A DNA stretch of 64,000 nucleotides. Origin: a virus. The stretch is from positions 1-64,000 of the IMG/VR virus record IMGVR_UViG_3300044700_000345; one strand, given 5' to 3'. Numbering within the stretch: the stretch's first letter is position 1; each line of letters opens with the position of its first letter. The position numbers and the translations under genes are program-made. Of the stretch, positions 1 through 64,000 are shown in pieces. Under the pieces are notes generated by a model, which saw nothing but the letters and a program-made list of their open reading frames with translations, did not search any database and had not been told where the DNA came from.

Positions 1-438
1 ACGCTTTGGCACCAAATTGATATCGGCCTGTCCCAGGACTGCTGGGAAATTCAAGGCGCTACTGAACGTACACCCAAGAGAATCTGTATTCCATCCTATA
101 GATCTGATTACAGCAAACAAAAATCTGAGAATGTCAACATTCACAAGGCACTGTATCAATGTGCTTGGGGAGACGTAGGCTCTTTGCTCGTAACTAGAAT
201 GTGTGGCAATCCCAAGTGCGGCAATCCTTTGCACATGGTATCTAGTCTGAATGTTGCAGCTTCTCCACCACAATCAGTGACACCTCTTGAAATTGATTTT
301 AAAGCAGAGAAGTTAATGCTGTTTAACCGCCAGGGTGTATTAAACCAGCAACCTGAAAAAATTGTTGAGCAATCATTTAAACATGCTATTACAAATCCGT
401 TATATGCCAAAGAACCACCTGAGTACGATGAAGGTTAG
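1..438 (+). CDS. HNH endonuclease, N-terminus cut by window edge
   Basis: The frame is open from base 1, so the N-terminus lies outside the window; 145 codons plus stop are visible. The visible part has the layout of phage HNH homing endonucleases: an early CWEIQG motif (family form CWxWxG), then near residues 63-74 the zinc/HNH end motif CGNPKCGNPLHM (family form CxNPxCxNPxHL). Such enzymes nick or cut DNA and spread into phage genomes. The tail after the motif, about 70 residues, is unrecognised. It lies upstream of, and on the same strand as, an unknown 251-residue gene. Family call is sound; activity is inference. Confidence 0.7.
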   Translation, partial: TLWHQIDIGLSQDCWEIQGATERTPKRICIPSYRSDYSKQKSENVNIHKALYQCAWGDVGSLLVTRMCGNPKCGNPLHMVSSLNVAASPPQSVTPLEIDFKAEKLMLFNRQGVLNQQPEKIVEQSFKHAITNPLYAKEPPEYDEG

Positions 439-480
439 ATCCCCCGCGAGTACAATAAAAAAACAAAACTATAGCTAATA

Positions 481-1236
481 ATGGCACGTAACCAATTAAC
501 TCAACGTCAGCGAACTGCCAAAAATCCGTTGTTGATTGGTTCGTTTGATCAGACATCGTTGCGCGTATTAACCGGTACCCTTGGTGCGCTAAACCAAGTA
601 GTTGGTTACAGGGATACAAATCAAAATTCTAATGGTGGTCATGGCGGTGGAACCATGAACCATTGGTTTCAAATAAACTTGCTAGCTCCTGCTTGGCTTA
701 TTGTTTGCAAAGGTGGTCCAAGACCTAACTATATTCAAGTATCTGCTTATGATTTAAATCGTAACCCAATCGAAGGAAGGATGCTTTTTCAAGATGACAG
801 CATATCAACTACTGATGAAAACGGAAACACATTTTATCCTTACTCAAAACATGTAATGTCTGCTGGTTCCAATCTATATAATTCTTCTGATCCACTAAGA
901 GTAGACAAAGGAAATAATTTGTATTTTACATTTGAGGCGGGGAGCTATTTGCTTTGTGTTTCTAGTACGCGAAATGAGCGTTTAGATTACACCCTTGGTT
1001 TAGTTGTGGAGGTTGCGTCTAACGATGTTTTTATGTTGACAGAGGATAGTGAAGGTGGCTTTTTATTACTGGAAACATCTACTGATGACAAGATTTTAAT
1101 GGATACTGGAGAAGGTTACGATGGGAACCTTTATCATGATCAATCACTTAGTGAATGGCGTGATGCTTGGCAGCGAGAACGCAACCCAGATGACCCTCTT
1201 CCTAATTTATTTATTCCACTTACCAACCGCCCTTAA
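481..1236 (+). CDS. Hypothetical protein, 251 aa, possible beta-rich virion protein
   Basis: No family recognised. The sequence is Gly/Asn/Ser/Thr-rich and looks like a beta-structured protein. It has an Asn/Gly-rich loop near residues 48-58, no membrane segment, an acidic stretch near residues 195-225 and a Pro-rich C-terminus. It starts with ATG 42 nt after the HNH fragment and ends 4 nt before the next start, so the three genes probably share a transcript. A structural or host-surface role is only a guess from composition. Confidence 0.65.
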   Translation: MARNQLTQRQRTAKNPLLIGSFDQTSLRVLTGTLGALNQVVGYRDTNQNSNGGHGGGTMNHWFQINLLAPAWLIVCKGGPRPNYIQVSAYDLNRNPIEGRMLFQDDSISTTDENGNTFYPYSKHVMSAGSNLYNSSDPLRVDKGNNLYFTFEAGSYLLCVSSTRNERLDYTLGLVVEVASNDVFMLTEDSEGGFLLLETSTDDKILMDTGEGYDGNLYHDQSLSEWRDAWQRERNPDDPLPNLFIPLTNRP

Positions 1237-1240
1237 ATGA

Positions 1241-1678
1241 ATGAAGCCAATCAAACGCCACAAAAAAGTATTTACAAAACAATTGCCTGGGAATTATTTG
1301 GTAGTAATGCGTTTACTTCCATGGATGCGCACTTCGCACGGATGTGTGTGGCTTGCAAGTCTTGCCGTGGGCAAAAGCAGGAGACAGATAAACGATTGGC
1401 TGAAAAGAAAAACAAAAAGAAAAAATGTTCGCCGCCTGGCTTCATGTTTGACCGGTAGGCATTTAAACCGTATTCAAGCAATCGGTATTCAACAGGTGCG
1501 GCAGTGGATGCAAGAGTTATCACCAGGGGATTCAATTACATTGCGCTGTGAGTCGGCAAAGCCTGACAAGCAATTTCGTGTATGGAAGAAATGGTTTCAA
1601 CGTTGGGAAGATTCAAGGTGGGATATCAATGAAGAGTTTAAATCTTTTTTCTATTACAAGCTAAAGCCAGTAAAATAA
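1241..1678 (+). CDS. Hypothetical basic protein, 145 aa
   Basis: Strongly basic N-terminal two thirds (many Lys/Arg up to about residue 80), then a Trp-rich C-terminal part with the pattern KWFQRWEDSRWD. No known domain recognised. The ATG at 1241 lies 4 nt after the preceding stop. A second ATG at 1237 opens another frame of 73 codons, but the 1241 frame is twice as long and ends just before the next small gene, so it is preferred. The basic charge would suit nucleic-acid contact; that is inference. Confidence 0.55.
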   Translation: MKPIKRHKKVFTKQLPGNYLVVMRLLPWMRTSHGCVWLASLAVGKSRRQINDWLKRKTKRKNVRRLASCLTGRHLNRIQAIGIQQVRQWMQELSPGDSITLRCESAKPDKQFRVWKKWFQRWEDSRWDINEEFKSFFYYKLKPVK

Positions 1679-1698
1679 TAATAGTTACCTCCAAGATT

Positions 1699-1866
1699 AT
1701 GCACGGTTCTTTTTCTGATTATGTTGGCGCTTTGCTTGCTATTCACGCAGCAGCTAGCGCAGTGACTGCACTGACCAGCACTCCTAAAGACGACACATTT
1801 GTAAAGAAATTTTACAAAGTGATTGAACTTCTTGCCTTGGTTACTGCTAAGACCAAGCAACGCTAA
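1699..1866 (+). CDS. Small conserved-looking phage protein, 55 aa
   Basis: A 55-residue frame with an ATG 20 nt after the preceding gene and TAA at 1864-1866. It has an Ala-rich amphipathic N-terminal half and then the segment TPKDDTFVKKFYKVIELLAL. I have the impression that this Asp-Asp plus KxYKVIE pattern recurs in small phage proteins encoded near virion or lysis genes. It converges on the C39-like peptidase gene, with 2 nt between the two stop codons. It could be a holin-associated or structural peptide; the function is unknown. Confidence 0.55.
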   Translation: MHGSFSDYVGALLAIHAAASAVTALTSTPKDDTFVKKFYKVIELLALVTAKTKQR

Positions 1867-1868
1867 TC

Positions 1869-2543
1869 TTAGGCAAGAATACACCACCCCGTATTTGGTC
1901 CATCTGCCATCCAACGGGGTTCAAAATTCTTGTAGCTGTAGTGCTTCTTAGCCCCATCGGTATTTGGGTAAGTGCCTGCAAGTAGATCAATTTCCCCCCA
2001 GGGATCATTTACCCAATAGCCAGTAGCGTCATAGCCAGTAATACAAAGCCAATGTCCACCACCAGTTGGTTTACTTGGTGTTCCATGGTGCAAAAATCCT
2101 GCTGGTACTGGCTTGCCTGCGTTGATTTGTTTTTGAATTAAAGCACGATTACCGTTTGTTACAAAGATAACAGGCAACCCAAAGTCTTTTAGGGCAGCAA
2201 TCTGAGTAGAGCCTTCGGTTGTATCACCATGATTAAAGACTACTTTGATGTAGTCATCATCGGTCTTGATACTACCGGGTTTAAGGAACTTGAGTAGCAT
2301 TGCACAGCTAGAGCTAAAGCAAGTCCTGTTAGCGTCGCGGTAATTATCCCGCTGGCTCATGTACTGAACAGCTAGGGGATTATTAATTTTTGTTACAGTA
2401 TCAGTTGAGTTTCTAAACCGTTTTAAAAACTCAGTCTGTTCTTCTTTTGACAACACTCCCCAAGCAAAATTCCATGCTTTGTCCTGGTGCTCCAGGGACT
2501 TGTTTTTGTCTGTTGCCCAGGCAGCGTCAAGGAATGTGGTCAT
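1869..2543 (-). CDS. C39-like papain-fold peptidase, probable cell-wall or virion-associated
   Basis: 224 residues. Papain-fold triad candidates are visible in order: Cys in NRTCFSSSCAM near residue 76, His in GGHWLCITGYD near residue 165, and Asn/Asp in GYWVNDPWGE near residue 178. This is the layout of the Peptidase_C39_2 group, which in phages often cleaves peptide bonds in the cell wall or acts as an endolysin or ejection hydrolase. There is no signal peptide or export motif. It lies downstream of the fibre-like gene on the same strand (27 nt gap). The substrate is inferred. Confidence 0.7.
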   Translation of the reverse strand: MTTFLDAAWATDKNKSLEHQDKAWNFAWGVLSKEEQTEFLKRFRNSTDTVTKINNPLAVQYMSQRDNYRDANRTCFSSSCAMLLKFLKPGSIKTDDDYIKVVFNHGDTTEGSTQIAALKDFGLPVIFVTNGNRALIQKQINAGKPVPAGFLHHGTPSKPTGGGHWLCITGYDATGYWVNDPWGEIDLLAGTYPNTDGAKKHYSYKNFEPRWMADGPNTGWCILA

Positions 2544-2570
2544 GGTGGTGGTAGGTAGTGGCGTTAACTA

Positions 2571-4025
2571 CTAGCTCAGGCGATAGGAAACAAAAGTGTT
2601 AGCAGCAGTTCGCCGCGAGGCAAATTGCGCCGATGCACCTATAGCAATGGTAGCACTGCCGACAATTGTATGGGCCGTGTTTGCACCAATTGTGCAAATG
2701 CCAGAGCCAGTGTTAATGACTGACCATTGAAAAGCCATGTTGGTATAGATGCCTGCAAAGCCACCTTCCGTTAATGTGCCTGTTGGTAACGTAAGTGTTG
2801 CAGCGGCACCTGTGTATTCAATAATGCCGGTCTGCAATTCAGCTACTGTAAGCGTGGCAGCAGCACTTTTGCTAGTTGGTGTTGGCTGGTTGTAAGCAAT
2901 AGTACCACCGTTGGTAATACGTAGCTTTTCGGATATTACCGTGGTGCCAGCAGTTGTTGTACCAAATACAAGTCGTCCAGGCGAACTTGCGCTAAGTATG
3001 GCAATTTCTGAATATGCCTGAATTGATGCACATGGGCGGGTATTAGTTCCATCTGTTCCAATAAAATTAACATAACCTAGCGCATCATTTGCTGTCGTTT
3101 GACCAGTCAAATCTGTGCTTACATTGCTTTTTGTTCTGAGAAAAGTTAGCTCACACGCTGAAGCGGCAGTAGTGTTCCCATAAGACCATAACAATGGACC
3201 TGCGGGGTTGTTGCCACCTCCTCCAGCAATATAATTTGAGTCCATTGATGATAGTTGAGTACTTGCCGATACAGAATAATAACTCAACGCTGTAGTAAAT
3301 CCTGCGCCAAATAAAGTTGCCTGCGCAGAAATTGTTAATGCCGTGTTACCCTCTGTGACAACAGTAAATTTGCCGTCAGTTCCTGTATCAGTAACAGTTG
3401 CAGATGTATTGCCTACAGAAATACTTGTACCAGCTATAACGCCTGTATATGTAAGAGTTGAAAAAATACCAGTAGCAGCCGTAATCGTAGTACCGGTAAT
3501 TGTTACGCCTGTAATAGAAGTAAAATTTCCTGTGGTGGAATTTAAAGTTTCAAAGCCACCTGATGTTCCAGTAATTGTTACGCCACTAACTTTTTGTAAA
3601 AAATTTCCAGAAGTTACATTGATTGTTTGGCCTGTAAGTGTTGTAAAATTTCCCAAGACACCGTTAACATTGGTACCCTGAACGTTTGCTCCCGTAATAG
3701 TTGCACCACTAATTGTGCCACTAGCAATTATTCCACTTTGCGCAAGAAGAGATCCAACTGTAACAACACCGGTAAATGCAGCTGCTGTAAAATTTGTGCT
3801 ACCAGAAACCGTAAGATCTCCTTGCACAACTACCGCACCGCTCACTGTTCCGCCAGTGCGTGGTAAGTAATAAATATCTAAATATTGCTTAGTTCCAGAA
3901 AGGGTTAGCCTTCTGTTTTTAAGCGTAGGATCAACTTCGCCTACATGAACAACCGTAAACAGATCATCTTCTGCTAAAGAAGTTCCTGCAATTACTTGTA
4001 ACTCTGTTATGCGTCTGTTAGCCAC
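2571..4025 (-). CDS. Tail-fibre / adhesin-like protein with repeats
   Basis: 484 residues. The N-terminus (ITELQVIAGTSLAEDDLFTV, then LTLSGTKQYL) matches the attachment module often seen at the start of phage tail or head fibres. Residues about 60-190 are a Gly/Thr/Ser repeat region with degenerate units of the type GNFTTLTG...TITGTT. The rest is beta-rich and ends with a C-terminal segment like those of trimeric fibres. It probably forms a trimeric appendage that contacts the host. It is followed by the C39-like peptidase and preceded by a membrane-protein gene, all on the minus strand. Length is within the usual fibre range. Receptor specificity cannot be read. Confidence 0.75.
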   Translation of the reverse strand: MANRRITELQVIAGTSLAEDDLFTVVHVGEVDPTLKNRRLTLSGTKQYLDIYYLPRTGGTVSGAVVVQGDLTVSGSTNFTAAAFTGVVTVGSLLAQSGIIASGTISGATITGANVQGTNVNGVLGNFTTLTGQTINVTSGNFLQKVSGVTITGTSGGFETLNSTTGNFTSITGVTITGTTITAATGIFSTLTYTGVIAGTSISVGNTSATVTDTGTDGKFTVVTEGNTALTISAQATLFGAGFTTALSYYSVSASTQLSSMDSNYIAGGGGNNPAGPLLWSYGNTTAASACELTFLRTKSNVSTDLTGQTTANDALGYVNFIGTDGTNTRPCASIQAYSEIAILSASSPGRLVFGTTTAGTTVISEKLRITNGGTIAYNQPTPTSKSAAATLTVAELQTGIIEYTGAAATLTLPTGTLTEGGFAGIYTNMAFQWSVINTGSGICTIGANTAHTIVGSATIAIGASAQFASRRTAANTFVSYRLS

Positions 4026-4075
4026 TTATAAAACGTAAACCTATTCAGTTAATTATAATTGGTTGTGCCCCAGGG

Positions 4076-4429
4076 TCACTTAACCCGTACTTCAATTTGC
4101 GGTAGGTTTTTAGAAGCAAGCCCCCAAACCCCTTGGATGCCACCAACAACAGTACAAGAAATCACAGCAATAACCAAAATTTCAGCAACGGTTAGGTTGC
4201 GGCGTACATATACAATTTTAGGTTCCGGAGCTTCTGGCATGTACATGTACCCTCCAGGGAGCGCGACGGGAGCCTCAGGTGCACGAAGATATCCTTCTGG
4301 ACCAGGAGGTTGTTGTTTCATCATGCGAATTGCTTGTTCCCTAGCATAAGCCTTCATTTCTGCTAGCTGTTCAGGAGAAATCCCTTGCATTTGCTGAGGC
4401 ACTTGACTGGCGGGAATCTGTTCTTCCAT
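4076..4429 (-). CDS. Pro-rich protein with one membrane segment, 117 aa
   Basis: N-terminal half rich in Gln, Pro and Met (residues 1-70), then a short basic stretch VYVRRN and a hydrophobic segment near residues 79-103 (EILVIAVISCTVVGG core), with a short polar tail. One membrane pass is predicted. It is the promoter-proximal gene of a minus-strand trio with the fibre and C39 genes, divergent from the HTH gene at 4477. The opposite strand also has an open frame here, but the minus frame has the coherent composition. Role unknown; a holin-like role or a virion membrane protein are options. Confidence 0.6.
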   Translation of the reverse strand: MEEQIPASQVPQQMQGISPEQLAEMKAYAREQAIRMMKQQPPGPEGYLRAPEAPVALPGGYMYMPEAPEPKIVYVRRNLTVAEILVIAVISCTVVGGIQGVWGLASKNLPQIEVRVK

Positions 4430-4476
4430 GGACCTAGCAGAATCTTTGCTTACACACTAGCATTAATACAAAGCAA

Positions 4477-4899
4477 ATGGTCGGAATGTCCTACGGAATT
4501 CGTAAAGGCCTGGAAGATGTGGCCCATGAACTCAAGGGTATCCGTAATATTCTTGGTTCCATATGGCAAAGCAAGTATCAAACTGAAGAAACCAGTCGTC
4601 TAAATCCGGAAGCTTTTGCAGATGAGTACATTTCAAACGAAGAGTGTGCCCGCCGCCTGAGTGTATCAGATCAAACAATCAGGAATTGGATTGCCATGGG
4701 ACGCACCAATACTGATAAAGGGTGGACAGAAGGAATTCATTACGTAAACATTTGCCCAGTACCGGGGAAGAAAGCAGTTATCCGTGTGCCTTGGAACAAT
4801 TTAATTCGTTCTTTTTCCAAAGATAGGGCTATTGTTCCAGCGGATTTACACAAATCTTCTATGCTATATAAAACGTCAACCGAAGGAAAACTAGAATAA
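4477..4899 (+). CDS. Excisionase/MerR-like helix-turn-helix protein
   Basis: 140 residues. Residues about 50-100 contain YISNEECARRLSVSDQTIRN followed by a Trp and a basic wing, the pattern of a MerR/excisionase-type HTH (recognition part SDQTIRNWIAMGRT). The N-terminal 45 residues look alpha-helical and the C-terminus is Lys/Ser-rich. It opens a tightly overlapped plus-strand operon (TAATG overlap with the next gene) running to Dcd. ATG at 4486 is an alternative start. Probably a DNA-binding regulator; no operator was identified. Confidence 0.65.
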   Translation: MVGMSYGIRKGLEDVAHELKGIRNILGSIWQSKYQTEETSRLNPEAFADEYISNEECARRLSVSDQTIRNWIAMGRTNTDKGWTEGIHYVNICPVPGKKAVIRVPWNNLIRSFSKDRAIVPADLHKSSMLYKTSTEGKLE

Positions 4900-5357
4900 T
4901 GTCATATCGGTTTCACAATCTTGATCTAAGTTTGCTCACTTTAGAAAACTGCAAAGAATTGTTGCCTTCTTCTTTGGCTCTTCAGGTGGAAATGTTTTTA
5001 CCTCCCGAAGGTTCCTTTGACAACGAATCCTTGCAAAGATACCTAGAGAATATTAAGAATTATGAAGAAGAGGACGTCAATTCTGGGATGACGTTAGCCA
5101 ATCGCCTTCGGGTTGCATTTAAGGATATGCAGCCCGATACAATATGTGGTAAATTTCCTCTTGCTGAATTACCTTTGAAGCGACGTTTGCGATGTGTTGC
5201 AGAATACTTGATTCGTTCAGGAGAGTTTGATAAAGTGCGAGATGAAACCGGCAAGCTAGTCAAGAAACGTGGTAACTTGGGTAAACTTGTGGTGTTGTAC
5301 AAACCACTGCCCAAACTTTTAGAGTCTCTTGCCTTCCATAAATTGTTAGCCAAATGA
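4899..5357 (+). CDS. Hypothetical protein, 152 aa
   Basis: Unrecognised. The C-terminal half is basic and contains RCVAEYLIRSGEFDKVRDE followed by a Lys/Arg-rich turn and a beta-like strand LGKLVVLYKP, which resembles a winged-helix outline but is too weak to name. The start overlaps the stop of the HTH gene (TAATG) and its stop overlaps the next start (ATGA), so it is translated within the same operon as the HTH protein, the methyltransferase-like protein and Dcd. Confidence 0.6.
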   Translation: MSYRFHNLDLSLLTLENCKELLPSSLALQVEMFLPPEGSFDNESLQRYLENIKNYEEEDVNSGMTLANRLRVAFKDMQPDTICGKFPLAELPLKRRLRCVAEYLIRSGEFDKVRDETGKLVKKRGNLGKLVVLYKPLPKLLESLAFHKLLAK

Positions 5358-5740
5358 ATCGACGCGAACGCCTTCTTGCCTCAGTGATCGGCCCCGACCT
5401 GGACGACACAAAAACAAAAATGCTCGATGCCACCTTAAAGCTTATCCTTGGTGACATCGGCCAACAGTACCTAAAACACTGGGAAGCGGAAGGGCCTGGT
5501 GTTATGGTTTTTCAACCAGAAAACCAAGAGCGTTCCATGATTTTCTTGACGCTTGAAGAGCTTCACTCTGCTCAAGAAAAAGAAGAACAAAACAATAACG
5601 GAGATCTAGCTGAGACTTTCCGCCGGATCCTGGAAGCAGCACAGAAAATTAATCCACTAGAGAAAGCTGGCTACATAGTTAACGATGCAGAGGGCATTCG
5701 CTATTTGGAAATAGACTATAACAAGGTAGACAAAGCGTAA
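5354..5740 (+). CDS. Hypothetical protein, 128 aa
   Basis: Unrecognised acidic protein, largely helical by composition, with a Glu/Gln/Asn-rich linker near residues 70-85 and a C-terminus ending YLEIDYNKVDKA. No membrane segment. ATGA overlap with the gene before and TAATG overlap with the gene after show translational coupling in the 4.5-7.1 kb operon. Confidence 0.6.
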   Translation: MNRRERLLASVIGPDLDDTKTKMLDATLKLILGDIGQQYLKHWEAEGPGVMVFQPENQERSMIFLTLEELHSAQEKEEQNNNGDLAETFRRILEAAQKINPLEKAGYIVNDAEGIRYLEIDYNKVDKA

Positions 5741-6327
5741 TGGCTATTCATGATTACAGGACGCACCGAGAAGATTTAGAACTGATCACAAATTATGATT
5801 TGATATCATCTGCGCATGCGTTGATGAATGGAATTGATTTGGATGTTGCTAGTTCAAAAGTTGCCAACGAATACGTACAAGCAGAAAAGTTTTACTCTCC
5901 CATGGACGACGGTCTTAACGTCCAAGAATGGTCAGGGAAGGTTTATCTGTTTCCTCCAGGGGGAGCATACTTCTGGCAAAAGAAAATGGATCGCTGGAAG
6001 ATGACACGATCAAGTTCTCCTTCAATGGTATCTTCTCATGCTGTCTGGTTCCGTAAGCTGTATCGTACGTGGTTTAAAAAAGATGTCAAGCAAGCGTTGT
6101 ATTTTAGTAACTGCCCAGACATGATTCGATATGAACAAAAGATATTTGATTTTCCCGTTTGCATTCTTAAGACTCCTCCCTTACTTGTGAAGAACACAAG
6201 CCAAGGTATTGCTAGTCACAAAACATGTACTTCATTAATTGTGTACCTGCCGCCATTGACGGACACGGGGCATGCCGTACAAAGATTTATAGATCTTTAC
6301 CAAGACAAAGGGCGGATCCTTACCTGA
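5740..6327 (+). CDS. Phage adenine-N6-methyltransferase-like protein with degenerate catalytic motif
   Basis: 195 residues. The order of features fits phage N-6-adenine methyltransferases (PF05869 type): an early Asp in IDLDVASSKVANEYV, then a YSPMDDGLNVQEW block, and a strand where the catalytic DPPY/NPPY should be. Here that motif reads YLFPPGG, so both the polar first residue and the aromatic last residue are lost. Length is normal for the family. It is coupled to the preceding gene (TAATG) and lies 33 nt before dcd. It may bind DNA or SAM without methylating, or have a new function. Family call is moderate; loss of activity is inference. Confidence 0.6.
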   Translation: MAIHDYRTHREDLELITNYDLISSAHALMNGIDLDVASSKVANEYVQAEKFYSPMDDGLNVQEWSGKVYLFPPGGAYFWQKKMDRWKMTRSSSPSMVSSHAVWFRKLYRTWFKKDVKQALYFSNCPDMIRYEQKIFDFPVCILKTPPLLVKNTSQGIASHKTCTSLIVYLPPLTDTGHAVQRFIDLYQDKGRILT

Positions 6328-6360
6328 CCACGGTAGACTAAGTACCGATTGGACAGCTTC

Positions 6361-6948
6361 ATGAGCATTCTTTGCGACCGCGAAATCAAAGCACTGGCAT
6401 TACAAAAAGAAATGATTAGTCCTTTTCAGGACAAGCTAATCAGCGAAGTTGATGGCCGTCGTATTTTAAGCTATGGGCTTAGCTCCTACGGATACGATAT
6501 TCGTCTATCCCCCAAGCAGTGTCTAATCTTTGGGCGGATTCAAAAAGGAGATTGTGATCCTAAAGACTTTGATGCTGATATCCTGACAAATGCAGAGTTG
6601 TTGGAAGATGAGAAGGGCCAATATTTTATTTTGCCACCATACGGATACTGCCTTGGTGTCGCTCAAGAACGCATTAAACTTCCAAGGGATGTTACTGTTG
6701 TTGCCGTAGGTAAATCAACATATGCACGATCAGGGATCTTGGTAAATATTACACCAGCCGAAGCTGAGTGGGAAGGCTACCTTACGTTAGAAATCAGTAA
6801 TTGCACTGGTTTGTTCAATCGTATTTACGCTGACGAAGGCATTACACAACTTTTGTTTTACCGTGGATACCCCTGCGAGGTATCCTACCAGGATCGAAAG
6901 GGTAAGTATCAAGATCAAAAGAAAGAAGTAGTTTTCTCCCAGGTGTAA
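6361..6948 (+). CDS. dcd: dCTP deaminase
   Basis: 195 residues from ATG 6361; a longer frame exists only with a TTG at 6349. Family signatures are clear: LSSYGYDIRLS near residue 40, the substrate-site motif GKSTYARSGI near residue 120, then TPAEAEWEGYLTLEISN and EGITQLLFY. The enzyme deaminates dCTP to dUTP, feeding dUMP and then dTMP synthesis; it acts in the cytoplasm, usually as a trimer. Together with ThyX at 54.8 kb it supplies thymidylate. It lies in the plus operon after the methyltransferase-like gene and overlaps the next gene by TAATG. Confidence 0.9.
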   Translation: MSILCDREIKALALQKEMISPFQDKLISEVDGRRILSYGLSSYGYDIRLSPKQCLIFGRIQKGDCDPKDFDADILTNAELLEDEKGQYFILPPYGYCLGVAQERIKLPRDVTVVAVGKSTYARSGILVNITPAEAEWEGYLTLEISNCTGLFNRIYADEGITQLLFYRGYPCEVSYQDRKGKYQDQKKEVVFSQV

Positions 6949-7145
6949 TGGCTGCCGCACAAAGACTTGAAGTTGTAGAGATCTTAATGAGATCTATAAT
7001 TTACCAAGAGAACGAGGAGCTTTGCAAAAAGTTTTCCCGTTTTCGTGGTGATGACGTGCAATGGGTATTAAATGCACTTCACCCTATGTTTGAAATGCTG
7101 CAAGAGTCTTTGGAGCTTGAAGCCTACGGAAATACTACGTACTAA
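6948..7145 (+). CDS. Small hypothetical protein, 65 aa
   Basis: Unrecognised, acidic and probably all-helical. It starts inside the dcd stop (TAATG) and closes the plus-strand operon. Its stop at 7143-7145 overlaps by 4 nt the stop of the convergent minus-strand gene at 7142. Confidence 0.6.
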   Translation: MAAAQRLEVVEILMRSIIYQENEELCKKFSRFRGDDVQWVLNALHPMFEMLQESLELEAYGNTTY

Positions 7146-7480
7146 CCGTAGCTGCGACCAAAGCTAGCACCTGGTTTATTGGCGTAGTTGGTACTGCCTG
7201 CTCTACCAATGGTGTCACCCATGCTGGGTAATGATGTACCAGCAATACTTGCTTCTGCTCTAGGTGTTTTACCTCGAATAGATGGCTCATCAATACCAGC
7301 TTTTTGCCTGAATTTACCAGCGCTACGTGCAGCTGCCATGTACTTAGCTACTTTATCTTGCTTATCATTTAATACAGATACAGAGTTTCGCTCCCTTGGT
7401 TCTACTCGCCGTAAGTCTGTGTCATACGCCTGTTCTGGCCGTAGATCCGAACTCTCCGCTCCAGATGTGCCTAAACCCAT
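7142..7480 (-). CDS. Small hypothetical protein, likely virion-associated, 112 aa
   Basis: Ser/Gly/Ala/Arg-rich, low-complexity and probably disordered, with a central helical stretch near residues 40-60. The style is like the other small minus-strand proteins of the virion arm (for example at 29.1 kb). An open frame exists on the plus strand here (7188-7541), but composition and adjacency favour minus. Function unknown. Confidence 0.5.
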   Translation of the reverse strand: MGLGTSGAESSDLRPEQAYDTDLRRVEPRERNSVSVLNDKQDKVAKYMAAARSAGKFRQKAGIDEPSIRGKTPRAEASIAGTSLPSMGDTIGRAGSTNYANKPGASFGRSYG

Positions 7481-7507
7481 TTTAACTACCTACTTAAGCA
7501 ACAAATC

Positions 7508-7537
7508 TTGTCGTGATAATATTGTAAGAGACATAAT
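7508..7537 (+). promoter_or_regulatory. Candidate sigma-70-type promoter
   Basis: TTGTCG at 7508-7513 and CATAAT at 7532-7537 are separated by 18 nt and point at the gene starting at 7555. It sits in the divergent gap between 7480 (minus) and 7555 (plus). The -35 has four of six consensus bases and the -10 has five. Confidence 0.4.
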
Positions 7538-7554
7538 TTAGGCCTTATATTACC

Positions 7555-7905
7555 ATGCATGGAGCCGCTGGTTTCCTGGATAGTTTCATCCAAGACGAGA
7601 TTGATTGTCGTTGCCTGACCGAAGAAGACTTTGGTGCACCTTTGAGCAACGAAAAGGCTGACGTCCCCCTCCAAGATATGTATAATAGGGGTCTGGTCCT
7701 TCCCCAACAGGGGCGGGAACGCTTAAACCTTGGTGAGGATAACCACGAATGGAAGGAAATGTCACAGACGCGTCCGGGAATGACCGGGTATATTCCTTCG
7801 ATGGAGGAAGCCCTGGAGCAGTATCCAGCGTCGTCTCCTCGCCCACAGAAACTTGTCCTGGCTCTGGGCTCTCCGTCAATGAAGAGTGGCGGTTTGAGTC
7901 GGTAG
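7555..7905 (+). CDS. Hypothetical protein, 116 aa
   Basis: Unrecognised. The first 95 residues are acidic and look coding; the last 20 are Ser/Gly/Pro-rich. Its 3' part overlaps the next plus-strand frame by 157 nt, which is far more than elsewhere in this genome. Either the overlap is real, or the next gene begins later, or the two frames join through a frameshift. Preceded by a candidate promoter at 7508. Confidence 0.5.
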   Translation: MHGAAGFLDSFIQDEIDCRCLTEEDFGAPLSNEKADVPLQDMYNRGLVLPQQGRERLNLGEDNHEWKEMSQTRPGMTGYIPSMEEALEQYPASSPRPQKLVLALGSPSMKSGGLSR

Positions 7906-8372
7906 GACTTAAGACAGCAACATATTGTTTGCCTGTAGCGCCCAGGGGTGGTGTTAATGAAAAATTAACCAATCCCAAAGATATAGTTGGTGTACGAAAA
8001 GCACCTATGTCCACAGTCCCAGCAAATGTTCTTGCGGAGATTGGTGTGGCAATGCTTGAAGGAAGCGTTAAGTACGGGCGCCATAATTATCGGGTTGCAG
8101 GTGTCAGAGCTTCTGTTTACTATGACGCAGTTATGCGACACTTAATGTCTTGGTGGGAAGGCGAAGATATAGATTCTGATTCAAACATGAACCACATCAC
8201 TAAAGCACTTAGCTGTTTAGTAGTGCTTCGAGATGCACAGATGCAAAAAATGTATACAGACGATAGGCCGCCTAAAGCCAAGGCTTTTTATGAGGAGCTG
8301 CACCAAAAATCTGCAATCATTCTTGATAAGTATTCCGATAGAAATCCAAAACACTACAGTGAATTAGATTAA
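7749..8372 (+). CDS. dATP/dGTP diphosphohydrolase-type protein (DUF5664-like)
   Basis: The conserved part starts near residue 73: LTNPKDIVGVRKAPMSTVP, then GSVKYGRHNYR, GVRASVYYDAVMRHLMSWW, EGEDIDSDSNMNHITKALSC and DDRPPK. This is the order seen in phage proteins annotated as dATP/dGTP diphosphohydrolase (PF18909/DUF5664), linked in some phages to MazG-like nucleotide clean-up and to 2-aminoadenine genomes. The true start is unclear: the first 70 residues overlap the preceding gene in another frame, and TTG 7929 would give a standard-length protein. Its stop overlaps the convergent NblA-like gene by 4 nt. It would remove purine dNTPs in the cytoplasm. Confidence 0.65.
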   Translation: MEGNVTDASGNDRVYSFDGGSPGAVSSVVSSPTETCPGSGLSVNEEWRFESVGLKTATYCLPVAPRGGVNEKLTNPKDIVGVRKAPMSTVPANVLAEIGVAMLEGSVKYGRHNYRVAGVRASVYYDAVMRHLMSWWEGEDIDSDSNMNHITKALSCLVVLRDAQMQKMYTDDRPPKAKAFYEELHQKSAIILDKYSDRNPKHYSELD

Positions 8373-8668
8373 AACGGAACGCAGTTTTCTTCGTCGTCTT
8401 CATCTTCGTCGTCGCTTGCGTACATGCAGGCGGCGGCAAGTTCTTCTAATTCTAAGTTTGTCGGAATCTCAAAGGTTAGATCAATATTTTCACCGGCCAA
8501 GATTTCGCGCACTGCCTGCCATTCCATCAAGCGTTGGTAGTACAGGTTAAGAAGTGCGGAGTGAAGTTGCTCCCAACACATCTCATCAGCTTGAAGCTCT
8601 GCCTTTCGCATGGCAAATTGAAACTCCAACGGAAGCTCAAATTCCCTGTGCTCAGAAGAGTTCTCCAT
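8369..8668 (-). CDS. NblA-like protein (phycobilisome degradation adaptor candidate)
   Basis: 99 residues. Residues about 12-58 follow the NblA pattern: LPLEFQFAMR (NblA: LSLEQQFxxR), a helix, then a turn, WEQLHSALLNLYYQRLMEW (NblA: REQAQxFLxxLYEQMxxRE) and a short helix. NblA is a two-helix protein that links phycobilisomes to the Clp protease; freshwater cyanophages carry copies. Here a 40-residue acidic tail (DDEDEDDEEN) is added, which usual 55-60-residue NblA lacks. It lies downstream of the lysozyme-like gene on the minus strand. Resemblance is by eye; a generic two-helix phage protein is the alternative. Confidence 0.55.
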   Translation of the reverse strand: MENSSEHREFELPLEFQFAMRKAELQADEMCWEQLHSALLNLYYQRLMEWQAVREILAGENIDLTFEIPTNLELEELAAACMYASDDEDEDDEENCVPF

Positions 8669-8702
8669 GTGAACGGATTGGCTTGGTTAATTCATTCTAA
8701 TC

Positions 8703-9371
8703 CTAGCTGTTGAAGATGTCGTCAAAGTCCTCCAGGGGATAACGCAGCCATTGGGTTGAGCCTACCTTAAATTCATTTGCAAAAACCGAAAGGATGTGCG
8801 GACTAATTTTGCGCTCCAGGTGTCGAATTGCTATTACTTCATTTTCTGCAGCACTGTATTCTCGAAAGGCAGCCAAAAGAATTTCTGTTGAAGGTGGAAG
8901 AACTGCTTCAACCTCCTTTAGGAAAAGTTGAATTTCATCGTTACGTCGTTCAATAAGGCCACCAATAACACTATGTTCTTCATCAAACACCCAGCGGCCA
9001 AGCTCTTCGGCAGCAGCGTAAAAATTATCTTCCTCCAGGGAATCAATTATGTTGCTGTAAAGAAAAGATTCCCACCCAATGGAATGAATAAAAGAAAGCA
9101 ATGCTTCTTGCATTGATTTTGGCAGTCCCAAATTCAATTTATCAAGAAGATCATCAATAATATTTAGCTCATAAAACAAATATTCAATTGCTTTCTCCTT
9201 GGAGCAACACTGCTCACCCTTAACTGAAGAACCATCAGGATAAAATTGTGTGCCGTAACCAAAGGTGTAAGGCTCTGCTCCAGTAATAGGATCTGCATAT
9301 GCCTTTTCGTTGTATCCGGCATGCTTGCAAATCAAATTCACAGCATTTGAAAAGTCAGACATTGGAGACAA
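8703..9371 (-). CDS. GH24 lysozyme-like protein lacking the catalytic Glu
   Basis: 222 residues. The N-terminal 160 residues match phage lysozymes of glycoside hydrolase family 24: KAYADPITG, YTFGYGTQFYPDG, then a helical bundle with ALLSFIHSIGWESF. In the E-x8-D-x5-T catalytic pattern, Asp27 and a Thr (36) are present, but the Glu position is Ala18 (AGYNEKAY where EGxxxxAY is usual). The last 60 residues are an extra helical domain. It may be a virion lysozyme with altered chemistry or a binding protein. It lies 34 nt upstream of the NblA-like gene in the same orientation. ATG three codons in is an alternative start. Confidence 0.7.
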   Translation of the reverse strand: MSPMSDFSNAVNLICKHAGYNEKAYADPITGAEPYTFGYGTQFYPDGSSVKGEQCCSKEKAIEYLFYELNIIDDLLDKLNLGLPKSMQEALLSFIHSIGWESFLYSNIIDSLEEDNFYAAAEELGRWVFDEEHSVIGGLIERRNDEIQLFLKEVEAVLPPSTEILLAAFREYSAAENEVIAIRHLERKISPHILSVFANEFKVGSTQWLRYPLEDFDDIFNS

Positions 9372-9398
9372 CTACTGTTATCTCCAATCATACACACT

Positions 9399-9524
9399 TT
9401 AGCTTCCTTGTCCGCGACTTAGTTTACGACCGTGGCTTGGTTTGGAGTTTTTACCATCGCCTTGCTTAGTGGTTTTAGGCTTGGATTCAATTTTGTTTGT
9501 AACGGTTGACTTGGGTTTGGCCAT
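9399..9524 (-). CDS. Small basic protein, 41 aa
   Basis: A 41-residue Lys/Ser/Gly-rich frame with ATG at 9522-9524 and TAA at 9399-9401, lying between the lysozyme-like gene and the 99-residue basic gene, all minus strand. The composition (KPKTTKQGDG, SRGQGS tail) resembles other short basic proteins in this arm. Possibly a DNA-packaging or minor virion peptide. Confidence 0.5.
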   Translation of the reverse strand: MAKPKSTVTNKIESKPKTTKQGDGKNSKPSHGRKLSRGQGS

Positions 9525-9542
9525 GGAGAACCTGTGGGGTGC

Positions 9543-9842
9543 TTACCATTTTACACGGTGACTCCAATAACGTGCGGACATTTTGTCAGGGCTTGAATCT
9601 TGCGCGTTGTGACGTGCGTAATAAGATTTGCGACGTGCCTTGTCTTTTTCTGAAGTTGGATTTTTACCTGCGCCTTCAACTCCTTGCTGCCCAAACCTAA
9701 TGATTTTTTCTTCGCCATCTTTGCATGCTTTTACAACATGAGACTTTGTAGCATGACCCGGAGTGCGCTGTGGTTTGTTGCAGGCCATCTTATCTTTTGC
9801 CAACTTTGCAGCACCAGCAGCTTTCCTGTGCTTTTCCGACAT
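9543..9842 (-). CDS. Conserved-looking small basic phage protein, 99 aa
   Basis: Lys/Arg-rich with the pattern KIIRFGQQGVEG and ARRKSYYARHNAQDS...KMSARYWSHRVKW. From memory this RRKSxxARHN...SARYWSxxxxW pattern recurs in small proteins of many large phages, with no function known to me. It ends 2 nt before the 917-residue virion gene in genome order and is cotranscribed with it. No membrane segment. Confidence 0.65.
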   Translation of the reverse strand: MSEKHRKAAGAAKLAKDKMACNKPQRTPGHATKSHVVKACKDGEEKIIRFGQQGVEGAGKNPTSEKDKARRKSYYARHNAQDSSPDKMSARYWSHRVKW

Positions 9843-9843
9843 C

Positions 9844-12597
9844 TTACTTAAAGAGAGAGGTAAATCCGCTTAGGAATTCTTGGCCAGACTTAGACTTGGT
9901 TGTCTTGGTGTCATCTGGTTTATCTAAACCTAAGTCTAAGTTAAAGTAACTTGAGCCAGTAGTTTTCTTAGTTGTTCCAGATGATGCGGTAAATGGGTTG
10001 TCCGCGTCTTCGTCCCCAAGTAAACCACCAATTGCACCAAAGGCTTCAAATGGATCCCTGGAATTAAACTCAGATGACATCTGCAGGCCAGATTTACTGT
10101 TTGCTTTAGATAAAAATGTTTGCTCTTCTTTATCTGTATCAGGGAAAACATCGGTATAAAATTCATCTTCAGTTCCTTTGTAGCCTGCTTTTTTAAATGT
10201 TTGGTACAACTGTGTGTCTGCCGGTTTAGATGTGTTTGTGTAATCGGAATCCCTCTGAATATAGGTAATACCTAAATTTTCCTGCGTAGGCCTTTCTCCT
10301 TCTTTATTAAGTTCAGTAATGCGTGTGCGAATATCTTCGGCAGAAGAGCCTTGAATTGAGCTGGCAATTTCAGCTTTTAACTCATCCAGGGTTCCCTTGA
10401 ATCCCGTTAAGCCGTTAATTTTTAACACTGCATCCCACTTGGTGCTATCACCTGGGTTTAATCCTTTTGTCATCTGATCCGCAAAAGATTCTGGTGTAAT
10501 AAATTGACCGAACACAGAACCTTGAGTGATTACTTCTTTGTTAAGCGCTGGGAGAATGTTCTTGTAAATCTCATCTGTTACTTTTCCAGCATTAAGAATA
10601 TCCTCCGCCGCATCGTAACCTTGTCCTTGGCCTTTAACTTGAAAGTGCATGCGAGCAAATGCATCTTTATCCGTTACGTCTACACCAAAACGGTAGGCCT
10701 GTGATGCCCAATATGCATCTCCTTTCTGTGCTGCTTCCCAATCAGCTTGCACATTTTTAGCTTGATCTGTATATGCTTGCTCACGACTTTTGTCTCCTGC
10801 AGGATTGAAATAAAATGTAGAGTTAAAACCACGATCATTTTCTTTTTGAATTGCATCTAGATACGTTTTTGCTTTAAGGTCAGCTACTAGCTTGGTAGCG
10901 TTTAGCAAGTCTTGCGTTTGGAAAGGGTTTTGTTCTTTGGATTGCACGTCTAGGTAATCAACAAATTCTTCCATTGATTTGGCTTGATTGAAGCGAGGGT
11001 TTAGATATGTTTCAATAAAATCTTTGGCAAATTTTCCATCAATGCTTACGTTCTCAGATGCTTGTTCTGTTGTGTAACCAAGCTCTATATCTTTGCTGTA
11101 CTTTTCTTTTAGAGATGTATCAAACCATTGTTGCCAGTTGTACGTTGTTAGATTATTTACACCAGATAAGTTTTGCAAACTTTTTTCCAAGGACTCTTGC
11201 TTAACTCCTGATTGGTCATTAAATGCAAGTACACCACCAATGCCACTATCCCCCATGATTTCAGTGCTTAGTGTTTTACCAAGATCTAATATTTCTTTCA
11301 TGTCACCCATCTGTCCCAAATAAGACATCATCGACTCCTTGGAACGCGCCTTCTTCATTTCATCTATAGTGTCTTTTAATACGTTTTGCGCTAATGCTCC
11401 AAATCTTTTTACATCTACAATTCCTTTTTCACCTACCGCAGTATTGATAGCATCTTCTAATTCCGTTACACCATAACCTGCGTTAATGTTGCGATTAAAA
11501 GCAATCGCTTTATCTTCTGGTCGCTGAGATAATCTAAATAGTGCGGCAAACTCATCTGGCTTCTTGGGATCTAAAAGATTTTTTTTACCTAGGCTTTTCC
11601 AATAAGTATCTCCCGCAAGTGCATTTTCATATTGAGTTTTAATTTCGGGAATTGCCAAAAGCCTGGCAGATTGGGTTTCAATCTCTGCACCAAGTTGCAA
11701 GTCTCTTACTGTTTGCAAATCTTTATCTGTTGGTTTTTTCTCTAAGTATTGGTTTGCTACTGCGATATCTTCTGCCTTGTTACCACGAAAGCCGGCAGGT
11801 TTACCTTGTTGTGTGTAATGCTGCAAGTAGTAGCCATTTTCTCCATAACGACTGGTAACATCTACGTCATCATTTGCTTTATATGCTTCCCATTGCGCCT
11901 TGACGGTTGGGTTTTGTTTTGCATAATAAGAAGCATCAAAGTCTCCATATGCTGGCTTTGCTCCCAGCTTTTCTCCGTCCCAAGGCTGAAGTTTTTCCGT
12001 TAGGTAAAAAGCCTTAAAATTATTTTCTAATGTTGACTTTAGCCTGTCATCAATTCCTTCAAGTGAGCGAATTATTTCCCGTTGTGTAACATAGTCTCCT
12101 CCCTTAGCAGTAGTTGCTGCTTGATATGTTTTATCATAAGCTGTATTCTTTGTTTGATTTTCTGTATTTGTTTTGAGATTTATTTTGTTTAAATCTGTGT
12201 TATATGTATTGGTTCTTTTAGTGCTTGCTTGGGCAGCTTGAAGATTGCGCTCGTTGTCCCATGGACGAGGATTTGGTATGCCAGCCGCTTCCAGGGCATG
12301 AATAACATCCCAATAACCACCATCAATATCTACGGTTGCTGTTTTATCTACGGTTTCAAATACTGGATCTGACCATCTCCAGTCATCACCACCAGCTCCA
12401 ATGTTGATGCCGGTGGCAACCGTATTCCCTTCGGAATCTGTACGCCACTTAGGCCCCCCTTCATCTATCATTACCTCTACAGGTACAGTTATGGTAGCTG
12501 TTCTGGATATTGGTAAATCAGTTTGGTTATCTGTTTTTTCATATTTAATATTCCACTTCTTAGAGGGAGGATCATATGAAATTCCCATGTCAAACAA
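9844..12597 (-). CDS. Large virion protein candidate, 917 aa
   Basis: Mostly helical, charged and Gln/Asn/Lys-rich with no membrane segment. Residues about 1-90 look beta-rich. Near residue 220 there is a module SYYAKQNPTVKAQWEAYKAN...YYLQHYTQQGKPAG that resembles short repeats found in extracellular and virion proteins of cyanobacterial phages, and a weaker second copy lies near 630 (DWEAAQKGDAYWASQAYRFG). The C-terminus is Ser/Thr/Lys-rich. Size and position among virion genes suggest a tail or ejected internal protein. No tape-measure signature or enzyme motif was found. Confidence 0.6.
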   Translation of the reverse strand: MFDMGISYDPPSKKWNIKYEKTDNQTDLPISRTATITVPVEVMIDEGGPKWRTDSEGNTVATGINIGAGGDDWRWSDPVFETVDKTATVDIDGGYWDVIHALEAAGIPNPRPWDNERNLQAAQASTKRTNTYNTDLNKINLKTNTENQTKNTAYDKTYQAATTAKGGDYVTQREIIRSLEGIDDRLKSTLENNFKAFYLTEKLQPWDGEKLGAKPAYGDFDASYYAKQNPTVKAQWEAYKANDDVDVTSRYGENGYYLQHYTQQGKPAGFRGNKAEDIAVANQYLEKKPTDKDLQTVRDLQLGAEIETQSARLLAIPEIKTQYENALAGDTYWKSLGKKNLLDPKKPDEFAALFRLSQRPEDKAIAFNRNINAGYGVTELEDAINTAVGEKGIVDVKRFGALAQNVLKDTIDEMKKARSKESMMSYLGQMGDMKEILDLGKTLSTEIMGDSGIGGVLAFNDQSGVKQESLEKSLQNLSGVNNLTTYNWQQWFDTSLKEKYSKDIELGYTTEQASENVSIDGKFAKDFIETYLNPRFNQAKSMEEFVDYLDVQSKEQNPFQTQDLLNATKLVADLKAKTYLDAIQKENDRGFNSTFYFNPAGDKSREQAYTDQAKNVQADWEAAQKGDAYWASQAYRFGVDVTDKDAFARMHFQVKGQGQGYDAAEDILNAGKVTDEIYKNILPALNKEVITQGSVFGQFITPESFADQMTKGLNPGDSTKWDAVLKINGLTGFKGTLDELKAEIASSIQGSSAEDIRTRITELNKEGERPTQENLGITYIQRDSDYTNTSKPADTQLYQTFKKAGYKGTEDEFYTDVFPDTDKEEQTFLSKANSKSGLQMSSEFNSRDPFEAFGAIGGLLGDEDADNPFTASSGTTKKTTGSSYFNLDLGLDKPDDTKTTKSKSGQEFLSGFTSLFK

Positions 12598-12958
12598 CCA
12601 ACGGTAACGAATTTACCTGGTACACAAAAAGGTCTATAGACTCTTTTGATACCCAGGTTTGTATGTTATCCATCCTAGCTTGTGTAAAGAAATCTTGCTT
12701 GTAATACCATTCTTCCATTCTTCTGCTTGCTTTAGATTCATTACAACGTCGGCAACAAGGCAGAAGATTGTTGCGATTGCTAGAGCCAGATTTGAACTTG
12801 GGGATGATGTGATCAAGACTTGTGGACTCTGCACCACAATATCCACAACGGTGGCTCCAGGCTTCGTATATAGCCTGCCTAAAGCGTTTCTTGGCCAGCT
12901 TAGGAGTTAGTTCAAGAAGCAATGCAAGCGGCTCGTATTCGCTGCAGAACATACTCAA
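12590..12958 (-). CDS. HNH endonuclease
   Basis: 122 residues. A complete HNH module is visible: CGYCG, then SLDHIIPKFKSG with the first catalytic His, NNLLPCCRRCN and the SKASR end, giving two CxxC zinc pairs around the active site. Length is typical for free-standing phage HNH nucleases. It overlaps the 917-residue gene by 8 nt and has an N-terminal helical extension. It may be a homing enzyme or may assist packaging; no terminase gene is adjacent, which favours homing. Confidence 0.85.
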   Translation of the reverse strand: MSMFCSEYEPLALLLELTPKLAKKRFRQAIYEAWSHRCGYCGAESTSLDHIIPKFKSGSSNRNNLLPCCRRCNESKASRRMEEWYYKQDFFTQARMDNIQTWVSKESIDLFVYQVNSLPLVV

Positions 12959-13026
12959 GTAGCTGTTAATTTATTCTAAGTTGTCCATGTGAAATACTTT
13001 TGTTACAAAAGCTAACAAAAAAAGGG

Positions 13027-13054
13027 TTGACAAAAAACTGGGTACGGGTAAATT
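13027..13054 (+). promoter_or_regulatory. Sigma-70-type promoter for the HTH gene
   Basis: A perfect TTGACA (13027-13032) and TAAATT (13049-13054) with a 16-nt spacer precede the start at 13081. It is one of the best host-type promoters in the window and faces against the surrounding virion transcription. Confidence 0.6.
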
Positions 13055-13080
13055 GGTTATGCACACAGACTATACAAGTC

Positions 13081-13290
13081 ATGTCAAGCCATCCCGGCTG
13101 GGTTCCAGCGTACCGAATCGAAGAGCTTCTTGGTATCGACAAGAAAACTCTTTACAAGTTCCGTGACAATGGCACCCTCCGTCTTGGTCCACATTACGCA
13201 GCGTTCCCCGAAACACGCTCAAGAGATAGCTTCCGCTGGAACGTAAACGCAATTCGTAAAGCTCTTGCAAAACTTGAAGTAGCAGTCTAA
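13081..13290 (+). CDS. Helix-turn-helix regulator, 69 aa
   Basis: Start chosen at ATG 13081, after the promoter; the upstream open frame would include the promoter itself. VPAYRIEELLGIDKKTLYKF is a clear excisionase/MerR-type HTH, followed by a basic wing (RDNGTLRLGPHYAAF) and an Arg-rich stretch RSRDSFRWN. The gene stands alone on the plus strand inside the minus-strand virion arm, with its own promoter and terminator, as expected for an early-expressed repressor or activator. The target is unknown. Confidence 0.75.
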   Translation: MSSHPGWVPAYRIEELLGIDKKTLYKFRDNGTLRLGPHYAAFPETRSRDSFRWNVNAIRKALAKLEVAV

Positions 13291-13311
13291 ACCGTTTCTG
13301 GTAGAAGGCTT

Positions 13312-13338
13312 AAACGACTCCGTAACAGGGGTCGTTTT
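13312..13338 (+). terminator. Rho-independent terminator
   Basis: AAACGACTCC and GGGGTCGTTT pair around a short loop and run straight into a T tract on the plus strand, 22 nt after the HTH gene. On the minus strand no T tract follows, so it serves the plus transcript only. Confidence 0.8.
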
Positions 13339-13560
13339 TTATGTGGGTCCCACACCACTTGCGTATGCTGCCCAAGCGTTACCCAATGCTGTCATCGAAG
13401 AAGTTTCTCCTGACACATAAGGAAGATTAACCACATCACCTGGGGAGTACACAGTGGGACTACCACTGTGATATACAGGACTAAAACCAAATTTACTAGC
13501 TTCCAACTGTTCTTTTGAAAGGACATAACGCGTTTCAATAACTTCACCAAAGTCAGCCAT
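13339..13560 (-). CDS. Small virion-arm protein, 73 aa
   Basis: Unrecognised, with a Ser/Gly/Pro-rich second half. It ends within 1 nt of the plus-strand terminator and starts 2 nt after the stop of the 494-residue gene, so it is cotranscribed with it. Probably a minor structural protein. Confidence 0.55.
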   Translation of the reverse strand: MADFGEVIETRYVLSKEQLEASKFGFSPVYHSGSPTVYSPGDVVNLPYVSGETSSMTALGNAWAAYASGVGPT

Positions 13561-13562
13561 TG

Positions 13563-15047
13563 TTATGTTGCAGGAAATTCGTAGGCGCTTGGATTATAAA
13601 AAGCGCCAGTCTTATCTTGCATTCTAAAGTTCTCTAACCTAATAAAAGATGTTGGAACGTTAAGTAATTTTTGCATCATCGGCAGCATTTGTGGTGATTG
13701 AAAGTTTTTGGGAGGTACATCCATAAGAGCAAGCGCCCGTAACGTTGTCATATATTGAGAATGTTTTTGGCTTGTTGATGTTTCTTTTACTAAATTTTGC
13801 TCCCATGCGGTCAAACTTTCTGTAGTTCCCACAGGCAAGTCTGATGGCTCGGGAGGCAATATCCCTTCTTCAAAACGAAGCGCATAGATGTGTTTGCAGT
13901 AACGCATCTCATCTAGTAAAGGCGACCAGTAATCCGAAAAAGAAATAATCTCATTATCTTTTGCTGTGTAATCAACAAAGGTAGTAGGGCCTTCTGCCTT
14001 ACCGTTCGCTGGAATGTTACGAAGGTATCGTCCGCCAAAATCGGTAAAGACTCCTGGGTTATCAATGGATGATGTTGTAAGTGTTAGGTCTCTATTTTGA
14101 TTTGCGTCTGTCATGGCACGGTTGTCTATTGTGCCGCTATTTGCATCTGTAATTAATTCATGACGACCATACTTTAGCAGGGATGGTTTTGTGTAAGGGA
14201 ACCTACGAGTTTCTTTCCCGCTAAGGTTCATCATAAAAGCATAGCTTCTACGTGAGAAGTCCTGGCAGGAACAGGCATACCTTGTACCTACAGTGAAGTA
14301 ACGACCGGAAGTAAATGCTCCAGCGGAAGGAGTTAAGTAAACATTGTCTGGGCTAGCTTGGAAAGAACCGCTTTTCTGTAGTTTTAAAATACCGTTTTCA
14401 CCGTCTACATCAATCAGTACCGCCTGAACATAACCATAGCGTTTATCTGTGGCTGGATTAATGGTATCTTTTGTAATTGGCGAGTCACCTGGAGTAATGA
14501 TCCTATCCTCCAAGGTCTCACCTAGGAGCGGCTTCAGTGGGGCGCCAGAGGGGTTGGGTACATAGAGTGGTGGTGGCAGTGGGTTGGCACTGCTCCAGGT
14601 CCCTGAGAGCTGTACGTACCAGTATTCGTCGTTCTCGGTTACAGATGCAATGCTTGCTGGTGCACCAGTACTATCAAATACGTTGTCAAAACGTAAGATT
14701 GCACCAACGCGACAACCTGCCCAATGCACGCCAAACTCTTTTCTTGCTGTAGGAAAGCCCTGGACAACACCAAGTATTAATGGTTGGTTGCCTGTTGTTG
14801 GGCTAATATCTACAGGAGATGGTACTATGTATTGAAAAGGATATGTCAAGCCGTGTTGAATGCCTACATAACAAGCAATCTCATATCCTCTACGCCAACG
14901 CGTCCACGCTGATTCCCTATCCATGCGTGCAATAGAGTTTGGTACAGAGCCACGTGAAAACTCTGTCGTAATCGGTTTGATTTTATTTATTAGTGGAGCA
15001 TCTTGTGATCCAAAGGAACCAAAAGAACTCCCGCTTTTAGATCCCAC
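13563..15047 (-). CDS. Putative virion protein with split SWIM-like zinc motif, 494 aa
   Basis: Ser/Gly-rich start, then a mixed beta/alpha protein. Residues 259-268 read CSCQDFSRRS and residues 384-390 read CKHIYAL, together the CxC...CxH signature of SWIM zinc fingers, here separated by about 120 residues instead of the usual 6-25. Trp/Tyr-rich segments near residues 48-60 and 108 suggest a structural core. It lies between beta-rich virion genes on the minus strand with gaps of 2-3 nt. A connector, neck or tail role is possible but unproven. Confidence 0.6.
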   Translation of the reverse strand: MGSKSGSSFGSFGSQDAPLINKIKPITTEFSRGSVPNSIARMDRESAWTRWRRGYEIACYVGIQHGLTYPFQYIVPSPVDISPTTGNQPLILGVVQGFPTARKEFGVHWAGCRVGAILRFDNVFDSTGAPASIASVTENDEYWYVQLSGTWSSANPLPPPLYVPNPSGAPLKPLLGETLEDRIITPGDSPITKDTINPATDKRYGYVQAVLIDVDGENGILKLQKSGSFQASPDNVYLTPSAGAFTSGRYFTVGTRYACSCQDFSRRSYAFMMNLSGKETRRFPYTKPSLLKYGRHELITDANSGTIDNRAMTDANQNRDLTLTTSSIDNPGVFTDFGGRYLRNIPANGKAEGPTTFVDYTAKDNEIISFSDYWSPLLDEMRYCKHIYALRFEEGILPPEPSDLPVGTTESLTAWEQNLVKETSTSQKHSQYMTTLRALALMDVPPKNFQSPQMLPMMQKLLNVPTSFIRLENFRMQDKTGAFYNPSAYEFPAT

Positions 15048-15050
15048 AGC

Positions 15051-15830
15051 TTAGAAGAAGCCGCCTTGTGCAATTACGTGTGCACCAGGAGTATAACCAG
15101 AGATGTTAGGACCATCAGCAAAGACACCCACGTAAATGCGATCTCCGCGCTCCAGGTAGATTCCTTTGTTGCGTAGTGGTGCGGTAGTACCTAAACCAGT
15201 AGTATTACCTGCTGCAGGCATAGGATAGGCAAGTGAAGGCATTACATCAGCACAATCAACACTAGCAGTATTAGCTGCGACTGTCTTGGAGAACATTAAA
15301 CGATAGTCACCTGATGCGGGAATTGGCGTAGTGGTTCCACGAACTAGGTAGAACGCAAAGGTAACAGCAGGTTGATTACCGTAACCAACACCTTGGTATA
15401 AGAAGCCAGATGCAAGACCACCGGAGTAATTAAGTGCGCCTAGCTTGCCGGTAATCGTGGTGGCACCAGTATATGTATATGCACCCACGCCACTAGCAAC
15501 GCCAGTATTCATTGCCCCCGTGGTAGTAATAGAGACAATTTGTCCGCTTACCAGGGATACGGCATTGCCTGATGTGGTGAGATCTAGTGTGTAGTCCGCT
15601 GCGCGATACGCATCATTACGCGTAATTATGATTGCATCAACAACGCCGCCACTGTTGTTATCTTCACTTAATGTGGCATCCATGTCCACCAAGATGGAAG
15701 GCGCCTGGCCACCCTGCACAAACAGGGTATTCGAGGTGGAGCTACCGACAATTTGCGTCGTCACCCGAACCGTATCAATTAACGGACGGTCAACCAACAA
15801 GGGCTGTTTGTTACTGGATGTGCTTGACAC
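15051..15830 (-). CDS. Beta-rich virion structural protein, 259 aa
   Basis: Thr/Ser/Gly/Ala-rich, with alternating hydrophobic patterns typical of beta-sandwich coat, fibre or decoration proteins (for example NAVSLVSGQIVSITTTGAMN). The C-terminal segment YLERGDRIYVGVFADGPN is like those of capsid decoration and tail proteins. No enzyme motif. It is immediately upstream (in transcription) of the SWIM-like virion gene. The opposite-strand frames here are shadows. Confidence 0.65.
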   Translation of the reverse strand: MSSTSSNKQPLLVDRPLIDTVRVTTQIVGSSTSNTLFVQGGQAPSILVDMDATLSEDNNSGGVVDAIIITRNDAYRAADYTLDLTTSGNAVSLVSGQIVSITTTGAMNTGVASGVGAYTYTGATTITGKLGALNYSGGLASGFLYQGVGYGNQPAVTFAFYLVRGTTTPIPASGDYRLMFSKTVAANTASVDCADVMPSLAYPMPAAGNTTGLGTTAPLRNKGIYLERGDRIYVGVFADGPNISGYTPGAHVIAQGGFF

Positions 15831-15887
15831 TTGACTTTAAGCTCCCTGAGTGCTACCCTAAAGGGGTCCTTGATCCCCTCATTCTAA

Positions 15888-16652
15888 ATGCAGACAACTT
15901 TCCTTTGCGGATTTTGCGAGAAGACTTTTTTCCCTAATGACGCCGCCGCTGTGCGCTATCGCCTAAAACAAAAAGGTGTTGTGTACTGTTCAAAAGCTTG
16001 TGCTTTTTCAAAACACGGAGCGTTAAAACAATACCCAGGAGAATATTCTTCTTGGACCTCAATGAAGCAACGTTGCAACAATCCCAAGAACACACACTAC
16101 GCTCGATACGGAGGTCGCGGAATAAAGTGCGACGTAAGCTGGGAAAGGTTTGAAAACTTTCTTTTGGATATGGGAGAAAAACCTGACTCCAAAATGGAAA
16201 TAGAAAGAATTGACAATAATGGCAACTACTGCAAAGAAAACTGTTGTTGGGCAACACGAAAAGAACAGACACGTAACCGAGGGGGGAAACGAGCTACAAG
16301 ACTGTATACTTTTAATGACAAAACTATGTGTATTTCTGATTGGGCTAAAGAGATTGGCTTGACTCCTCAATCACTACAAAAACGATTGAACAAAGGATGG
16401 CCACTTGAGTTAGCACTTAACCCAGAAAAACGAGATGGAAACCCAAGCAAACGAGTTATCTGTAACGATCATCCAACCAAGGGCAAGAAGATACGTAGAG
16501 CAACTTCTAAATACATTACGGTAGACGGGGTTACCAAAACGTATAGTGAGTGGGAGTTGGAGAAAGGCCTAAGTAAAGGCCTAATATCCAAGCGTCTATC
16601 GCAAGGATGTACTCCCTATGAAGCCGTTATGAATATTGTTAAGAAACAATAG
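15888..16652 (+). CDS. HNH homing endonuclease with zinc fingers
   Basis: 254 residues. The N-terminus has a CGFCEKTF...YCSKAC zinc pair. The core reads YSSWTSMKQRCNNPKNTHYA, YGGRGIKCDVSW, then ERIDNNGNYCKENCCWATRK and EQTRNRGG, the well-known phage HNH/AP2-type endonuclease layout. The C-terminus contains two repeats of a short HTH-like unit (ISDWAKEIGLTPQSLQKRL; YSEWELEKGLSKGLISKRL) that probably bind DNA. It is inserted in plus orientation between minus-strand virion genes, with 57 nt and 5 nt to its neighbours, as expected of a mobile gene. A GC-rich hairpin lies at 15863-15878 just upstream. Confidence 0.85.
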   Translation: MQTTFLCGFCEKTFFPNDAAAVRYRLKQKGVVYCSKACAFSKHGALKQYPGEYSSWTSMKQRCNNPKNTHYARYGGRGIKCDVSWERFENFLLDMGEKPDSKMEIERIDNNGNYCKENCCWATRKEQTRNRGGKRATRLYTFNDKTMCISDWAKEIGLTPQSLQKRLNKGWPLELALNPEKRDGNPSKRVICNDHPTKGKKIRRATSKYITVDGVTKTYSEWELEKGLSKGLISKRLSQGCTPYEAVMNIVKKQ

Positions 16653-16657
16653 TCTTC

Positions 16658-16978
16658 TTAGCTAAACCCTTCCATCATCCCGTAAGCCTGATTAAACCCT
16701 GTAGGCACTTTCATCTTAGAGGTGGCAAGTGACTCAGGGTTTCTTTGTAAGTTTAGAAACCGTTGAAACTGGCTGGTTTTATCTTCTGTTTTTGATTCAA
16801 ACGGGCTAAGTTTATCAAATAACAAACTCATATAAGTTGTCTTGGGTGTACCAGAAAGGTCACCCAATGGACTTGGTAATGAGGCAAAGTTAGTGTAGCG
16901 AGAGCCACGAAGAAGTTCATTTACGTCTCCAGGGTTGTACTCACTTAGATATGTGGATCGATCACGTAAGCTAGCCAT
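16658..16978 (-). CDS. Small virion-arm protein, 106 aa
   Basis: Unrecognised; Ser/Leu/Pro-rich with no membrane segment. Its start overlaps the stop of the transglycosylase-like gene, so the two are coupled. Opposite orientation to the HNH gene that follows. Confidence 0.6.
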   Translation of the reverse strand: MASLRDRSTYLSEYNPGDVNELLRGSRYTNFASLPSPLGDLSGTPKTTYMSLLFDKLSPFESKTEDKTSQFQRFLNLQRNPESLATSKMKVPTGFNQAYGMMEGFS

Positions 16979-17676
16979 TATAGGAACATGCCAAGAAAAT
17001 CGTCAGGTAAGTCTTGAGGCCGGGGAGCATCATGAGAATAAGACATTAACCCCTGGAGAAGAGGATCAATACCTTGTTGTTGTTGTTGAGCCAAACGTGA
17101 GGCAATAACTTTCTTGATAATTAAATCTGCTAAGTTATTTCCCTTATCAATTTTTTCCGCAGTGGTTGTTTCAGTAGGTGCGCCAGGGAGCTGCGGGGGT
17201 GGTGGAGTTGCCATGGAATCCAAGGGATCTCCAAGGACACGTTGAGCGTTTGCATATAAATCTCCACCAGGCTTGAATCGCTTGGCGGCAGAGTTGACGG
17301 ACGTACCAAATGAATCCTTGTCATTTAAAGATGCGTTTGGATTTCCACGAAGGACAGTTGCATATGCTCTTTCAATACCCATTCCAGGTTTAAAACCTCG
17401 GTCTTGAAAATATTGAAGAACTTTAGGTATTTGTCCGGTACGAGTTTGCGGCCCTTGGATACCGTACTTCTGTTGTTCGCTTTGTCCAAATTGAATAAGG
17501 CCTTTGTGCCTACCGCCAGCGCCGCCAACCTTATTTGGATCCATGTTGAAGCCTGATTCCAAGGAAAGGAATCCGCCAAATTGATAGGGATCAAGGCCTA
17601 AGTTTTTGGCTGCATCAAAAATTGCCTGACGATCAGTAGCAGGCAGGGTTCCAATACGAGCTTTGGGAGTAGCCAT
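16978..17676 (-). CDS. Lytic-transglycosylase-like virion protein
   Basis: 232 residues. Residues 10-130 follow the SLT/lysozyme-fold outline: NLGLDPYQFGGFLSLESGFN with the probable catalytic Glu in SLESGF, then GGRHKGLIQFGQS and QYFQDRGFKPGMGIERAYA. Such proteins open peptidoglycan during genome entry. The C-terminal 90 residues are Pro/Gln-rich and probably disordered (Gln run near 203), like ejected proteins. It is cotranscribed with the 106-residue gene and preceded by a small secreted-type peptide. Confidence 0.7.
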   Translation of the reverse strand: MATPKARIGTLPATDRQAIFDAAKNLGLDPYQFGGFLSLESGFNMDPNKVGGAGGRHKGLIQFGQSEQQKYGIQGPQTRTGQIPKVLQYFQDRGFKPGMGIERAYATVLRGNPNASLNDKDSFGTSVNSAAKRFKPGGDLYANAQRVLGDPLDSMATPPPPQLPGAPTETTTAEKIDKGNNLADLIIKKVIASRLAQQQQQGIDPLLQGLMSYSHDAPRPQDLPDDFLGMFL

Positions 17677-17692
17677 GATTGCTTGTTTATTA

Positions 17693-17812
17693 TTAACTTT
17701 CTCCTACCCAATTTGACGCTGCCTGGAGTGCCGGAGAGAATACGGCTTGTAGCGTTACGATAACGCTAAGTTTGGCAATAAGGCGACGTACAAAGTTTGG
17801 GCAAAGAATCAT
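17693..17812 (-). CDS. Putative small secreted/membrane peptide, 39 aa
   Basis: ATG at 17810-17812, TAA at 17693-17695. The sequence has a basic start (RRLIAK), a hydrophobic stretch SVIVTLQAVFSPAL and an A-x-A type end (ALQAAS), the outline of a signal peptide with almost no mature part. It lies in the 229-nt gap between the 481- and 232-residue virion genes and ends 16 nt before the latter. It could be a real lysis-type micropeptide or a leader; nothing else was seen in this gap. Confidence 0.4.
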   Translation of the reverse strand: MILCPNFVRRLIAKLSVIVTLQAVFSPALQAASNWVGES

Positions 17813-17905
17813 GAGACTTTAGCGACAACATTGGCTTCCGTGCTCCAAGGAGCAATGCCAGTTGGAGCCCACAAGAACTGTAGGCTGGCTTTAGTCTACC
17901 AAAGG

Positions 17906-19351
17906 TTATTTCTTGGGGTAGGCTTGCATGAATTTGGAGAACAACCCAATATCTACCTTGTCGGGATTAAATCCCGGATAGTTGGATAGCAGATCTGTTA
18001 TAGGTGCACCAGGAACTTGGAAGCCTGATTGCAGTGCTTCTATTGGGAAAGGTGTTGGTGTAACTGAAGGAGGCGGCGTAAACGATAGTTGGGTAGGCGG
18101 TTGAAAACCAATGTTTGCTACACTGCCTGCAAGGGTATTTTGAATTGCACCAAATCCTGATTGGCCTGGCCGAACTTTACTTGCAAGATCGTTCTTGCTA
18201 CCAGGACCATACTTCTTGGCCCAAATAGCCATACCCATGTCCTGAGCAGTTTGTGCGGCACCAGGTAATGGTCCAGAAGCTGGATTGTAACCTTGTAAAG
18301 ATTGACGAGCAAGCTCTGCTTGATCCGAGTAGCTAATTGGCAGACTAGGATTTTGTTTAGCTTGTTGAGCAGCGCTAGAGCGTTCAGCTTGGTAGGCACG
18401 TTCTGCTGCTGCGCCACCAGGAGGAGGGGGAAGTGTGGGAGCAGGCGGGGCTGTACGAGGCTGAGCTTGGTTTGAAATATTTGTTTGCGGAGGAGCTCCT
18501 GGAGTAGTGGGTAAATTAGCACCAAATAATTTATTAAAACTTTCAGGTGATTGAAACCCATAATCTTTGCCTGCCCATCTCAAGCTACCGTCTCTATTTT
18601 TAATGTTGGGATCTCCGGCTTGAGATTGACGCCAATATTCCGGCCTGCCCCTGTGAGTTACTATATTTCGAGCCTCTTGTGCATCAGTAAGTCCAAGAGG
18701 GTTATACATATCATTTGCAGCAATGGCGGCTACAACTCCCAAAGGCGTGAGGCCTCCTAGGGTAAGGGCACTCTGTAGAGTCGCTTGATTTTTTGCGCCA
18801 ATAGGCAATAAGTTTACCGCCGCTCCTGCTGCAGAATTTTTTAAATTAACAGGATTTAAAGGGTTGAATGCTTTACCAATTTTGCCAAGCGCAGTACCAG
18901 GTGTCCTGGTGGCAAAAGGATTTAATGCTGTAGGCAATGCACCTTCGAGTCTTTGGAGACCGCCTTGTACGCCTTGCTGAATTGATCCAATTGAAGGACC
19001 TGCAGCTCGGCCCAGGATATTGGTTATACCACGTCCAGTATCTACTGCAGCGCCTAAGGCATTTCGTGCATTGGTTAGGCCTGTGCGGGTTGCATTGTAA
19101 ATGCGCTCATCAATGAATGGCGCTTGAGGCGGATACGGAAGATTTGCTGCTGGATTAAAACGAACAGAGAGAGGTGATGGGGAAATAGCATTTGGCAGTT
19201 GCTGACCAATACGTGCTGCACCAGGGGGAAGTTGCCTGGTGGCACTGGGTACCGACCCGAAACCACGAGAAATTGCATTAGTAATTTGCTGGGCACTGCC
19301 AGGTAGCTGCCTCAGCAAGCTGTTGATACCACCAAAGTTAAAATCAGCCAT
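17906..19351 (-). CDS. Pro/Ala/Gln-rich virion protein, 481 aa
   Basis: Low-complexity N- and C-terminal thirds (Pro-rich near residues 290-330 and 400-440) around a more ordered middle, with one hydrophobic stretch near residues 195-220 (LTLGGLTPLGVVAAIAAND). No enzyme motif. It overlaps the next upstream gene by 1 nt. The mix of disordered and weakly hydrophobic segments fits internal, ejected virion proteins, but that is inference. Confidence 0.6.
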   Translation of the reverse strand: MADFNFGGINSLLRQLPGSAQQITNAISRGFGSVPSATRQLPPGAARIGQQLPNAISPSPLSVRFNPAANLPYPPQAPFIDERIYNATRTGLTNARNALGAAVDTGRGITNILGRAAGPSIGSIQQGVQGGLQRLEGALPTALNPFATRTPGTALGKIGKAFNPLNPVNLKNSAAGAAVNLLPIGAKNQATLQSALTLGGLTPLGVVAAIAANDMYNPLGLTDAQEARNIVTHRGRPEYWRQSQAGDPNIKNRDGSLRWAGKDYGFQSPESFNKLFGANLPTTPGAPPQTNISNQAQPRTAPPAPTLPPPPGGAAAERAYQAERSSAAQQAKQNPSLPISYSDQAELARQSLQGYNPASGPLPGAAQTAQDMGMAIWAKKYGPGSKNDLASKVRPGQSGFGAIQNTLAGSVANIGFQPPTQLSFTPPPSVTPTPFPIEALQSGFQVPGAPITDLLSNYPGFNPDKVDIGLFSKFMQAYPKK

Positions 19352-19812
19352 TACCTGTTAAATTGGCGAAGGAACATGCGGGTGCCAACACCTGCGTCGG
19401 CTGGGCCAGGGAGTGCCTGGATGAATTCTGCACCAGAACGCTCGTAACGATAACGTGCCTGATACGGATCTTTGTAGTTTGGGACGTAAAGAATGTTGGC
19501 TAGACGATTTGTCTCATAGAGATAAATCTCATCCCATACCTTAAGAGCTTCTTTTGCATTACTGGAACGAATCGTACGATCAACGTCGCCAGCAATACTT
19601 TCAAGTCTTGTGGAAGGAGATGTTGCAACCTCAGTCTTTTTCTCTGCTGTATCACAGCGTCCAATTTGAATAATGATCTTGTCGTAAAAGTAAGAATCGG
19701 GAATTGTGTTTATGGATTCTTCTAAGCGGGCGTAGTCGCCTGCTGGGACGGATACTACAAAATACCCCAGGTGATACCTGACTCTACTTTTGTCAAAATC
19801 GCTTAACTGCAC
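19351..19812 (-). CDS. Virion-arm protein, 153 aa, possible head-tail connector
   Basis: A compact mixed alpha/beta protein with no repeats, Tyr- and Arg-rich near the end (YKDPYQARYRYERSGAEF). Size and position between capsid and tail-type genes would suit a head-completion or connector protein, but no family was recognised. Directly coupled to the 481-residue gene. A TATAAT box lies at about 19838-19843 on the minus strand. Confidence 0.55.
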   Translation of the reverse strand: MQLSDFDKSRVRYHLGYFVVSVPAGDYARLEESINTIPDSYFYDKIIIQIGRCDTAEKKTEVATSPSTRLESIAGDVDRTIRSSNAKEALKVWDEIYLYETNRLANILYVPNYKDPYQARYRYERSGAEFIQALPGPADAGVGTRMFLRQFNR

Positions 19813-19851
19813 TTATGAGATTCTTTGTTCTTTTATTATAAAAGACAACAA

Positions 19852-20565
19852 TCAACTTAAGGACAACATTGACGGATTCAATATCTTGTCTTCATATGGG
19901 TTAATACCAGAATTCATAAAGCTAGTTAAAAAGTCTTGAGGTTTTTTGGGCGTTAATTTCTGTTCAAGCATTGACCCAATAAGTTGCTCTGTTAGTGTTG
20001 GTTGCTTTTCTTGCTGACCAAAGATTGTAGCAAGAATTTTGTTAGCTGCGTTCTCAATAGCATTTTGATCAGAAGTTGAAGAAGTAGTTTGTGGTGGTGT
20101 TTTTCCAGGGAAATTTGCTTCTTTACCTAATGATTGCAAATGGGCTACCCCAATTTCGTATCGTTTATCAGGAGTAATAAAAACCCCTTGATTACCAAAG
20201 CCAGCTTGATTTGCTCTTGGAATATATTGTCCTCCTTCCGATACAAATTTTACGGGCGTTCCACGGGGGCCAGCCACGTCCCAACCTTTATGGTCACTAG
20301 ATGCGCCCCCAGTAGGTGCCGTCCTGGGGCCATAATCAGAAGTAAGGGATAGACCGGTTTCTGGATTAAACTCAAGGCTTCCTTTTTTACTTTTCCTAAT
20401 TAATGGAATTTCATTTTGGCCTACGCGATAACCAGTGAGTAGATGCTTAAATAATGCCGGGTCTTTATATTCATTTGTTTGAAGATCCCTTACGGAAAAA
20501 TGCCCATGAACACCGGTAGAAATGCCAGTGTCTCCCAGACCACCAATATAGTATTTTTGCGCCAT
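19852..20565 (-). CDS. M23 (LytM-type) metallopeptidase, circularly permuted
   Basis: 237 residues. The zinc motifs of M23 peptidases are present but in permuted order. First comes GDTGISTGVHGHFSVR with the HxH pair at residues 20-22, normally the last motif. Then SDYGPRTAP and HKGWD (His92, Asp96), normally the first, with RGTPVKF after it. Then GVAHL (His142), normally between them. The C-terminal 85 residues are helical and Gln-rich. M23 enzymes cut peptide cross-links in peptidoglycan; here it is probably virion-borne for entry. A terminator separates it from the HhH gene upstream. Confidence 0.75.
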   Translation of the reverse strand: MAQKYYIGGLGDTGISTGVHGHFSVRDLQTNEYKDPALFKHLLTGYRVGQNEIPLIRKSKKGSLEFNPETGLSLTSDYGPRTAPTGGASSDHKGWDVAGPRGTPVKFVSEGGQYIPRANQAGFGNQGVFITPDKRYEIGVAHLQSLGKEANFPGKTPPQTTSSTSDQNAIENAANKILATIFGQQEKQPTLTEQLIGSMLEQKLTPKKPQDFLTSFMNSGINPYEDKILNPSMLSLS

Positions 20566-20593
20566 TAGAAACCTGTATTGATTTATTTTAAGA

Positions 20594-20623
20594 TGAAAAA
20601 ACCCCGTCGAATTTGACGGGGTT
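20594..20623 (-). terminator. Rho-independent terminator, minus strand
   Basis: AACCCCGTC (20600-20608) and GACGGGGTT (20615-20623) form a 9-bp stem with a 6-nt loop; the flanking A run gives a U tract on the minus strand. It ends the capsid-gene transcript just after the HhH gene. Confidence 0.85.
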
Positions 20624-20632
20624 AGAAGTTAT

Positions 20633-21043
20633 TTAAACTCGGATTAGGTCTGCCGCCAAAACTGAATCCCAGTCAATTCGCTTGATCTGTTTGAGCTGGT
20701 CAAGACTGTTGAATTTTTCCCCCGATAAGGACATCTGGAGATCTTTAATCTCTCTGGCAGTCTTGAGACCAATACCCTTGATGTGATCAGCGATCATCTG
20801 GGCGGTTGCAGCATTGACGTTTAATCGTGTATCAGGAGGAAACTTACGAGGTTCTTCTTGAGAAGCTCGATCTTTTATCTGAAGAGTTTGCACCTTCTTG
20901 GTTGCAGTCTCATCAGGTGTAAGTTCCGTCTTGTAAGCAGTGTAAAGGCGACCGTCCTGATCTTCGACCATGAACCAATCGCCATTATCCCATTCGCTTA
21001 CAATCTTGACACGAGCACCGGTTTTACGATGTTGGTAAAGCAT
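20633..21043 (-). CDS. Helix-hairpin-helix DNA-binding protein in the capsid operon
   Basis: 136 residues. The N-terminal 45 residues look like a small beta domain (KTGARVKIVSEWDNGDWFMV). The C-terminal part is a ComEA-type HhH: LNVNAATAQMIADHIKGIGL, TAREIKDL and a second hairpin near LDQLKQIKRID. HhH motifs bind DNA backbones without sequence preference. It is the last gene before the terminator in the capsid transcript, so it may sit in the head and contact packaged DNA. A 9-bp stem-loop lies directly before its start. Confidence 0.75.
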   Translation of the reverse strand: MLYQHRKTGARVKIVSEWDNGDWFMVEDQDGRLYTAYKTELTPDETATKKVQTLQIKDRASQEEPRKFPPDTRLNVNAATAQMIADHIKGIGLKTAREIKDLQMSLSGEKFNSLDQLKQIKRIDWDSVLAADLIRV

Positions 21044-21044
21044 A

Positions 21045-21072
21045 GGAACCAGAAGTTTTGTTATCTGGTTCC
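21045..21072 (-). promoter_or_regulatory. 9-bp stem-loop at the start of the HhH gene
   Basis: GGAACCAGA (21045-21053) pairs perfectly with TCTGGTTCC (21064-21072). On the minus strand the stem ends 1 nt before the ATG and covers the ribosome-binding region. There is no U tract, so translation control or mRNA processing after the abundant coat genes is more likely than termination. Confidence 0.55.
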
Positions 21073-21084
21073 AGTGTAACCTAA

Positions 21085-21921
21085 TCAGCTAACAGTGCGG
21101 TTGTTAAGGTAAGATTCGATATCTTCGTAACTGGGAGCGTCATCCGGACGAACGTAGCACACTTCAACAACCAGGTAACCAGTGCGTCCTGCAGCAACAT
21201 CAGCATCAGAAATGTACACACCACCAGAAGTGGAAGTGTCATTAGGAGCGCCTTTAGCAAACACACCAAGAGTAGTGGAAGCAGTAACGGGATAACGAGA
21301 AATGGTACCAGAACCAACACCAGAGATAGCGGGAACGCCAGTACTGGTAATGAAAGGGTTAGTACCAAAACCTTGCGTACCGCCAGCAAAATAAATCTTG
21401 GCAGCAGCATCACCAGAGACCGTAGAGGTCATGTTGGCTTGAATCGAGCCTTCAGCAACACCGGAAAAAGCAACGCCAGTGGCGGCAGCAGTAGTACCGA
21501 TGTTACGTCCAAACGAAATGATGTTACCGGTAGCAGCATACACACCGGAAGCGGTGCGGCCATCACCCCAGCCAGAAGCCACGGAGATCGCAGTGCGATA
21601 CACATAAGCAGGCTGTGTGGCGCTACCAGAAATCACCATGCCTGTGATGTCGGTACGGGTGTCGTCCTGCCGGTAAGGCGAAGGAACAATCACGCTCATA
21701 AAAGCGCCGCTAGAGGTAGCGTTACCTGAGGCCCAGGTTACGGGTACATAGCCACGTTGCTGAAAGTAACGGTAACCAGGAACAGCCAACACGGAAGTGG
21801 GGCCACCTTTAGAAGAATCGTTGGTACCATCAGCGGGGTTAGCGTCAATGTTTTTGTACCAACCATTAAGAGCATTACTCCAGTTACCTGGATAGATCTT
21901 TTTAGCAGACAAGTAGGTCAT
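21085..21921 (-). CDS. Second major coat or decoration-type virion protein, 278 aa
   Basis: Gly/Ala/Ser/Thr-rich beta protein directly downstream of the major capsid gene. A strong Shine-Dalgarno AGGAGAAATAA precedes the ATG. Codon choice is narrow and more GC-rich than in neighbouring genes, as in highly expressed genes. The C-terminal segment GYLVVEVCYVRPDDAPSYED resembles ends of capsid-decoration or tail-tube-like proteins. No family was named with confidence. Several long open frames on the opposite strand are a by-product of this codon bias. Confidence 0.7.
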   Translation of the reverse strand: MTYLSAKKIYPGNWSNALNGWYKNIDANPADGTNDSSKGGPTSVLAVPGYRYFQQRGYVPVTWASGNATSSGAFMSVIVPSPYRQDDTRTDITGMVISGSATQPAYVYRTAISVASGWGDGRTASGVYAATGNIISFGRNIGTTAAATGVAFSGVAEGSIQANMTSTVSGDAAAKIYFAGGTQGFGTNPFITSTGVPAISGVGSGTISRYPVTASTTLGVFAKGAPNDTSTSGGVYISDADVAAGRTGYLVVEVCYVRPDDAPSYEDIESYLNNRTVS

Positions 21922-21959
21922 TTATTTCTCCTATGAGATTTGAGGTTTAGGTATAATTA

Positions 21960-23123
21960 TCAGATGTTGCCGTCATCAGAGACGTAGCTGAATGCAGTGG
22001 TAACAAAATCCTTGTTGAGGATTTCAAAACCAGCGTACAGTTGCCAGATCAAGATGATAAAGCGGCTGAAGTCATCGTTGTTATTGATGAGCACCTGAGC
22101 GTTAGGACCGCCGATACCGACGCCAATAGCTTGAGGACCAAAGAAATAACCTTGAGCAACTTCTTGGCTGGTAAAAGTGGAACCAGTGTCAAAAGATGTG
22201 CTGATATTCTTGGTCGGAAAGTTAGTCGACTCGAAGAACTTAACGCCTTCAAACTGCACACCAGTAGGCATGACAGGTTCACCAGCAAGGAAGTAACCTT
22301 GGCCGGCTTGAGGACCCTGGAAGAAGCTGGCGTTGTTAGGCATCATGGGGTTACCCATGTACATGCCTTGACCAGGATTACCAGCGTAACGAGCGATCTC
22401 GCGGAAGTCAGTATCACGACGCAGGTGCATCATGAAGGTAGGATCGCAAATGCAACGATACAGACCATCGGAATAGGTCGGTACGTTACGCTTACGCAGG
22501 TCCTTAACAATATTCAACAGGTCAGTACGCACCTGGAACTGTTGGACGTCAGCGGTGTACTCAGCAGTGGTATAAGAAACAGAGCCGTTAGAGGCTTTAG
22601 TCTTATTGCCAGGGAAGTAGTAACCACCTTGAGTGGTGTCAGCTTTACCGTTAGCTTCAGCTTTGGACAGCTCGTCAATAAAGACGCGGTCACGCCAACG
22701 ACGATAGTCATCAAGCAGCGTCAAGCTACCGATTGACTGGTGGAACATATTGAGGTTACCTGAGTCCAGCAGCATGCGCTGGGCAGTGATCAGGGTCTCA
22801 CGAGCAATCTTAAAGGTCGAAGGCTGGGTAGGATCGCCGGGGTCAGCAGGACCGGTGTATTCCTTAAGCACCACCAGGACTTTCTCCTTGGTGATGTTAC
22901 GGCTATTGGCAGTACCAATAGTTTGGTCGGCAATACGCTCGCGGGCGTCCTTAGTACCAGGGGAACCCCAGAACTTGTAGCGGTCTAGCTGAACGGTTTG
23001 ACCAGGTTGGCGAGTAAAGTCGTGGACGACCACGGGCTCTACAGCCATCTCAGCAATGTAGGCAGGGTGAGGACGGTAAAGTTCCGCACCAAGAATCTTC
23101 GGGAAATCGTTATCAAGAAACAC
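21960..23123 (-). CDS. Major capsid protein, HK97 fold (N4-gp56-like)
   Basis: 387 residues, GTG start with GGAGGA 9-10 nt upstream. Segments typical of HK97-fold capsids of the N4-gp56 group are visible: an N-terminal arm, VHDFTRQPGQTVQLDRYKFW, TKEKVLVVLKEYTGP, a long spine-like helix ARETLITAQRMLLDS, a P-domain with YSDGLYRCICDPTFMMHLRR and a C-terminal A-domain EGVKFFESTNFPTKN. Position after portal and scaffold and the biased codon use agree. It forms the icosahedral shell. Confidence 0.88.
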   Translation of the reverse strand: MFLDNDFPKILGAELYRPHPAYIAEMAVEPVVVHDFTRQPGQTVQLDRYKFWGSPGTKDARERIADQTIGTANSRNITKEKVLVVLKEYTGPADPGDPTQPSTFKIARETLITAQRMLLDSGNLNMFHQSIGSLTLLDDYRRWRDRVFIDELSKAEANGKADTTQGGYYFPGNKTKASNGSVSYTTAEYTADVQQFQVRTDLLNIVKDLRKRNVPTYSDGLYRCICDPTFMMHLRRDTDFREIARYAGNPGQGMYMGNPMMPNNASFFQGPQAGQGYFLAGEPVMPTGVQFEGVKFFESTNFPTKNISTSFDTGSTFTSQEVAQGYFFGPQAIGVGIGGPNAQVLINNNDDFSRFIILIWQLYAGFEILNKDFVTTAFSYVSDDGNI

Positions 23124-23225
23124 TTTGCTCTATCCTCCAGGATCGCAGAAATTTATCGGGGGAAAGATTTAGACACTTACATGTCTTATCTATCACACAT
23201 TTTAGCAGTGGGTAATTTATTATGC

Positions 23226-23756
23226 TTAAACGTATTGCATAGTAGGCGTCTTATAACGAGCGCCTATTGAATTACTGGAGCCATAAGACTCAGGATCCAT
23301 AGGTGCCTGTTGTTGGAAACCAGGCATTCCCATGGCACCTGGAATAGCACCAAGGGCAACACCACCTAATCCGGCAAGCGCTGCAGACCCAGGAACTAGG
23401 CCTCCCGCCATTACCTTTCCAAGGTTACGTGGTGTAATACGATCAGCAACATTGCCTGCAGCACCAGAAAGGTCTAGCAAGGCCTCTGAAACTAGATCAT
23501 TCTTTGCTCCATAACTAGAACGAGACAGACTATCTTCTGCCCGGCCAAGTAAGTTTTGAGTTTGTTGTGCAAGCTCTGGGCCATACTTACCGGCCAAGGC
23601 AAATTTTCGAGCACCAAGTAAACCAGCGGCGCCGCCAAGGGTACCGCCAATTCCTGCAAGAGCAACAGAACCTGGATCTTCGCCTTGGGAAAGGGCGTAC
23701 CCACCAGCCGCTAAACCAGCAATACCGGGCACACCAGTATTAAGACGTAAGCGCAT
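23226..23756 (-). CDS. Gly/Ala-rich hydrophobic virion protein, 176 aa
   Basis: Two hydrophobic Gly/Ala stretches (residues about 8-45 and 118-145) flank a polar helix (QQTQNLLGRAEDSLSRSS). The sequence KYGPELAQQTQ... and GlxxG repeats are like glycine-zipper segments that insert into membranes. It lies between the scaffold candidate and the capsid gene, separated from the latter by 102 nt. Possibly an internal virion or maturation protein; function unknown. Confidence 0.55.
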   Translation of the reverse strand: MRLRLNTGVPGIAGLAAGGYALSQGEDPGSVALAGIGGTLGGAAGLLGARKFALAGKYGPELAQQTQNLLGRAEDSLSRSSYGAKNDLVSEALLDLSGAAGNVADRITPRNLGKVMAGGLVPGSAALAGLGGVALGAIPGAMGMPGFQQQAPMDPESYGSSNSIGARYKTPTMQYV

Positions 23757-23759
23757 GAC

Positions 23760-24728
23760 TTACTCCATCACAAACAGTTTGCCGGCGACAACTTGGGGAG
23801 CAGCTTGATTCAGCATGCGCCAAGCATTCTGGGGATCACGTGCCATCGTCTCGTTGAAACCGCCCCAGAAATTCTCGGGCTGTTGCATACCAGCGGCAGC
23901 AGGAGGTGCAGGGAAATTGCCGTAAGCTGCTTGCACTTGTTGCGTGGGATAACCACGGGTCTCAAGTTGAGCTTCGTTTTCATACACGGGATACGGACCT
24001 TCGGGACCGAAGAAACGCAGCGTGTAATCGCTGAGAACATCGGGGTTGGTCAGAATCTCGTTATATGCCAGGTTCTCCTGGTGCTCATTTACAGCGAAGT
24101 TGGCATAACCTTGGATGTTATTTGCGGCCCGGTTTCCCCACGCCACTGCGCTGTCCAGCATTGCCTCTAGTTGGAGGGCGTACTGGTTTAGCACCGCTGG
24201 AGCTTCCACCCCGAACGCGTCCAGCACTTGGCGGCTGTCGTTGCTCAGTTGTAGGTAGTCCGCGATCGCCTCCAAGGAGGGACCCGAGGAAGTTTGGGAA
24301 TAATTGGGCGAGTAGTCCTGGCTGAGATACGAGGTCGGCGCTACCGATTGTTGCGTAGCTTGGTAGCTGCCCTGACCGTAGTTGGCCGGGGTATACGCTG
24401 TCGGTGTCGGCGCTGACTGTTGACCCTGGAACGGGGATTGGACTGGAGCGCTCAGTAGGTTCACTACTTTGTTGAACGCCGACTCCCATGGATTCCCCGC
24501 TGTTTCCGCCTGTTGGTATTGGGGGGCGTACTGAGTAGGGGCTGATTGGTAGCTGGGGGCTGCCTGAGGTACCGCTTGGGGGTAGCTCATACCCACTTGA
24601 TACCCCACTGGAGCCACCTGGTAGCTGGCCTGGGCCGCTTGCGGTGCTGCCACCACGTAGCTGCTCGGGGCGACGGCTGCTGGTGCTTGGCTCGTCTGTG
24701 GGATCGATTGGACGATAGCGTCCTGCAT
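23760..24728 (-). CDS. Scaffold-protein candidate, 322 aa
   Basis: Residues 1-150 are Gln/Ala/Pro/Ser/Tyr-rich and disordered; residues about 150-225 are helical (LEAIADYLQLSNDSRQVLDA, LEAMLDSAVAWGNRAANNI); the rest is Pro-rich. A strong Shine-Dalgarno (AAAGGAGATGAGTT-ATG) marks the start. Place between portal and capsid genes and composition fit a capsid scaffolding protein. Its first 611 nt overlap the portal gene in another reading frame, so this DNA encodes two proteins. Scaffold identity is by context only. Confidence 0.65.
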   Translation of the reverse strand: MQDAIVQSIPQTSQAPAAVAPSSYVVAAPQAAQASYQVAPVGYQVGMSYPQAVPQAAPSYQSAPTQYAPQYQQAETAGNPWESAFNKVVNLLSAPVQSPFQGQQSAPTPTAYTPANYGQGSYQATQQSVAPTSYLSQDYSPNYSQTSSGPSLEAIADYLQLSNDSRQVLDAFGVEAPAVLNQYALQLEAMLDSAVAWGNRAANNIQGYANFAVNEHQENLAYNEILTNPDVLSDYTLRFFGPEGPYPVYENEAQLETRGYPTQQVQAAYGNFPAPPAAAGMQQPENFWGGFNETMARDPQNAWRMLNQAAPQVVAGKLFVME

Positions 24729-26475
24729 AACTCATCTCCTTTTGTAGAGCTTCTAAAGTTCGATACAGATATGGAGTTAAATCCAATCTCGGATCCGCAG
24801 CCATCGGTAAATCCGGTGATTGCGGGTGAGGGGTCTGCATCATGCCCCCCACTAGGCCAGCGAACGCTTTGTATGCACTCTGCAATTCTCCAACCATCCT
24901 GAACGGGAAACCCGAAAGCATCCCGGCCCTTTCTTCATCTGTTTTAGATGGGAAAAGATATTTCAGTGCTTCAATGCTATCAACACCTAACTCCTGGAGG
25001 TTCCTAACCACAATAGAATTGTTAAGTGTATCCTGCGTGGAGTCTTCATACACAGGTCCCATCCAACGCCATAACATTGTTACGTCGCCATCAGGAATCA
25101 GTCCAAGCACACCAGGTGGAATCTGTTGTGACTTGAGACATGCCATCATTAAACTTTTAACTTGCTCTTCAAATGCACTACGTGCATCTGCATACATCTT
25201 TGCTTCTTCAGGAGTAGCAGTCTCTGGTAGCTCCAGGGGTTTTTCAATTCCTGCAGTAGCAGCAAGCGTTTCACGGAACAGGCGTTCCTCTTGGTAAATA
25301 ATTAATTCAAGACAACGACAAATACCGTACGTATAGATGGCAGTTGCTTTTTTCTTTGATGTTGCAGATACACGTCCAAACAATGATTTGTATTCTGTTG
25401 CAGTTACGCCTGCGGAAATTGATAGCTCATCTACACCACCAAGAGCAGTTCTAATTTCTTCTCGATATTGACGAGAGAATGAATTCTGGTCACCAGTGAT
25501 GGCATCTGGAACAATATAGCCAACTCTATCGTTTGGCTCTAGGTTTGCAATAACGCGTGGCACACGAATTTGGCCATCAACACCACGGCTAACTGGATCC
25601 GATTTAAATGTAGAACGGCTCAAACCATTGGGACTATTAAACCCAGAGTTTGCTGCAATAGATGGACGCTGTACAACGGAATCACCACCGGATTCCATTA
25701 GGTCAGTTTTTGGCCTGGAGGAGAGAAGAGTTGGATTACCAAAGAATTGAATATTCTTACGCATGGTGCGAACCATTTCATCATGCGTACAAATGTGATT
25801 AGCAAATGCCTCAAATTCCCCAACACCTTCGTTAGAAAATCCCTTGGGATTATTAAGGATTTCTACGCAAGGAATAAAACCAAGCGTATTTTTAAACGTT
25901 TTTGTTTTACCAGATACAGCGTAGTTAGGTTGTTCAAATGAAATCTCACCTTCTGAGTGAGTCTCTTCAATTGTCTTATGTTTGATTGAAAGTCTAATGT
26001 AACGTTTGGCACCTTGCCCCATGGTACCTTGACCAGTTAAACTGGCAGCCTGGATATCTTGATCAAAACCAAAACCACGACGCACCTTATAGCTATAGAT
26101 GATTACAACTTCATCCAGTTCTCCGTCTACGTTGTAGTATGTGCGATACTCATGTTTACGAAAGAAGTACAGCCGATAGTTGGCCTCTGTTGGTCGGATA
26201 TAAAAAAGACCCTGGCCATCAGCCAGGACGTAATCCCAGATTGAATCAAGGCGAGTATCAAGTTGATTGTATTTAACTACACGATCAATAAAATCTTTGC
26301 GTTGGTTTCCAAAGTTATCTTGCCCTGGGAAAAATTCAACACCTTGGCGGATACCAAATAGCCGCATCTGTGCCAGGTGCGATGCCACGATGCCAGTATC
26401 AATTGCAGACCCACCATCTTTTTCAAGATACGAGTCAATGATTTCCCTTAATCGTGTTTTAGCATCGACTGCCAT
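24118..26475 (-). CDS. Portal protein with long overlapping C-terminal extension
   Basis: 785 residues. Residues about 1-520 fit a phage portal: an N-terminal helical part, FYIRPTEANYRLYFFRKHEY, a wing with KNTLGFIPCVEILNNP, the stem/clip region and EIRTALGGVDELSISAGVTA. The portal is the 12-fold ring through which DNA enters and leaves the head. The last ~204 residues are Ser/Gly/Pro-rich and disordered and lie in the 611-nt overlap with the scaffold candidate. Typical portals end near residue 550-600, so the extension is extra. TerL lies four genes upstream in transcription order, as usual. Confidence 0.85.
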   Translation of the reverse strand: MAVDAKTRLREIIDSYLEKDGGSAIDTGIVASHLAQMRLFGIRQGVEFFPGQDNFGNQRKDFIDRVVKYNQLDTRLDSIWDYVLADGQGLFYIRPTEANYRLYFFRKHEYRTYYNVDGELDEVVIIYSYKVRRGFGFDQDIQAASLTGQGTMGQGAKRYIRLSIKHKTIEETHSEGEISFEQPNYAVSGKTKTFKNTLGFIPCVEILNNPKGFSNEGVGEFEAFANHICTHDEMVRTMRKNIQFFGNPTLLSSRPKTDLMESGGDSVVQRPSIAANSGFNSPNGLSRSTFKSDPVSRGVDGQIRVPRVIANLEPNDRVGYIVPDAITGDQNSFSRQYREEIRTALGGVDELSISAGVTATEYKSLFGRVSATSKKKATAIYTYGICRCLELIIYQEERLFRETLAATAGIEKPLELPETATPEEAKMYADARSAFEEQVKSLMMACLKSQQIPPGVLGLIPDGDVTMLWRWMGPVYEDSTQDTLNNSIVVRNLQELGVDSIEALKYLFPSKTDEERAGMLSGFPFRMVGELQSAYKAFAGLVGGMMQTPHPQSPDLPMAADPRLDLTPYLYRTLEALQKEMSYAGRYRPIDPTDEPSTSSRRPEQLRGGSTASGPGQLPGGSSGVSSGYELPPSGTSGSPQLPISPYSVRPPIPTGGNSGESMGVGVQQSSEPTERSSPIPVPGSTVSADTDSVYPGQLRSGQLPSYATIGSADLVSQPGLLAQLFPNFLGSLLGGDRGLPTTEQRQPPSAGRVRGGSSSGAKPVRPPTRGNAGQRSGVGKPGRK

Positions 26476-26522
26476 TAACTATTGTCCCCTTTATCTTTAT
26501 TGATCTTAGCAGTTTTTAATGA

Positions 26523-26744
26523 TCAAGAGATTGTTTTATTTTGGAAACCAGTAGGCATTTGTTGTTCGTATTGAGAAGCAGCAAAGAATCCAGCGTTACC
26601 CATGGGAACCATGCCGTTTGAAGAAGCCAGAGGTACCTGGATCTCGCTAGGATTTATATGTGGATGGCGTACCATCAGCGGATTAGGATTGGCCTGTGCT
26701 TGATATCCGGTATTACCTGGGGCACCAGGGAAATTGTAATACAT
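26523..26744 (-). CDS. Small virion-arm protein, 73 aa
   Basis: Pro/Asn/Gln-rich with no ordered domain recognised (MYYNFPGAPGN start). It lies 47 nt before the portal gene in the same transcript. Probably a minor structural or assembly peptide. Confidence 0.5.
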   Translation of the reverse strand: MYYNFPGAPGNTGYQAQANPNPLMVRHPHINPSEIQVPLASSNGMVPMGNAGFFAASQYEQQMPTGFQNKTIS

Positions 26745-26769
26745 TTCAAATTTTGCTTGTTGTTTTATT

Positions 26770-26952
26770 TTACTCTTCTATAACCTCGTACCCAGCGCTG
26801 TCGTTGATCTTGGTCAGAAGAACACCATTTCCTTTGAGCTTCCATTCCAGAACATCACCTTCTTGCCAAGCAAGGGTTTCTATGATGTCATCCGGAAAAG
26901 TGATGAACGATTCCCCGTTTTCGTCTTCTTGTATTTCCAGGATGTAGCTCAT
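26770..26952 (-). CDS. AbrB/MazE (SpoVT-AbrB) fold protein, 60 aa
   Basis: The sequence EDENGESFITFPDDIIETLA followed by WQEGDVLEW and a final beta strand LLTKIND matches the swapped-hairpin AbrB/MazE fold (pattern: ...F.P.eii..L.w.eGD.l.w). Such small proteins bind DNA as dimers and act as regulators or antitoxins. No toxin gene is adjacent, so a regulator role for the late genes is more likely. Overlaps the next gene by 4 nt. Confidence 0.75.
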   Translation of the reverse strand: MSYILEIQEDENGESFITFPDDIIETLAWQEGDVLEWKLKGNGVLLTKINDSAGYEVIEE

Positions 26953-27242
26953 TTTGTCAAAAGCTTTTCCACAAGTTTATCAAGCTTCATGTTGATCTGT
27001 TTAAAATTGTCGTGCATTTCTGTAATTTCCCTTAAGAAGTCTACCTTCAAAACGTAGTCCAAGGGCATACGGTTCACCTTTTCTTCTAGCTTATCCAACT
27101 CTCTTTCTTGGTTTGCCAATGCGTTATCAATTTGCTTTGCTTGTACTGAAAAACGATTTAAAATTTTATTGGCGGTCCAACTCCCCCCGGAGACGCCTGA
27201 TATAACCAACGTTACAAATAACGCTAAATATTCTGGACCCAT
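26949..27242 (-). CDS. Membrane-anchored coiled-coil protein, holin/spanin-like candidate
   Basis: 97 residues. N-terminal hydrophobic segment (residues 4-24, LALFVTLVISGVSG core), then a long coiled coil (about residues 35-95: ERELDKLEEKVNR, then FKQINMKLDKLVEKLL). One membrane pass plus a coiled coil is the build of inner-membrane spanins and some holins; several cyanophages carry such a gene near TerL. It lies between TerL and the AbrB-type gene. Lysis role is inference. Confidence 0.6.
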   Translation of the reverse strand: MGPEYLALFVTLVISGVSGGSWTANKILNRFSVQAKQIDNALANQERELDKLEEKVNRMPLDYVLKVDFLREITEMHDNFKQINMKLDKLVEKLLTK

Positions 27243-27270
27243 GACTAAAACCTTTTCTCTATTCTAGACT

Positions 27271-28797
27271 TCAGTAATCGAGATGGAGGTTTCCTTTTCT
27301 GGCCAATCCTGTTACCAACCATACCAAGGCGTCGACACAATCGTCATGGCTACTAACACCGAAATTAGTGAGTTCCTCGAAGAGATTACTGAAGTTCCTG
27401 AAACGGTTGAAGATAATCTTACGGTCTTCAAACATACCAATGATGCCACGGAATCGTGCAAGCTTATCTGCACGGAACCCTTTCACTGGGTGCCAAAGCA
27501 GATTGTAGAGTCCTTCATTATTCAGGCAAACACGTTTGAAGTCGGCCTCCAAGGAAGCCTGGTATTGTACGGCTTCTGACCAAATATCACACGTTGAGTA
27601 TGTTGGGAAGTACGAACCGTTTTCATCACAACCAAGAATAGACCAATCGTTTAAAAGCTCCTTCATGGCATCTAGTTTTTCCAGGTTTCCCATGACTCTG
27701 ATGCGTCGGTAATCAATGATGTGTATACGGTCTCCAATACGTCCTCCAAGGATCATTACGGTGTAATCGTTTTTCTCTTTGATACCAGCGGAAAGATCAA
27801 CACCAATACCAAGAGCGTCAAATTCTGTTGAGATTTCTGCCTTAACAATTAACTCTGGTGCCAAGGACAATTCATTTTGTCGTATAACTTGATTCATGTA
27901 CTGGAAAGAAAATGCAATAGGTGCTTGCCTTTTCTTTTCCTTTAGGTATTCCAAGGGCCACATCTCCGGCCAGTATGACTTCTCTTCTCCTGTTTTAACA
28001 TCATTTTGAATAGCAGATAAAACAATTTGCATCCAGTTGTTTTGTTCATTAAATGTTGTCGAGTGAATATCATCATGCCTAAACCTGGTACCAAGGCAGA
28101 TTGCCCTGGCACCTTCAAACATGGTTGGTGAAATCACTGCGTTCCAGTTATCCTGCATCATTTTTCTAATGTCAGGGTTTGAGATGTCTGCGGCTGACTT
28201 GATAGCGTCATCAATCATTACCAAGTGCGAACGCTTAGAGGTCACCGAACCTTTCAAGCCTGCAGCACAAAGAGTAAATTGTTCATCACCAATTACTTCA
28301 ATACCAGCAAATTTATGGTCAATAGACCAGTATTCATTACTGGTTACGTTCTTCAGGAGACGTACCCTAGGGAAAACTTCTTGATACCTTTTGCTTTCAA
28401 TGATGCGTTTAATAGTTGCAGACTTGGAACGAGCAATGTCTACCGTGTAAGACAAGTAAAGAATTTGGAGCGGAAGTTTGGCAGTAGTGTGAATTCCAAT
28501 TGCCCAGGCGGTAAGCAAACCTAGAACTGTGCTCTTTGCTGAACCGCGAGGAGCAAGTAGGTCAATGTTTGGACCAGCAATTTTGATCAAACAAGAGCTA
28601 TCTTGATTGGTTATAAATTGCTTATGCCATTCTTTATGGTGCTCTGCCGGTGGTTTATCTGCTACGTACTCACAAAAATAACCAAAATCTTCCTTTGCAA
28701 GATCCAGTTTATCTTGGTTTTTGTTTTCTTTAAGTTTAAAGTTTTTTGTTGCAGCACGAGCATTACGACGATGTGCCAGGTAAGTATAAGCGGGCAC
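27271..28797 (-). CDS. terL: Terminase large subunit
   Basis: 508 residues. ATPase: Walker A APRGSAKST at residues 82-90, Walker B LVMIDD at 192-197, coupling region ICLGTRFRHDD near 235. Nuclease: GIGVDLSAG with Asp334, and SSHDDCVDALVWL near 488 with the late acidic pair. Full length for the family. It pumps DNA into the prohead and cuts concatemers. Upstream and downstream are portal-side genes as expected. It is the clearest virion-arm landmark. Confidence 0.93.
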   Translation of the reverse strand: MPAYTYLAHRRNARAATKNFKLKENKNQDKLDLAKEDFGYFCEYVADKPPAEHHKEWHKQFITNQDSSCLIKIAGPNIDLLAPRGSAKSTVLGLLTAWAIGIHTTAKLPLQILYLSYTVDIARSKSATIKRIIESKRYQEVFPRVRLLKNVTSNEYWSIDHKFAGIEVIGDEQFTLCAAGLKGSVTSKRSHLVMIDDAIKSAADISNPDIRKMMQDNWNAVISPTMFEGARAICLGTRFRHDDIHSTTFNEQNNWMQIVLSAIQNDVKTGEEKSYWPEMWPLEYLKEKKRQAPIAFSFQYMNQVIRQNELSLAPELIVKAEISTEFDALGIGVDLSAGIKEKNDYTVMILGGRIGDRIHIIDYRRIRVMGNLEKLDAMKELLNDWSILGCDENGSYFPTYSTCDIWSEAVQYQASLEADFKRVCLNNEGLYNLLWHPVKGFRADKLARFRGIIGMFEDRKIIFNRFRNFSNLFEELTNFGVSSHDDCVDALVWLVTGLARKGNLHLDY

Positions 28798-28829
28798 AGC
28801 AGGTAATCAAACTATGCTTAAATACTAGC

Positions 28830-28988
28830 TTATTTTTTAGCTTTACGTTTCTGCTCTTGATATTTCCTGGCTTTATCTAGAGCTGCCTTACGTTTTTCCT
28901 TATCGTTCATCTCCGTACCATCCTCCTTCTTAGCTTCCTTCTTCTTGAGGTACTCAAGAAACTGAGGAGGCATTTTACCCTTGGCCAT
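28830..28988 (-). CDS. Small Lys-rich protein, 52 aa
   Basis: ATG at 28986-28988, TAA at 28830-28832. Starts MAKGKMPPQFLEYLKKKE and continues as a highly charged helix rich in Lys, Glu and Ala. From memory, short phage proteins beginning with this MAKGKMPPQFLxxLKKK pattern recur in large phages. It directly precedes terL in the transcript (32-nt gap) and overlaps the previous small gene by 14 nt. Function unknown. Confidence 0.65.
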   Translation of the reverse strand: MAKGKMPPQFLEYLKKKEAKKEDGTEMNDKEKRKAALDKARKYQEQKRKAKK

Positions 28989-29112
28989 GATTATTCCTCT
29001 GAGCGGAACCAGGTTGCCGCTTGGGCGTGTAGTAGGTACATCCTGTGGTCACTCTTCCTGTTTCCAGGTGAGAGGCCCCTTGGAGAGGCCCCTGGGCACT
29101 TGACACTAACAT
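28975..29112 (-). CDS. Putative small protein, 45 aa
   Basis: Open frame with ATG at 29110-29112 and TAA at 28975-28977; no domain recognised. It contains CTYYTPKRQPG and fills the gap between two minus-strand genes. The DNA inside carries a 10-bp direct repeat (GAGAGGCCCC twice, 29071-29093). Supported only by position and openness. Confidence 0.35.
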   Translation of the reverse strand: MLVSSAQGPLQGASHLETGRVTTGCTYYTPKRQPGSAQRNNHGQG

Positions 29113-29123
29113 GGTGATAGTTT

Positions 29124-29429
29124 CTAATTACGCTCTTGTGCAGCTTTATCGATCTCACGCATGTAAGCTTCTCGATAAGCAGGGCCTACCTCTTTAGCTC
29201 TACGTTGATCGTATACAGGATCCGGGCCGTTGTAAGCAAACTCTCTATTTTCTGGCATCTCTAAACGCCTCATAGGAGTATTTTGATTCTGTGTGTCTTG
29301 CATGGCTTGCCCTTGCTTAGCCTGCATGTTGCGATTGTATGAAGAGAAGCCTGCGCCACTATTTCTTTCTCGCGTTCTTGGCGCGGCAAATTTGTTGCCC
29401 GCCATAGGAATTGATTTACCTGCACCCAT
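29124..29429 (-). CDS. Small virion-arm protein, 101 aa
   Basis: Basic and Asn/Gln-rich, probably disordered up to residue 60, then a charged helix (RRAKEVGPAYREAYMREIDK). No family recognised. It lies 2 nt after the stop of the 57-residue gene and belongs to the run of small genes before terL. Confidence 0.55.
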   Translation of the reverse strand: MGAGKSIPMAGNKFAAPRTRERNSGAGFSSYNRNMQAKQGQAMQDTQNQNTPMRRLEMPENREFAYNGPDPVYDQRRAKEVGPAYREAYMREIDKAAQERN

Positions 29430-29431
29430 GA

Positions 29432-29605
29432 TTACTTCCTCTTGGTAGGGACAGGCTTACCTTTGCCTTTAGCGGGAGGCACAGCTCCTTTCTTGGGAGG
29501 CACTGCTCCTTTTTTAGGAGGAACTGGTGCGCCCTTCTTACCCATTTCTTCCTTGCCCACTGGAACAAGGCCCTTGCCAGGAACAAACTTTTTCTCTACG
29601 GCCAT
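29432..29605 (-). CDS. Small Pro/Lys repeat protein, 57 aa
   Basis: ATG at 29603-29605, TAA at 29432-29434. Three tandem VPPKKGA-type repeats (residues 27-45: PVPPKKG, AVPPKKG, AVPPAKG) and a Lys-rich end make a strongly basic, extended chain. This could bind DNA or the acidic faces of virion proteins. Located between the TerS candidate and the 101-residue gene. Confidence 0.55.
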   Translation of the reverse strand: MAVEKKFVPGKGLVPVGKEEMGKKGAPVPPKKGAVPPKKGAVPPAKGKGKPVPTKRK

Positions 29606-29641
29606 AGTTAGAAGATAGCTCTTGTTTAAGTATACTGTTAT

Positions 29642-30175
29642 TTATTCTTCCAGTTGCATTCTGGCCCACACACTCATAATTGCTTCTTCCAGTGGGGTTT
29701 CAATTGGGTCATCTTTAAAGATAAACGCAACTTCGCGCATTGCTCGGTCGGCACCAGCCATCAATAGGCCCTTACGATCTTTGACCGAAGTAAACTCTTC
29801 TACTTGTGCAATGGTGCCACGTAGTTCACGTTGCATACCAGCAATTCGGGCAACACCGTGATCTCGTTTTACATTACCTTCTCCCGGCATCTCCATAGAC
29901 TCCCGCAACTTGCGGATGTCTTCTTGCATCTCTTCAATTTCGTACAGAAGAGTCTTACGGTGATCCGGTTTTTTGTACTTACTTTTAACCCAAGCTTCAC
30001 ACGCAACAATACTGCCGTTGTAACCAAGGAAACGGCTATAGAGAAAAACTTCAATTATGGAGTAGTTGTCGGAGGCAAAAGCAAGGAATGATTCCTGGAC
30101 AGAACAATCTAAATTGTCTACCCAGTAATCAAATACCTCAATATCGATAAGCTCGCTGGGCCTGTCCGTAGTCAC
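29642..30175 (-). CDS. Terminase-small-subunit candidate, 177 aa
   Basis: No clear family match. The position four to five genes before terL, the helical N-terminus (FDYWVDNLDCSVQESFLAFA) and the charged central helix (YEIEEMQEDIRKLRESME) fit a small terminase. The frame is open to ATG 30274, but that start would overlap the upstream gene by 137 nt; GTG 30175 gives a 38-nt overlap and is preferred. Small terminases recognise the packaging site. The call rests on context only. Confidence 0.45.
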   Translation of the reverse strand: MTTDRPSELIDIEVFDYWVDNLDCSVQESFLAFASDNYSIIEVFLYSRFLGYNGSIVACEAWVKSKYKKPDHRKTLLYEIEEMQEDIRKLRESMEMPGEGNVKRDHGVARIAGMQRELRGTIAQVEEFTSVKDRKGLLMAGADRAMREVAFIFKDDPIETPLEEAIMSVWARMQLEE

Positions 30176-30386
30176 GTGACTCGTCGTCTTGCTTAAACCG
30201 CTGTCCTTGCTCCGCTGACGTACGCTGCTCTTGGGCGCCCTTGCCGATAGTTTCTCGTTCTTGGGATCCAACATCTTCCGCCTTCTTCTTGGAGAATTCG
30301 TAGGCTACACCAGCAGCTTGCTTGTACTTGTCTAAATCAAACCAGTCATCAACATCTGTCTGGCCTGCGGGCACGCTACTGGTCAT
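30138..30386 (-). CDS. Small hypothetical protein, 82 aa
   Basis: Charged and Gln/Glu/Arg-rich, with a helical N-terminal half (WFDLDKYKQAAGVAYEFSKK) and a disordered tail. Overlaps the TerS candidate. No function assigned. Confidence 0.55.
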   Translation of the reverse strand: MTSSVPAGQTDVDDWFDLDKYKQAAGVAYEFSKKKAEDVGSQERETIGKGAQEQRTSAEQGQRFKQDDESRDYGQAQRAYRY

Positions 30387-30409
30387 GGTAATTAACTCTC
30401 AAGAAAAGA

Positions 30410-30601
30410 TTAGAAGTTACCCATCATGCTAGCAAGGCCCTGGGAGAAGATATCCCGACGGCCTTCAACAGACTTCTGACGTTGTTGACGACCCTTTGAT
30501 GCTTCCAGGCGGGAAAGCAATTCTTCAAAACGGTTAATGTCAAAGTCCTTGGAGGTATCGGTACCGGTGTCGGTAAGTGCGTTGCCACCCGTGTAAGTCA
30601 T
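30410..30601 (-). CDS. Small hypothetical protein, 63 aa
   Basis: Polar N-terminus and a helix FEELLSRLEASKGRQQRQ. No known family. A TATAAT box lies at about 30626-30631 on the minus strand, 25 nt upstream of the start, so a promoter may begin here. Confidence 0.55.
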   Translation of the reverse strand: MTYTGGNALTDTGTDTSKDFDINRFEELLSRLEASKGRQQRQKSVEGRRDIFSQGLASMMGNF

Positions 30602-30641
30602 TGATAGAAAATCTTACTTTACAAATTATAGCAAAGGTATA

Positions 30642-31529
30642 TTAGCTCCAGAAACCAGAGACCAGATTTGAGGCGACATTGCCAAATGATTGAATCTTTT
30701 GTTGTTCTTTCAAGCCTTCATTTTTAATCTTCTGAGTATTGGAATCAATCTCCCCTTGGAGGTTTGTCAAGCCAGCACTGTACAGATACTGCCTGGTATC
30801 TTTAACATTCTGTTGTTGGTCTTCAATTTCTGCAGGGGTACCAGTAAAGCTACTACCAAAATCAGGTGTAGTGATTTTAGTTTTACTTGCCAAGTCTCCG
30901 CCATAGCTGGGGAGAAGGCTCTTATCAAAAGTGAATGCACGCTTTCCGGTCTTCTTCCCTGCTGCGTCGGTAGTCTGCTTACCGAACATTGTGTCATAGT
31001 AGTTATCTAGGTAGCTACTATTAAACTTGTCTTGGTACTCAGAACCCTTGGTAAGTGAGTTAACAAGATCTTGGTTGGTAGTATAGAACCCTTGGTTGAA
31101 ACGTTCAGTTGCTTTACCTAGTTCCTCTTCTGTTGCTTGACGACCAAGTGTTTCTTCGTAGGCTGCTTTAATACCAGTCTTCCTGCGACCAGGGAGCAGC
31201 TCTTTGGTATAGACATCAGTTAGTGACGCAACATCCGTTTCCGGCGGTGTGAGGTCATATTTAGAGGCGTAGTCACGTAGCTGCTGAGTAGCTGATTCGT
31301 AGCCAAGGAGCCCCTGACGCATTTGTGATTCAACACCAGTTCTTAGGCCGGAGTAACCAGCGGCACCAGCAGCTTTACGTGCAGCAGCTTCTGCTTTGGT
31401 TTCTGCCCTTTCAGTTGCTGCACGCTCTTCTGCAAGGCCTTCTTTTCTCTGTTGATAAGCAAGATACTTTTCAAAGGTATCATCCTTTTGAACAGCAGGA
31501 GCATTGTAAGTAGGACCGCCGCCACCCAT
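30642..31529 (-). CDS. Probable internal virion protein, 295 aa
   Basis: Start at ATG 31529 (AGGAGAAAAATT spacing), not the longer upstream frame. Gly-rich start, a long charged helix (residues about 20-60, many Glu/Ala/Lys/Arg), and a tail of Gln/Lys/Asn helices. No enzyme motif. It is the first of eight similar Ala/Gly/Gln-rich genes up to 39.1 kb, probably proteins held in the head or neck and ejected with DNA. Confidence 0.6.
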   Translation of the reverse strand: MGGGGPTYNAPAVQKDDTFEKYLAYQQRKEGLAEERAATERAETKAEAAARKAAGAAGYSGLRTGVESQMRQGLLGYESATQQLRDYASKYDLTPPETDVASLTDVYTKELLPGRRKTGIKAAYEETLGRQATEEELGKATERFNQGFYTTNQDLVNSLTKGSEYQDKFNSSYLDNYYDTMFGKQTTDAAGKKTGKRAFTFDKSLLPSYGGDLASKTKITTPDFGSSFTGTPAEIEDQQQNVKDTRQYLYSAGLTNLQGEIDSNTQKIKNEGLKEQQKIQSFGNVASNLVSGFWS

Positions 31530-31539
31530 AATTTTTCTC

Positions 31540-32004
31540 CTATGCGTTTTTAGTGAATCGGCTGCTAAAACCGGTTGGACCAAACATTGCGTCTGTTGCT
31601 ACTAGTTTATCAAACCCTGTTTTACGATTTTCATTTAATAATGCTTGAAAGCCTGCTTCTCTTGCGCTGGGATCCAGACTAGCACCAATTGACCAGCGAG
31701 CATTCTCTCTGTTCATTGCATTTTCTTTTGGTGCCAAGAAATCAAATTTTTGTTTTTGTGCTGTGAATTGCCGTGCTTGGTCTAGGTCTGGTCCAAGTAC
31801 GTTAGAGAATAGATTATTACTTATGCCTTGCCCAAGAGAGGCATTTAGGCCCATCATATTGTTGGCAGCATTTTGCTGCGCAACATAGTTTTGTAGTGCC
31901 CAGTCGCCTTCTATTTGTCTATTCTTAGAGCCTTGACCAAGCAAACCACCAGCTAAGCCGCCAAGAGTTTCTATAGCTGCAGACGTTACGAGACCATATG
32001 CCAT
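31540..32004 (-). CDS. Probable internal virion protein, 154 aa
   Basis: N-terminal hydrophobic Gly/Ala stretch (AAIETLGGLAGGLLGQGS) followed by Asn/Gln/Ala-rich helices. This amphipathic build recurs in the neighbouring genes and resembles small ejection proteins of podoviruses. No specific family. Confidence 0.55.
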   Translation of the reverse strand: MAYGLVTSAAIETLGGLAGGLLGQGSKNRQIEGDWALQNYVAQQNAANNMMGLNASLGQGISNNLFSNVLGPDLDQARQFTAQKQKFDFLAPKENAMNRENARWSIGASLDPSAREAGFQALLNENRKTGFDKLVATDAMFGPTGFSSRFTKNA

Positions 32005-32044
32005 TGTTTTGTTACTTCTTTGTTGATTTCATTTTAAACCCTCT

Positions 32045-32584
32045 TTACGAATAATAAGGTCGAGATTGGAATTGTGCTATTGACAAAGGTTGAATTGTTG
32101 AGGGATTGATGCTGTTAATGGCCGTAAGGCCACTTTGCCGATTCCTTTCAATTGTGTCCCAGGAGGGTCCCCCAAGTGCAGTGGATAAGGTTGAGCCAAG
32201 TTTTCCAATGGAGTTCATTAACAATGCCTGTCCAGAACTCTGCCTGCCTAATTCTTGACGATAGTCTGCTTGTCTTTTTTGCATTGCTTCTACATCACCT
32301 AGCTGTTCTTTGAATCCGCCTTTATCCGCGTAGCCTGGTGTCTTTGGACCTTTAATTGCATTTACTAATGCAAAGTTGCTAATAGCATTTGAATCAAGTT
32401 TGATTCCATGTTTTTTGGCAGTTTTAAAAAAATTGTCTAGACCATCAAAACTTTCATCTTGCTCTCCAAGAACAGAAGACAAGCTTTTACTTAAATCACC
32501 AGTATTTAAGTACTCACCAAAAGGAATGCTTTTAATTTTTTCAGCATTAGCCCAATCAACATTAGACCAGTCAACATTTGCCAT
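32045..32584 (-). CDS. Probable internal virion protein, 179 aa
   Basis: Start taken at ATG 32584, which follows the previous stop by 2 nt; the longer frame adds two residues. Begins with a WSNVDWANAE repeat-like patch, then helical Gln/Ser/Leu-rich sequence and a Pro/Gln end. Function unknown. Confidence 0.55.
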   Translation of the reverse strand: MANVDWSNVDWANAEKIKSIPFGEYLNTGDLSKSLSSVLGEQDESFDGLDNFFKTAKKHGIKLDSNAISNFALVNAIKGPKTPGYADKGGFKEQLGDVEAMQKRQADYRQELGRQSSGQALLMNSIGKLGSTLSTALGGPSWDTIERNRQSGLTAINSINPSTIQPLSIAQFQSRPYYS

Positions 32585-32586
32585 GA

Positions 32587-33531
32587 TCAACCAAAACTAA
32601 TGGAAGGGGCCGATAGAGTTGCACCCAGGTACGGGTTCTGTGAGATTGCTGTGCGAAGAGTAGCCCCAGTCTCAGTCCGATCGATTCCAGCAAGTTGGAA
32701 TTGTCCAGCTTGGCGTCCCAAAGCTTGGTACACGGCGCCTTCGGAAGCAATCTTGGCTTGTGCATTAACCAAGTTTGAACGACTAATTTGTTCCTGGATT
32801 GGTAACATTGCTTTCTCAAGTTGGATCTTCATTTCCAATTGATCTTGCATACCTTTACGAGTAAGTGCCCGTTCTTGTTCACCTAGAGCTTTGTTTGACC
32901 TTAAAGTATAATCAAGGTCACGGTTGCGAATATTTTCATACGCAGCTCCTTTGGTAAGCGGAATATTTGTACCAGGGAAATACATGGGCTCAGTAGTTTC
33001 TTTGGCTTTAGCGCCCAGGCCACCAGTAATTGCTTCTAACATATTGCCGCCCGCCATAGCTCCAATAATGGGAGCGCCAATCCTTGCTACCACCCCTAAT
33101 GCACCTGGTAGTTTGATGCTGTTAACCAAGGCTGAAGCTGCTGCGCCGCCACCAAGGCCACCTAAGCCTTGTGAGAGTGCCCCCATAATATCCCCTTGCA
33201 TTGCTTGACCGGTTGCCATTAGGCCTGCGGTACCAAGGGTTGACATGCGTCCCAGTGGCCTCTTCTCTAGTCCTGCAGACGCAGCCCTTGCTTTTGTTTT
33301 AAATTCCTCTCCCATTGGACCAAGTCCTTGCAACCGTGATTCTACTGAGGAACGCATGCGTTCAAGAACCCCAGGATTAACACCAGTTGTGCCTGGTTTA
33401 ATTGTTGTGGCCCCACGAGAACCTAAGGTTTCCGCAGGAATATTTCCTGCACGAGCCTGAGCGGCAAGATCAAAATCGGGGTAGTACGCTCTTGGGTCAA
33501 CCCCTGCGCGTAGCATATCTTCTGGAGTCAT
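32587..33531 (-). CDS. Gly/Ala-rich membrane-active virion protein candidate, 314 aa
   Basis: Residues about 95-175 are a long Gly/Ala/Leu/Met hydrophobic region (GLGGLGGGAAASALVNSI, GAPIIGAMAGGNMLEAIT), flanked by charged helices (residues 205-255). Such a glycine-zipper core between helices suits a protein that inserts into the host membrane during DNA entry. A TAGACT box occurs 16-21 nt upstream of the ATG on the minus strand. No enzyme motif. Confidence 0.55.
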   Translation of the reverse strand: MTPEDMLRAGVDPRAYYPDFDLAAQARAGNIPAETLGSRGATTIKPGTTGVNPGVLERMRSSVESRLQGLGPMGEEFKTKARAASAGLEKRPLGRMSTLGTAGLMATGQAMQGDIMGALSQGLGGLGGGAAASALVNSIKLPGALGVVARIGAPIIGAMAGGNMLEAITGGLGAKAKETTEPMYFPGTNIPLTKGAAYENIRNRDLDYTLRSNKALGEQERALTRKGMQDQLEMKIQLEKAMLPIQEQISRSNLVNAQAKIASEGAVYQALGRQAGQFQLAGIDRTETGATLRTAISQNPYLGATLSAPSISFG

Positions 33532-33581
33532 TATTAAACTGTACTTTTATTTCTGTAGTCTAATTCTACCAGTACCTTTAT

Positions 33582-34529
33582 TTAACTCATCGGTAATTGT
33601 GAGTCAAGTTGTTTTGCTGCAAGTGATTGGTTGATTAGATTACCTGCCATCACACCAAGTGCAGAACCTGCTAAGCCTCCTACTGCACCACGTACTCCAC
33701 GAGCATTAGGCTTGGATCCTGCGCTAGAAAGTGATGGATTTTCTCCAGGAAAAATGCTAGGTTGCACCACTACTTCTCTTGGTACACTACTAAGACCAAG
33801 CCTAGCGCCAGCAATACCACCTGCTAGACCAGTAGCAAATGGGATGTTTACGGGATAACCAAAGACACGCGCTTCTGGAACACCTTGAAGGTTTTCAGGT
33901 GTCGCCTTAATGGCTCCAAGGAATGCAGGTTCGTTATACAAAAACTGCATGTAGTTTGCATAACGTTGATGAGTAAGTCCAGGGATCTCCTCTCTGGCAG
34001 TTTCTTCTTTTAGTGGCCGCCCCTGGCGACCTTGAAAAAAACGTTCAAATACTTCAGTTGCTGGGTCACGACTTTTTCTAAAATCTTCAGGAGTTGGCTC
34101 ATTTTGCTTGTATCCTTTAGGCCTGCCCAGCTCACCAATATTTGTTATATCATATGCGCCCATTGACGCAACTGCTGGCTGCAAAGCACCAGCAAGAATT
34201 AAAGAAGATGTGTAGCGAGGCAGAGTTCCTTTTGGATCAATTGCTGCGGAAGCAAGTTTATCTGCAATGGCTAGGGGATGGTTAATCCTCCACCACAAGC
34301 CACGAGTTTGTTCGTCTGCAATGTCGCCCAAAAGCCTGGCACTATAAGCTCCAAGGTATGCACCAGGGGATCCCTTTAGAGATATGTCTGCATCTTTTAA
34401 CCGACTTTGAAATTCTGGATCACGTAAAGAACTGTTTGGTTTTACGCCGCCGGCAGCGGCTTGTTTCATGGCGTTAATGCCATACTTGAAACCTGCTACT
34501 GGGCCTCGTACCTCCAGGGGATTAGCCAT
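33582..34529 (-). CDS. Probable internal virion protein, 315 aa
   Basis: Mixed helical protein with a hydrophobic patch near residues 108-125 (LILAGALQPAVASMGAYD) and Gly/Ala-rich membrane-type stretches near 228-245 and 285-302. Overlaps the 184-residue gene by 1 nt. Together with its neighbours it may build an ejection channel; inferred. Confidence 0.55.
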   Translation of the reverse strand: MANPLEVRGPVAGFKYGINAMKQAAAGGVKPNSSLRDPEFQSRLKDADISLKGSPGAYLGAYSARLLGDIADEQTRGLWWRINHPLAIADKLASAAIDPKGTLPRYTSSLILAGALQPAVASMGAYDITNIGELGRPKGYKQNEPTPEDFRKSRDPATEVFERFFQGRQGRPLKEETAREEIPGLTHQRYANYMQFLYNEPAFLGAIKATPENLQGVPEARVFGYPVNIPFATGLAGGIAGARLGLSSVPREVVVQPSIFPGENPSLSSAGSKPNARGVRGAVGGLAGSALGVMAGNLINQSLAAKQLDSQLPMS

Positions 34530-35083
34530 CAGTACGCCTCGGCTAGTAGGCGTAAAGTTTCATCTGACAAGGTGATGCCCGGCACTGGAGACTGAAACCT
34601 AGGTAGTCCGACAGTTTGGTACATAGTACCAGGCGCAAGTTGTTGTGCTTGTTGCTGGCGGTTGATAGCTTGACGTTGTAGTAATTGTTGCTGCTCTTGT
34701 TCAAGTTGAGAAACTGCCTGTGGTTGAATTTGGGGGTACAAAGAACCTTGGGTTACGTAATCAACGAGAGGCATCGAGCCCAGTGAAGCGGCAAAGTTTA
34801 CTCCCTTTTCCAGACCAGACGGAACAAATTCTTTGGTTATCACTCCCGTTGCTACATCTTTTATTTCTTTTTCTACAGCAGGAGATATTGTACGCGCTAG
34901 CGCAACCAAGGGATAGTTGAGAAGAAAATCTCCCCCTGCATAGGCTAGACCTGCTTTAGGTCCTGCGCCAAGCATTCCCATTGCCAAGTTCAAGCCGGCC
35001 CCTGGAAGCGCTTGTGCAGCTGCCTCACGAGACGTCTTGCTAGCAATAGCTGCGCCTAAATGTTTTAATGCGTTACCTAACAT
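34529..35083 (-). CDS. Probable internal virion protein, 184 aa
   Basis: Ala/Gly/Leu-rich N-terminal half with a hydrophobic stretch (AGLNLAMGMLGAGPKAGLAY) and a Gln-rich helix near residues 125-150 (QLEQEQQQLLQRQAINRQQQ). No known family. Coupled by a 1-nt overlap to the 315-residue gene. Confidence 0.55.
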   Translation of the reverse strand: MLGNALKHLGAAIASKTSREAAAQALPGAGLNLAMGMLGAGPKAGLAYAGGDFLLNYPLVALARTISPAVEKEIKDVATGVITKEFVPSGLEKGVNFAASLGSMPLVDYVTQGSLYPQIQPQAVSQLEQEQQQLLQRQAINRQQQAQQLAPGTMYQTVGLPRFQSPVPGITLSDETLRLLAEAY

Positions 35084-35093
35084 GAGCTACTTC

Positions 35094-35768
35094 CTATTCC
35101 TCTATTTTACTCTCAGGTGTTTTTAAAGTTTTACCAGGGGAGATATTTTCTTCTTCTTTTGAGATCTCTTCTCCTCCACGTGTTTCTTCTGCTTTGGCTT
35201 GTTCAGAACTAATAGTTGATTTGCGTTCCAGTAACTGAGCAACAGATGGAGTATTTTCCGTTTCGCTCTTGACTTCTCCTTCTGCCTTACGCATAAGAAT
35301 ACCGTTTGGATCTGGGTTCTTAAGGCGCGGCATTGGGTTTTTAGCAGCCTTCTCTGGCCTGAGCGTTGGACTTAAGTTGTACGCCTCCATCCACTTGGGA
35401 TCGTAATCTGGTTGATCTTGTGGGCGCTGCTTGGTACGTGGGCGGCCCTCATCAAAGTCATACGACACAGGTCGTTCAAAACGCCCCAGGCCTTCAAACA
35501 TTTCGTAACTTGGAGTTGTCTTTTCGTTGTCGTCAAAAAATGGTGAGTTAGAAACAAAGTTTAAGTCTGGGTTTAATGTCTCTTTCCGAGACATGAAACG
35601 ATTAATTAAATCTTCTTCGTTAAATCTTGAGTTGTTCCAAGGGGCAGCACCTGTTTCAGGCTTGGCACGAAACAAATCGTTAAAATTTAACTTCCGAGGA
35701 ATTTGGCCTTGGCGGTTAAAAGGATTTGTTATGTAACGACCTAAGTCAAGCCTTGCGTCTTGCGCCAT
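35094..35768 (-). CDS. Charged disordered virion-arm protein, 224 aa
   Basis: Start at ATG 35768, which overlaps the stop of the preceding gene (TGATG); a TTG one codon earlier is the alternative. Arg/Asp/Asn-rich first half and a highly charged Glu/Lys/Ser tail (residues 160-224). No fold recognised. Its charge is unlike that of its hydrophobic neighbours. Confidence 0.55.
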   Translation of the reverse strand: MAQDARLDLGRYITNPFNRQGQIPRKLNFNDLFRAKPETGAAPWNNSRFNEEDLINRFMSRKETLNPDLNFVSNSPFFDDNEKTTPSYEMFEGLGRFERPVSYDFDEGRPRTKQRPQDQPDYDPKWMEAYNLSPTLRPEKAAKNPMPRLKNPDPNGILMRKAEGEVKSETENTPSVAQLLERKSTISSEQAKAEETRGGEEISKEEENISPGKTLKTPESKIEE

Positions 35769-35995
35769 CAATCCTCAGGTGTTTTTTGTTTTTTGCGTTG
35801 ATGTAATCCTACCAAGGTCTTACGAAGGTTTGCTTGCTTAACGGTTGTGTCATTGTATTTGTCTGGATTAGACAAAACATTTTCCTGCAGTTGAGCAGTG
35901 GTAATACCTTTACGTTCTGCCTTGTTGGTGAAAGCGCCTTCCTTCATCTCGGCATCTTTAATCCACTTGGTAGGTTTTTTCTTTTTTTCAGCCAT
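35768..35995 (-). CDS. Conserved-looking small phage protein, 75 aa
   Basis: Start at ATG 35995 (MAEKKKKPTKWIKDAEMKEG). The core reads AEMKEGAFTNKAERKGITT, LQENVLSNPDKYNDTTVKQA and NLRKTL; I recall this MKEGAFTxKAxxxGxT...NPxxYxxxTxxQAxLxxTL pattern from small proteins of many phages. Basic, helical, no membrane segment. Lies directly after the 1031-residue gene. Confidence 0.7.
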   Translation of the reverse strand: MAEKKKKPTKWIKDAEMKEGAFTNKAERKGITTAQLQENVLSNPDKYNDTTVKQANLRKTLVGLHQRKKQKTPED

Positions 35996-36027
35996 TGTTT
36001 TAAGGGGTTGTTTTAACTTTACCAAAA

Positions 36028-39000
36028 TTATCCTTTGTAAGTGCGGATTGGTCCACCGCGCCTGTATGCAGATCGCATAAGGTCATTTCTCCAATCTTCA
36101 GTACCGGGATCAATGCCATACGGTGGAATATTGGTAACTTTACTACCAAGGAAGCCTTCTGCTGTAACAGGTTTATCCATACGTGGGTAAGCAATTCTTT
36201 GTCCTTGAGTAGTAGATTGAATAACCGGCATGGCACCTTGTGAACCAGCGCCCATTACTATTTGTTCTTGCCAACCACCAATACGAGATAAACCGGGCGA
36301 TTGTGTCAACGGACCAATTGCTGCTGGCTCCAAGCCGGTCACAAACCTTTCTTGAGGAGCGTTACTGTAATAACGAGCTTTTTCACCACGACGAGTTAAA
36401 TTCATGTTTTGGGAAGGGGTTCCAATGTCACGCCTAACATTAGGGTTAACACTTGTTGTTGGTTGAATAACCACGGTACCGCCGGTCATGGCACCAATAA
36501 ACGGGCTTATAGGAGTTTGTCCACTACGCCCTGGTTGATATTGCGCATAAAGAGTACGTTTGCTAGGTTCTTGCCCAGGGAGGCCAAGCGTCGACTGAAG
36601 ACTTAAAGGAGACATCCGTGATACTTGAGCTGATTCACCGGTATTAGATAAAAGTTCTAATTGATTTAATTGTGTTCTTCCTGGCGTTACAAACTTTTCT
36701 GGAGATGCAACGGCTTTTGTTGTGAGACCACCCGTCAAAGCATCTGCTAAGAAAGCCTGTGCGTTTGCTTCAACTTGAGCTGAGATTGCGCGGTTTGCTT
36801 TAGTGCCTGCAACATTGTAAACAGTACCTAAAACATCAGGATTGTTTTGGGTTGAATAACGACCTGTCGGCGTCTCAATAGAGCCAGTAATGCGCGGTTG
36901 GCGAAGGACGCTATTTGCTTTGCTTTTACCTGTAAAAATTACAGGTCCAGCAGCTTCGGCAGCGGCTCCTGTATAAACATCAGCGGCTCCCAGGATGGGG
37001 CCAAGGTCTTCGTCAGTGGCATACCCAGTTCTAAGTTGATTAACGCTTGGAAGAACTGGCTGCTGTTCGGAAGGATCAACAATCATTCCGCGTCTTAACG
37101 TTTCCATTGAGCGAGCTACGTCTTGTGCAGGCCCAGGACGAACCGTTGGGCGTAGATTACGAGCCTGCTGTAACACATTCTCCGAAGCAGCAACAGAAAC
37201 CCTGGCACGATCCAAAGCACCTAACTGTACAGGTGTAGGCGTTTCGCTTCTAGATGCCCTGGTACGCAAAACATCAGACGCCATTCGAGCAAGGCGCTCA
37301 TCAAATTCACTACCAAAAGTCTGTTCAAGATCAATAGATTGAATAGGTAAGTTTAATTGTTGCGTTGCGCCATATTTTGTAAATTTAGACGTTACAAGAT
37401 TTTTGAGATATTGATTCATCGGGGCTTGCTGACCCTTTAAAATTACTTCCGTTAAGTCTTCATCAGAAACTTTATTAAGCTCATTTAAAAGACGTGCTTT
37501 TATTTCATACTCTGGACCTTGCTTTAACCTGGTTTTTAACCCTGTATCCGCAGAGACAAACTCACCGGCTGGATCTTGATAAACAATATCGCCAGTAACA
37601 TTAGGTTTGCCGCCGCGCAAGGCATTGCCTCGCATAGTGGTTTCAATTGGAGAAGCGCCACCTGTTAACAAAAATTCAATATCTTCACCTAAGTTTGTAG
37701 CTTGTGCCCCACGTAATTCAGCGCGTTGACGAGCATTGTCAACAAGTTGTAATTGATCGTTTAATTCTTCTCTGTAGGTTTTGTTGAATTCTGCGGCAAA
37801 TTGTTCGGGTGATAATTGTTTGCGCGGTGGTTGATTTTCATTTCTGATGTCAGCAAGAATTTGTTCGGATTGTGATTGAAGACTTCTTGCCTTTTCTATG
37901 CGATCTCGAACCTGTGCCGCTTGAATTTTATTTTCTGCGGAGTAATCAAAATCCGTGTCAATTTCTTTTGCAAGCAAATATTGGCGTGCTTGCTGTACCA
38001 GAGGATCATTAGTTTGTTCTTGATTTAAAGCCCTAGGAGGACTACGAAAAGATTGTTTATTTTGAACATCAAGTGCCGTCAGTCCTTCTGCTTGATCAAC
38101 TGGCAGTCCATCAGGAAGTTGTGATGCGGCTCGATTAATTGCATCGTCTTGTTCTAGGGTTACTGGTCTGCTTGTCTGCGCAATATTCTCAAGGTTCTCA
38201 ACCTGCCCTAGGTCTAAATCTTCGTTTCGTTGGAGCTGAGACTTGATGCGTCCTGTTTGCTGGTCTTCTCCAGACTCAACAGCGTTTGCGGCTTGACGAC
38301 GAGCTTGGCTTAAAAGATTTTCTTGCAGATTAGTTAAGTCTGCAAAATTTCCAGGTTGTGAAACCGCTATTGCTTGTTGGATTCGTTCTTGCCTACGACT
38401 AAGTGGCTGGTCTTGCTCCATACCCTGAAGCCGGCTATACTCAGCCATGTCATTAAGAACACTGGCTTCATCTGCGGCTTCTTGCCGTAACTCTAAAAGA
38501 ACACGCTCACCTTTGCCTTGAATCTCCATGTCACGTTCACGAAGTCTAGCTTGGATGCGCTGATCAGCTCGCGTTTGATTTCTTGCAAGTTGTTCGTATT
38601 CTTGAATAAAACGATCGCCGGCATCTGGTTTAGCGGCAGGTAATAAAGACCCTTTGCTTTCCAGGAATGAACGAGGAAATCCTTGTGTAGGAACCGTTGG
38701 TTCCCAAAGTTCACCTAAGGGTTCCTGTGTCGCTACTTTAGATGGTGCAGGTGTTTGAACAGGTGCTTCAGATCGCACTGGAGCGGTGGTATAGCCTGCC
38801 GCACGACGCAAATCTTCAAGATTTTGGTACTTAATAACAGGATCGACTGCAGCTTCGGCTGTGCGGGCCGCAGCGGCCGCTTTCTTGGTAAGTGCACCAC
38901 GTAAGCCATACGCTCCTAGCCCCAGGCCCAGGCCCGCAGCACCGATGCCTAGGGCGTTGGTCAGATTAAAGCCTTCATCTTTCTCCTTGGCAGGTGCACG

Positions 39001-39123
39001 GAGTTGATTACGTCGGAAATTAATTACGTCACCCGCCATCTGTGCCCTTTCTTCGTCACTATCCGGTACAGGCGTACCTGTTGCACGGCTGTAAGCGTAG
39101 AAATCAGCGGGGGAAATTGCCAC
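36028..39123 (-). CDS. Giant internal virion protein candidate, 1031 aa
   Basis: The largest gene in the window and the first of the minus-strand virion transcript. One hydrophobic stretch near residues 52-78 (NALGIGAAGLGLGLGAYG) follows a short N-terminal domain; the rest is Gln/Arg/Glu-rich helix with Pro-rich linkers, and the last 250 residues are Thr/Gly/Pro/Arg-rich. No lysozyme, protease or transglycosylase motif was found. Size, position and one membrane-type segment suggest an ejected inner-core protein; a tape-measure role is less likely because membrane and coil patterns are sparse. Confidence 0.6.
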   Translation of the reverse strand: MAISPADFYAYSRATGTPVPDSDEERAQMAGDVINFRRNQLRAPAKEKDEGFNLTNALGIGAAGLGLGLGAYGLRGALTKKAAAAARTAEAAVDPVIKYQNLEDLRRAAGYTTAPVRSEAPVQTPAPSKVATQEPLGELWEPTVPTQGFPRSFLESKGSLLPAAKPDAGDRFIQEYEQLARNQTRADQRIQARLRERDMEIQGKGERVLLELRQEAADEASVLNDMAEYSRLQGMEQDQPLSRRQERIQQAIAVSQPGNFADLTNLQENLLSQARRQAANAVESGEDQQTGRIKSQLQRNEDLDLGQVENLENIAQTSRPVTLEQDDAINRAASQLPDGLPVDQAEGLTALDVQNKQSFRSPPRALNQEQTNDPLVQQARQYLLAKEIDTDFDYSAENKIQAAQVRDRIEKARSLQSQSEQILADIRNENQPPRKQLSPEQFAAEFNKTYREELNDQLQLVDNARQRAELRGAQATNLGEDIEFLLTGGASPIETTMRGNALRGGKPNVTGDIVYQDPAGEFVSADTGLKTRLKQGPEYEIKARLLNELNKVSDEDLTEVILKGQQAPMNQYLKNLVTSKFTKYGATQQLNLPIQSIDLEQTFGSEFDERLARMASDVLRTRASRSETPTPVQLGALDRARVSVAASENVLQQARNLRPTVRPGPAQDVARSMETLRRGMIVDPSEQQPVLPSVNQLRTGYATDEDLGPILGAADVYTGAAAEAAGPVIFTGKSKANSVLRQPRITGSIETPTGRYSTQNNPDVLGTVYNVAGTKANRAISAQVEANAQAFLADALTGGLTTKAVASPEKFVTPGRTQLNQLELLSNTGESAQVSRMSPLSLQSTLGLPGQEPSKRTLYAQYQPGRSGQTPISPFIGAMTGGTVVIQPTTSVNPNVRRDIGTPSQNMNLTRRGEKARYYSNAPQERFVTGLEPAAIGPLTQSPGLSRIGGWQEQIVMGAGSQGAMPVIQSTTQGQRIAYPRMDKPVTAEGFLGSKVTNIPPYGIDPGTEDWRNDLMRSAYRRGGPIRTYKG

Positions 39124-39224
39124 GGTTAGGTATTGTAACTATTTTTGCCTTTTTGTATTCTATGATTTACAACTCTTGGACGCACAACAGTTATACTAAG
39201 TAAATAAGTGTATTTGTTCCAGGG
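39124..39224. promoter_or_regulatory. Divergent promoter region between virion and early arms
   Basis: AT-rich 101-nt gap between divergent transcripts. On the plus strand TATACT (39192-39197) lies 27 nt before the start at 39225, with a weak TTTACA at 20-nt spacing. On the minus strand TACAAT and TAGAAT boxes face the 1031-residue gene. Exact promoters cannot be fixed by eye. Confidence 0.45.
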
Positions 39225-39437
39225 ATGGACGTTGGTGCTCGCCAAAAGAAGGTTGAAGGCCTAGAAGCCATCAAAGGTAAGGCCATGAGTATGGCAAAAG
39301 ATGGCAAGGATTCACTAGAAGTGCGTGATTTTGTTACCAATGCCAAGAAAGAGTTGGCATATGAGCTTCCAGATGAGGAAGCATTTCAAAAAGCAAAGGC
39401 TGCGACACTTGCATATAAGCGACGGTCAGGGAAATAG
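39225..39437 (+). CDS. Small charged protein at the start of the early arm, 70 aa
   Basis: Lys/Ala/Glu-rich, fully helical, no family recognised. It has its own promoter region and a strong terminator 24 nt downstream, so it forms a single-gene transcript that is probably made early and strongly. Such first-expressed small proteins often act on host machinery; inferred. Confidence 0.65.
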   Translation: MDVGARQKKVEGLEAIKGKAMSMAKDGKDSLEVRDFVTNAKKELAYELPDEEAFQKAKAATLAYKRRSGK

Positions 39438-39461
39438 AATTTTATTTACAATTTGTAATAC

Positions 39462-39487
39462 ACCGGGGCTAATCCCCCGGTTTTTTT
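39462..39487 (+). terminator. Rho-independent terminator
   Basis: ACCGGGG and CCCCGGT form a 7-bp GC stem with a short loop, followed by seven T on the plus strand, closing the 70-residue gene's transcript. Confidence 0.88.
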
Positions 39488-39817
39488 GTCTAAAAACTTG
39501 GGCAAAGTGGGCTATACCATGACAAAAACAGGATTTTACTTATTTTTTTAGAAACAAAATCTACATAAAGTCGAATAGGAAAACAATTTTACAAGTGCTC
39601 CTGAATATACCCGTCCGAAGTGGAATGTGGGAAGAAAAAAAGAAAGAGTGGTGTGCATGTAAAAGTTCCCCGGCTGCGCCGGTGTGAAGTTGACTCCGTT
39701 GCGAGAACGCGTCTGACTACGTTGTGAAGCAAAGTAAGAAGAAGGGAAGAGTGAGTGTAACGGGGGCTGCGCATCCGAAGAACGCAGGTTACCACAGATT
39801 CCAACGAGGACAGATTA
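39488..39817. other. 330-nt stretch without a convincing gene
   Basis: After the terminator the sequence is first A/T-rich, then purine-rich (GAAGAAAAAAAGAAAGAG near 39632), then holds a short hairpin CCGGC-TGC-GCCGG at about 39670-39682. The only long frame (39589-39804, minus) has unlikely composition. A role as leader, origin or RNA region is possible; nothing firm is seen. Confidence 0.4.
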
Positions 39818-39997
39818 ATGGATGTGTTTTTTGTTTACGCAACAAGGGAAGCTACCTACCATTTTGTGGTTAACAAGGAGGTTGGCTTAGCGCGGATCAC
39901 GAAGTTAATAAGGAAAGGACAGAAGGGTTACGACTGTTCTACCAGTATGAGTGTGGACCGCGCACGTAAGTTTGTTAGGCAGCTGCAGGTTGCCTGA
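39818..39997 (+). CDS. Small hypothetical protein, 59 aa
   Basis: ATG 39818 with GAGGA eight nt upstream, TGA at 39995-39997. Begins MDVFFVYATREATYHFVVNK and has a basic C-terminal half (TKLIRKGQKGYD, DRARKFVRQLQ). The pattern resembles small early phage proteins that bind nucleic acid, but no family is known. Confidence 0.55.
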   Translation: MDVFFVYATREATYHFVVNKEVGLARITKLIRKGQKGYDCSTSMSVDRARKFVRQLQVA

Positions 39998-40020
39998 CTA
40001 CGGTGAAGGATTGGCTGTGT

Positions 40021-40202
40021 CCCCGCGAGAGCGGGGGCATGTAGCCCTTACACACATTATTAATACGATTGATACGAATTCGTATCGCTCGGTGGGGTAA
40101 TACGTTATCGTATAGCCCCTAAATTAGGGGATTTTCCACGCATCAGTATTCTCCACAAGCAACTGTGGTCCACAGGATACACGTCAAGCTGGACGTTAAA
40201 CG
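40021..40202 (+). promoter_or_regulatory. Dyad-rich early control region
   Basis: Five structures lie in 182 nt. CCCCGC-GAGA-GCGGGG (40021-40036) is a stem with a GNRA loop. A perfect 16-bp palindrome GATACGAATTCGTATC lies at 40071-40086. CCCCT-AAATT-AGGGG is at 40116-40130 and CCACA-AGCAAC-TGTGG at 40153-40168. A divergent copy of the recurring leader element (CGTC-AAGCTG-GACG-TTAAAC) is at 40182-40201. The palindrome is a candidate operator or origin dyad. No gene is visible between 39998 and 40292. Confidence 0.5.
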
Positions 40203-40292
40203 TAGCAGACATAGGCTGATGGTCAGCCATGGATAACCTGCTTGGCAGCTGCAATTCAGCAGCGTAAGCCCAAGTGTTCCGAGGTAACTTCC

Positions 40293-40457
40293 ATGGCTAA
40301 GATCATCTACCCCGCCGCTTACTACGTCATCAAAGTTGATGGTGTAATCGTAAAGGTAACTGAGGATGACTCAGTTGCACTTGATTACATCGTTGACTAT
40401 CCAGGGCGTGTAACGGTGGATCCCGTAGAACAAGGTAAGTTCTACGGGGAAAGCTGA
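40293..40457 (+). CDS. Small hypothetical protein, 54 aa
   Basis: Start at ATG 40293 with GAGGT seven nt upstream; the longer frame begins before this. The sequence YYVIKVDGVIVKVTEDDSVA looks like a small beta-sheet protein. First of a run of tiny plus-strand genes separated by stem-loops (one at 40473-40493 after this gene). Confidence 0.6.
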   Translation: MAKIIYPAAYYVIKVDGVIVKVTEDDSVALDYIVDYPGRVTVDPVEQGKFYGES

Positions 40458-40543
40458 TCCGTTAAAGCGGGTTGGGAGGTGCAAACCCTCCCACAGCTAT
40501 TGCCTTCCAGGGAGATAGGCACCCTACACACAGGAGTAATCCC

Positions 40544-40753
40544 GTGATCATGTCATCAAAGCAAGTTGGATATTTAGCTGTTGCTATCTATGTAACTGCA
40601 GTGACGGGAACTACAGCAGGGATCATGACGTTCGGTGTTGCAAAGTTAGATCAAGCAACGGCACTTCAGTGTCGTACGCATGACTGGCCTGTTAACGCAC
40701 ATATGGTTCATATGGACTGGTGTAAGGCCAATAATTACACCACCACCAAGTAA
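40544..40753 (+). CDS. Small single-pass membrane protein, 69 aa
   Basis: GTG start at 40544 with AGGAG seven nt upstream; ATG 40550 is an alternative. One hydrophobic segment near residues 9-34 (VGYLAVAIYVTAVTGTTAGI), then a Cys/His/Trp-containing tail (QCRTHDWPVNAHMVHMDWCK). It is followed by a 7-bp stem-loop at 40767-40783. Function unknown. Confidence 0.6.
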   Translation: MIMSSKQVGYLAVAIYVTAVTGTTAGIMTFGVAKLDQATALQCRTHDWPVNAHMVHMDWCKANNYTTTK

Positions 40754-40823
40754 CAAGCGTGATGCCGGGGGATCAAATCCCCCTACTTGGTATTGCCACA
40801 CACTGAGTGTGGCTAACAGAACA

Positions 40824-40976
40824 ATGCTACGCAAAGCACTTGCTGCTGCACTGATCGCTACTGCAACTGCAGTAACTAAAGATCAGACTAAAGAACGCAT
40901 TAGTGAAGTTGTTAAAGATGGCAGGCGTAAGCTTGCTATCTGGATACAGCCTAAGGACACACGTCCTATTGTCTAA
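40824..40976 (+). CDS. Small basic protein with hydrophobic N-terminus, 50 aa
   Basis: Start at ATG 40824, after two stem-loops; the longer frame would translate through them. MLRKALAAALIATATAV resembles a short membrane or secretion signal, followed by a Lys/Arg/Glu helix. Whether it is exported is unclear. Confidence 0.5.
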   Translation: MLRKALAAALIATATAVTKDQTKERISEVVKDGRRKLAIWIQPKDTRPIV

Positions 40977-41031
40977 TGTTCCAGAGGGATGCGTCTCTGT
41001 GATAACGCATACATCCCATTGTATTCAACTC

Positions 41032-41232
41032 ATGTCAGCCATCAAGAACGCCTACGTTTGTGTTGTTAACGGTGAGCCAGAGCTATTTGAGACGCAGCAA
41101 CAAGCAGAGGATTGTGCCATGGAGCTTAGCTTTGCATGGTACGATGCAAACCTTGATGTACCTGCTCCAAGGCTGGCAGTTATGTCAGTGACTAATTGGT
41201 TGCAACTGCAATCACGATTAGCGCTTGTCTGA
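41032..41232 (+). CDS. Small hypothetical protein, 66 aa
   Basis: Start at ATG 41032. The pattern YVCVVNGEPELFETQQQAED looks like a small beta-alpha domain seen in short phage proteins (a strand, a turn with a Glu-Leu-Phe, then a helix). Followed by two stem-loops. Confidence 0.55.
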   Translation: MSAIKNAYVCVVNGEPELFETQQQAEDCAMELSFAWYDANLDVPAPRLAVMSVTNWLQLQSRLALV

Positions 41233-41242
41233 TGTTTGCACT

Positions 41243-41279
41243 GAGGGCTTCGGCCCTCTCTGCAGACTTCATTGTCTGC
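41243..41279 (+). promoter_or_regulatory. Two consecutive stem-loops, first with UUCG loop
   Basis: GAGGGC-TTCG-GCCCTC (41243-41258) is a 6-bp GC stem closed by a UUCG tetraloop; GCAGAC-TTCATT-GTCTGC (41262-41279) follows at once. No U tract is present, so they are not ordinary terminators. Confidence 0.6.
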
Positions 41280-41321
41280 CGTGGTACATATGTACTACCT
41301 ACCAACTCTATTCAAATCAAC

Positions 41322-41579
41322 ATGGAAATCTCCTACGTTGAAGAGCTACTTACTCAGCGTGCTAGGCTGCTAGCTCGTCGAGACTCTACCAGTGCACACC
41401 CGTGCATTGACAGGGAGATCGAAGAGCTTAGGCAACAAGCACTAGAGCTATTCTTTAGGTTCCAGGATGGCATGGCTCAGTTCTCTGATCTAATGCCCAT
41501 CTGTATGGTACTAGAGAAACGAGTTAATACCAATCGCGCTTTCCTTAAATGGGAACGTGACTTTGGTATACAGGAATAA
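41322..41579 (+). CDS. Small helical protein, 85 aa
   Basis: Start at ATG 41322 (MEISYVEELLTQRARLLARR). A charged helical protein with heptad-like Leu spacing; ends WERDFGIQE. The upstream part of the open frame covers the stem-loops and is not likely coding. It lies 3 nt before the next small gene. Confidence 0.55.
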   Translation: MEISYVEELLTQRARLLARRDSTSAHPCIDREIEELRQQALELFFRFQDGMAQFSDLMPICMVLEKRVNTNRAFLKWERDFGIQE

Positions 41580-41582
41580 GTA

Positions 41583-41726
41583 ATGGAACACACATTATGG
41601 CGCGTGTGGTACCAAGATTCTGTCATAGAGCTTTATGCTTTTACAAAGACAGAAGCTTTGGTTAGAGGCGGAGAGCTACTCAATAGATTACCTGTTGAGT
41701 TAAGCGTAATACGCATCTACGACTAA
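41583..41726 (+). CDS. Small hypothetical protein, 47 aa
   Basis: ATG 41583, TAA 41724-41726. The pattern LWRVWYQDSVIELYAFTKTE is like a short beta-hairpin protein. It is 3 nt after the preceding stop, consistent with coupling, and is followed by the competing hairpins at 41733-41781. Confidence 0.5.
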   Translation: MEHTLWRVWYQDSVIELYAFTKTEALVRGGELLNRLPVELSVIRIYD

Positions 41727-41732
41727 TAGAAG

Positions 41733-41781
41733 TCTGCGCTGGGCCAGCGATGGCCCTCCGCAGAACTCACAAGGTTCTGCG
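41733..41781 (+). promoter_or_regulatory. Two mutually exclusive stem-loops
   Basis: TCTGCG pairs with CGCAGA around an inner stem GGGCCA-GCGA-TGGCCC (41733-41764). The same CGCAGAAC (41759-41766) can instead pair with GTTCTGCG (41774-41781). Only one form can exist at a time. The start of the next gene is at 41805. Confidence 0.55.
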
Positions 41782-41804
41782 CACACCCTACCAATGGAGG
41801 TTCA

Positions 41805-42110
41805 ATGCTTACCAAGGTTGTTTACAATACTTGTTATGGAGGATTCAGTATTTCACCTGAAGCCTTGACAAGGATGAAAGAGTTGGGATACACAGGTGAC
41901 GCTAGTATCTACAACAGATATGCATACTTATATGAGTGTGTTCGTCACAATCCAATCTTAGTGCAAGTTGTAGAAGAACTTGGCAAGAGGGCAAATAGCC
42001 CAGGTTCTGACCTATGTATTGCACAAGTGTTTGGTCCCTATTGTATTGAAGAATACGATGGGTCAGAAACAGTTATGGAACCAGATGATTACACTTGGAT
42101 CACACCATGA
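41805..42110 (+). CDS. Conserved-looking phage protein, 101 aa
   Basis: Strong GGAGG upstream of ATG. Begins with VVYNTCYGGFSISPEAL, followed by a helical part (LYECVRHNPILVQVVEELG) and a C-terminal YCIEEYDGSETVMEP strand. From memory the NTCYGGFSxSxEA start recurs in small proteins of phages and viruses, with no known function. ATGA overlap with the following membrane protein. Confidence 0.7.
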   Translation: MLTKVVYNTCYGGFSISPEALTRMKELGYTGDASIYNRYAYLYECVRHNPILVQVVEELGKRANSPGSDLCIAQVFGPYCIEEYDGSETVMEPDDYTWITP

Positions 42111-42265
42111 AAATTCAAATGCATCCCATGGATTCATTCAAGTACTACAGCAGTAGAGTCTTGGCCTATGCCATTTTAGTTGGCATTGTAACTACGGCTT
42201 TTGCTACATTGTACAAATCAGATTCTTCTGCAATGTACAAATCAACTACCCACAAAGGTCACTAA
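42107..42265 (+). CDS. Small membrane protein, 52 aa
   Basis: ATG at 42107 within the previous stop; TAA 42263-42265 overlaps the next ATG. A hydrophobic segment near residues 18-34 (VLAYAILVGIVTTAFAT) predicts one membrane pass, with a Lys/His tail. Start-stop overlaps on both sides support that it is real. Confidence 0.6.
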   Translation: MKIQMHPMDSFKYYSSRVLAYAILVGIVTTAFATLYKSDSSAMYKSTTHKGH

Positions 42266-42501
42266 TGCAAAGTTATGTTGCACTTGTTGCCGATATGACA
42301 GGGCGTTATGCCCATGTCTACGGCACTGCTATAGACTGGCCTAGCTTCGCTGAACAACTCGAAGAGGTGGGATGTGAAGTAATTGAAAACCAGACAGAAG
42401 ACTATGAGCCTCTCGACGAGCTAACACTTGACGAGTTGCACGAGTACGATGTTGTTACCGTACAAGAACTGATTACTCACACTGACGCAGTACTAGCATG
42501 A
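42265..42501 (+). CDS. Small acidic protein, 78 aa
   Basis: Glu/Asp/Leu-rich, overlapped with both neighbours (TAATG before, ATGA after). YVALVADMTGRYAHVYGTAID suggests a small alpha/beta fold; the second half is acidic. No family recognised. Confidence 0.6.
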   Translation: MQSYVALVADMTGRYAHVYGTAIDWPSFAEQLEEVGCEVIENQTEDYEPLDELTLDELHEYDVVTVQELITHTDAVLA

Positions 42502-42875
42502 CCACTCAATCCAACATTGATCTCAACACCTGTGTACGAGGGCAGAAGGTTAAGCTTCGTGATGGAAAAATTGTTACATACGAAGGAGTCATAGATGAAA
42601 ACGAAATATACACACACGCAGTAAATGGCTACAGCTATACAAGGCGCGGTACTTTTTGGATGGAAGATGATCGTATTAGTCCCAAGGATGTTGTAGAAAT
42701 TCTTCCAATGGAAGAAGAACCTGCTAAGCCAACACCAGAGCTAACACATTCAATCACTGATCAGATTGATGTGGTAAACCCAGATCATGTATCGATCATT
42801 CCTCATGAGCATGGGGTAACCATATGTATTAAGAAGGGACTGACAACTATTAGCTGGAGGCATTACAACCATTAA
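42498..42875 (+). CDS. Hypothetical protein sharing an N-terminal domain with the 45.4-kb gene, 125 aa
   Basis: Residues 7-70 (DLNTCVRGQKVKLRDGKIVTY ... KDVVEILPM) match the N-terminus of the protein at 45412 (DLSTCVPGQKMYLRNGDIATY ... FDVVEILPL), so the two are paralogues for this beta domain. The C-terminal half differs and contains IIPHEHGVTICIKKG. Last gene before the convergent stem-loops at 42876. Confidence 0.6.
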   Translation: MTTQSNIDLNTCVRGQKVKLRDGKIVTYEGVIDENEIYTHAVNGYSYTRRGTFWMEDDRISPKDVVEILPMEEEPAKPTPELTHSITDQIDVVNPDHVSIIPHEHGVTICIKKGLTTISWRHYNH

Positions 42876-42941
42876 GTATTGGTTAGCTTACTGATCTAGC
42901 CAATACCTGCCATGTATTGGATGATATGCCAATACATGGCA
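42876..42941 (+). promoter_or_regulatory. Tandem stem-loops with shared pairing words
   Basis: GTATTGGTTAG (42876-42886) pairs with CTAGCCAATAC (42896-42906). Next, 42908-42920 (TGCCATGTATTGG) pairs perfectly over 13 bp with 42929-42941. GTATTGG and CCAATAC each occur twice, so cross-pairing between the two hairpins is possible. They lie between the early operon and the convergent minus gene and have no U tract on the plus strand. Confidence 0.6.
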
Positions 42942-42988
42942 ACCCCCCATGCCCCCATTGTTACAGCCACTACCAAGGTGGAAGGCTG

Positions 42989-43261
42989 TTATGTAGTCAT
43001 TGCATCCATACGTGCGTTGTCTAGTTGAATCATTTGCATTGCATGTTCCAAGGGTTTGGGTTGTAGTGATCGTATGTCTTGTACAGCACTAGCCCAAAAC
43101 AATCCAAAGCCTGGTCCACCATCAACCAAATGATCTCCCATTTGATATTTATTGATAACCTTTTTGTCTAATATGTTTTCACCATGGGGATGACCTTCGC
43201 TTGGATATGCAATCATTCGTTCATTGTTTAACTTTGTAAAATACTTGCCCGCTAAATCCAT
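42989..43261 (-). CDS. Hypothetical protein, 90 aa, isolated minus-strand gene
   Basis: Starts MDLAGKYFTKL, similar to the start MELAGKYNRKI of the minus-strand gene at 46614, so the two may be related small virion-type proteins placed in the early arm. Contains HLVDGGPGFGLFWASAVQDI. No family recognised. Divergent from the gene at 43368. Confidence 0.55.
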   Translation of the reverse strand: MDLAGKYFTKLNNERMIAYPSEGHPHGENILDKKVINKYQMGDHLVDGGPGFGLFWASAVQDIRSLQPKPLEHAMQMIQLDNARMDAMTT

Positions 43262-43315
43262 TGTTAATTCCTTGTGTAACTCTATGTTATTACAAGTTAT
43301 TAACTGAGTGAAGCC

Positions 43316-43340
43316 CGTCCAGAACCATGACGTTAAACTG
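43316..43340 (+). promoter_or_regulatory. Recurring leader element, copy 1
   Basis: CGTC (43316-43319), 9-nt loop CAGAACCAT, GACG (43329-43332), then TTAAACTG (43333-43340). The start codon chosen for the next gene is 27 nt further on. Same sequence as copy 2 across loop and tail. Confidence 0.75.
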
Positions 43341-43367
43341 GATCATTCCACTTATTCATTCAATCAA

Positions 43368-44264
43368 ATGAACTCAAAACAACTTAGAAAAATTGAAGAA
43401 ACGTTGCCGTATAACTGCAATACTCCAAAGAACTATGTTAAATGGGCAGTGCTTGTGACACGTATTAAGAAAGGCATTAAATATGGTTCAATAATATTAG
43501 ACCGAATTAGAAGGAACATAATAAAGCGAAAAGATGTAGACAAGTTTACTGACAAAGAGTATAGCGCAATTGCTGTAGCCCTACCTATTCTTTTTAAAGT
43601 GCCTCCTATTTGTGTACACGAAAACATATTGGATTCATTGTTGCAAACAGCAGTAAAGGAAATGGATATACCAAAACGTTCACTGCCTGGATACATTTTT
43701 CTTTTGCCGTTAAATGCAAATAAGTTTTTTGAAAATTTCAAATTTAAAAATAACATCCAACTAAATATTAATTCAATTTTTGTAGATGTTTCAAACACTA
43801 AAAATTGCGATTGGTTTCATGTTACACTTTTAACTAAAGATAAAGTTCATTATCGTTATTATTTATGGAGCAAAGCTGGTGATTACAGTCACTTTTTAAA
43901 TCCCTGCATTGAAACTGAAGTATTACTTGAACGTTTGATTAAGAATTTAATTCTTATTTATACGTATGAAACCAAGCAGATAACAGAAGAACAAGTTAAG
44001 GTGACAACACCAGGCAAAGGATTTACCAAGGACAAAGAAGGTGTTAATAAAGATATGGCATCACCTATTCGTTGGTTAGGCAAAACGTTTGTCCGCCAAC
44101 AAACCAAATACTTGTACGCTGCAAACAAATCCAAAGACAATAGTAGAACTGTTGCTTCTCATTGGAGACGCGGACATTGGCATACAGTATGTTGTGGTCC
44201 CAAACGCAAACAACGTAAACAACAATGGTTTAAACCTGTATTAATTAATACCAATACAAATTAA
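43368..44264 (+). CDS. Hypothetical protein with C-terminal HWRRGHWH motif, 298 aa
   Basis: Start placed at ATG 43368, after the leader element; the open frame itself begins at 43308 but would translate the element. Basic, Lys/Ile/Asn-rich, low GC compared with neighbours, suggesting transfer. The end reads HWRRGHWHTVCCGPKRK then QWFKPVLIN, a C-terminal motif (HWRRGHW...W..P..IN) that I recall in unknown proteins of phages and mobile elements. It may be a nuclease- or toxin-related fold; not assigned. Confidence 0.6.
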   Translation: MNSKQLRKIEETLPYNCNTPKNYVKWAVLVTRIKKGIKYGSIILDRIRRNIIKRKDVDKFTDKEYSAIAVALPILFKVPPICVHENILDSLLQTAVKEMDIPKRSLPGYIFLLPLNANKFFENFKFKNNIQLNINSIFVDVSNTKNCDWFHVTLLTKDKVHYRYYLWSKAGDYSHFLNPCIETEVLLERLIKNLILIYTYETKQITEEQVKVTTPGKGFTKDKEGVNKDMASPIRWLGKTFVRQQTKYLYAANKSKDNSRTVASHWRRGHWHTVCCGPKRKQRKQQWFKPVLINTNTN

Positions 44265-44269
44265 CTACA

Positions 44270-44294
44270 CGTCCAGAACCATGACGTTAAACTG
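44270..44294 (+). promoter_or_regulatory. Recurring leader element, copy 2
   Basis: CGTC (44270-44273), loop CAGAACCAT, GACG (44283-44286), TTAAACTG (44287-44294). It starts 5 nt after the preceding stop and lies 31 nt before the GTG start at 44326. Its inner ATG opens a longer frame that probably is not used. Confidence 0.75.
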
Positions 44295-44325
44295 GATCAA
44301 CCCATCCACACTCGGAGGTAACTCA

Positions 44326-44517
44326 GTGCAACAACCAGTGTCAACATTTGATCAACCACATGCTGATCATTGGGAAGAACTAGCCGACATGGCGTACTAC
44401 CAACGTATGGCCATGCAAGAAGAACTAGATGAAGATGACATTCCACTTGGCTGGCTGACAACCAAGCCATCAGGATGTCAGCAAACCAACACATCATTAC
44501 AGGAGGATTGCACTTGA
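44326..44517 (+). CDS. Small acidic protein, 63 aa
   Basis: GTG start at 44326 preceded by GGAGGT; the frame is open from 44281, but that ATG lies inside the leader element. The body is acidic (QEELDEDDIPLGW). Its stop overlaps the TTG start of the membrane gene that follows. Confidence 0.5.
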   Translation: MQQPVSTFDQPHADHWEELADMAYYQRMAMQEELDEDDIPLGWLTTKPSGCQQTNTSLQEDCT

Positions 44518-44963
44518 CCACCAAGGTCCGATCATCTGAGGCACCCGACACTCTTATTGTGTGTATCGGTGTCATCTATTGCCTCAGCATTCTATTCATC
44601 CAACTCATTACGGAGATCGCATCATGGCTCTTACAACGGAACAGCAACTCATTGGCCAAGCCCTTGGCTACGAACCACTCACCGAAGAAGAAGCAACCGG
44701 ACAATACCCTGCCGATGCCGACTTCCAAGACGCGCCGAAGGGCAGCATCCCCAGCACAGGTAACGTCTATCGTACCAAGCGAGGAGTCCTGCGTTGTTTC
44801 TGGATACCAACAGGACGTAACTACACCACTGTCGAGTCCGAAGAACTCACCGGATGGTACGATGTCCCAGACCTTGAAGACATCGAAGAGTGGACCTTCG
44901 ACTCGTGCTGCCCGACCCCGGCGGGTGACGAAGTCGAACATGACCACCCCGATAGCTGGCTGA
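44514..44963 (+). CDS. Membrane protein overlapping the next gene for 340 nt, 149 aa
   Basis: TTG start at 44514 (TTGA overlap) with a strong AGGAGG seven nt upstream. Residues about 12-40 form a membrane segment (TLIVCIGVIYCLSILFIQLI). From 44624 on the frame overlaps the following gene and yields a basic Lys/Ser/Thr/Pro/Arg-rich tail of about 110 residues. The unique 5' part and the ribosome site support translation; the tail may be a by-product or functional. Confidence 0.45.
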   Translation: MTTKVRSSEAPDTLIVCIGVIYCLSILFIQLITEIASWLLQRNSNSLAKPLATNHSPKKKQPDNTLPMPTSKTRRRAASPAQVTSIVPSEESCVVSGYQQDVTTPLSSPKNSPDGTMSQTLKTSKSGPSTRAARPRRVTKSNMTTPIAG

Positions 44964-44983
44964 GAATCCTCAGCTTAGTTTGA
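44624..44983 (+). CDS. Acidic hypothetical protein, 119 aa
   Basis: ATG 44624 with GGAG upstream. GC-rich codons with a preference for C in third position, unlike its neighbours. Begins MALTTEQQLIGQALGYEPLT; a middle beta part (NVYRTKRGVLRCFWIPTGRN) is followed by an acidic tail. No family recognised. The whole gene but 20 nt is overlapped by the frame of the preceding membrane protein. Confidence 0.6.
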   Translation: MALTTEQQLIGQALGYEPLTEEEATGQYPADADFQDAPKGSIPSTGNVYRTKRGVLRCFWIPTGRNYTTVESEELTGWYDVPDLEDIEEWTFDSCCPTPAGDEVEHDHPDSWLRILSLV

Positions 44984-45001
44984 TTAACAAACCATTTACC
45001 T

Positions 45002-45030
45002 TTGAAATTTTAATACCAATATGGTATGCT
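45002..45030 (+). promoter_or_regulatory. Promoter with operator-like inverted repeat
   Basis: TTGAAA (45002-45007), 17-nt spacer, TATGCT (45025-45030). A perfect inverted repeat ATACCA-ATA-TGGTAT (45013-45027) covers the spacer and the -10 box, the place where a repressor would block RNA polymerase. It leads the genes from 45112. Confidence 0.6.
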
Positions 45031-45111
45031 TTCTAGCGTGCTTCCGAAAAGAACCACGTTCTTCTCTCTGGTCAATTCTGAAATCCATCCTGTCCCATCG
45101 CATTTGACATC

Positions 45112-45372
45112 ATGAGCAACGCACTGTCTGATTTAAGTCCCGCCCAGAAAAAAGTTTTTGATGAATGGTCAGATGCTCACAAAGCTCATATTGAAACTTA
45201 TTGTTTATGGTTTGAACTAGGGCAAGCTCTTGTTGTAGCAAATAAAACTCTTGGCATAGCTCGTTTGCATTGTGAGGAGAAGAATATTCCCGATGAATGC
45301 TATGTGGCTGTACATCAAATGGCAGTTGACATCCTGTCTGATTTAACTCCTGCCCAGCAAGAAGAATCCTGA
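45112..45372 (+). CDS. Small hypothetical protein, 86 aa
   Basis: Helical protein with near-repeats at both ends (LSDLSPAQKK and LSDLTPAQQE), which suggests internal duplication. First gene after the operator-type promoter at 45002. No family recognised. Confidence 0.6.
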   Translation: MSNALSDLSPAQKKVFDEWSDAHKAHIETYCLWFELGQALVVANKTLGIARLHCEEKNIPDECYVAVHQMAVDILSDLTPAQQEES

Positions 45373-45411
45373 TCCTCGTTTTAATTATTATTCACCACCG
45401 CATTAACAATC

Positions 45412-45915
45412 ATGACTGTTGACTTGAGCACTTGTGTACCAGGGCAAAAGATGTATCTTCGCAATGGAGATATTGCTACATATATTGGAACAGCGCCATA
45501 CTCATGTCAAATTGATGATCGTACTTACACGGTAAAAGGAGAATATTGTTTATCTGGACAAGGGCCATTTGATGTTGTAGAAATTCTCCCGCTAGAAACA
45601 ATTGAACCAACTACATCTGACAAACATCCAAGCGTTGCATGGTGGGAGTCATGCCCATGGATTACAGACAGGAAACCCACTCCTTTGGATGGCGATGTGT
45701 ATGGAAGAGTATACATAAAATCTAGCAAAAACAAAGTGCTTACATCTAATTGGAGTGAGGTTGGCGCTCATGAGAATTGGATTCATCTTTGCGGTTGGCA
45801 ACCTCCTGTACTTACTGACAAAGAGAAAGCATTGGAATTGTTAAACAAACATGAAGGTGTTTGGACACCCACACTACGTGAATGGAATGTTATCCGTAAA
45901 GGATTAACAGAGTAA
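45412..45915 (+). CDS. Two-part hypothetical protein, paralogue of the 42.5-kb gene N-terminus, 167 aa
   Basis: Residues 3-62 are the same beta domain as in the protein at 42498 (GQKxxLRxGxIxTY ... DVVEILPxE). Residues 75-130 contain PWITDRKPTPLDGDVYGRVY and NWIHLCGWQPP, a Trp-rich module; I have the impression that it occurs alone in phage proteins. The C-terminus is a short helix. Two domains joined here and separate elsewhere suggest shuffling within the early arm. Confidence 0.6.
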   Translation: MTVDLSTCVPGQKMYLRNGDIATYIGTAPYSCQIDDRTYTVKGEYCLSGQGPFDVVEILPLETIEPTTSDKHPSVAWWESCPWITDRKPTPLDGDVYGRVYIKSSKNKVLTSNWSEVGAHENWIHLCGWQPPVLTDKEKALELLNKHEGVWTPTLREWNVIRKGLTE

Positions 45916-45919
45916 CTAA

Positions 45920-46099
45920 ATGATTAACTTCATGTGTGCAAGCATTGCTTGCTTAAGTCAATACCTTGGGACTGGTTTAATTATGTACCAAGGGCAGAAT
46001 CAAATTTTGTATCAACGTGCACACCAATTGTACTATTGTGAACGGCAAGATTATGTTTATCGTTGCGACACTGATGCTGCCAAAATACGTTACCAATAA
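45920..46099 (+). CDS. Small hypothetical protein, 59 aa
   Basis: ATG 45920, 4 nt after the preceding stop; TAA 46097-46099. Cys/Tyr/Gln-rich (YLGTGLIMYQGQNQILYQRA), looks like a beta-hairpin protein. Its end overlaps the end of the convergent minus gene by 10 nt. Confidence 0.5.
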   Translation: MINFMCASIACLSQYLGTGLIMYQGQNQILYQRAHQLYYCERQDYVYRCDTDAAKIRYQ

Positions 46100-46554
46100 C
46101 GAGCCTGTGGTAAACGCATAGCATTGATCTCAGCTTGTGCAGCAGCATCACGAGGGTCAACCATTTGAGGTTGGCTTAAAAACTGTTGCATGTTTACTGG
46201 CTGAATAGACTGTGGACTGTTAAGTTTTGTATCAAACTTTAGGTTGACTTGTGGTTCAGTACTCCCACCAGGAGTAGTGTAGATACCGCCTGACAAATCA
46301 AACATGCCTTTACCTATAGATGCATTTTGATTTGCAGCATCAATGCCAAATCTAAATCCATTGTTAGCATTGCCAACAATGGAACCACGAGGATCTATTG
46401 TTACAGTCCCAGTGGGATCTTCAAAATTAAATGGTTGACTAACTGCCATGTTAACTAAAGGATTGTTGATTCGTTTATTAAATTCAGTAGATGCAACACC
46501 AATTCCTTGGTTGACACTATTAAGTAAATTTTGAAATGCTTCTGGACCTGGCAT
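46090..46554 (-). CDS. Virion-type protein on minus strand in the early arm, 154 aa
   Basis: Asn/Gly/Gln/Pro-rich with motifs like FRFGIDAANQNASIGKG, in the style of the virion-arm proteins. Preceded by one copy of a 39-nt leader repeat shared with the minus gene at 46614. A virion role expressed from its own late signal is inferred. Confidence 0.6.
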   Translation of the reverse strand: MPGPEAFQNLLNSVNQGIGVASTEFNKRINNPLVNMAVSQPFNFEDPTGTVTIDPRGSIVGNANNGFRFGIDAANQNASIGKGMFDLSGGIYTTPGGSTEPQVNLKFDTKLNSPQSIQPVNMQQFLSQPQMVDPRDAAAQAEINAMRLPQARYW

Positions 46555-46572
46555 ACATCTAATGTTTTAAGT

Positions 46573-46611
46573 AGTCTATCACCGGGTTTTGTCAGATAAC
46601 TACTGACCAAC
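46573..46611 (-). promoter_or_regulatory. 39-nt leader repeat, copy A
   Basis: Repeated with one mismatch at 46931-46969, each copy 18-23 nt upstream of a minus-strand start. On the minus strand it contains the stem GTCAG-TAGTTAT-CTGAC, then AAAACCCGGTGATAGACT, where TAGACT could be a -10 box. Probably a late promoter or leader. Confidence 0.6.
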
Positions 46612-46613
46612 TC

Positions 46614-46907
46614 TTACCAATCTGTATTGTTTATTGGCGGCAAACGATTTAATACTTCAGCTGGAAGAGATGGAATTGGTCTTGCTGACGGATAATGTTG
46701 AGAATTAAACAAGTTTAATTTATTAATTGTGTCTTGATCGTACGCAAGATCAATCATTGCTTGGTTTTGTTGTGCTTCAGTAGATCTTGGATTGCTTAAA
46801 ATCTTTAATGATTGATCTATTCCTTCTTGCATTGTTAATACAGGAATGCTTGGTGATTGATTTAGTCCTTCTTGTATTTTACGATTGTATTTGCCGGCCA
46901 GTTCCAT
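46614..46907 (-). CDS. Hypothetical protein, 97 aa, minus strand in the early arm
   Basis: Starts MELAGKYNRKI like the 90-residue protein at 42989. Ser/Pro/Gln/Leu-rich helical body. Carries the 39-nt leader repeat (copy B) upstream and stops 2 nt before copy A of the next minus gene, so the two minus genes are separately led. Confidence 0.55.
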   Translation of the reverse strand: MELAGKYNRKIQEGLNQSPSIPVLTMQEGIDQSLKILSNPRSTEAQQNQAMIDLAYDQDTINKLNLFNSQHYPSARPIPSLPAEVLNRLPPINNTDW

Positions 46908-46930
46908 GCTAAAGTCTTAAGGCTTTAATC

Positions 46931-46969
46931 AGTCTATCACCGGGTTCTGTCAGATAACTACTGACCAAC
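46931..46969 (-). promoter_or_regulatory. 39-nt leader repeat, copy B
   Basis: 38 of 39 positions equal copy A at 46573-46611; same stem and TAGACT box, 23 nt before the minus start at 46907. Confidence 0.6.
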
Positions 46970-47040
46970 CCCCCACACCCCCGTAAAGATCTACCAGGGA
47001 AACCTTTAATCTTTATAGGACTATCCCATTGAATTGACAC

Positions 47041-47367
47041 ATGATTACTTCAAGACTATTCCTTCTCACACTAACTGTTCTAAGCTGTGTACCAGCACAA
47101 GCAAGACCAGTGGTTGCTACTGTTTATCACCAATATTATGACGGTAGACCAGCATATTGCGGTGGAATTTACAGTGATAACAAGGTGAGTGCTGCACATC
47201 CTTGGTTGCCATGCGGCACACGAGTTACTGTGCAACACAAAGGTAGGTCATTGGTTGTTCCAATCACAGATCGATGTGAGTGTGACAGCATTGACCTAAG
47301 CTATCGAGCTGCCAAGATACTGGGTGTTCCAGTGGATGGCATTGCTCGTGTACACATTCATTACTAA
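47041..47367 (+). CDS. Secreted RlpA-like double-psi beta-barrel protein
   Basis: 108 residues. Signal peptide at 1-21 (basic start, LFLLTLTVLSCVPAQA, cleavage after AQA). The mature part shows the RlpA/DPBB order: ATVYHQYYDGRPAYCGGIYS, SAAHPWLPCGTRVTV, then VPITDRCECDSIDLSYRAA and ILGVPVDGIARVHIHY. RlpA-type domains act on, or bind, denuded peptidoglycan in the periplasm. Four Cys could form disulphides outside the cytoplasm. It is the only gene here with a convincing full signal peptide. Role in lysis or superinfection exclusion is open. Confidence 0.8.
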   Translation: MITSRLFLLTLTVLSCVPAQARPVVATVYHQYYDGRPAYCGGIYSDNKVSAAHPWLPCGTRVTVQHKGRSLVVPITDRCECDSIDLSYRAAKILGVPVDGIARVHIHY

Positions 47368-47374
47368 ACACATC

Positions 47375-47668
47375 ATGCATCAACTCTATTTTGTTCCACG
47401 TGTACTCATCAATCGTGATGGTACCAAGCGAGTGATCCAAGCTGACACCGAGGTTAAGCTTCAGTTGATAACAAATACTCTAAAGGATATGTTCCTAGAA
47501 CCTGGTTTAAATGTTGTACAGCGAGATTATTTAGATGCCGCAATAGAAGCGTTAGATGTTGCATTATCATGCTTTGGTGATCCAGGTGATAGCTTTGGCG
47601 AACCACCTGTCACCTTAGATGAGATGCATACTGCTGCATGGCAGCAACATCAGGAGATGCACAGCTAG
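47375..47668 (+). CDS. Hypothetical protein, 97 aa
   Basis: Start at ATG 47375, 7 nt after the RlpA-like stop. Mixed alpha/beta, acidic second half (GDPGDSFGEPPVTLDE). No family recognised. Probably cotranscribed with the RlpA-like gene. Confidence 0.55.
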   Translation: MHQLYFVPRVLINRDGTKRVIQADTEVKLQLITNTLKDMFLEPGLNVVQRDYLDAAIEALDVALSCFGDPGDSFGEPPVTLDEMHTAAWQQHQEMHS

Positions 47669-47715
47669 TATATGCACGGAGCGAAGAACAACTTCGATAG
47701 CTCCATACTTCAGGG

Positions 47716-47782
47716 CACTGTAGTTTTTGAAGTTTCCTACAGTGGGTAACAGATCAGCCCTGCCGGTCGCTCCGGTGGGGCT
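47716..47782 (+). promoter_or_regulatory. Two stem-loops in a 180-nt gene gap
   Basis: CACTGTAG (47716-47723) pairs with CTACAGTG (47737-47744). AGCCC...GGGCT with inner CCGG/CCGG forms a second GC-rich hairpin (47756-47782). No U tract. Nothing else is seen between 47669 and 47848. Confidence 0.5.
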
Positions 47783-47848
47783 GCTCCCTGCTGCTGTGCT
47801 ACCATTGACAGTGTCGATAGCTTCAACACACACATTACAATTCAACAC

Positions 47849-48058
47849 ATGACCAGTCCACAGCTACCAAAGATTCCTGATTCAGTTGATCAACAACTAC
47901 TTGAAGCAATGCACTACATTGCCAAGTTAAAAGAGTCAGCTGATAAGTTTGGTATTGGATTCATTGGGGGCTTTATTGCCCCCAATGGAGAGAAGTTTGT
48001 AATGACAAACATGGATGAAGATGACCAAGAACTACTCATGCCTGAGCATCTGAAATGA
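47849..48058 (+). CDS. Small hypothetical protein, 69 aa
   Basis: Helical start (VDQQLLEAMHYIAKLKESAD), a Gly/Ile/Phe turn (FGIGFIGGFIAPNG) and an acidic end. ATGA overlap with the next gene. Unrecognised. Confidence 0.55.
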   Translation: MTSPQLPKIPDSVDQQLLEAMHYIAKLKESADKFGIGFIGGFIAPNGEKFVMTNMDEDDQELLMPEHLK

Positions 48059-48408
48059 CTGACCAACAACACCCGATCACCCCACCGCCTGAATTGGTGG
48101 AGAAGTGGGTGGAAAATTGGCACTCCACCCCAGGACTTCCTGACTGCCGCTATGAGTACATCGCCACCCGCGCCGCCCAATGGGGTGCCGACCAGGAGCT
48201 GGAGGCGTGTATCGAGTGGTTTGACAATCAGTCTCTGGTCTATCACCGTGACCTTGAAGAAGAACTCCGCGCCGCCCGCCGCCCCAAGCCAGCAACGCTG
48301 AACAGTATTGCCTTGCAAATGCTGGGCACTATTGAGCGCGACGCTCACTACCTGCCCGAGATTACTGACACTATCCGCCGTGCCCTGGAGGCCCTGCCCA
48401 ATGACTGA
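48055..48408 (+). CDS. Hypothetical protein, 117 aa, intact paralogue of the 55.4-kb amber gene
   Basis: Begins HPITPPPELVEKWVENW and contains AAQWGADQELEACIEWF, RRPKP and a C-terminal TDTIRRALEALPND. The gene at 55449 has the same order with a stop codon in place of the Trp of AAQWGAD. GC-rich, host-like codons. I recall similar short genes in freshwater picocyanobacteria and their phages; function unknown. Confidence 0.65.
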   Translation: MTDQQHPITPPPELVEKWVENWHSTPGLPDCRYEYIATRAAQWGADQELEACIEWFDNQSLVYHRDLEEELRAARRPKPATLNSIALQMLGTIERDAHYLPEITDTIRRALEALPND

Positions 48409-48598
48409 CAAATCACCAATCAACTTTGACAAGACTGTCGCTGGGTTTAACATAACCGAGCGAGGTGTTAGATCATTTACCAAGTCAATTCAACTTGGTC
48501 CATTCCAGATAACACTCAATGCCCGCGACTCAGGAGTCCGGGCATCTGTATCCTTGCCGGGTACAGGACTATCAAAACGTAACATCAAATTGTTTTAA
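48401..48598 (+). CDS. Small protein, 65 aa
   Basis: Start at ATG 48401 in the 8-nt ATGACTGA overlap with the previous stop. The sequence GVRSFTKSIQLGPFQITLNA and SVSLPGTGLSKRNIKLF resembles the short DUF4236-type domain (FRxxxxLGPxxxNxSxxGxxxSxGxxG...). Role unknown. Confidence 0.55.
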   Translation: MTDKSPINFDKTVAGFNITERGVRSFTKSIQLGPFQITLNARDSGVRASVSLPGTGLSKRNIKLF

Positions 48599-48603
48599 GT
48601 ATT

Positions 48604-48681
48604 ATGATTGCAACTTTCCTTATTGGTTATCTAGTTGGTTACCTAATTAGGTATCTAACTAAAATTGATCACAAAAAATAA
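48604..48681 (+). CDS. Possible 25-aa membrane micropeptide
   Basis: ATG 48604, TAA 48679-48681. Hydrophobic MIATFLIGYLVGYLIRYLT with a GYLxGYL repeat, then a Lys-rich tail. Three nt after the preceding stop is consistent with coupling, but the length makes it uncertain. Confidence 0.35.
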   Translation: MIATFLIGYLVGYLIRYLTKIDHKK

Positions 48682-48692
48682 AAATAACTATA

Positions 48693-48716
48693 CGTCCCAA
48701 GCATGACGTTAAACTG
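48693..48716 (+). promoter_or_regulatory. Recurring leader element, copy 3
   Basis: CGTC (48693-48696), loop CCAAGCAT, GACG (48705-48708), TTAAACTG; 21 nt before the start at 48738. An extra A-T pair closes the stem. Confidence 0.8.
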
Positions 48717-48737
48717 CCGTCCACCTACTCAACTCAC

Positions 48738-48959
48738 ATGCAAACTATTCACACCGGAACACTAATGGTTGCCTGGACTGCTAGCTCCAAGATTCAGGAT
48801 GAGTACATGCGCCTTTGGCAGGATGAACTACAAACTTGGATCAAGTTGTATGACATGCACCCTGCTATTGCTAAGTGTGCATATGACCGGGCAATGAATG
48901 CCAAGGGCGGATACGAAGGTACACGCAAAGTTACCAACATACTGTGGGGTATTCACTGA
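48738..48959 (+). CDS. Small hypothetical protein, 73 aa
   Basis: Trp/Lys-rich helical protein (LWQDELQTWIKLYD). It follows leader element copy 3 and its stop overlaps the next start by 1 nt (TGATG). No family recognised. Confidence 0.6.
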   Translation: MQTIHTGTLMVAWTASSKIQDEYMRLWQDELQTWIKLYDMHPAIAKCAYDRAMNAKGGYEGTRKVTNILWGIH

Positions 48960-49195
48960 TGGATGTTCTTGAGATTATCAAAACACAACTTGATTCAAAT
49001 GGATACACAATCTTTGCAATGGTTGATGACATGCAGTTGCTTTATCAACAGACTATGTACGAACCTGCTGAGTATTGTCCTGCAATATGCAAGGCTTATC
49101 TACTTGCAGATGACGAAGCTGATCTCCCTACTGGAGACAATGAGTTGCTTGCGTACATTAATGATTGCAATCTGAGCTGGACTCAGGTAAGCTGA
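48959..49195 (+). CDS. Small acidic protein, 78 aa
   Basis: Start ATG 48959 in the previous stop. Begins with MDVLEIIKTQLDSNGYTIFA, a helix-strand outline, and has an acidic Cys-containing middle (AEYCPAICKAYLLADDEADL). Five nt after its stop begins leader element copy 4. Confidence 0.6.
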   Translation: MDVLEIIKTQLDSNGYTIFAMVDDMQLLYQQTMYEPAEYCPAICKAYLLADDEADLPTGDNELLAYINDCNLSWTQVS

Positions 49196-49200
49196 TCATT

Positions 49201-49224
49201 CGTCCTGGTCATGACGTTAAACTG
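49201..49224 (+). promoter_or_regulatory. Recurring leader element, copy 4
   Basis: CGTC (49201-49204), loop CTGGTCAT, GACG (49213-49216), TTAAACTG; 36 nt before the start at 49261. Loop differs from copy 3 at three positions while stem and tail are kept. Confidence 0.78.
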
Positions 49225-49260
49225 ACCTATCAACACACACATCACCCAAGGTTTATTTCA

Positions 49261-49665
49261 ATGTCTTTTCCCACTAACGAAGTTATCAACTCCTGGTTCC
49301 AAGATGCACATACCGCTGCTGTTGCAGCAGGCGGTAGTGTATATGTCATGGAGAAACGCGCAGAGCAAGAGGTAGTTAAAGATGTTCTTCGCTGGGCTTA
49401 TCTAACTATGTTAGATGAACTAGAAGATCTCAACTATCCAACCAGCTCACGTGTTCGCATTCGTGTATATGAAATACTTAACAAACTTTACATCACGGAT
49501 GGTGTTGATGACACTGAAAATGATGAACTAGTAGATGATTACAATGATGAGGCTAGTTTGTTACCAGATGAGGATGAAGATGAGGAGCCTTCAACAGAAG
49601 TAGAACCTACACTAGCTCTTGAAATTATCAATGCTTTAATCAAAGCACTGATCGATAAGAAGTAA
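49261..49665 (+). CDS. Hypothetical protein with acidic tail, 134 aa
   Basis: Start at ATG 49261, since the longer frame reads through the leader element. A helical N-terminal part (VVKDVLRWAYLTMLDELEDL) and a very acidic stretch near residues 85-118 (PDEDEDEEPSTEVEP), then a hydrophobic end helix IINALIKALIDKK. Function unknown. Confidence 0.6.
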   Translation: MSFPTNEVINSWFQDAHTAAVAAGGSVYVMEKRAEQEVVKDVLRWAYLTMLDELEDLNYPTSSRVRIRVYEILNKLYITDGVDDTENDELVDDYNDEASLLPDEDEDEEPSTEVEPTLALEIINALIKALIDKK

Positions 49666-49674
49666 ATGCTTGAC

Positions 49675-49699
49675 TGTCCTGAGCTAAGACATTAAACTG
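49675..49699 (+). promoter_or_regulatory. Recurring leader element, copy 5 (compensatory stem)
   Basis: TGTC (49675-49678), loop CTGAGCTAA, GACA (49688-49691), TTAAACTG. Both sides of the outer pair differ from the other copies (C-G becomes T-A), so the dyad is kept. 32 nt before the start at 49732. Confidence 0.75.
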
Positions 49700-49731
49700 G
49701 CTTAACCCACACAATCACATCACACTCAACC

Positions 49732-51492
49732 ATGGAATTTAGACTCCCAGAAAATCTGCACCACCAACTGCTGGCCTATGATCCAGCATTGAAAGCATTG
49801 GCCAAGGAAAAGAAAGCTGCCGAGAAACCAGGGGGAGCACGTAAGAAAACCAAGTATCCAATTGGAAACATTAATGATTTGATCCCAGCTAATATTGTTG
49901 ATCCTGCTGTTATGCAGAGAGTAATTGATCAACTTAATTTAAGTGTTGCACCTGAAAAACATCATGTATTTTATACTCATTCTATCGGTTACGCCGCCGC
50001 CTCCAGTTACGCCAACACCTTTCCCAATGAAAGCACTGCAATCAGGCTTCCAATAGCTTCTGTTACAGATAGAAAAGTAAAAGCTATTCTCTATTACTGG
50101 GAATCAGTATGGGTAGCAGCATGGTTTCCTAATGCAGATGAAGATTATCTATATGGGTTTAGCTATGCAATATCAACTACCAAGGCAGAAAAGAAACGGT
50201 GTACGCGAATTTGTTTCAATAGAGCAAGTATGAATTTAGTATTGGCTGATATGGAAACAAGGAAGTATGGACGAGTTGATTATCATGTGCACACAGCAAC
50301 AGTTACTTTAGATACAGTATGTAGCTCAGTTAGTTATCATTGGGATCCATTTAACGTGAACGAATGGTCTGATAAAGGTAAACGTGTGAAACGAAATTGT
50401 ATTAAATTGTTTACAGAAGAAATGAGAACACGCATTCCAGTATGGAAAGATGAATGTGTATTTTCTCGTGTTGATAAGAAAATAAATAACTTGGATTATT
50501 TGTTTGGTCAAGGCCTGAATATGTTCAGTCATAAAACACCTGAAGAAGCAGATCTTAATTGGGTGCCGACTGCTGCAAATATAGGTAACAAAATATGTAA
50601 GTACTTAGATATCCCTGTTGTTATCTTTGCAAAACCATTTGTACAAAAGGAATTGCAACTTGCATGCGATGCAGCTATTGATATGTTTAATGATCCTACT
50701 GCTACTAATAGTCGCAGTGCACTAAAGCCTATCAAAAGATTCATTGAATACATGGAAGGTATCAGATGGATCCATAGTATTTGGCCAGATGCGCCTATTG
50801 ATTACTATCAAACATATAAAGAAGCATTAAGCAGCGTTGACTTTAATAGTTGGGGAATGTCTCATCTTATTAATCATTATACAAAAGCTAAGCAATGGGT
50901 ACAAGACCATATGCCTATTACTTCTATGTTTTTAATTCTTGATAAAACAGTTAGAGAAGAAAGGCTTAAGTTCCATGATATAGTTACTGGATTAACAATG
51001 TATGCTTTACGTGATACATTCACAATGATCAATACTGTATTAGATGCAGGCCAACCACTTGAACCACCTGCACGTTGGCGTCTCACTGAGTTCCATGATC
51101 ATGTGCAATCAGAAGCATGGAAGATCAAGAATATAAAACAAGATTTGCCCCAAGATTTATTCCCTAATCCAATTAAGATTACTCATCAAGAACACACGTG
51201 GACATTCTTACAACCAATGGATACACACCAGCTATCTCAATGGGGACAAGCAGTACGTAACTGTATAGGTACCGGTGGGTATGCAGAGGATGTTAAGAAA
51301 CGTTTACAGTTTATTGTGCTTTGTATGGTAGATGGTAAGCCTAAGTTTACTATTCAGTTGAAACTTAATCATGGCTTGATGTCTGTACAACAAATTGCTG
51401 GTATTGGCAATGCTCGTCTTAATGATGATGAGAAGGCTTTATATACTGACACATTCAGGCAGGCACTGGCTGTCCGCAGTGCAGTAGAGTAA
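49732..51492 (+). CDS. PcfJ-like protein, 586 aa
   Basis: The C-terminal 110 residues match the PcfJ domain order: HTWTFLQPMDTHQLSQWGQA, VRNCIGTGGYAEDV, a strand FIVLCMVDGKPKFTIQL and QQIAGIGNARLNDDEK (PcfJ: L..aegxxMxhCVxxYxxxv...xTIEl...xxxQxxGxxNxxp). The first 470 residues are helical and unrecognised. PcfJ proteins come from conjugative plasmids and phages and have no settled function. It is the longest gene in the early arm except the polymerase and carries leader element copy 5. Confidence 0.65.
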   Translation: MEFRLPENLHHQLLAYDPALKALAKEKKAAEKPGGARKKTKYPIGNINDLIPANIVDPAVMQRVIDQLNLSVAPEKHHVFYTHSIGYAAASSYANTFPNESTAIRLPIASVTDRKVKAILYYWESVWVAAWFPNADEDYLYGFSYAISTTKAEKKRCTRICFNRASMNLVLADMETRKYGRVDYHVHTATVTLDTVCSSVSYHWDPFNVNEWSDKGKRVKRNCIKLFTEEMRTRIPVWKDECVFSRVDKKINNLDYLFGQGLNMFSHKTPEEADLNWVPTAANIGNKICKYLDIPVVIFAKPFVQKELQLACDAAIDMFNDPTATNSRSALKPIKRFIEYMEGIRWIHSIWPDAPIDYYQTYKEALSSVDFNSWGMSHLINHYTKAKQWVQDHMPITSMFLILDKTVREERLKFHDIVTGLTMYALRDTFTMINTVLDAGQPLEPPARWRLTEFHDHVQSEAWKIKNIKQDLPQDLFPNPIKITHQEHTWTFLQPMDTHQLSQWGQAVRNCIGTGGYAEDVKKRLQFIVLCMVDGKPKFTIQLKLNHGLMSVQQIAGIGNARLNDDEKALYTDTFRQALAVRSAVE

Positions 51493-51551
51493 GCTCGGCC
51501 CTCACAGCCGCTGGCAGTCAGGCTTCCCCTACGTAAGTCCAGCCCTCTACT

Positions 51552-51782
51552 ATGACTGAACATCGTGACATAACACCAGAAGAAGAAGCATTGCTACAAC
51601 AAGCATTGCAAAATCTTGGTGCCTACATTACAGAGCAAGGTCAACCCCAGTACATATTGTTTGAGGACAATGATCCTCGCAATGAAGATGATTTTGATAC
51701 ATGGGATTATGGTACTGAGCCATTACCTCATGACCACACTTGGCGTTCAACATCAATTGAAATCAAATTCACTGAAGTATAA
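51552..51782 (+). CDS. Small acidic protein, 76 aa
   Basis: Very Glu/Asp-rich (ITPEEEALLQQALQNLGAYI, then DNDPRNEDDFDTWDYG). Such DNA-mimic-like charge is common in phage early proteins, some of which block restriction or CRISPR, but nothing specific is seen. TAATG overlap with the next gene. Confidence 0.55.
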   Translation: MTEHRDITPEEEALLQQALQNLGAYITEQGQPQYILFEDNDPRNEDDFDTWDYGTEPLPHDHTWRSTSIEIKFTEV

Positions 51783-51955
51783 TGACAAAAGAACTGCTTG
51801 ATCAAGCTTATCGGTTTTGCAAAAATCTTGAGAAGCTGTGTTGGCAAATGGCAATGGATCAAAACGAACCATTGTACAACAGATACAAACAACTAGAGTA
51901 TAAATCTTGGGCTCGTTATGAACGGCGTTTTAAAAAGTATCGGTCAAATAATTAA
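51782..51955 (+). CDS. Small basic protein, 57 aa
   Basis: ATG 51782 in the previous stop, TAA 51953-51955. Tyr/Lys/Arg-rich helix (LEYKSWARYERRFKKYRS). Overlaps the next gene by 38 nt. Its charge is opposite to that of the acidic gene just before it, which could point to a pair; that is speculation. Confidence 0.5.
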   Translation: MTKELLDQAYRFCKNLEKLCWQMAMDQNEPLYNRYKQLEYKSWARYERRFKKYRSNN

Positions 51956-52892
51956 CCCTGTTCGCTCTTCTATTACAAAAGAAGAGTTGTTTAATCAATT
52001 GTTTTCTCAAACAAAACAAAAGTTTGCAATTGAACCTGGGCCTATTGTTACAAAACAAAACAACGGTGATTTAACACAAGCCTTGCAGAAGTCTCAGCAA
52101 TTTGCTCAACGCACATTGCAGCAACATGTTGATACAGGAGCCTTGGAACTTGATCGTGTTCTTGGATCTATTGGAATTTCTTCTAACTTATCTGAGACAT
52201 TAAAGTATCCTACAACTCATTATGTACTTGAGCCAGGTGTTTATTATAAACGCCAACATAAACTTCCAGTAAATCAATCAAGAGCTACAATGCAATCTCC
52301 GGGTGTTATTCAAGAGTTCATTGGATTTAAAGACACACCAATGATGGATTGGGATGTGGCTGGTCCTTACCATGCAGAACGCAATGCAACTATCAGACAT
52401 CTTGGGGATGTAGAAGATCGCATTCAAAACTATCTCCAACAAAACCCACAAGCAACCATTAAACTTTACCAATCACCAGGGGGTTATCGTGCTTTTGATT
52501 TAACTACAAGACAATCTCCTATTCAATATAATTCTTCATTTGATTTATTGGATGTTGATCCGGATTATCGTATGATTTCACAACAAAAACCAGATGCACT
52601 TAAGTATGAAGGAACAATTCCTGTAAATGATACAGAACGATTCAACTCAAGGATTAATCCAAAACTTGGACGGGTTGACTGGGTTGCTCAACCTATTGCA
52701 GAAATTGCTGGAACACAAGCTGTTGTTGATCCAGAAAGCATGCGCCGTGTACGTATGTATCATGATGAACCTATTGAGAGAAACTTTTTAAAAGGGCAAG
52801 CTCAAGCAGCTGGCCTTGAAAAAGTAACAGAAAATTTACCTACTGCTTCACAATTCTTACAAAAACAAATTCGTTCTTACCTTGGGTTGTAG
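51918..52892 (+). CDS. Hypothetical protein, 324 aa, weak primase-like features
   Basis: N-terminal 90 residues helical. The core has PMMDWDVAGPYHAERNATIR, a helix, then IKLYQSPGGYRAFDL and FNSRINPKLGRVDWVAQP. An acidic pair, a strand with SPxGYR and a later RxxPKxGR block are in the order seen in archaeo-eukaryotic primase-like proteins, but the match is too thin for a firm call. Followed at once by the tRNA gene. Alternative: a virion protein, as the first 50 residues resemble those. Confidence 0.5.
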   Translation: MNGVLKSIGQIINPVRSSITKEELFNQLFSQTKQKFAIEPGPIVTKQNNGDLTQALQKSQQFAQRTLQQHVDTGALELDRVLGSIGISSNLSETLKYPTTHYVLEPGVYYKRQHKLPVNQSRATMQSPGVIQEFIGFKDTPMMDWDVAGPYHAERNATIRHLGDVEDRIQNYLQQNPQATIKLYQSPGGYRAFDLTTRQSPIQYNSSFDLLDVDPDYRMISQQKPDALKYEGTIPVNDTERFNSRINPKLGRVDWVAQPIAEIAGTQAVVDPESMRRVRMYHDEPIERNFLKGQAQAAGLEKVTENLPTASQFLQKQIRSYLGL

Positions 52893-52914
52893 GTTAAACT
52901 GTGTGTTTGGTAAT

Positions 52915-53001
52915 GGGGATGTGGTGGAATCGGTAGACACAACAGACTTAAAATCTGTCGGCCGTTAGGCCATGCGAGTTCAAGTCTCGCCATCCCTACC
53001 A
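52915..53001 (+). tRNA. tRNA-Leu (anticodon UAA)
   Basis: An 87-nt cloverleaf: acceptor GGGGATG / CATCCCT (first pair G-U), D arm with GGTAGAC, anticodon stem ACAGA/TCTGT with loop CTTAAAA (anticodon TAA), a long variable arm GGCC-GTTA-GGCC, T arm GCGAG-TTCAAGT-CTCGC, and an encoded ACCA end. The long variable arm and TAA anticodon give leucine. It would help read UUA codons, which are more common in AT-rich phage genes than in a GC-rich host. Confidence 0.95.
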
Positions 53002-53017
53002 AACCTACATTCAACTC

Positions 53018-53380
53018 ATGAACATCTTTGCTTGCTTCCAACATCTCATCCCTGAAGTCCATGCATTCAGTGATGAAGACCAACGCTACAACTTTGGTGC
53101 TACCTGGACAGCAGGTGATGGTCTCAAAGATTATCACAACCTTGAGCTAAGGTATGTACACAATTCAGAACGGCTTGCCCTCCAAGGGGAACCACAGCCT
53201 GACGGAAGCTGGGTCTACAAAGAACCAAGCGGTACCCTCCATCGCATCAGTGCAGAACGTGCAGCTCACTTCATGGAGCAGACGCATCAGCATGCAACGG
53301 TCATGTGCCAAATGTTAGATAAACTTACAAAAGCTGGGGTCGCTGCTCCAATAGTTGACACGGAAGCTCAGCCTGCGTAA
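53018..53380 (+). CDS. Hypothetical protein, 120 aa
   Basis: Starts 17 nt after the tRNA. Contains RYNFGATWTAGDGLKDYHNL and a beta-rich middle (LALQGEPQPDGSWVYKEPSG), ending with a helix. No family recognised. Followed by the terminator in repeat copy 1. Confidence 0.6.
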   Translation: MNIFACFQHLIPEVHAFSDEDQRYNFGATWTAGDGLKDYHNLELRYVHNSERLALQGEPQPDGSWVYKEPSGTLHRISAERAAHFMEQTHQHATVMCQMLDKLTKAGVAAPIVDTEAQPA

Positions 53381-53416
53381 GCTGGCTACAGAATGGTCGT
53401 CTGCGTATGAAGCCCC

Positions 53417-53487
53417 GCAGAAGCCTTTGGTTTTCCAAGGGCTTTTGTGCTATATTGATTCAATCACCTAGGCCTCTGCTCTCGTCA
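53417..53487 (+). repeat. 71-nt terminator-promoter repeat, copy 1
   Basis: Direct repeat with copy 2 (70 of 71 identical). Inside: a 9-bp hairpin AGCCTTTGG-TTTT-CCAAGGGCT followed by TTTTG (terminator, 53422-53446), then TATATT (53451-53456) with TTGGTT 18 nt before it (promoter overlapping the terminator stem). The unit's ends, GCAGAAGCC and GGCCTCTGC, are near-inverted repeats. Confidence 0.75.
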
Positions 53488-53550
53488 AGTCACGCTTAGG
53501 ATTTAAGTCCCGCTGCAGCGGGCCGGGAAATTGACCACTCCTGTCAAAGA

Positions 53551-53621
53551 GCAGAAGCCTTTGGTTTTCCAAGGGCTTTTGTGCTATATTGATTCAGTCA
53601 CCTAGGCCTCTGCTCTCGTCA
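53551..53621 (+). repeat. 71-nt terminator-promoter repeat, copy 2
   Basis: Same unit, 134 nt downstream of copy 1, one A-to-G change. Terminator at 53556-53580, TATATT at 53585-53590. Between the copies lies a perfect palindrome CCCGCTGCAGCGGG (53509-53522). RNAs started in copy 1 would end in copy 2. Confidence 0.75.
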
Positions 53622-53630
53622 TAGGGTTTG

Positions 53631-53655
53631 CCCCCTGCGCAAGCGGGGGTTTTTC
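53631..53655 (+). terminator. Rho-independent terminator with GCAA loop
   Basis: CCCCC(T)GC-GCAA-GCGGGGG followed by TTTTT; it would end any RNA started in repeat copy 2 after about 60 nt. The next gene starts 14 nt later and so needs another promoter or readthrough. Confidence 0.85.
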
Positions 53656-53669
53656 TTACTTACACAACC

Positions 53670-53987
53670 ATGCCTGAACTCACTTCAGTTGATCGTGACT
53701 TAGCCAATCAAGTTGTTGCAGTAATTGCAGACGATGATTGGCCTAAGGTACGTGAACATTTCATTGACAAAATCCTTGATGCAATGCCTACTACAATCAT
53801 GCAAAGGTTGACTGGTACCAGGGATGACTTTGATCAGGCAGAAAAGTTTCTGTTTGAGTACTACGAACCAACTGAACGCAACAAGACTTTAATCTTGGAT
53901 GCATTTCAAATCCTTGGTACAACACAAACATGTTACATGTTGGATTTAATTCTGCCAAAGGGAAAGGATGAACTGCCGAGCATGTAA
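53670..53987 (+). CDS. Hypothetical protein, 105 aa
   Basis: Start at ATG 53670, after the terminator. Acidic helical protein (VDRDLANQVVAVIADDDWPK; FDQAEKFLFEYYEPTERNK). No family recognised. Overlaps the zinc-ribbon/HTH gene by 20 nt. Confidence 0.6.
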   Translation: MPELTSVDRDLANQVVAVIADDDWPKVREHFIDKILDAMPTTIMQRLTGTRDDFDQAEKFLFEYYEPTERNKTLILDAFQILGTTQTCYMLDLILPKGKDELPSM

Positions 53988-54300
53988 CAGTACCAACACC
54001 CGCGTTACATGCACTGAACAAGCAGGCGATGTTACTAATCGGTGGTGTCGTTGTCTTGATTGCAAATCAAAGTTCAAAACTATTGAGCGCTATGCAGTTG
54101 CTAAACCAATCCCACTTGACCCACATGTATTGCGTGGAGATAAAAATCCAAACGCAAAACTAAATGCAATTCAAGTACAAACAGTTAGGCATCTGCATCA
54201 GCAAGGATATAGCAATGGACAGATTGCATTAAGACTTAAGATGCACCGCAGTACTATCTGCAAAATTGTCAACTACAAAACCTACAAGAACATTAAATGA
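53968..54300 (+). CDS. Zinc-ribbon plus helix-turn-helix regulator, 110 aa
   Basis: N-terminal zinc ribbon with CRAC (Cys3, Cys6) and CRCLDC (27-32), close to the NrdR-type ribbon that ends in FxTxERY. A linker with HVLRGDKNPNAKL follows. The C-terminal homeodomain-like HTH reads VQTVRHLHQQGYSNGQIALR, then HRSTICKIVN. It lacks the NrdR ATP-cone. Probably a transcription regulator or a homing-type DNA-binding protein; the RGxxNPxAKL linker is also found in such HNH-associated modules. Coupled to the next gene (ATGA). Confidence 0.7.
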   Translation: MNCRACNSTNTRVTCTEQAGDVTNRWCRCLDCKSKFKTIERYAVAKPIPLDPHVLRGDKNPNAKLNAIQVQTVRHLHQQGYSNGQIALRLKMHRSTICKIVNYKTYKNIK

Positions 54301-54605
54301 CTCGAAACAAAACAGTGTTTCAAGTTGGTGACCGTGTCGCTGAGCGCCCTAAGAACATGATCTTTTCTGGTCTTAGTACCAAGGCAAGGCAGACGGCAGC
54401 AGCCAACAACCAACAGCGTTATGGTATAGTGACTGGGCTTACCACCAAGGTAAGTACCAGTAAGCAAGTAACAAAGTATGTACTTGTGAAGTGGGATCAC
54501 CTGCAATCAGCAAGTGAGCACAGCCAGTCACGCATCTGTCACATAGCAGATGTGCATTCAATCGTTGCAAACTACCGCACTTCCCTTGGAGAAATCAACC
54601 CATGA
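54297..54605 (+). CDS. Small SH3-like protein, 102 aa
   Basis: FQVGDRVAERPK, RYGIVTGL and KYVLVKWDHLQS give a strand pattern like small SH3-type barrels. Lys/Gln/Ser-rich loops. I have the impression of relatives in freshwater cyanophages, not checked. Coupled to both neighbours by 4-nt overlaps. Confidence 0.6.
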   Translation: MTRNKTVFQVGDRVAERPKNMIFSGLSTKARQTAAANNQQRYGIVTGLTTKVSTSKQVTKYVLVKWDHLQSASEHSQSRICHIADVHSIVANYRTSLGEINP

Positions 54606-54832
54606 CTAATTTATTTGATCTTACAAGTAAAGAATTGTTTAGCTATTCCAAGCCTACGCCTGTGGAATCTACTAAAGAAAAACGTACTTATCACATTGAA
54701 GTTGATGACAATACTCATTGGGCACTAGTAAGTATTGCTGCTAAACAAAAATTACATCAAGAAGATTTTGTTGAGAATTTACTTGTTGGGTTTGTTGAAG
54801 AGTGGCGTGCTGTTCATGGGGCAACATCATGA
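54602..54832 (+). CDS. Small hypothetical protein, 76 aa
   Basis: Charged start, a strand YHIEVDDNTHWALVSIAAKQ and a helix EDFVENLLVGFVEEW; this strand-helix-helix outline resembles ribbon-helix-helix proteins but is not decisive. ATGA overlap with thyX suggests coregulation. Confidence 0.55.
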   Translation: MTNLFDLTSKELFSYSKPTPVESTKEKRTYHIEVDDNTHWALVSIAAKQKLHQEDFVENLLVGFVEEWRAVHGATS

Positions 54833-55452
54833 ACGTTACCTTTGTTCACTGCTCACCAGATGCTGAGAATCTTGTTGTCAGAATGGCGCGGGTATCTAAC
54901 CCAGCCAATGAAGACAACATGGCAACAGCACCAAAACTTTTGCGGTATCTAATTGATCACCAACATTGGAGCCCGTTTGAAATGTGTAGCCTTTGTGTAA
55001 AGATTGACACTGAACGTGACATCTCTGCACAGATATTACGCCATCGTTCATTTAGTTTTCAAGAGTTTAGTACTAGGTATGCCCAGGTACAGGAACTTAC
55101 TATTCCAAAATTGCGTAAACAGGATTTAAAGAATAGACAAAATAGTACAAATGATCTTGATTTAGGTACAGTGAATGTTTTAACCGAAGAAATTATGACG
55201 TTATACATGCAAGCTAGCGAACTTTATCAAGACATGCTTGACAATGGTGTAGCAAAAGAATGTGCACGTCGCATTCTTCCACTCAGTACACAAACTACTT
55301 TATATATGCACGGCACTTTGCGGTCGTGGATTCATTATGTAACTGTCCGTGCATCAAAAGAAACACAGCTAGAGCATCGGTTAATTGCAGAAGGCTGCAA
55401 GCAAATCTTCATTGAACAATTCCCTACTATTGGAGAGGCTGCTTTCAAATGA
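54829..55452 (+). CDS. thyX: Flavin-dependent thymidylate synthase
   Basis: 207 residues from ATG 54829, which overlaps the previous stop; a longer frame starts at 54802 but lies within the previous gene. The ThyX signature RHRSFSFQEFSTRY (RHR-x7-S-x-RY type) is at residues 71-84; the substrate-side Ser/Arg and C-terminal ARRILPLSTQT and WIHYVTVRA...QLEHR are present. It methylates dUMP to dTMP using FAD, NADPH and methylene-tetrahydrofolate. With Dcd it makes thymidylate for phage DNA. Length is normal. Confidence 0.93.
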   Translation: MNVTFVHCSPDAENLVVRMARVSNPANEDNMATAPKLLRYLIDHQHWSPFEMCSLCVKIDTERDISAQILRHRSFSFQEFSTRYAQVQELTIPKLRKQDLKNRQNSTNDLDLGTVNVLTEEIMTLYMQASELYQDMLDNGVAKECARRILPLSTQTTLYMHGTLRSWIHYVTVRASKETQLEHRLIAEGCKQIFIEQFPTIGEAAFK

Positions 55453-55808
55453 CTAATCAAAAACACCCGATCACACCACCACTTGAGATGGTGGAGCAGT
55501 GGGCAGACATGTTAAGCTCACGTTCAAATTATGCTGTATTCAGTCTTGCTGCTCAATAGGGTGCCGACCAGCAGCTGGAGGCGTGTCGTGAGTGGGTATC
55601 CAAGTATCTTCCATACCTTGGAGACTTCCCCATGCCTGAAGACAAACTCCGCATCGCCTGCCGCCCCAAACCGCCGAGCTTGAAGGAGCAGGCTATCGCT
55701 GAACTTGAGAAGGTGGACATGCTCTGGGATACAACAGAGTTCAGCCAAGACACCCTTGACTCTCTAGACACCATCCGCCGCGCACTTGAGGCCCTGCCCA
55801 ATGACTGA
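55449..55808 (+). pseudogene. Paralogue of the 48.1-kb gene with in-frame amber stop
   Basis: Starts in the thyX stop (ATGA). It follows the 48055 protein: HPITPPLEMVEQWADM, then AAQ-stop-GADQQLEAC, RRxxCRPKPP, DTIRRALEALPND. At 55557-55559 TAG stands where the paralogue has the Trp of AAQWGAD (TGG to TAG). The rest of the frame is open for 82 codons and ends in the same ATGACTGA overlap. Either a recent pseudogene or amber suppression; the intact remainder allows both. Confidence 0.65.
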
Positions 55809-56109
55809 CCCCACCCCGAACGCACCAATGACTAAACTCTCACCCGTTGCTCAAAAAGCACTAGATGCCGCCTACGTTGCAGACAGTCATGTGCATCACG
55901 AGCGCGTTTCGCATGTGATTGCCGTCGATGTTATTCGTGCGGTTACGGATCTACCCAACGAGCTTGAGATCCCATTCAACGTGATTACAGATTGGGAAAC
56001 CATCCCTGGCACCTGCGCCAGTTTCTATGCCGCTGCTGAGTGGGGTTACAACCAGGCCTTAGCAGCGCAACGCGACATCGCCACCGAACTGGAGGGCCAT
56101 AGTCAATGA
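55801..56109 (+). CDS. Hypothetical protein, 102 aa
   Basis: Start at ATG 55801 in the ATGACTGA overlap. GC-rich, host-like codons. Contains ALDAAYVADSHVHHERVSHV and AEWGYNQALAAQRDIATELE. I have the impression that short phage proteins with such helices recur in picocyanobacterial phages. Unrecognised function. Coupled to the next gene. Confidence 0.6.
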   Translation: MTDPTPNAPMTKLSPVAQKALDAAYVADSHVHHERVSHVIAVDVIRAVTDLPNELEIPFNVITDWETIPGTCASFYAAAEWGYNQALAAQRDIATELEGHSQ

Positions 56110-56297
56110 AAGTATCAGAGGTAAAAAAATTGATCGGGCAGAAAGTGTCTATTCGAAAATGCTATTCTGGCATTACTGACCACGTAATCATCTTAAGTGT
56201 TAAGGGTCGAAATGTTGAAGTTGATTTTTACGGTATGACAGATTGGCTTTGGCTTCCTGATTACATTATCAAACCACTCCCCGAGGTGACACCATGA
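56106..56297 (+). CDS. Small beta-rich protein, 63 aa
   Basis: Pattern VSEVKKLIGQKVSIRKCYSG, ... VIILSVKGRNVEVDFY suggests an SH3-like barrel. AT-rich, unlike its GC-rich neighbours on both sides, so it is probably of different origin. ATGA overlaps on both ends. Confidence 0.6.
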   Translation: MKVSEVKKLIGQKVSIRKCYSGITDHVIILSVKGRNVEVDFYGMTDWLWLPDYIIKPLPEVTP

Positions 56298-56590
56298 CCA
56301 CCCCAGCCCCTGACTTCCGCGAATTGTGCGCTGAGCTGCTTGACGAACTGCAATATCAAACTTCCTATGAGACTAATGCTGAATTACAAGACCGTGCCCG
56401 CGCCGCCTTAGCCACCCCAACGCCGGAGCCGCCGACGGATGAGGAGATACTAAAACTTACAGAAAATATCTCACCCGTACATTTGTATAAACATAAAAGC
56501 TTGCCTAGTGATTGGGATTTTGGCAATTACGCTTGTAGTCCTAAGGGATTAATTGACATTGCCCGCGCCGTCCTTGATAAGTGGGGTTAA
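56294..56590 (+). CDS. Hypothetical protein, 98 aa, host-like codon use
   Basis: MTTPAPDFRELCAELLDELQ, RARAALATPTPEPPTDEEIL and IDIARAVLDKWG are like short genes of unknown role that I recall from freshwater Synechococcus/Cyanobium and their phages. The ends are GC-rich while the middle is AT-rich, as if a host-type gene were drifting to phage composition. Confidence 0.65.
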   Translation: MTTPAPDFRELCAELLDELQYQTSYETNAELQDRARAALATPTPEPPTDEEILKLTENISPVHLYKHKSLPSDWDFGNYACSPKGLIDIARAVLDKWG

Positions 56591-56609
56591 GTCGCCACAA
56601 TAGTCAACA

Positions 56610-56633
56610 CGTCCCAAGCATGACGTTAAACTG
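56610..56633 (+). promoter_or_regulatory. Recurring leader element, copy 6
   Basis: CGTC (56610-56613), loop CCAAGCAT, GACG (56622-56625), TTAAACTG; identical to copy 3 over the whole element although 8 kb away. 38 nt before the start at 56672. Confidence 0.8.
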
Positions 56634-56671
56634 CTTATTAGTTTTGCTTATCATTCACTTCATTCAACACC

Positions 56672-57481
56672 ATGCAACTTCTTAAATTCTCCACAGGTAA
56701 TGCCAAGCTTGGTAAGCGTTTAATCTTTAGCTTGCCAGCAGGATACTCTTGCCCTAACGCAGGAGTATGTAAGACAATGGCTGATCGCACCACAGGTAAG
56801 ATCATGGATCTACCGCAGCAACCTATTGATCCAACTACGGACTATAGGTGCTTTGCTGCCATGGCGGAGGCTATGTATCCAAACGTACGTGATGCACGTT
56901 GGCACAACTGGGATCTGTTACGTGAGACAATGTATGGCGGTGACTATGGTAGCTACAGAGAATTACAAGGCAAGAGTTATGAACAACAGGTTGAGTTGAT
57001 TGCAGGTCTTATTGAGTTGTCACTACTGGTACAACCAGCGCTTGAAATGTGTCGTGTGCATGAGAGTGGTGACTTCTGGGCACGTGCTTACATGGAAGCA
57101 TGGGCACGTGTTGCTACCAGGTATCCAACTATAAAGTTCTATGCATATACCAAGATGCTTAATGATTGGCTGGCTATACACGAGAAGATGCCAGCAAACT
57201 TTATGTTGACCGCATCGATCGGTGGTATGCTTGACCGTATGATTCCACGCAATCCCGATGTGTTTAAGCGTGTTGCTTATGTTGTGTACACAGAAGAGGA
57301 AGCAGCAGAACTAGGGCTTGAGATTGATCATGACGACAGTCATTGCTTTGGTGACAAGCCATTTGCATTACTGGTCCATAGTCCACAACGTGCTGGTTCA
57401 GAAGCACAGGCTGCTCTTAATGCTCGGCGTAAGCAGGGTAAGTTTACTGGTTACAACAAGAACAAGAAAGTTCGTACGTAA
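56672..57481 (+). CDS. GP88-family phage protein
   Basis: 269 residues. Family landmarks: STGNAKLGKRLIFSLPAGYS followed by CPNAGVC, a third Cys near residue 60 (YRCFAAM), CRVHESGDFWARAYMEAWAR, and YPTIKFYAYTKM. This is the order of the mycobacteriophage-type gene product 88 family (PF17338). Cys27, Cys33 and Cys60 could bind a metal or Fe-S cluster. The biochemical role is not known to me. It has its own leader element, sits just before the polymerase genes, and ends with a basic tail. Confidence 0.8.
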   Translation: MQLLKFSTGNAKLGKRLIFSLPAGYSCPNAGVCKTMADRTTGKIMDLPQQPIDPTTDYRCFAAMAEAMYPNVRDARWHNWDLLRETMYGGDYGSYRELQGKSYEQQVELIAGLIELSLLVQPALEMCRVHESGDFWARAYMEAWARVATRYPTIKFYAYTKMLNDWLAIHEKMPANFMLTASIGGMLDRMIPRNPDVFKRVAYVVYTEEEAAELGLEIDHDDSHCFGDKPFALLVHSPQRAGSEAQAALNARRKQGKFTGYNKNKKVRT

Positions 57482-57486
57482 AATTG

Positions 57487-57547
57487 TGGCTATGTTAACA
57501 CTGTCCTAATTTTCTTACACAACTTCTAGATGTGTTAACATTAGCCA
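57487..57547 (+). promoter_or_regulatory. Long inverted repeat before the polymerase operon
   Basis: TGGCTATGTTAACAC (57487-57501) and GTGTTAACATTAGCCA (57532-57547) pair over 15 bp with one bulge around a 30-nt loop; each arm holds a GTTAAC half-palindrome. It ends 16 nt before the start at 57564. Operator pair, cruciform or RNA hairpin are all possible. Confidence 0.6.
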
Positions 57548-57563
57548 GACTTCTTTTACATCC

Positions 57564-57797
57564 ATGAGCTACATCATTGTTACACAGGAGACAGACATGC
57601 CCTACGCAGTTAGGGCTTGTTCTGACAGTAACAGTTTTAAGTTGATTCCACTAGACTCTGATGTAGCAATAAACAAGATTTATTCGCATCCGCATCGAGC
57701 GGGAGCACAACAAATCTTAACTTGGATTAATAAGAATGACCCAGCTCTCACCAGTCAAAACCTCTCAATTCAAGATGAAGCCCGATTCAGAAAATGA
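57564..57797 (+). CDS. Small hypothetical protein, 77 aa
   Basis: Mixed alpha/beta (SYIIVTQETDMPYAVRACSD; AGAQQILTWINKND). No family recognised. Its last 23 nt overlap the polymerase gene, so it is translated with it. Confidence 0.55.
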   Translation: MSYIIVTQETDMPYAVRACSDSNSFKLIPLDSDVAINKIYSHPHRAGAQQILTWINKNDPALTSQNLSIQDEARFRK

Positions 57798-59601
57798 ATC
57801 TTGGCTGGTATTTGATTTGGAATCAGATGGATTGTATGACGATGTAACGGTCATCCATTGCATTGTCATACATGACATACAAACAAACCAAACACACAAG
57901 TATGGACCCACTAACATCGCTGCTGCTCTTAAGCATCTTGCTACCGCAGATGTTTTAATAGGGCAGAATATTCTGTTCTATGACATTCCAGTAATTCAAA
58001 AACTTTTCCCTGATACTGCAAAGTTTCAGGGAAGAATTATTGACACACTCATTTGTACACAACTCATTTGGCCCAAGGAGGTTCTCTATGATCTCGACAC
58101 AGAACAATATCCGGAGGTACCAAAGGGCCTCAAGGGTAGAGCCGGCCTTAAAGCGTGGGGTTACCGCCTCTCCAATTACAAGATTGAGTTCAAAGATTTT
58201 AGTGAGTACTCCGAAGAGATGCTTTTATACTGTGAGCAGGACGTTAGGGTCACTCTTCAACTTTTTCAACTCATCCAGAAACAAAACTATGCGGAGTCGG
58301 CGCTTAAGTTGGAACATGACTTTGCTCTTGCAATTAATAAGCAAGTGCGAGCAGGTTTTCCTTTTGATGTGGATGCATGTCTTGATCTGGTGGATGATCT
58401 CAGAAGAAAGAAAGATGAACTCCATGTCAAGGTGATGGAAGTATTCCCACCTATCAAACAAGAGTCAGTGTTTGTACCAAAGGTAAACAATAAAGCACGC
58501 GGGTATATTAAAGGTGAGCCATTTACCAAAGTAAGATATCAAGAATTTAATCCTGGTTCTCGCCCTCAAATTGTTAGTAGGCTCAAGGGTAAGTATGGGT
58601 GGGTACCAGAGGAGCTAACTGATAAAGGTAATCCAATTCTTGATGACGAAGTATTGAGTGCATTAGATTATCCAGAGGCTAAAGTGTTGGGTGAATATTT
58701 GACTATCAGTAAACGACTAGGACAGATTGCTGATGGTCAAAAAGCTTGGCTTAAATATGTAAACAATCAAGACTCATGTATGCATGGTGAGGTTGTAACT
58801 AATGGTTGTATTACTGGACGTTGCGCACACCGTAATCCAAACATGGGTCAGGTACCAGCATCCTATAGCCCGTATGGTAAAGAATGCAGGAGTTTGTTTC
58901 ATGCACCAGATGGCTGGGACTTATTAGGTGTAGATGCCAAGGCATTGGAGTTACGTTGTCTTGGTGGATATCTCGCCCTATGGGATGACGGTGAATATGG
59001 CAACCTTGTGACAGATGAATCAGTTGACATTCATGTATACAACCAAGAAAAGTTTGGTGTGCCTACCAGGGATATTGCCAAGCGTTTGATTTATGCAATG
59101 CTCTACGGGTGTGGTAATGAGAAAGCTGGTGGCATTGTAGATGCTGAAGAGAAAGATCCTATGCGTCTAAAAGAATTGGGACGTAATGCAATCAATGGTT
59201 TTGTAAATGGTGTGCCAGCGCTTAAACAATTGAAGAACAAGTTGGCAAGTGCTATACAAGAACGTGGATACCTGCGTGGATTAGATGGGCGTGCATTGTT
59301 TTGTAGGTCAGACTTTAGTGCATTAAATGTATTGCTCCAGGGATCAGGTGCTGCCCTCATGAAACAAGTGGTGATTAATATTCACAATAACCTTGAGGGC
59401 AAAGGGTTAGTGCATGGTCGTGACTGGATCCAGCACGCCATGATTCATGATGAGATTCAACTGTCTTGTCCCAAGAATTACACAGCCTTGGTCAAGGAGC
59501 AGGCGTTGTTAGCCTTCCCGCAAGCGCAACAATTCTTTGCATTCCAATGTGAAATAGAAGGCGATGCTAAGGTAGGCTGGTCTTGGGATCAGACTCACTA
59601 A
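57775..59601 (+). CDS. T7-type family A DNA polymerase with 3'-5' exonuclease
   Basis: 608 residues from ATG 57775 (ATG 57736 is an alternative, with more overlap). Exonuclease: FDLESDG (Asp14, Glu16), GQNILFYDIPV, YCEQDVRVTLQL. Polymerase: motif A LLGVDAKALELRCLGG near 385, motif B AKRLIYAMLYGCGNEKAG near 436, motif C MIHDEIQLSC near 557. These match T7 gene 5 more than bacterial Pol I. It is the replicative polymerase; T7 enzyme needs thioredoxin, which may be host-supplied. No helicase-primase or T7-type RNA polymerase gene is in this window. Confidence 0.92.
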   Translation: MKPDSENESWLVFDLESDGLYDDVTVIHCIVIHDIQTNQTHKYGPTNIAAALKHLATADVLIGQNILFYDIPVIQKLFPDTAKFQGRIIDTLICTQLIWPKEVLYDLDTEQYPEVPKGLKGRAGLKAWGYRLSNYKIEFKDFSEYSEEMLLYCEQDVRVTLQLFQLIQKQNYAESALKLEHDFALAINKQVRAGFPFDVDACLDLVDDLRRKKDELHVKVMEVFPPIKQESVFVPKVNNKARGYIKGEPFTKVRYQEFNPGSRPQIVSRLKGKYGWVPEELTDKGNPILDDEVLSALDYPEAKVLGEYLTISKRLGQIADGQKAWLKYVNNQDSCMHGEVVTNGCITGRCAHRNPNMGQVPASYSPYGKECRSLFHAPDGWDLLGVDAKALELRCLGGYLALWDDGEYGNLVTDESVDIHVYNQEKFGVPTRDIAKRLIYAMLYGCGNEKAGGIVDAEEKDPMRLKELGRNAINGFVNGVPALKQLKNKLASAIQERGYLRGLDGRALFCRSDFSALNVLLQGSGAALMKQVVINIHNNLEGKGLVHGRDWIQHAMIHDEIQLSCPKNYTALVKEQALLAFPQAQQFFAFQCEIEGDAKVGWSWDQTH

Positions 59602-59603
59602 CC

Positions 59604-59885
59604 ATGGCCGACTCAATTTCACTTGAACCAGAAGAACTTCGTGACATTATTAAAGGAAACATTCCTGTCCGCAAGTGTCCTGATTGCTTAGGTGAAGGAG
59701 AAAGTTGGACACTTCACTATGTTCTTGCTAATGATCCTGATGAAGACAATGAACAGTTTAAAGATGTAAGTTCACAATTTGCTGCTGATTTTAATGAAGA
59801 TGATTTACCGCCAGAGTATTCTGACGGCGCATGTCTTTCGTATGATTGTGAAACTTGTTCCACAGTTGGTTATGTATGGAATTAA
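59604..59885 (+). CDS. Small zinc-binding protein, 93 aa
   Basis: Start at ATG 59604, 2 nt after the polymerase stop. CPDCLGEGES and CETCSTVGYVWN form a CxxC...CxxC pair like half of a DnaJ-type zinc domain; the segment between is acidic. Possibly a polymerase-associated or chaperone-like factor; inferred from position. Confidence 0.6.
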   Translation: MADSISLEPEELRDIIKGNIPVRKCPDCLGEGESWTLHYVLANDPDEDNEQFKDVSSQFAADFNEDDLPPEYSDGACLSYDCETCSTVGYVWN

Positions 59886-59915
59886 TAGTCTATATCCTTT
59901 AACTAATTAAATATT

Positions 59916-59939
59916 CGTCCCAAGTAAGACGTTAAACTG
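59916..59939 (+). promoter_or_regulatory. Recurring leader element, copy 7
   Basis: CGTC (59916-59919), loop CCAAGTAA, GACG (59928-59931), TTAAACTG; 23 nt before the SSB-like start. Loop changes remove the ATG present in most other copies, so that ATG is not the conserved part. Confidence 0.78.
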
Positions 59940-59962
59940 CTCTCAACCACACTCTCGATCTC

Positions 59963-60772
59963 ATGAATTTTGTTACACTCTGCGCTCAAACTGCTGAAGC
60001 GCCACGCGAAGTTTACATCAGTGCTACCTCCACAGCAACTCGTTGCTTAGTGTTGTTGCCACCTGTTAGTAACAAAGCACCTACTGCAATTGAACTTAAT
60101 GTCTACGGCAAGAATGCTGAACGCTTTTCTCGTGTTACTAAAGGATCTCAGATCTACATCCATGGTGCAAAACTGCGGTTCGATCTGGAGACTAAAACTT
60201 ACTCTCTCCATGGAGGAATCATTGCTCAAGTTAATGATCAGTTCCCTATCCTCAACACGGTAATCCTTAGTGGACGCTGTGTTAAAGACATTGATCAGCA
60301 AGATGCACGTGCCTTCAAGACAACTACTGATGGTACTATGATTTGCAACCAGACATTAGCTGTTAACACTGGACGTAATCAGTCTGACCTGTTTAACTTC
60401 TATGCAATTAACAGTGCAGAAGACAAGGTTAAACAAGCGGAACTTCTTGTTAACTTCACACGTAAAGGTGTTGGCCTTACTATTCAAGGCCGTATTGTTA
60501 CTGACGCTTGGGTAGATAAAGATACAAAAGAACGGCGTAGTATTACCAAAATTCAATTGGCTTCTATGACGTTGGCACCTAAGGCACAGGCCGGTGCACA
60601 GGAAATTAAACCACAAACAACGGTAGCTGCATCGGATAATGTGGCTCCATTGTGGGGTGGACGCACAGCCGATGAAGGAAGTGACCCTTGGAATGTGACA
60701 TCTGGTGGTGGTCTGCCAGAATTACCTGGTCAATACGGCACTGCACCGGAGCTAAGCAATGAACCCTTCTGA
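59963..60772 (+). CDS. Single-stranded DNA-binding protein candidate, two OB-like domains
   Basis: 269 residues. Two similar beta domains are visible: residues 1-85 (SATSTATRCLVLLPPVSN, AIELNVYGKNAERFSRVTKG) and 90-200 (TVILSGRCVKDIDQ, RKGVGLTIQGRIVTDAWVDK), each like an SSB-type OB fold (...xxxGxxxxVxGxxxxxxW...). A disordered Gly/Pro-rich linker ends in ELSNEPF, close to the acidic-PF tip that SSBs use to bind partners. It lies after the polymerase and carries leader element copy 7. Replaces host SSB in phage replication; inferred. Confidence 0.75.
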   Translation: MNFVTLCAQTAEAPREVYISATSTATRCLVLLPPVSNKAPTAIELNVYGKNAERFSRVTKGSQIYIHGAKLRFDLETKTYSLHGGIIAQVNDQFPILNTVILSGRCVKDIDQQDARAFKTTTDGTMICNQTLAVNTGRNQSDLFNFYAINSAEDKVKQAELLVNFTRKGVGLTIQGRIVTDAWVDKDTKERRSITKIQLASMTLAPKAQAGAQEIKPQTTVAASDNVAPLWGGRTADEGSDPWNVTSGGGLPELPGQYGTAPELSNEPF

Positions 60773-61037
60773 AGAAGTTACAGAATTGATGCAAATGACT
60801 ATTCCTCTTGAGAATTATTGCTTTGGCTATGCAGATGAAAACAATACGGTTCAGGTTGCTACCAGGAATACTGAGCCGATTGATTTAGTTGGTGCTTTTG
60901 TTTCTTATATGAAAGCAGTAGGCTTTAGCGTTGAAGATATTGAAATTGCCTTAGCTAACCAAGCAGATCTAATGAGATCTTTTAGGTTGCCATTTCGTTG
61001 CAAAACAGAAATCAATGCTTTAGATCCTAAAGATTAA
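60759..61037 (+). CDS. Small hypothetical protein, 92 aa
   Basis: Overlaps the SSB-like gene by 14 nt. Acidic, with a helical second half (GAFVSYMKAVGFSVEDIEIA). No family recognised. Likely expressed with SSB. Confidence 0.6.
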   Translation: MNPSEEVTELMQMTIPLENYCFGYADENNTVQVATRNTEPIDLVGAFVSYMKAVGFSVEDIEIALANQADLMRSFRLPFRCKTEINALDPKD

Positions 61038-61043
61038 GTTGAT

Positions 61044-61067
61044 CGTCCTGAGTATGACGTAAAACTG
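61044..61067 (+). promoter_or_regulatory. Recurring leader element, copy 8
   Basis: CGTC (61044-61047), loop CTGAGTAT, GACG (61056-61059), TAAAACTG; one tail change. It starts 6 nt after the preceding stop and is 28 nt before the start at 61096. Confidence 0.75.
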
Positions 61068-61095
61068 CTCACCAACAAACCTAATCGACCTTGAC

Positions 61096-62118
61096 ATGAC
61101 TACGAAGACTACTGCACTTGCAACACGTGGAATCAAATCATTTCAGCTTTTTCAATCTAAAGAATTTGTTTCGGGGTACCAAAACCTCGTCACCATCCAG
61201 CCCCTCAACAAGTCTAAGACAAGAGGTTGGTTCGTGCGGAAGTCAGACTTAGATACTTGCGGATGGAGCGCAACTGAAGATCAATTTGATAAAGGTTCAG
61301 TTATCTGGAACTACAAGCAGACTTTTGGTATGGCTCCCAACACTTCAATTGAAGAAGGACTCAATTTCACTGAGCCTAGAATTCAAGTGCTTCTACGTTC
61401 TCCCCTCATGGTTGAGGAAACAACTGGGATGCGTATGACCATTGGTACGTTTGACAATCCCGATGTCAAAGATCTATGGGATGCTGACAAGGCTGCCGCT
61501 GATCTTTCCAACAGCAAAGGTGAGATGTACAAACGTAAGTTCAGTGTGCGTACCAAGTATCTTGTGTATGTCCTTAACAAGGATAATGTACGTGCCCATA
61601 AGATTCCTATGGTGCTAACACTGAAGGGATTGAATGGTACTGATGCAGCTGAAAAGATCAAGCTGTATGAAAAAGAAATGTCCAAGTGTCTTAGCAAAGC
61701 ACTATCAGTTGAAGTCCCACTTTCATTCAATGAAAAGTTCTATGCAACTACCGTATTTACTCCGCTACTTGTCAACGACATGCGCGGCGCCAACAACGTT
61801 GAGATCTGTGCAATTGAATCTTTTAATATACCTGATTACAGCACAGAAGAAGCCGCCATCGAATCATTGAATCGCATGTCGATTCCTGATGAAGATCGTG
61901 AATCAACTTGGAAATTCCAAGAGTTGTTTGCTGATTACATCAATCAACATTCCAAGCAGGATGCTGACAAGCTAGGTGGTGCCTATGGAATTAAAACAGG
62001 TGTAGAAATACTTCCTGTTGCCAGGGGAACTGACCGTGCAATGTTGCAACCAGCAAGTGATGTAGAGGATGGGATGATTTCCTATGCTTCTATCACTGGA
62101 GAAGACAGCTCACTTTGA
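61096..62118 (+). CDS. DUF5895-like protein, possible DNA-binding replication factor
   Basis: 340 residues. The segments VTIQPLNKSKTRGWFVRKSD, EPRIQVLLRSPLMVEETTG, KFSVRTKYLVYVLNKDN and MPMVLTLKG-type strands resemble what I remember of cyanobacterial and cyanophage DUF5895 proteins; no catalytic motif is seen. Position after SSB and polymerase suggests a recombination or annealing role, which is inference. Led by element copy 8. Its last 9 nt overlap the convergent minus gene. Confidence 0.6.
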   Translation: MTTKTTALATRGIKSFQLFQSKEFVSGYQNLVTIQPLNKSKTRGWFVRKSDLDTCGWSATEDQFDKGSVIWNYKQTFGMAPNTSIEEGLNFTEPRIQVLLRSPLMVEETTGMRMTIGTFDNPDVKDLWDADKAAADLSNSKGEMYKRKFSVRTKYLVYVLNKDNVRAHKIPMVLTLKGLNGTDAAEKIKLYEKEMSKCLSKALSVEVPLSFNEKFYATTVFTPLLVNDMRGANNVEICAIESFNIPDYSTEEAAIESLNRMSIPDEDRESTWKFQELFADYINQHSKQDADKLGGAYGIKTGVEILPVARGTDRAMLQPASDVEDGMISYASITGEDSSL

Positions 62119-62379
62119 TGTAACCTCTGGGTTGGTAATAGTTGTATCATCTATAACAACATTGTTAAAGATGTGTATATCTTTTACCAGCCCTCTGATT
62201 ACGCCCTGTCTTGTGGTTGCAATGGTTACCAAGAGTGTTGCAATCTCACGTAGTTCTTTGACTGATGTGGATTCTTGAATCAATCTTTTGATTTTTTCTT
62301 CCCAGAACTTATCAGTAAGAGTGGGCTCTATGTCAAACTTACTGAGGGGGACATAGGTACCAGATTCAAGCTCTTCCAT
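62110..62379 (-). CDS. Hypothetical protein, 89 aa, lone minus gene in the replication arm
   Basis: Charged start (LESGTYVPLSKFDIEPTLTD), then a helix (FWEEKIKRLIQES, SVKELREIATLLVTIATT). A TAGACT box lies about 20-25 nt upstream on the minus strand, as in other isolated minus genes. No family recognised. It converges on the DUF5895-like gene. Confidence 0.55.
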   Translation of the reverse strand: MEELESGTYVPLSKFDIEPTLTDKFWEEKIKRLIQESTSVKELREIATLLVTIATTRQGVIRGLVKDIHIFNNVVIDDTTITNPEVTSK

Positions 62380-62444
62380 GTCAGTCAGGGTTTTGTTTAG
62401 TCTACAGCCTACTCCATTTCAACTCAACCACTTAATCTGTATCA

Positions 62445-63392
62445 ATGACTACACTTTTAAATGAAACGCTCAACACTGCTCAGTCTTCAATTTATTCTCG
62501 TACTAACATATCTCGTGCTTTCCCTGGTGTTGATGACACAGGGATTAGCGACATCTCTTTACTTGACACTAATGTTGTTGTGCGTCGGGATGATAATACT
62601 ACTCAGTGTTATGATCGCGCACTAATCAAGCAAGCTTACCTTGACTACACATTCAGACTCAAAGATTTCTTTTCCTATCTCGGAGCAAACTACCGTGGCC
62701 CATCCATTTGGCACAGGAACGCCTATGTCATTTTTAAGGGGTGGAATTATGTCCATAGCTTGGGATATCTCACTGCTTCCGCTAAGCTTCAGACGACGTG
62801 GGCTGACAAATTTATTCACATCAAAGACAAGACACGCTTGGAGACGTTACTTCAATCTGACCAGACTGATCTGGGTCATCTTATTGCTCCGGACGGCTGG
62901 CGAGCTGAGTCACTACCTATTGATATGGAGTCTGAGTTTGGAGAGGAAACTAATGGCAGTGGAGTACAAACACTGGCGCCGTATTGCTCGTGTGGATCGT
63001 TTACCAGGCAGTTAAATACCTTGGCTGATTTCCAGGCTGAGATAGAGGGATACAAGCCGTGGTGCATTCACCTTACTTGGTTTAACAAGTATCGTGAGCT
63101 GCTTGCCAAGCGCACAGACGTACGTAATAGCGCACGTGGTGGAGTTAGTGAGAAATGTGTAGCGTGGTGGTACGCTCCTCCAAGTGACAGCACTAGTGAT
63201 GGACGGTTTGTATTGCTGCACACTCAGTCAGGATCCATGGCGCCGCTGACGCATTGGCGGTCGTACAAGCCACGTACTGTATTTACACAACACGATGCCT
63301 GGACTTTGTTTGACAGTATGATGGATGCGGGTTACGTCCCGTTTCCAGGTACGGCCCTTCCTCAACTAGCCTCTGCTATTAAAAAGAAATGA
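62445..63392 (+). CDS. SWIM zinc-finger protein, 315 aa
   Basis: CSC at residues 181-183 and CIH at 207-209 give CxC-x23-CxH, the SWIM zinc-finger spacing. The N-terminal 180 residues contain Trp/Tyr-rich segments (RGPSIWHRNAYVIFKGWNYV) and an acidic linker; the C-terminal 100 residues include WWYAPPSDSTSDGRFVLLHT and a final helix with Pro. SWIM fingers bind DNA or proteins, often in transposases and recombination mediators. No transposase motif is seen. Last large gene before the right edge. Confidence 0.6.
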   Translation: MTTLLNETLNTAQSSIYSRTNISRAFPGVDDTGISDISLLDTNVVVRRDDNTTQCYDRALIKQAYLDYTFRLKDFFSYLGANYRGPSIWHRNAYVIFKGWNYVHSLGYLTASAKLQTTWADKFIHIKDKTRLETLLQSDQTDLGHLIAPDGWRAESLPIDMESEFGEETNGSGVQTLAPYCSCGSFTRQLNTLADFQAEIEGYKPWCIHLTWFNKYRELLAKRTDVRNSARGGVSEKCVAWWYAPPSDSTSDGRFVLLHTQSGSMAPLTHWRSYKPRTVFTQHDAWTLFDSMMDAGYVPFPGTALPQLASAIKKK

Positions 63393-63610
63393 AATTCAAC
63401 ACTGGCGAATGGATTTTTCCTGTCTGGTTTGCAATGGTCTTTGCCGTTATTACGATTGGGCCAACCACTTTTATTATAAAAACAACTACCACTCAACAAG
63501 CACTTAATCAAGAGTGCAAAACTAACTACAGCTTTCTTCAAGTTGCTGTAGCAGGAGACAACCTGTCTCGCCTTTGCCAAATTAAACAACAAACCATCAC
63601 AATCAAATGA
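63389..63610 (+). CDS. Small membrane protein, 73 aa
   Basis: ATGA overlap with the SWIM gene. One hydrophobic segment near residues 8-30 (WIFPVWFAMVFAVITIGPTT) and a polar Gln/Lys-rich C-terminus with one Cys. Single-pass inner-membrane protein, function unknown. Confidence 0.6.
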   Translation: MKFNTGEWIFPVWFAMVFAVITIGPTTFIIKTTTTQQALNQECKTNYSFLQVAVAGDNLSRLCQIKQQTITIK

Positions 63611-63717
63611 CTGACTTTCTAAACTTTAAAGATTCTCAAAAACAAATTATCTGTCCTAAACACGGTACCCACAAGCACTACATCAGCAGCAGCATTAAAT
63701 ATTATGAAGGTAACTAG
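63607..63717 (+). CDS. Very small protein, 36 aa
   Basis: ATG 63607 in the previous stop (ATGA), TAG 63715-63717. Contains ICPKHGTHKHYIS, a CxxH...HxH pattern that could bind zinc, but it is short. Overlap with the previous stop supports it. Confidence 0.4.
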   Translation: MTDFLNFKDSQKQIICPKHGTHKHYISSSIKYYEGN

Positions 63718-63775
63718 TGCATGTTGTGCTGGCTAAAAAGTCTTGGCCCCTCTCTTCCAACTATTGAGCAATCAG

Positions 63776-63931
63776 ATGACTGACACACAATTTGACCATC
63801 TCTGGGATCTGATTGATTCGCTAAGCGATCGTATTGGAGACCTTGAGACGGAAGTGCGAGGACTAAACTGCCGAGCCGATAAGGTTGAACACGAAATCAA
63901 CAGATTGGATTGGTGGATTAGCCATGACTAA
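63776..63931 (+). CDS. Small coiled-coil protein, 51 aa
   Basis: Start at ATG 63776 within an ATGACTGA context (an upstream 20-codon frame from 63721 ends there). Heptads LWDLIDSLSDRIGDLETEVR and VEHEINRLDWWI form a coiled coil. Probably an oligomerising accessory protein. Confidence 0.5.
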   Translation: MTDTQFDHLWDLIDSLSDRIGDLETEVRGLNCRADKVEHEINRLDWWISHD

Positions 63932-63958
63932 TCAACACTTTAACAAAAAGTAAACCTA

Positions 63959-63982
63959 CGTCCTAAGCATGACGGTAAACTG
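63959..63982 (+). promoter_or_regulatory. Recurring leader element, copy 9
   Basis: CGTC (63959-63962), loop CTAAGCAT, GACG (63971-63974), GTAAACTG; 18 nt before the window edge, so its gene lies outside. This predicts a plus-strand start about 20-40 nt after 63982. Confidence 0.72.
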
Positions 63983-64000
63983 CTTAACACAACCACACAC

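What the first reader, a model, noticed from the sequence alone, without database searches (positions are those of the whole stretch)
8369..8668. NblA-like gene with an acidic tail in the virion/lysis arm
The two-helix NblA pattern (LxLExQFxxR ... EQ...LxxLYxQxxxxE) is visible, yet the protein is almost twice the normal length because of an acidic C-terminal tail. It lies next to the lysozyme-like gene on the late strand, rather than among early host-takeover genes. If real, it would place a phycobilisome-degrading adaptor late in infection and fixes the host as a phycobilisome-bearing cyanobacterium.
Basis: partly seen in the sequence, partly recalled or inferred. Interest (0 to 1): 0.62.

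Follow-up and report, generated by a model that had tools for sequence, protein, structure and literature searches.

The report
Core NblA-like protein of EIV1-type cyanophages
This virus of cyanobacteria, like hundreds of its relatives, carries just after its lysis gene a lengthened relative of the small protein that cyanobacteria use to dismantle their light-harvesting antennae, which suggests that antenna break-down is a built-in late step of infection in this phage lineage.

Summary
The ORF is real and homologous to NblA. Window 8369-8668 (-) encodes 99 aa. Its residues 11-57 match Pfam NblA (E 4e-5; 24.4 bits against a cut-off of 25). A profile of its phage family finds only NblA among PDB chains. 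In cyanobacterial genomes that profile finds only NblA loci (37 of 37 that could be checked). AlphaFold puts the two helices exactly where real NblA has them.

The phage is an S-EIV1-like cyanophage. At least 553 viral contigs encode relatives. The gene directly follows lysozyme on the same strand in every locus tested (110/110 and 80/80), so it is a core gene of the lineage. S-EIV1's own copy is annotated 'hypothetical protein'.

The protein is about 1.5 times, not nearly twice, the normal length. The extra part is more than an acidic tail: a conserved linker, a predicted third helix, then an acidic stretch ending in ...PF. Only the phage SSB shares that PF ending in these genomes.

The N-terminal half, reported to bind ClpC, is conserved. 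C-terminal residues thought to face the phycobilisome (K53, W56) are replaced. A late phycobilisome-degrading ClpC adaptor is the likeliest reading (0.6); function is untested. New variant of a known kind.

The parts
8369..8668 (-). NblA-like ORF, 99 aa, including stop codon
   Evidence: relatives in at least 553 viral contigs
8495..8638 (-). NblA core, residues 11-58 (ELPLEFQFAMR... ...LLNLYYQRLMEWQAVREILA); predicted helices 14-28 and 32-59
   Evidence: Pfam PF04485 residues 11-57; hhalign to cyanobacterial NblA residues 10-58, prob 94.3, E 1e-7; AlphaFold helices
8408..8494 (-). Conserved extension, residues 59-87: ENI..DF(D/E)(I/V)PTD.EL..LA, with a predicted third helix 71-87; not seen in cyanobacterial NblA
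   Evidence: alignment of 81 unique sequences; helix; profile matches in 386 cyanobacterial genomes stop at about position 60 of 98
8372..8416 (-). Acidic tail SDDEDEDDEENCVPF, residues 85-99, ending in a constrained Pro-Phe
   Evidence: 60 of 81 unique sequences end in PF and 20 have [D/N]PF followed by 2-4 residues; dN/dS of the last 4 residues 0.046 against 0.135 for the acidic run
8703..9371 (-). Phage lysozyme immediately upstream, 34 bp away on the same strand
   Evidence: PF00959, E 1.4e-15; adjacent in 110/110 loci and 80/80 loci
7749..8372 (+). Convergent dATP/dGTP diphosphohydrolase-type gene, tail-to-tail with the NblA-like gene (4 bp overlap); end of the nucleotide-metabolism block
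   Evidence: PF18909, E 2.1e-23
59963..60772 (+). Phage single-strand DNA-binding protein, C-terminus ..ELSNEPF; the only other ORF here that ends exactly in PF
   Evidence: PF00436; scan of ORF ends

Best explanation
It is a phage-encoded, C-terminally extended NblA and a core gene of the EIV1-type cyanophage lineage. The likely mechanism: made with the virion and lysis genes, it dimerises through the NblA helix hairpin. Its conserved N-terminal segment engages the host ClpC(P) protease and its second helix engages phycobiliproteins. This would drive phycobilisome disassembly and degradation late in infection, freeing amino acids and limiting excess light capture before lysozyme opens the cell. 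The third helix and the acidic ...PF tail would be an added docking or stabilising element. Shown here: homology, predicted hairpin, conservation, selection, position. Inferred: late timing, dimer, ClpC and phycobilisome contacts, tail function.
For: Pfam NblA match, 25/26 family members, one over the cut-off. Profile against PDB: 1ojh NblA is the only match at E<=0.001 (E 5e-4). hhalign to 23 cyanobacterial NblAs: prob 94.3, E 1e-7. Reciprocal test: the phage profile run over 386 cyanobacterial genomes in six frames hits 45 genomes; all 37 places in genomes with listed PF04485 matches are the same NblA loci. AlphaFold helices 14-28 and 32-59 equal those of an Anabaena NblA control (9-23, 27-55) shifted by 5, the alignment offset. 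The N-terminal LxLExQFxxR segment is nearly invariant; that region is reported to bind ClpC (PMC4103541). Lysozyme is always directly upstream. Other phage NblAs have been reported to cause phycobilin loss when expressed in cyanobacteria (PMC9602691).
Against: K53 and W56, invariant in 23 cyanobacterial NblAs, align with A58 (A/D/E/T...) and N61 in the phage family, and Y48 with V/I53, so phycobilisome binding may be altered. The window protein is 0.6 bit under the Pfam cut-off, S-EIV1's copy is well under it (16.3 bits), and NCBIfam finds nothing. The AlphaFold model is of moderate confidence (pLDDT 68, pTM 0.38). Foldseek finds no NblA, although the real-NblA control also fails, so that test is uninformative. 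No expression data for this lineage.
Confidence: 0.6

Rival explanations
1. Anti-adaptor. An NblA-derived protein that keeps the ClpC-binding and dimer parts but has lost phycobilisome binding. It would form dead heterodimers with host NblA or occupy ClpC, protecting the antenna and photosynthesis during infection.
For: The N-terminal motif is conserved while K53, W56 and Y48 are replaced. Many cyanophages carry genes that sustain photosynthesis (established knowledge).
Against: Phage NblAs tested so far are reported to degrade, not protect (PMC9602691). The divergent PaV-LD NblA also departs from the host consensus at several of these positions yet freshwater phage NblAs of that kind are described there as active.
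Confidence: 0.13
2. Retargeted ClpC adaptor with an SSB-type bait tail. The NblA core brings ClpC, and the acidic ...PF C-terminus imitates the SSB C-terminal tip to capture host DNA-repair or replication proteins (SSB-interacting proteins) for degradation, or to tie the protein to the phage replication complex.
For: In the window genome and four relatives including S-EIV1, the phage SSB and the NblA-like protein are the genes with a negatively charged ...PF end (in the marine record the NblA-like one has DPF followed by TPA), apart from a few incidental ORFs. Host SSBs also end so (..EDLPF..DEVPF..DEIPF). The last 4 residues are nearly as constrained as the core. The 9-residue acidic tip of E. 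coli SSB is what recruits its partners (PMC7145534 abstract).
Against: The marine subclade has DPF followed by 2-4 more residues (20 of 81 unique sequences) while a marine phage SSB still ends ..SEDPF. A buried PF should not work as a canonical SSB tip (from my own knowledge, E. coli partners recognise the free terminal Phe). No binding data.
Confidence: 0.1
3. Unrelated small late protein (for example a lysis accessory or minor virion protein) whose helical hairpin resembles NblA by convergence.
For: Invariable linkage to lysozyme. Several NblA-invariant residues are lost.
Against: Reciprocal whole-genome specificity for NblA loci, hhalign and exact helix registration make convergence unlikely.
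Confidence: 0.07

Closest known systems
Cyanobacterial NblA (Pfam PF04485; PDB 1OJH, Anabaena)
   Same: Two-helix core with the same boundaries, LxLEQQFxxR-type N-terminal segment, M/S(T) turn, LxxLYxQ in helix 2
   Different: About 35 residues longer with a third predicted helix and an acidic PF tail; K53, W56, Y48, F18, V22 and M41 equivalents replaced
Ma-LMM01 / PaV-LD phage NblA
   Same: Phage-encoded NblA homologues
   Different: Both score well over the Pfam cut-off (52 and 45 bits), lack the extension, and sit among nucleotide-metabolism genes (nrdA/nrdB, thymidine kinase) rather than after a lysozyme gene
S-SCSM1 NblA (QFG06501) and relatives in marine T4-like and podovirus cyanophages
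   Same: Divergent marine phage NblA; in S-SCSM1 also downstream of virion genes
   Different: 54 aa, no extension, too divergent for the Pfam model
S-EIV1 AHV82245.1, 'hypothetical protein'
   Same: Direct orthologue: 57% identity over residues 1-81, next to lysozyme AHV82244
   Different: Longer acidic tail; annotated without function
Bacterial SSB C-terminal tip (acidic stretch ending IPF)
   Same: Acidic run with terminal Pro-Phe; the phage's own SSB and host SSBs end likewise
   Different: Attached to an NblA core; in the marine subclade the PF is followed by more residues

Membership tests
NblA (PF04485) | Sequence match to the family profile | tested here: met
   E 4.1e-5, 24.4 bits against cut-off 25; 25/26 members match, a relative exceeds the cut-off. 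Strictly by the curated cut-off this one protein falls just short.
NblA (PF04485) | Reciprocal specificity: family profile retrieves NblA genes and nothing else | tested here: met
   37/37 comparable places in cyanobacterial genomes are NblA loci; 1ojh is the only PDB sequence at E<=0.001
NblA (PF04485) | Helix-loop-helix with about 15 and 28 residue helices | tested here: met
   H14-28, H32-59 against control H9-23, H27-55
NblA (PF04485) | Fold retrieval against solved NblA | tested here: inconclusive
   No Foldseek match, but the real-NblA control also retrieves none
NblA (PF04485) | N-terminal LxLEQQFxxR segment, the side reported to bind ClpC | tested here: met
   L12, L14, E15, Q17, F18, R21 conserved in 79 or more of 81 sequences; role of the N-terminal motif from PMC4103541
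NblA (PF04485) | C-terminal phycobilisome-side residues (L51, K53, W56) | tested here: not met
   L51 is I/L, but K53 is mostly A/D/E/T and W56 is N in the phage family. The divergent PaV-LD NblA has R and K near there and no W56, so this is not decisive for family membership; it does lower the claim that the protein binds phycobilisomes in the same way.
NblA (PF04485) | Causes phycobilisome degradation; binds ClpC and phycobiliprotein; dimer | not testable with these tools
   Needs experiment
SSB C-terminal tip mimic | Acidic stretch with Pro-Phe at the free C-terminus | tested here: inconclusive
   Met in the window protein and 60/81 sequences; not met in the marine subclade

The most novel reading that the evidence does not exclude
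The EIV1-lineage protein is a bifunctional ClpC adaptor: an NblA hairpin fused to an SSB-like acidic ...PF tip, so that phage infection redirects Clp proteolysis to the host's SSB-binding repair and replication proteins (or couples antenna proteolysis to the replication complex) rather than, or as well as, to phycobilisomes.
Probability: 0.1. Interest if true: 0.8.

Novelty: new variant of a known kind. Interest (0 to 1): 0.5.

Why it matters
In EIV1-type cyanophages an extended NblA is fixed next to the lysozyme gene, in every locus tested and across freshwater and marine relatives. In the other cyanophages examined here the gene sits elsewhere (Ma-LMM01, PaV-LD) or is too divergent for the Pfam model. 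If active, antenna dismantling is a hard-wired late step of infection for a widespread lineage. A metagenome survey ranked the genus-level group holding S-EIV1 among the five most abundant marine cyanophage groups, at 3.3% (PMC5332604). That survey lists only hli and ptoX as photosynthetic genes for it, so the NblA went unlisted there. The conserved third helix and the SSB-like tail are testable additions to the adaptor's architecture.

Tried and rejected
Chance or convergence: rejected by reciprocal genome searches and hhalign. Foldseek against PDB and BFVD gave nothing; the control with a real NblA also failed against PDB, so the negative was set aside. Co-variation of NblA-like and SSB tails between freshwater and marine clades: only partial; the marine SSB keeps a terminal DPF while the NblA-like tail adds residues. 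A solved-structure relative for the extension: none. NCBIfam and PHROGs: no match. Adenylosuccinate synthetase (PurZ-type) beside the dATP/dGTP diphosphohydrolase gene: none found in five EIV1-type records. Promoter/terminator scan near the gene: promoter-like sites no more than in shuffles. Papers: none held was found to link S-EIV1 to NblA. The S-EIV1 genome paper and Nadel 2025 are not held and Nadel 2019 is known only through citations (not looked up), so prior notice of this variant there is not excluded.

Full report
What is there. The ORF at 8369-8668 on the minus strand is 99 aa long. The window is part of an 80,982-base virus record. Its nearest isolate is Synechococcus phage S-EIV1, which has an orthologue (57% identity over residues 1-81) annotated as a hypothetical protein directly after its lysozyme gene, and matching DNA elsewhere in the virion region.

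Is it NblA? By Pfam the protein scores 24.4 bits, E 4.1e-5, over residues 11-57, against a curated cut-off of 25 bits. Of 26 diverse relatives (the window protein included), 25 match NblA at E<=0.01; one tested scores 26.6 bits, S-EIV1's copy only 16.3, which may explain its annotation. A profile built from the phage family finds NblA 1ojh as the only PDB sequence at E<=0.001 (E 5e-4). Aligned to 23 cyanobacterial NblAs, hhalign gives probability 94.3 and E 1e-7 over 49 columns. As a reciprocal test, the phage profile was run over 386 whole cyanobacterial genomes in six frames: 45 genomes gave matches at E<=0.01. Every match in a genome that also appears in the Pfam NblA listing (37 places, compared by coordinates) falls on the NblA locus itself; the remaining matches lie in genomes outside that listing and were not checked. 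All stop near profile position 60, so the extension has no counterpart there.

Structure. AlphaFold with 25 sequences gives helices 14-28, 32-59 and 71-87, with low confidence for the last 12 residues (mean pLDDT 68). An Anabaena-type NblA run as a control gives 9-23 and 27-55. With the alignment offset of 5 these coincide. Foldseek against PDB returns no NblA for either model, so that negative carries no weight.

Conservation. At least 553 viral contigs encode relatives; 81 unique full sequences were compared. The core is under strong purifying selection (dN/dS 0.027), the extension 0.085, the acidic run 0.135, and the last four residues 0.046 (Nei-Gojobori on pairs 80-98.5% identical; synonymous differences are near saturation, so the ratios are rough). 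The N-terminal LPLExQFxMR segment is nearly invariant; the N-terminal motif of NblA is reported to bind ClpC and a C-terminal motif phycobiliproteins (PMC4103541). On the C-terminal side, K53 and W56, invariant in the cyanobacterial set, are replaced (mostly A/D/E, and N). That Leu-51 and Lys-53 are the key phycobilisome-binding residues is from memory of Bienert 2006, not read here.

Position. In 110 of 110 loci with a lysozyme match, lysozyme is immediately upstream on the same strand, 36-119 nt from the end of the lysozyme match to the start codon (this set was chosen by the NblA-like gene). In the converse test, 80 of 80 lysozyme loci with room downstream carry the NblA-like gene (the 80 closest lysozymes, 56-99% identical). 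The two samples share some contigs, and both are biased to nearer relatives. In the window, lysozyme ends 34 bp before the gene, and the gene meets the opposing nucleotide-metabolism block tail-to-tail. Late co-expression is the natural inference but is not measured.

The tail. 60 of 81 unique sequences end exactly in PF; 20 more have [D/N]PF followed by two to four residues. Among ORFs of the window genome only the phage SSB and this protein end in PF. In G401, G412, G413 and S-EIV1 the pair recurs, with only a few incidental ORFs besides; in the marine record G389 the SSB ends SEDPF and the NblA-like protein EDPFTPA. Gene sets were approximated by non-overlapping ORFs. Host-type SSBs also end in an acidic PF tip. 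This makes an SSB-tip-like docking function worth testing, but the marine endings argue against simple mimicry.

Relation to what is known. Phage NblAs are established: Ma-LMM01, MaMV-DC, PaV-LD, S-TIM5, cyanopodoviruses and S-SCSM1 (PMC9602691). Ma-LMM01 and PaV-LD NblA lie among nucleotide-metabolism genes; S-SCSM1's lies after virion genes, so a place in the virion region is not unique. What is new here, as far as the held library shows, is the EIV1-lineage member: core gene, lysozyme-linked, with a third helix and an acidic PF tail. The two most relevant papers (Nadel 2019, Nadel 2025) could not be read.

Verdict. Homology to NblA about 0.97 (my estimate). Phycobilisome-degrading adaptor acting late 0.6, anti-adaptor 0.13, SSB-like bait tail as main function 0.1, unrelated late protein 0.07 (which counts repurposed as well as convergent cases); the remainder is other roles.

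Noticed in passing
window 59963-60772 (+): Phage SSB with the Pfam OB-fold match at residues 97-203 and a C-terminus ..ELSNEPF like bacterial SSB tips; EIV1-type SSBs compared all end in PF.
   Followed up: partly
window 6349-8372 (+): dCTP deaminase-like gene (PF22769) and a dATP/dGTP diphosphohydrolase-type gene (PF18909) in one block; no adenylosuccinate synthetase homologue was found in five EIV1-type records, so no sign of a PurZ-type base-modification set.
   Followed up: partly
window 15888-16652 (+): A possible homing-endonuclease-like ORF (read by eye, not searched) lies on the opposite strand between virion genes; S-EIV1 has an annotated HNH nuclease elsewhere in the same arm.
   Followed up: no
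L293-L308: The 12 cyanobacterial genomes checked carry two or three SSB-family genes each: the best Pfam match is short and has no acidic tip; of the four further copies read to the end, three finish in an acidic PF tip.
   Followed up: no
window 1869-2543 (-): Peptidase_C39-like protein downstream of the tail-fibre-like gene, a possible second lysis or processing enzyme.
   Followed up: no
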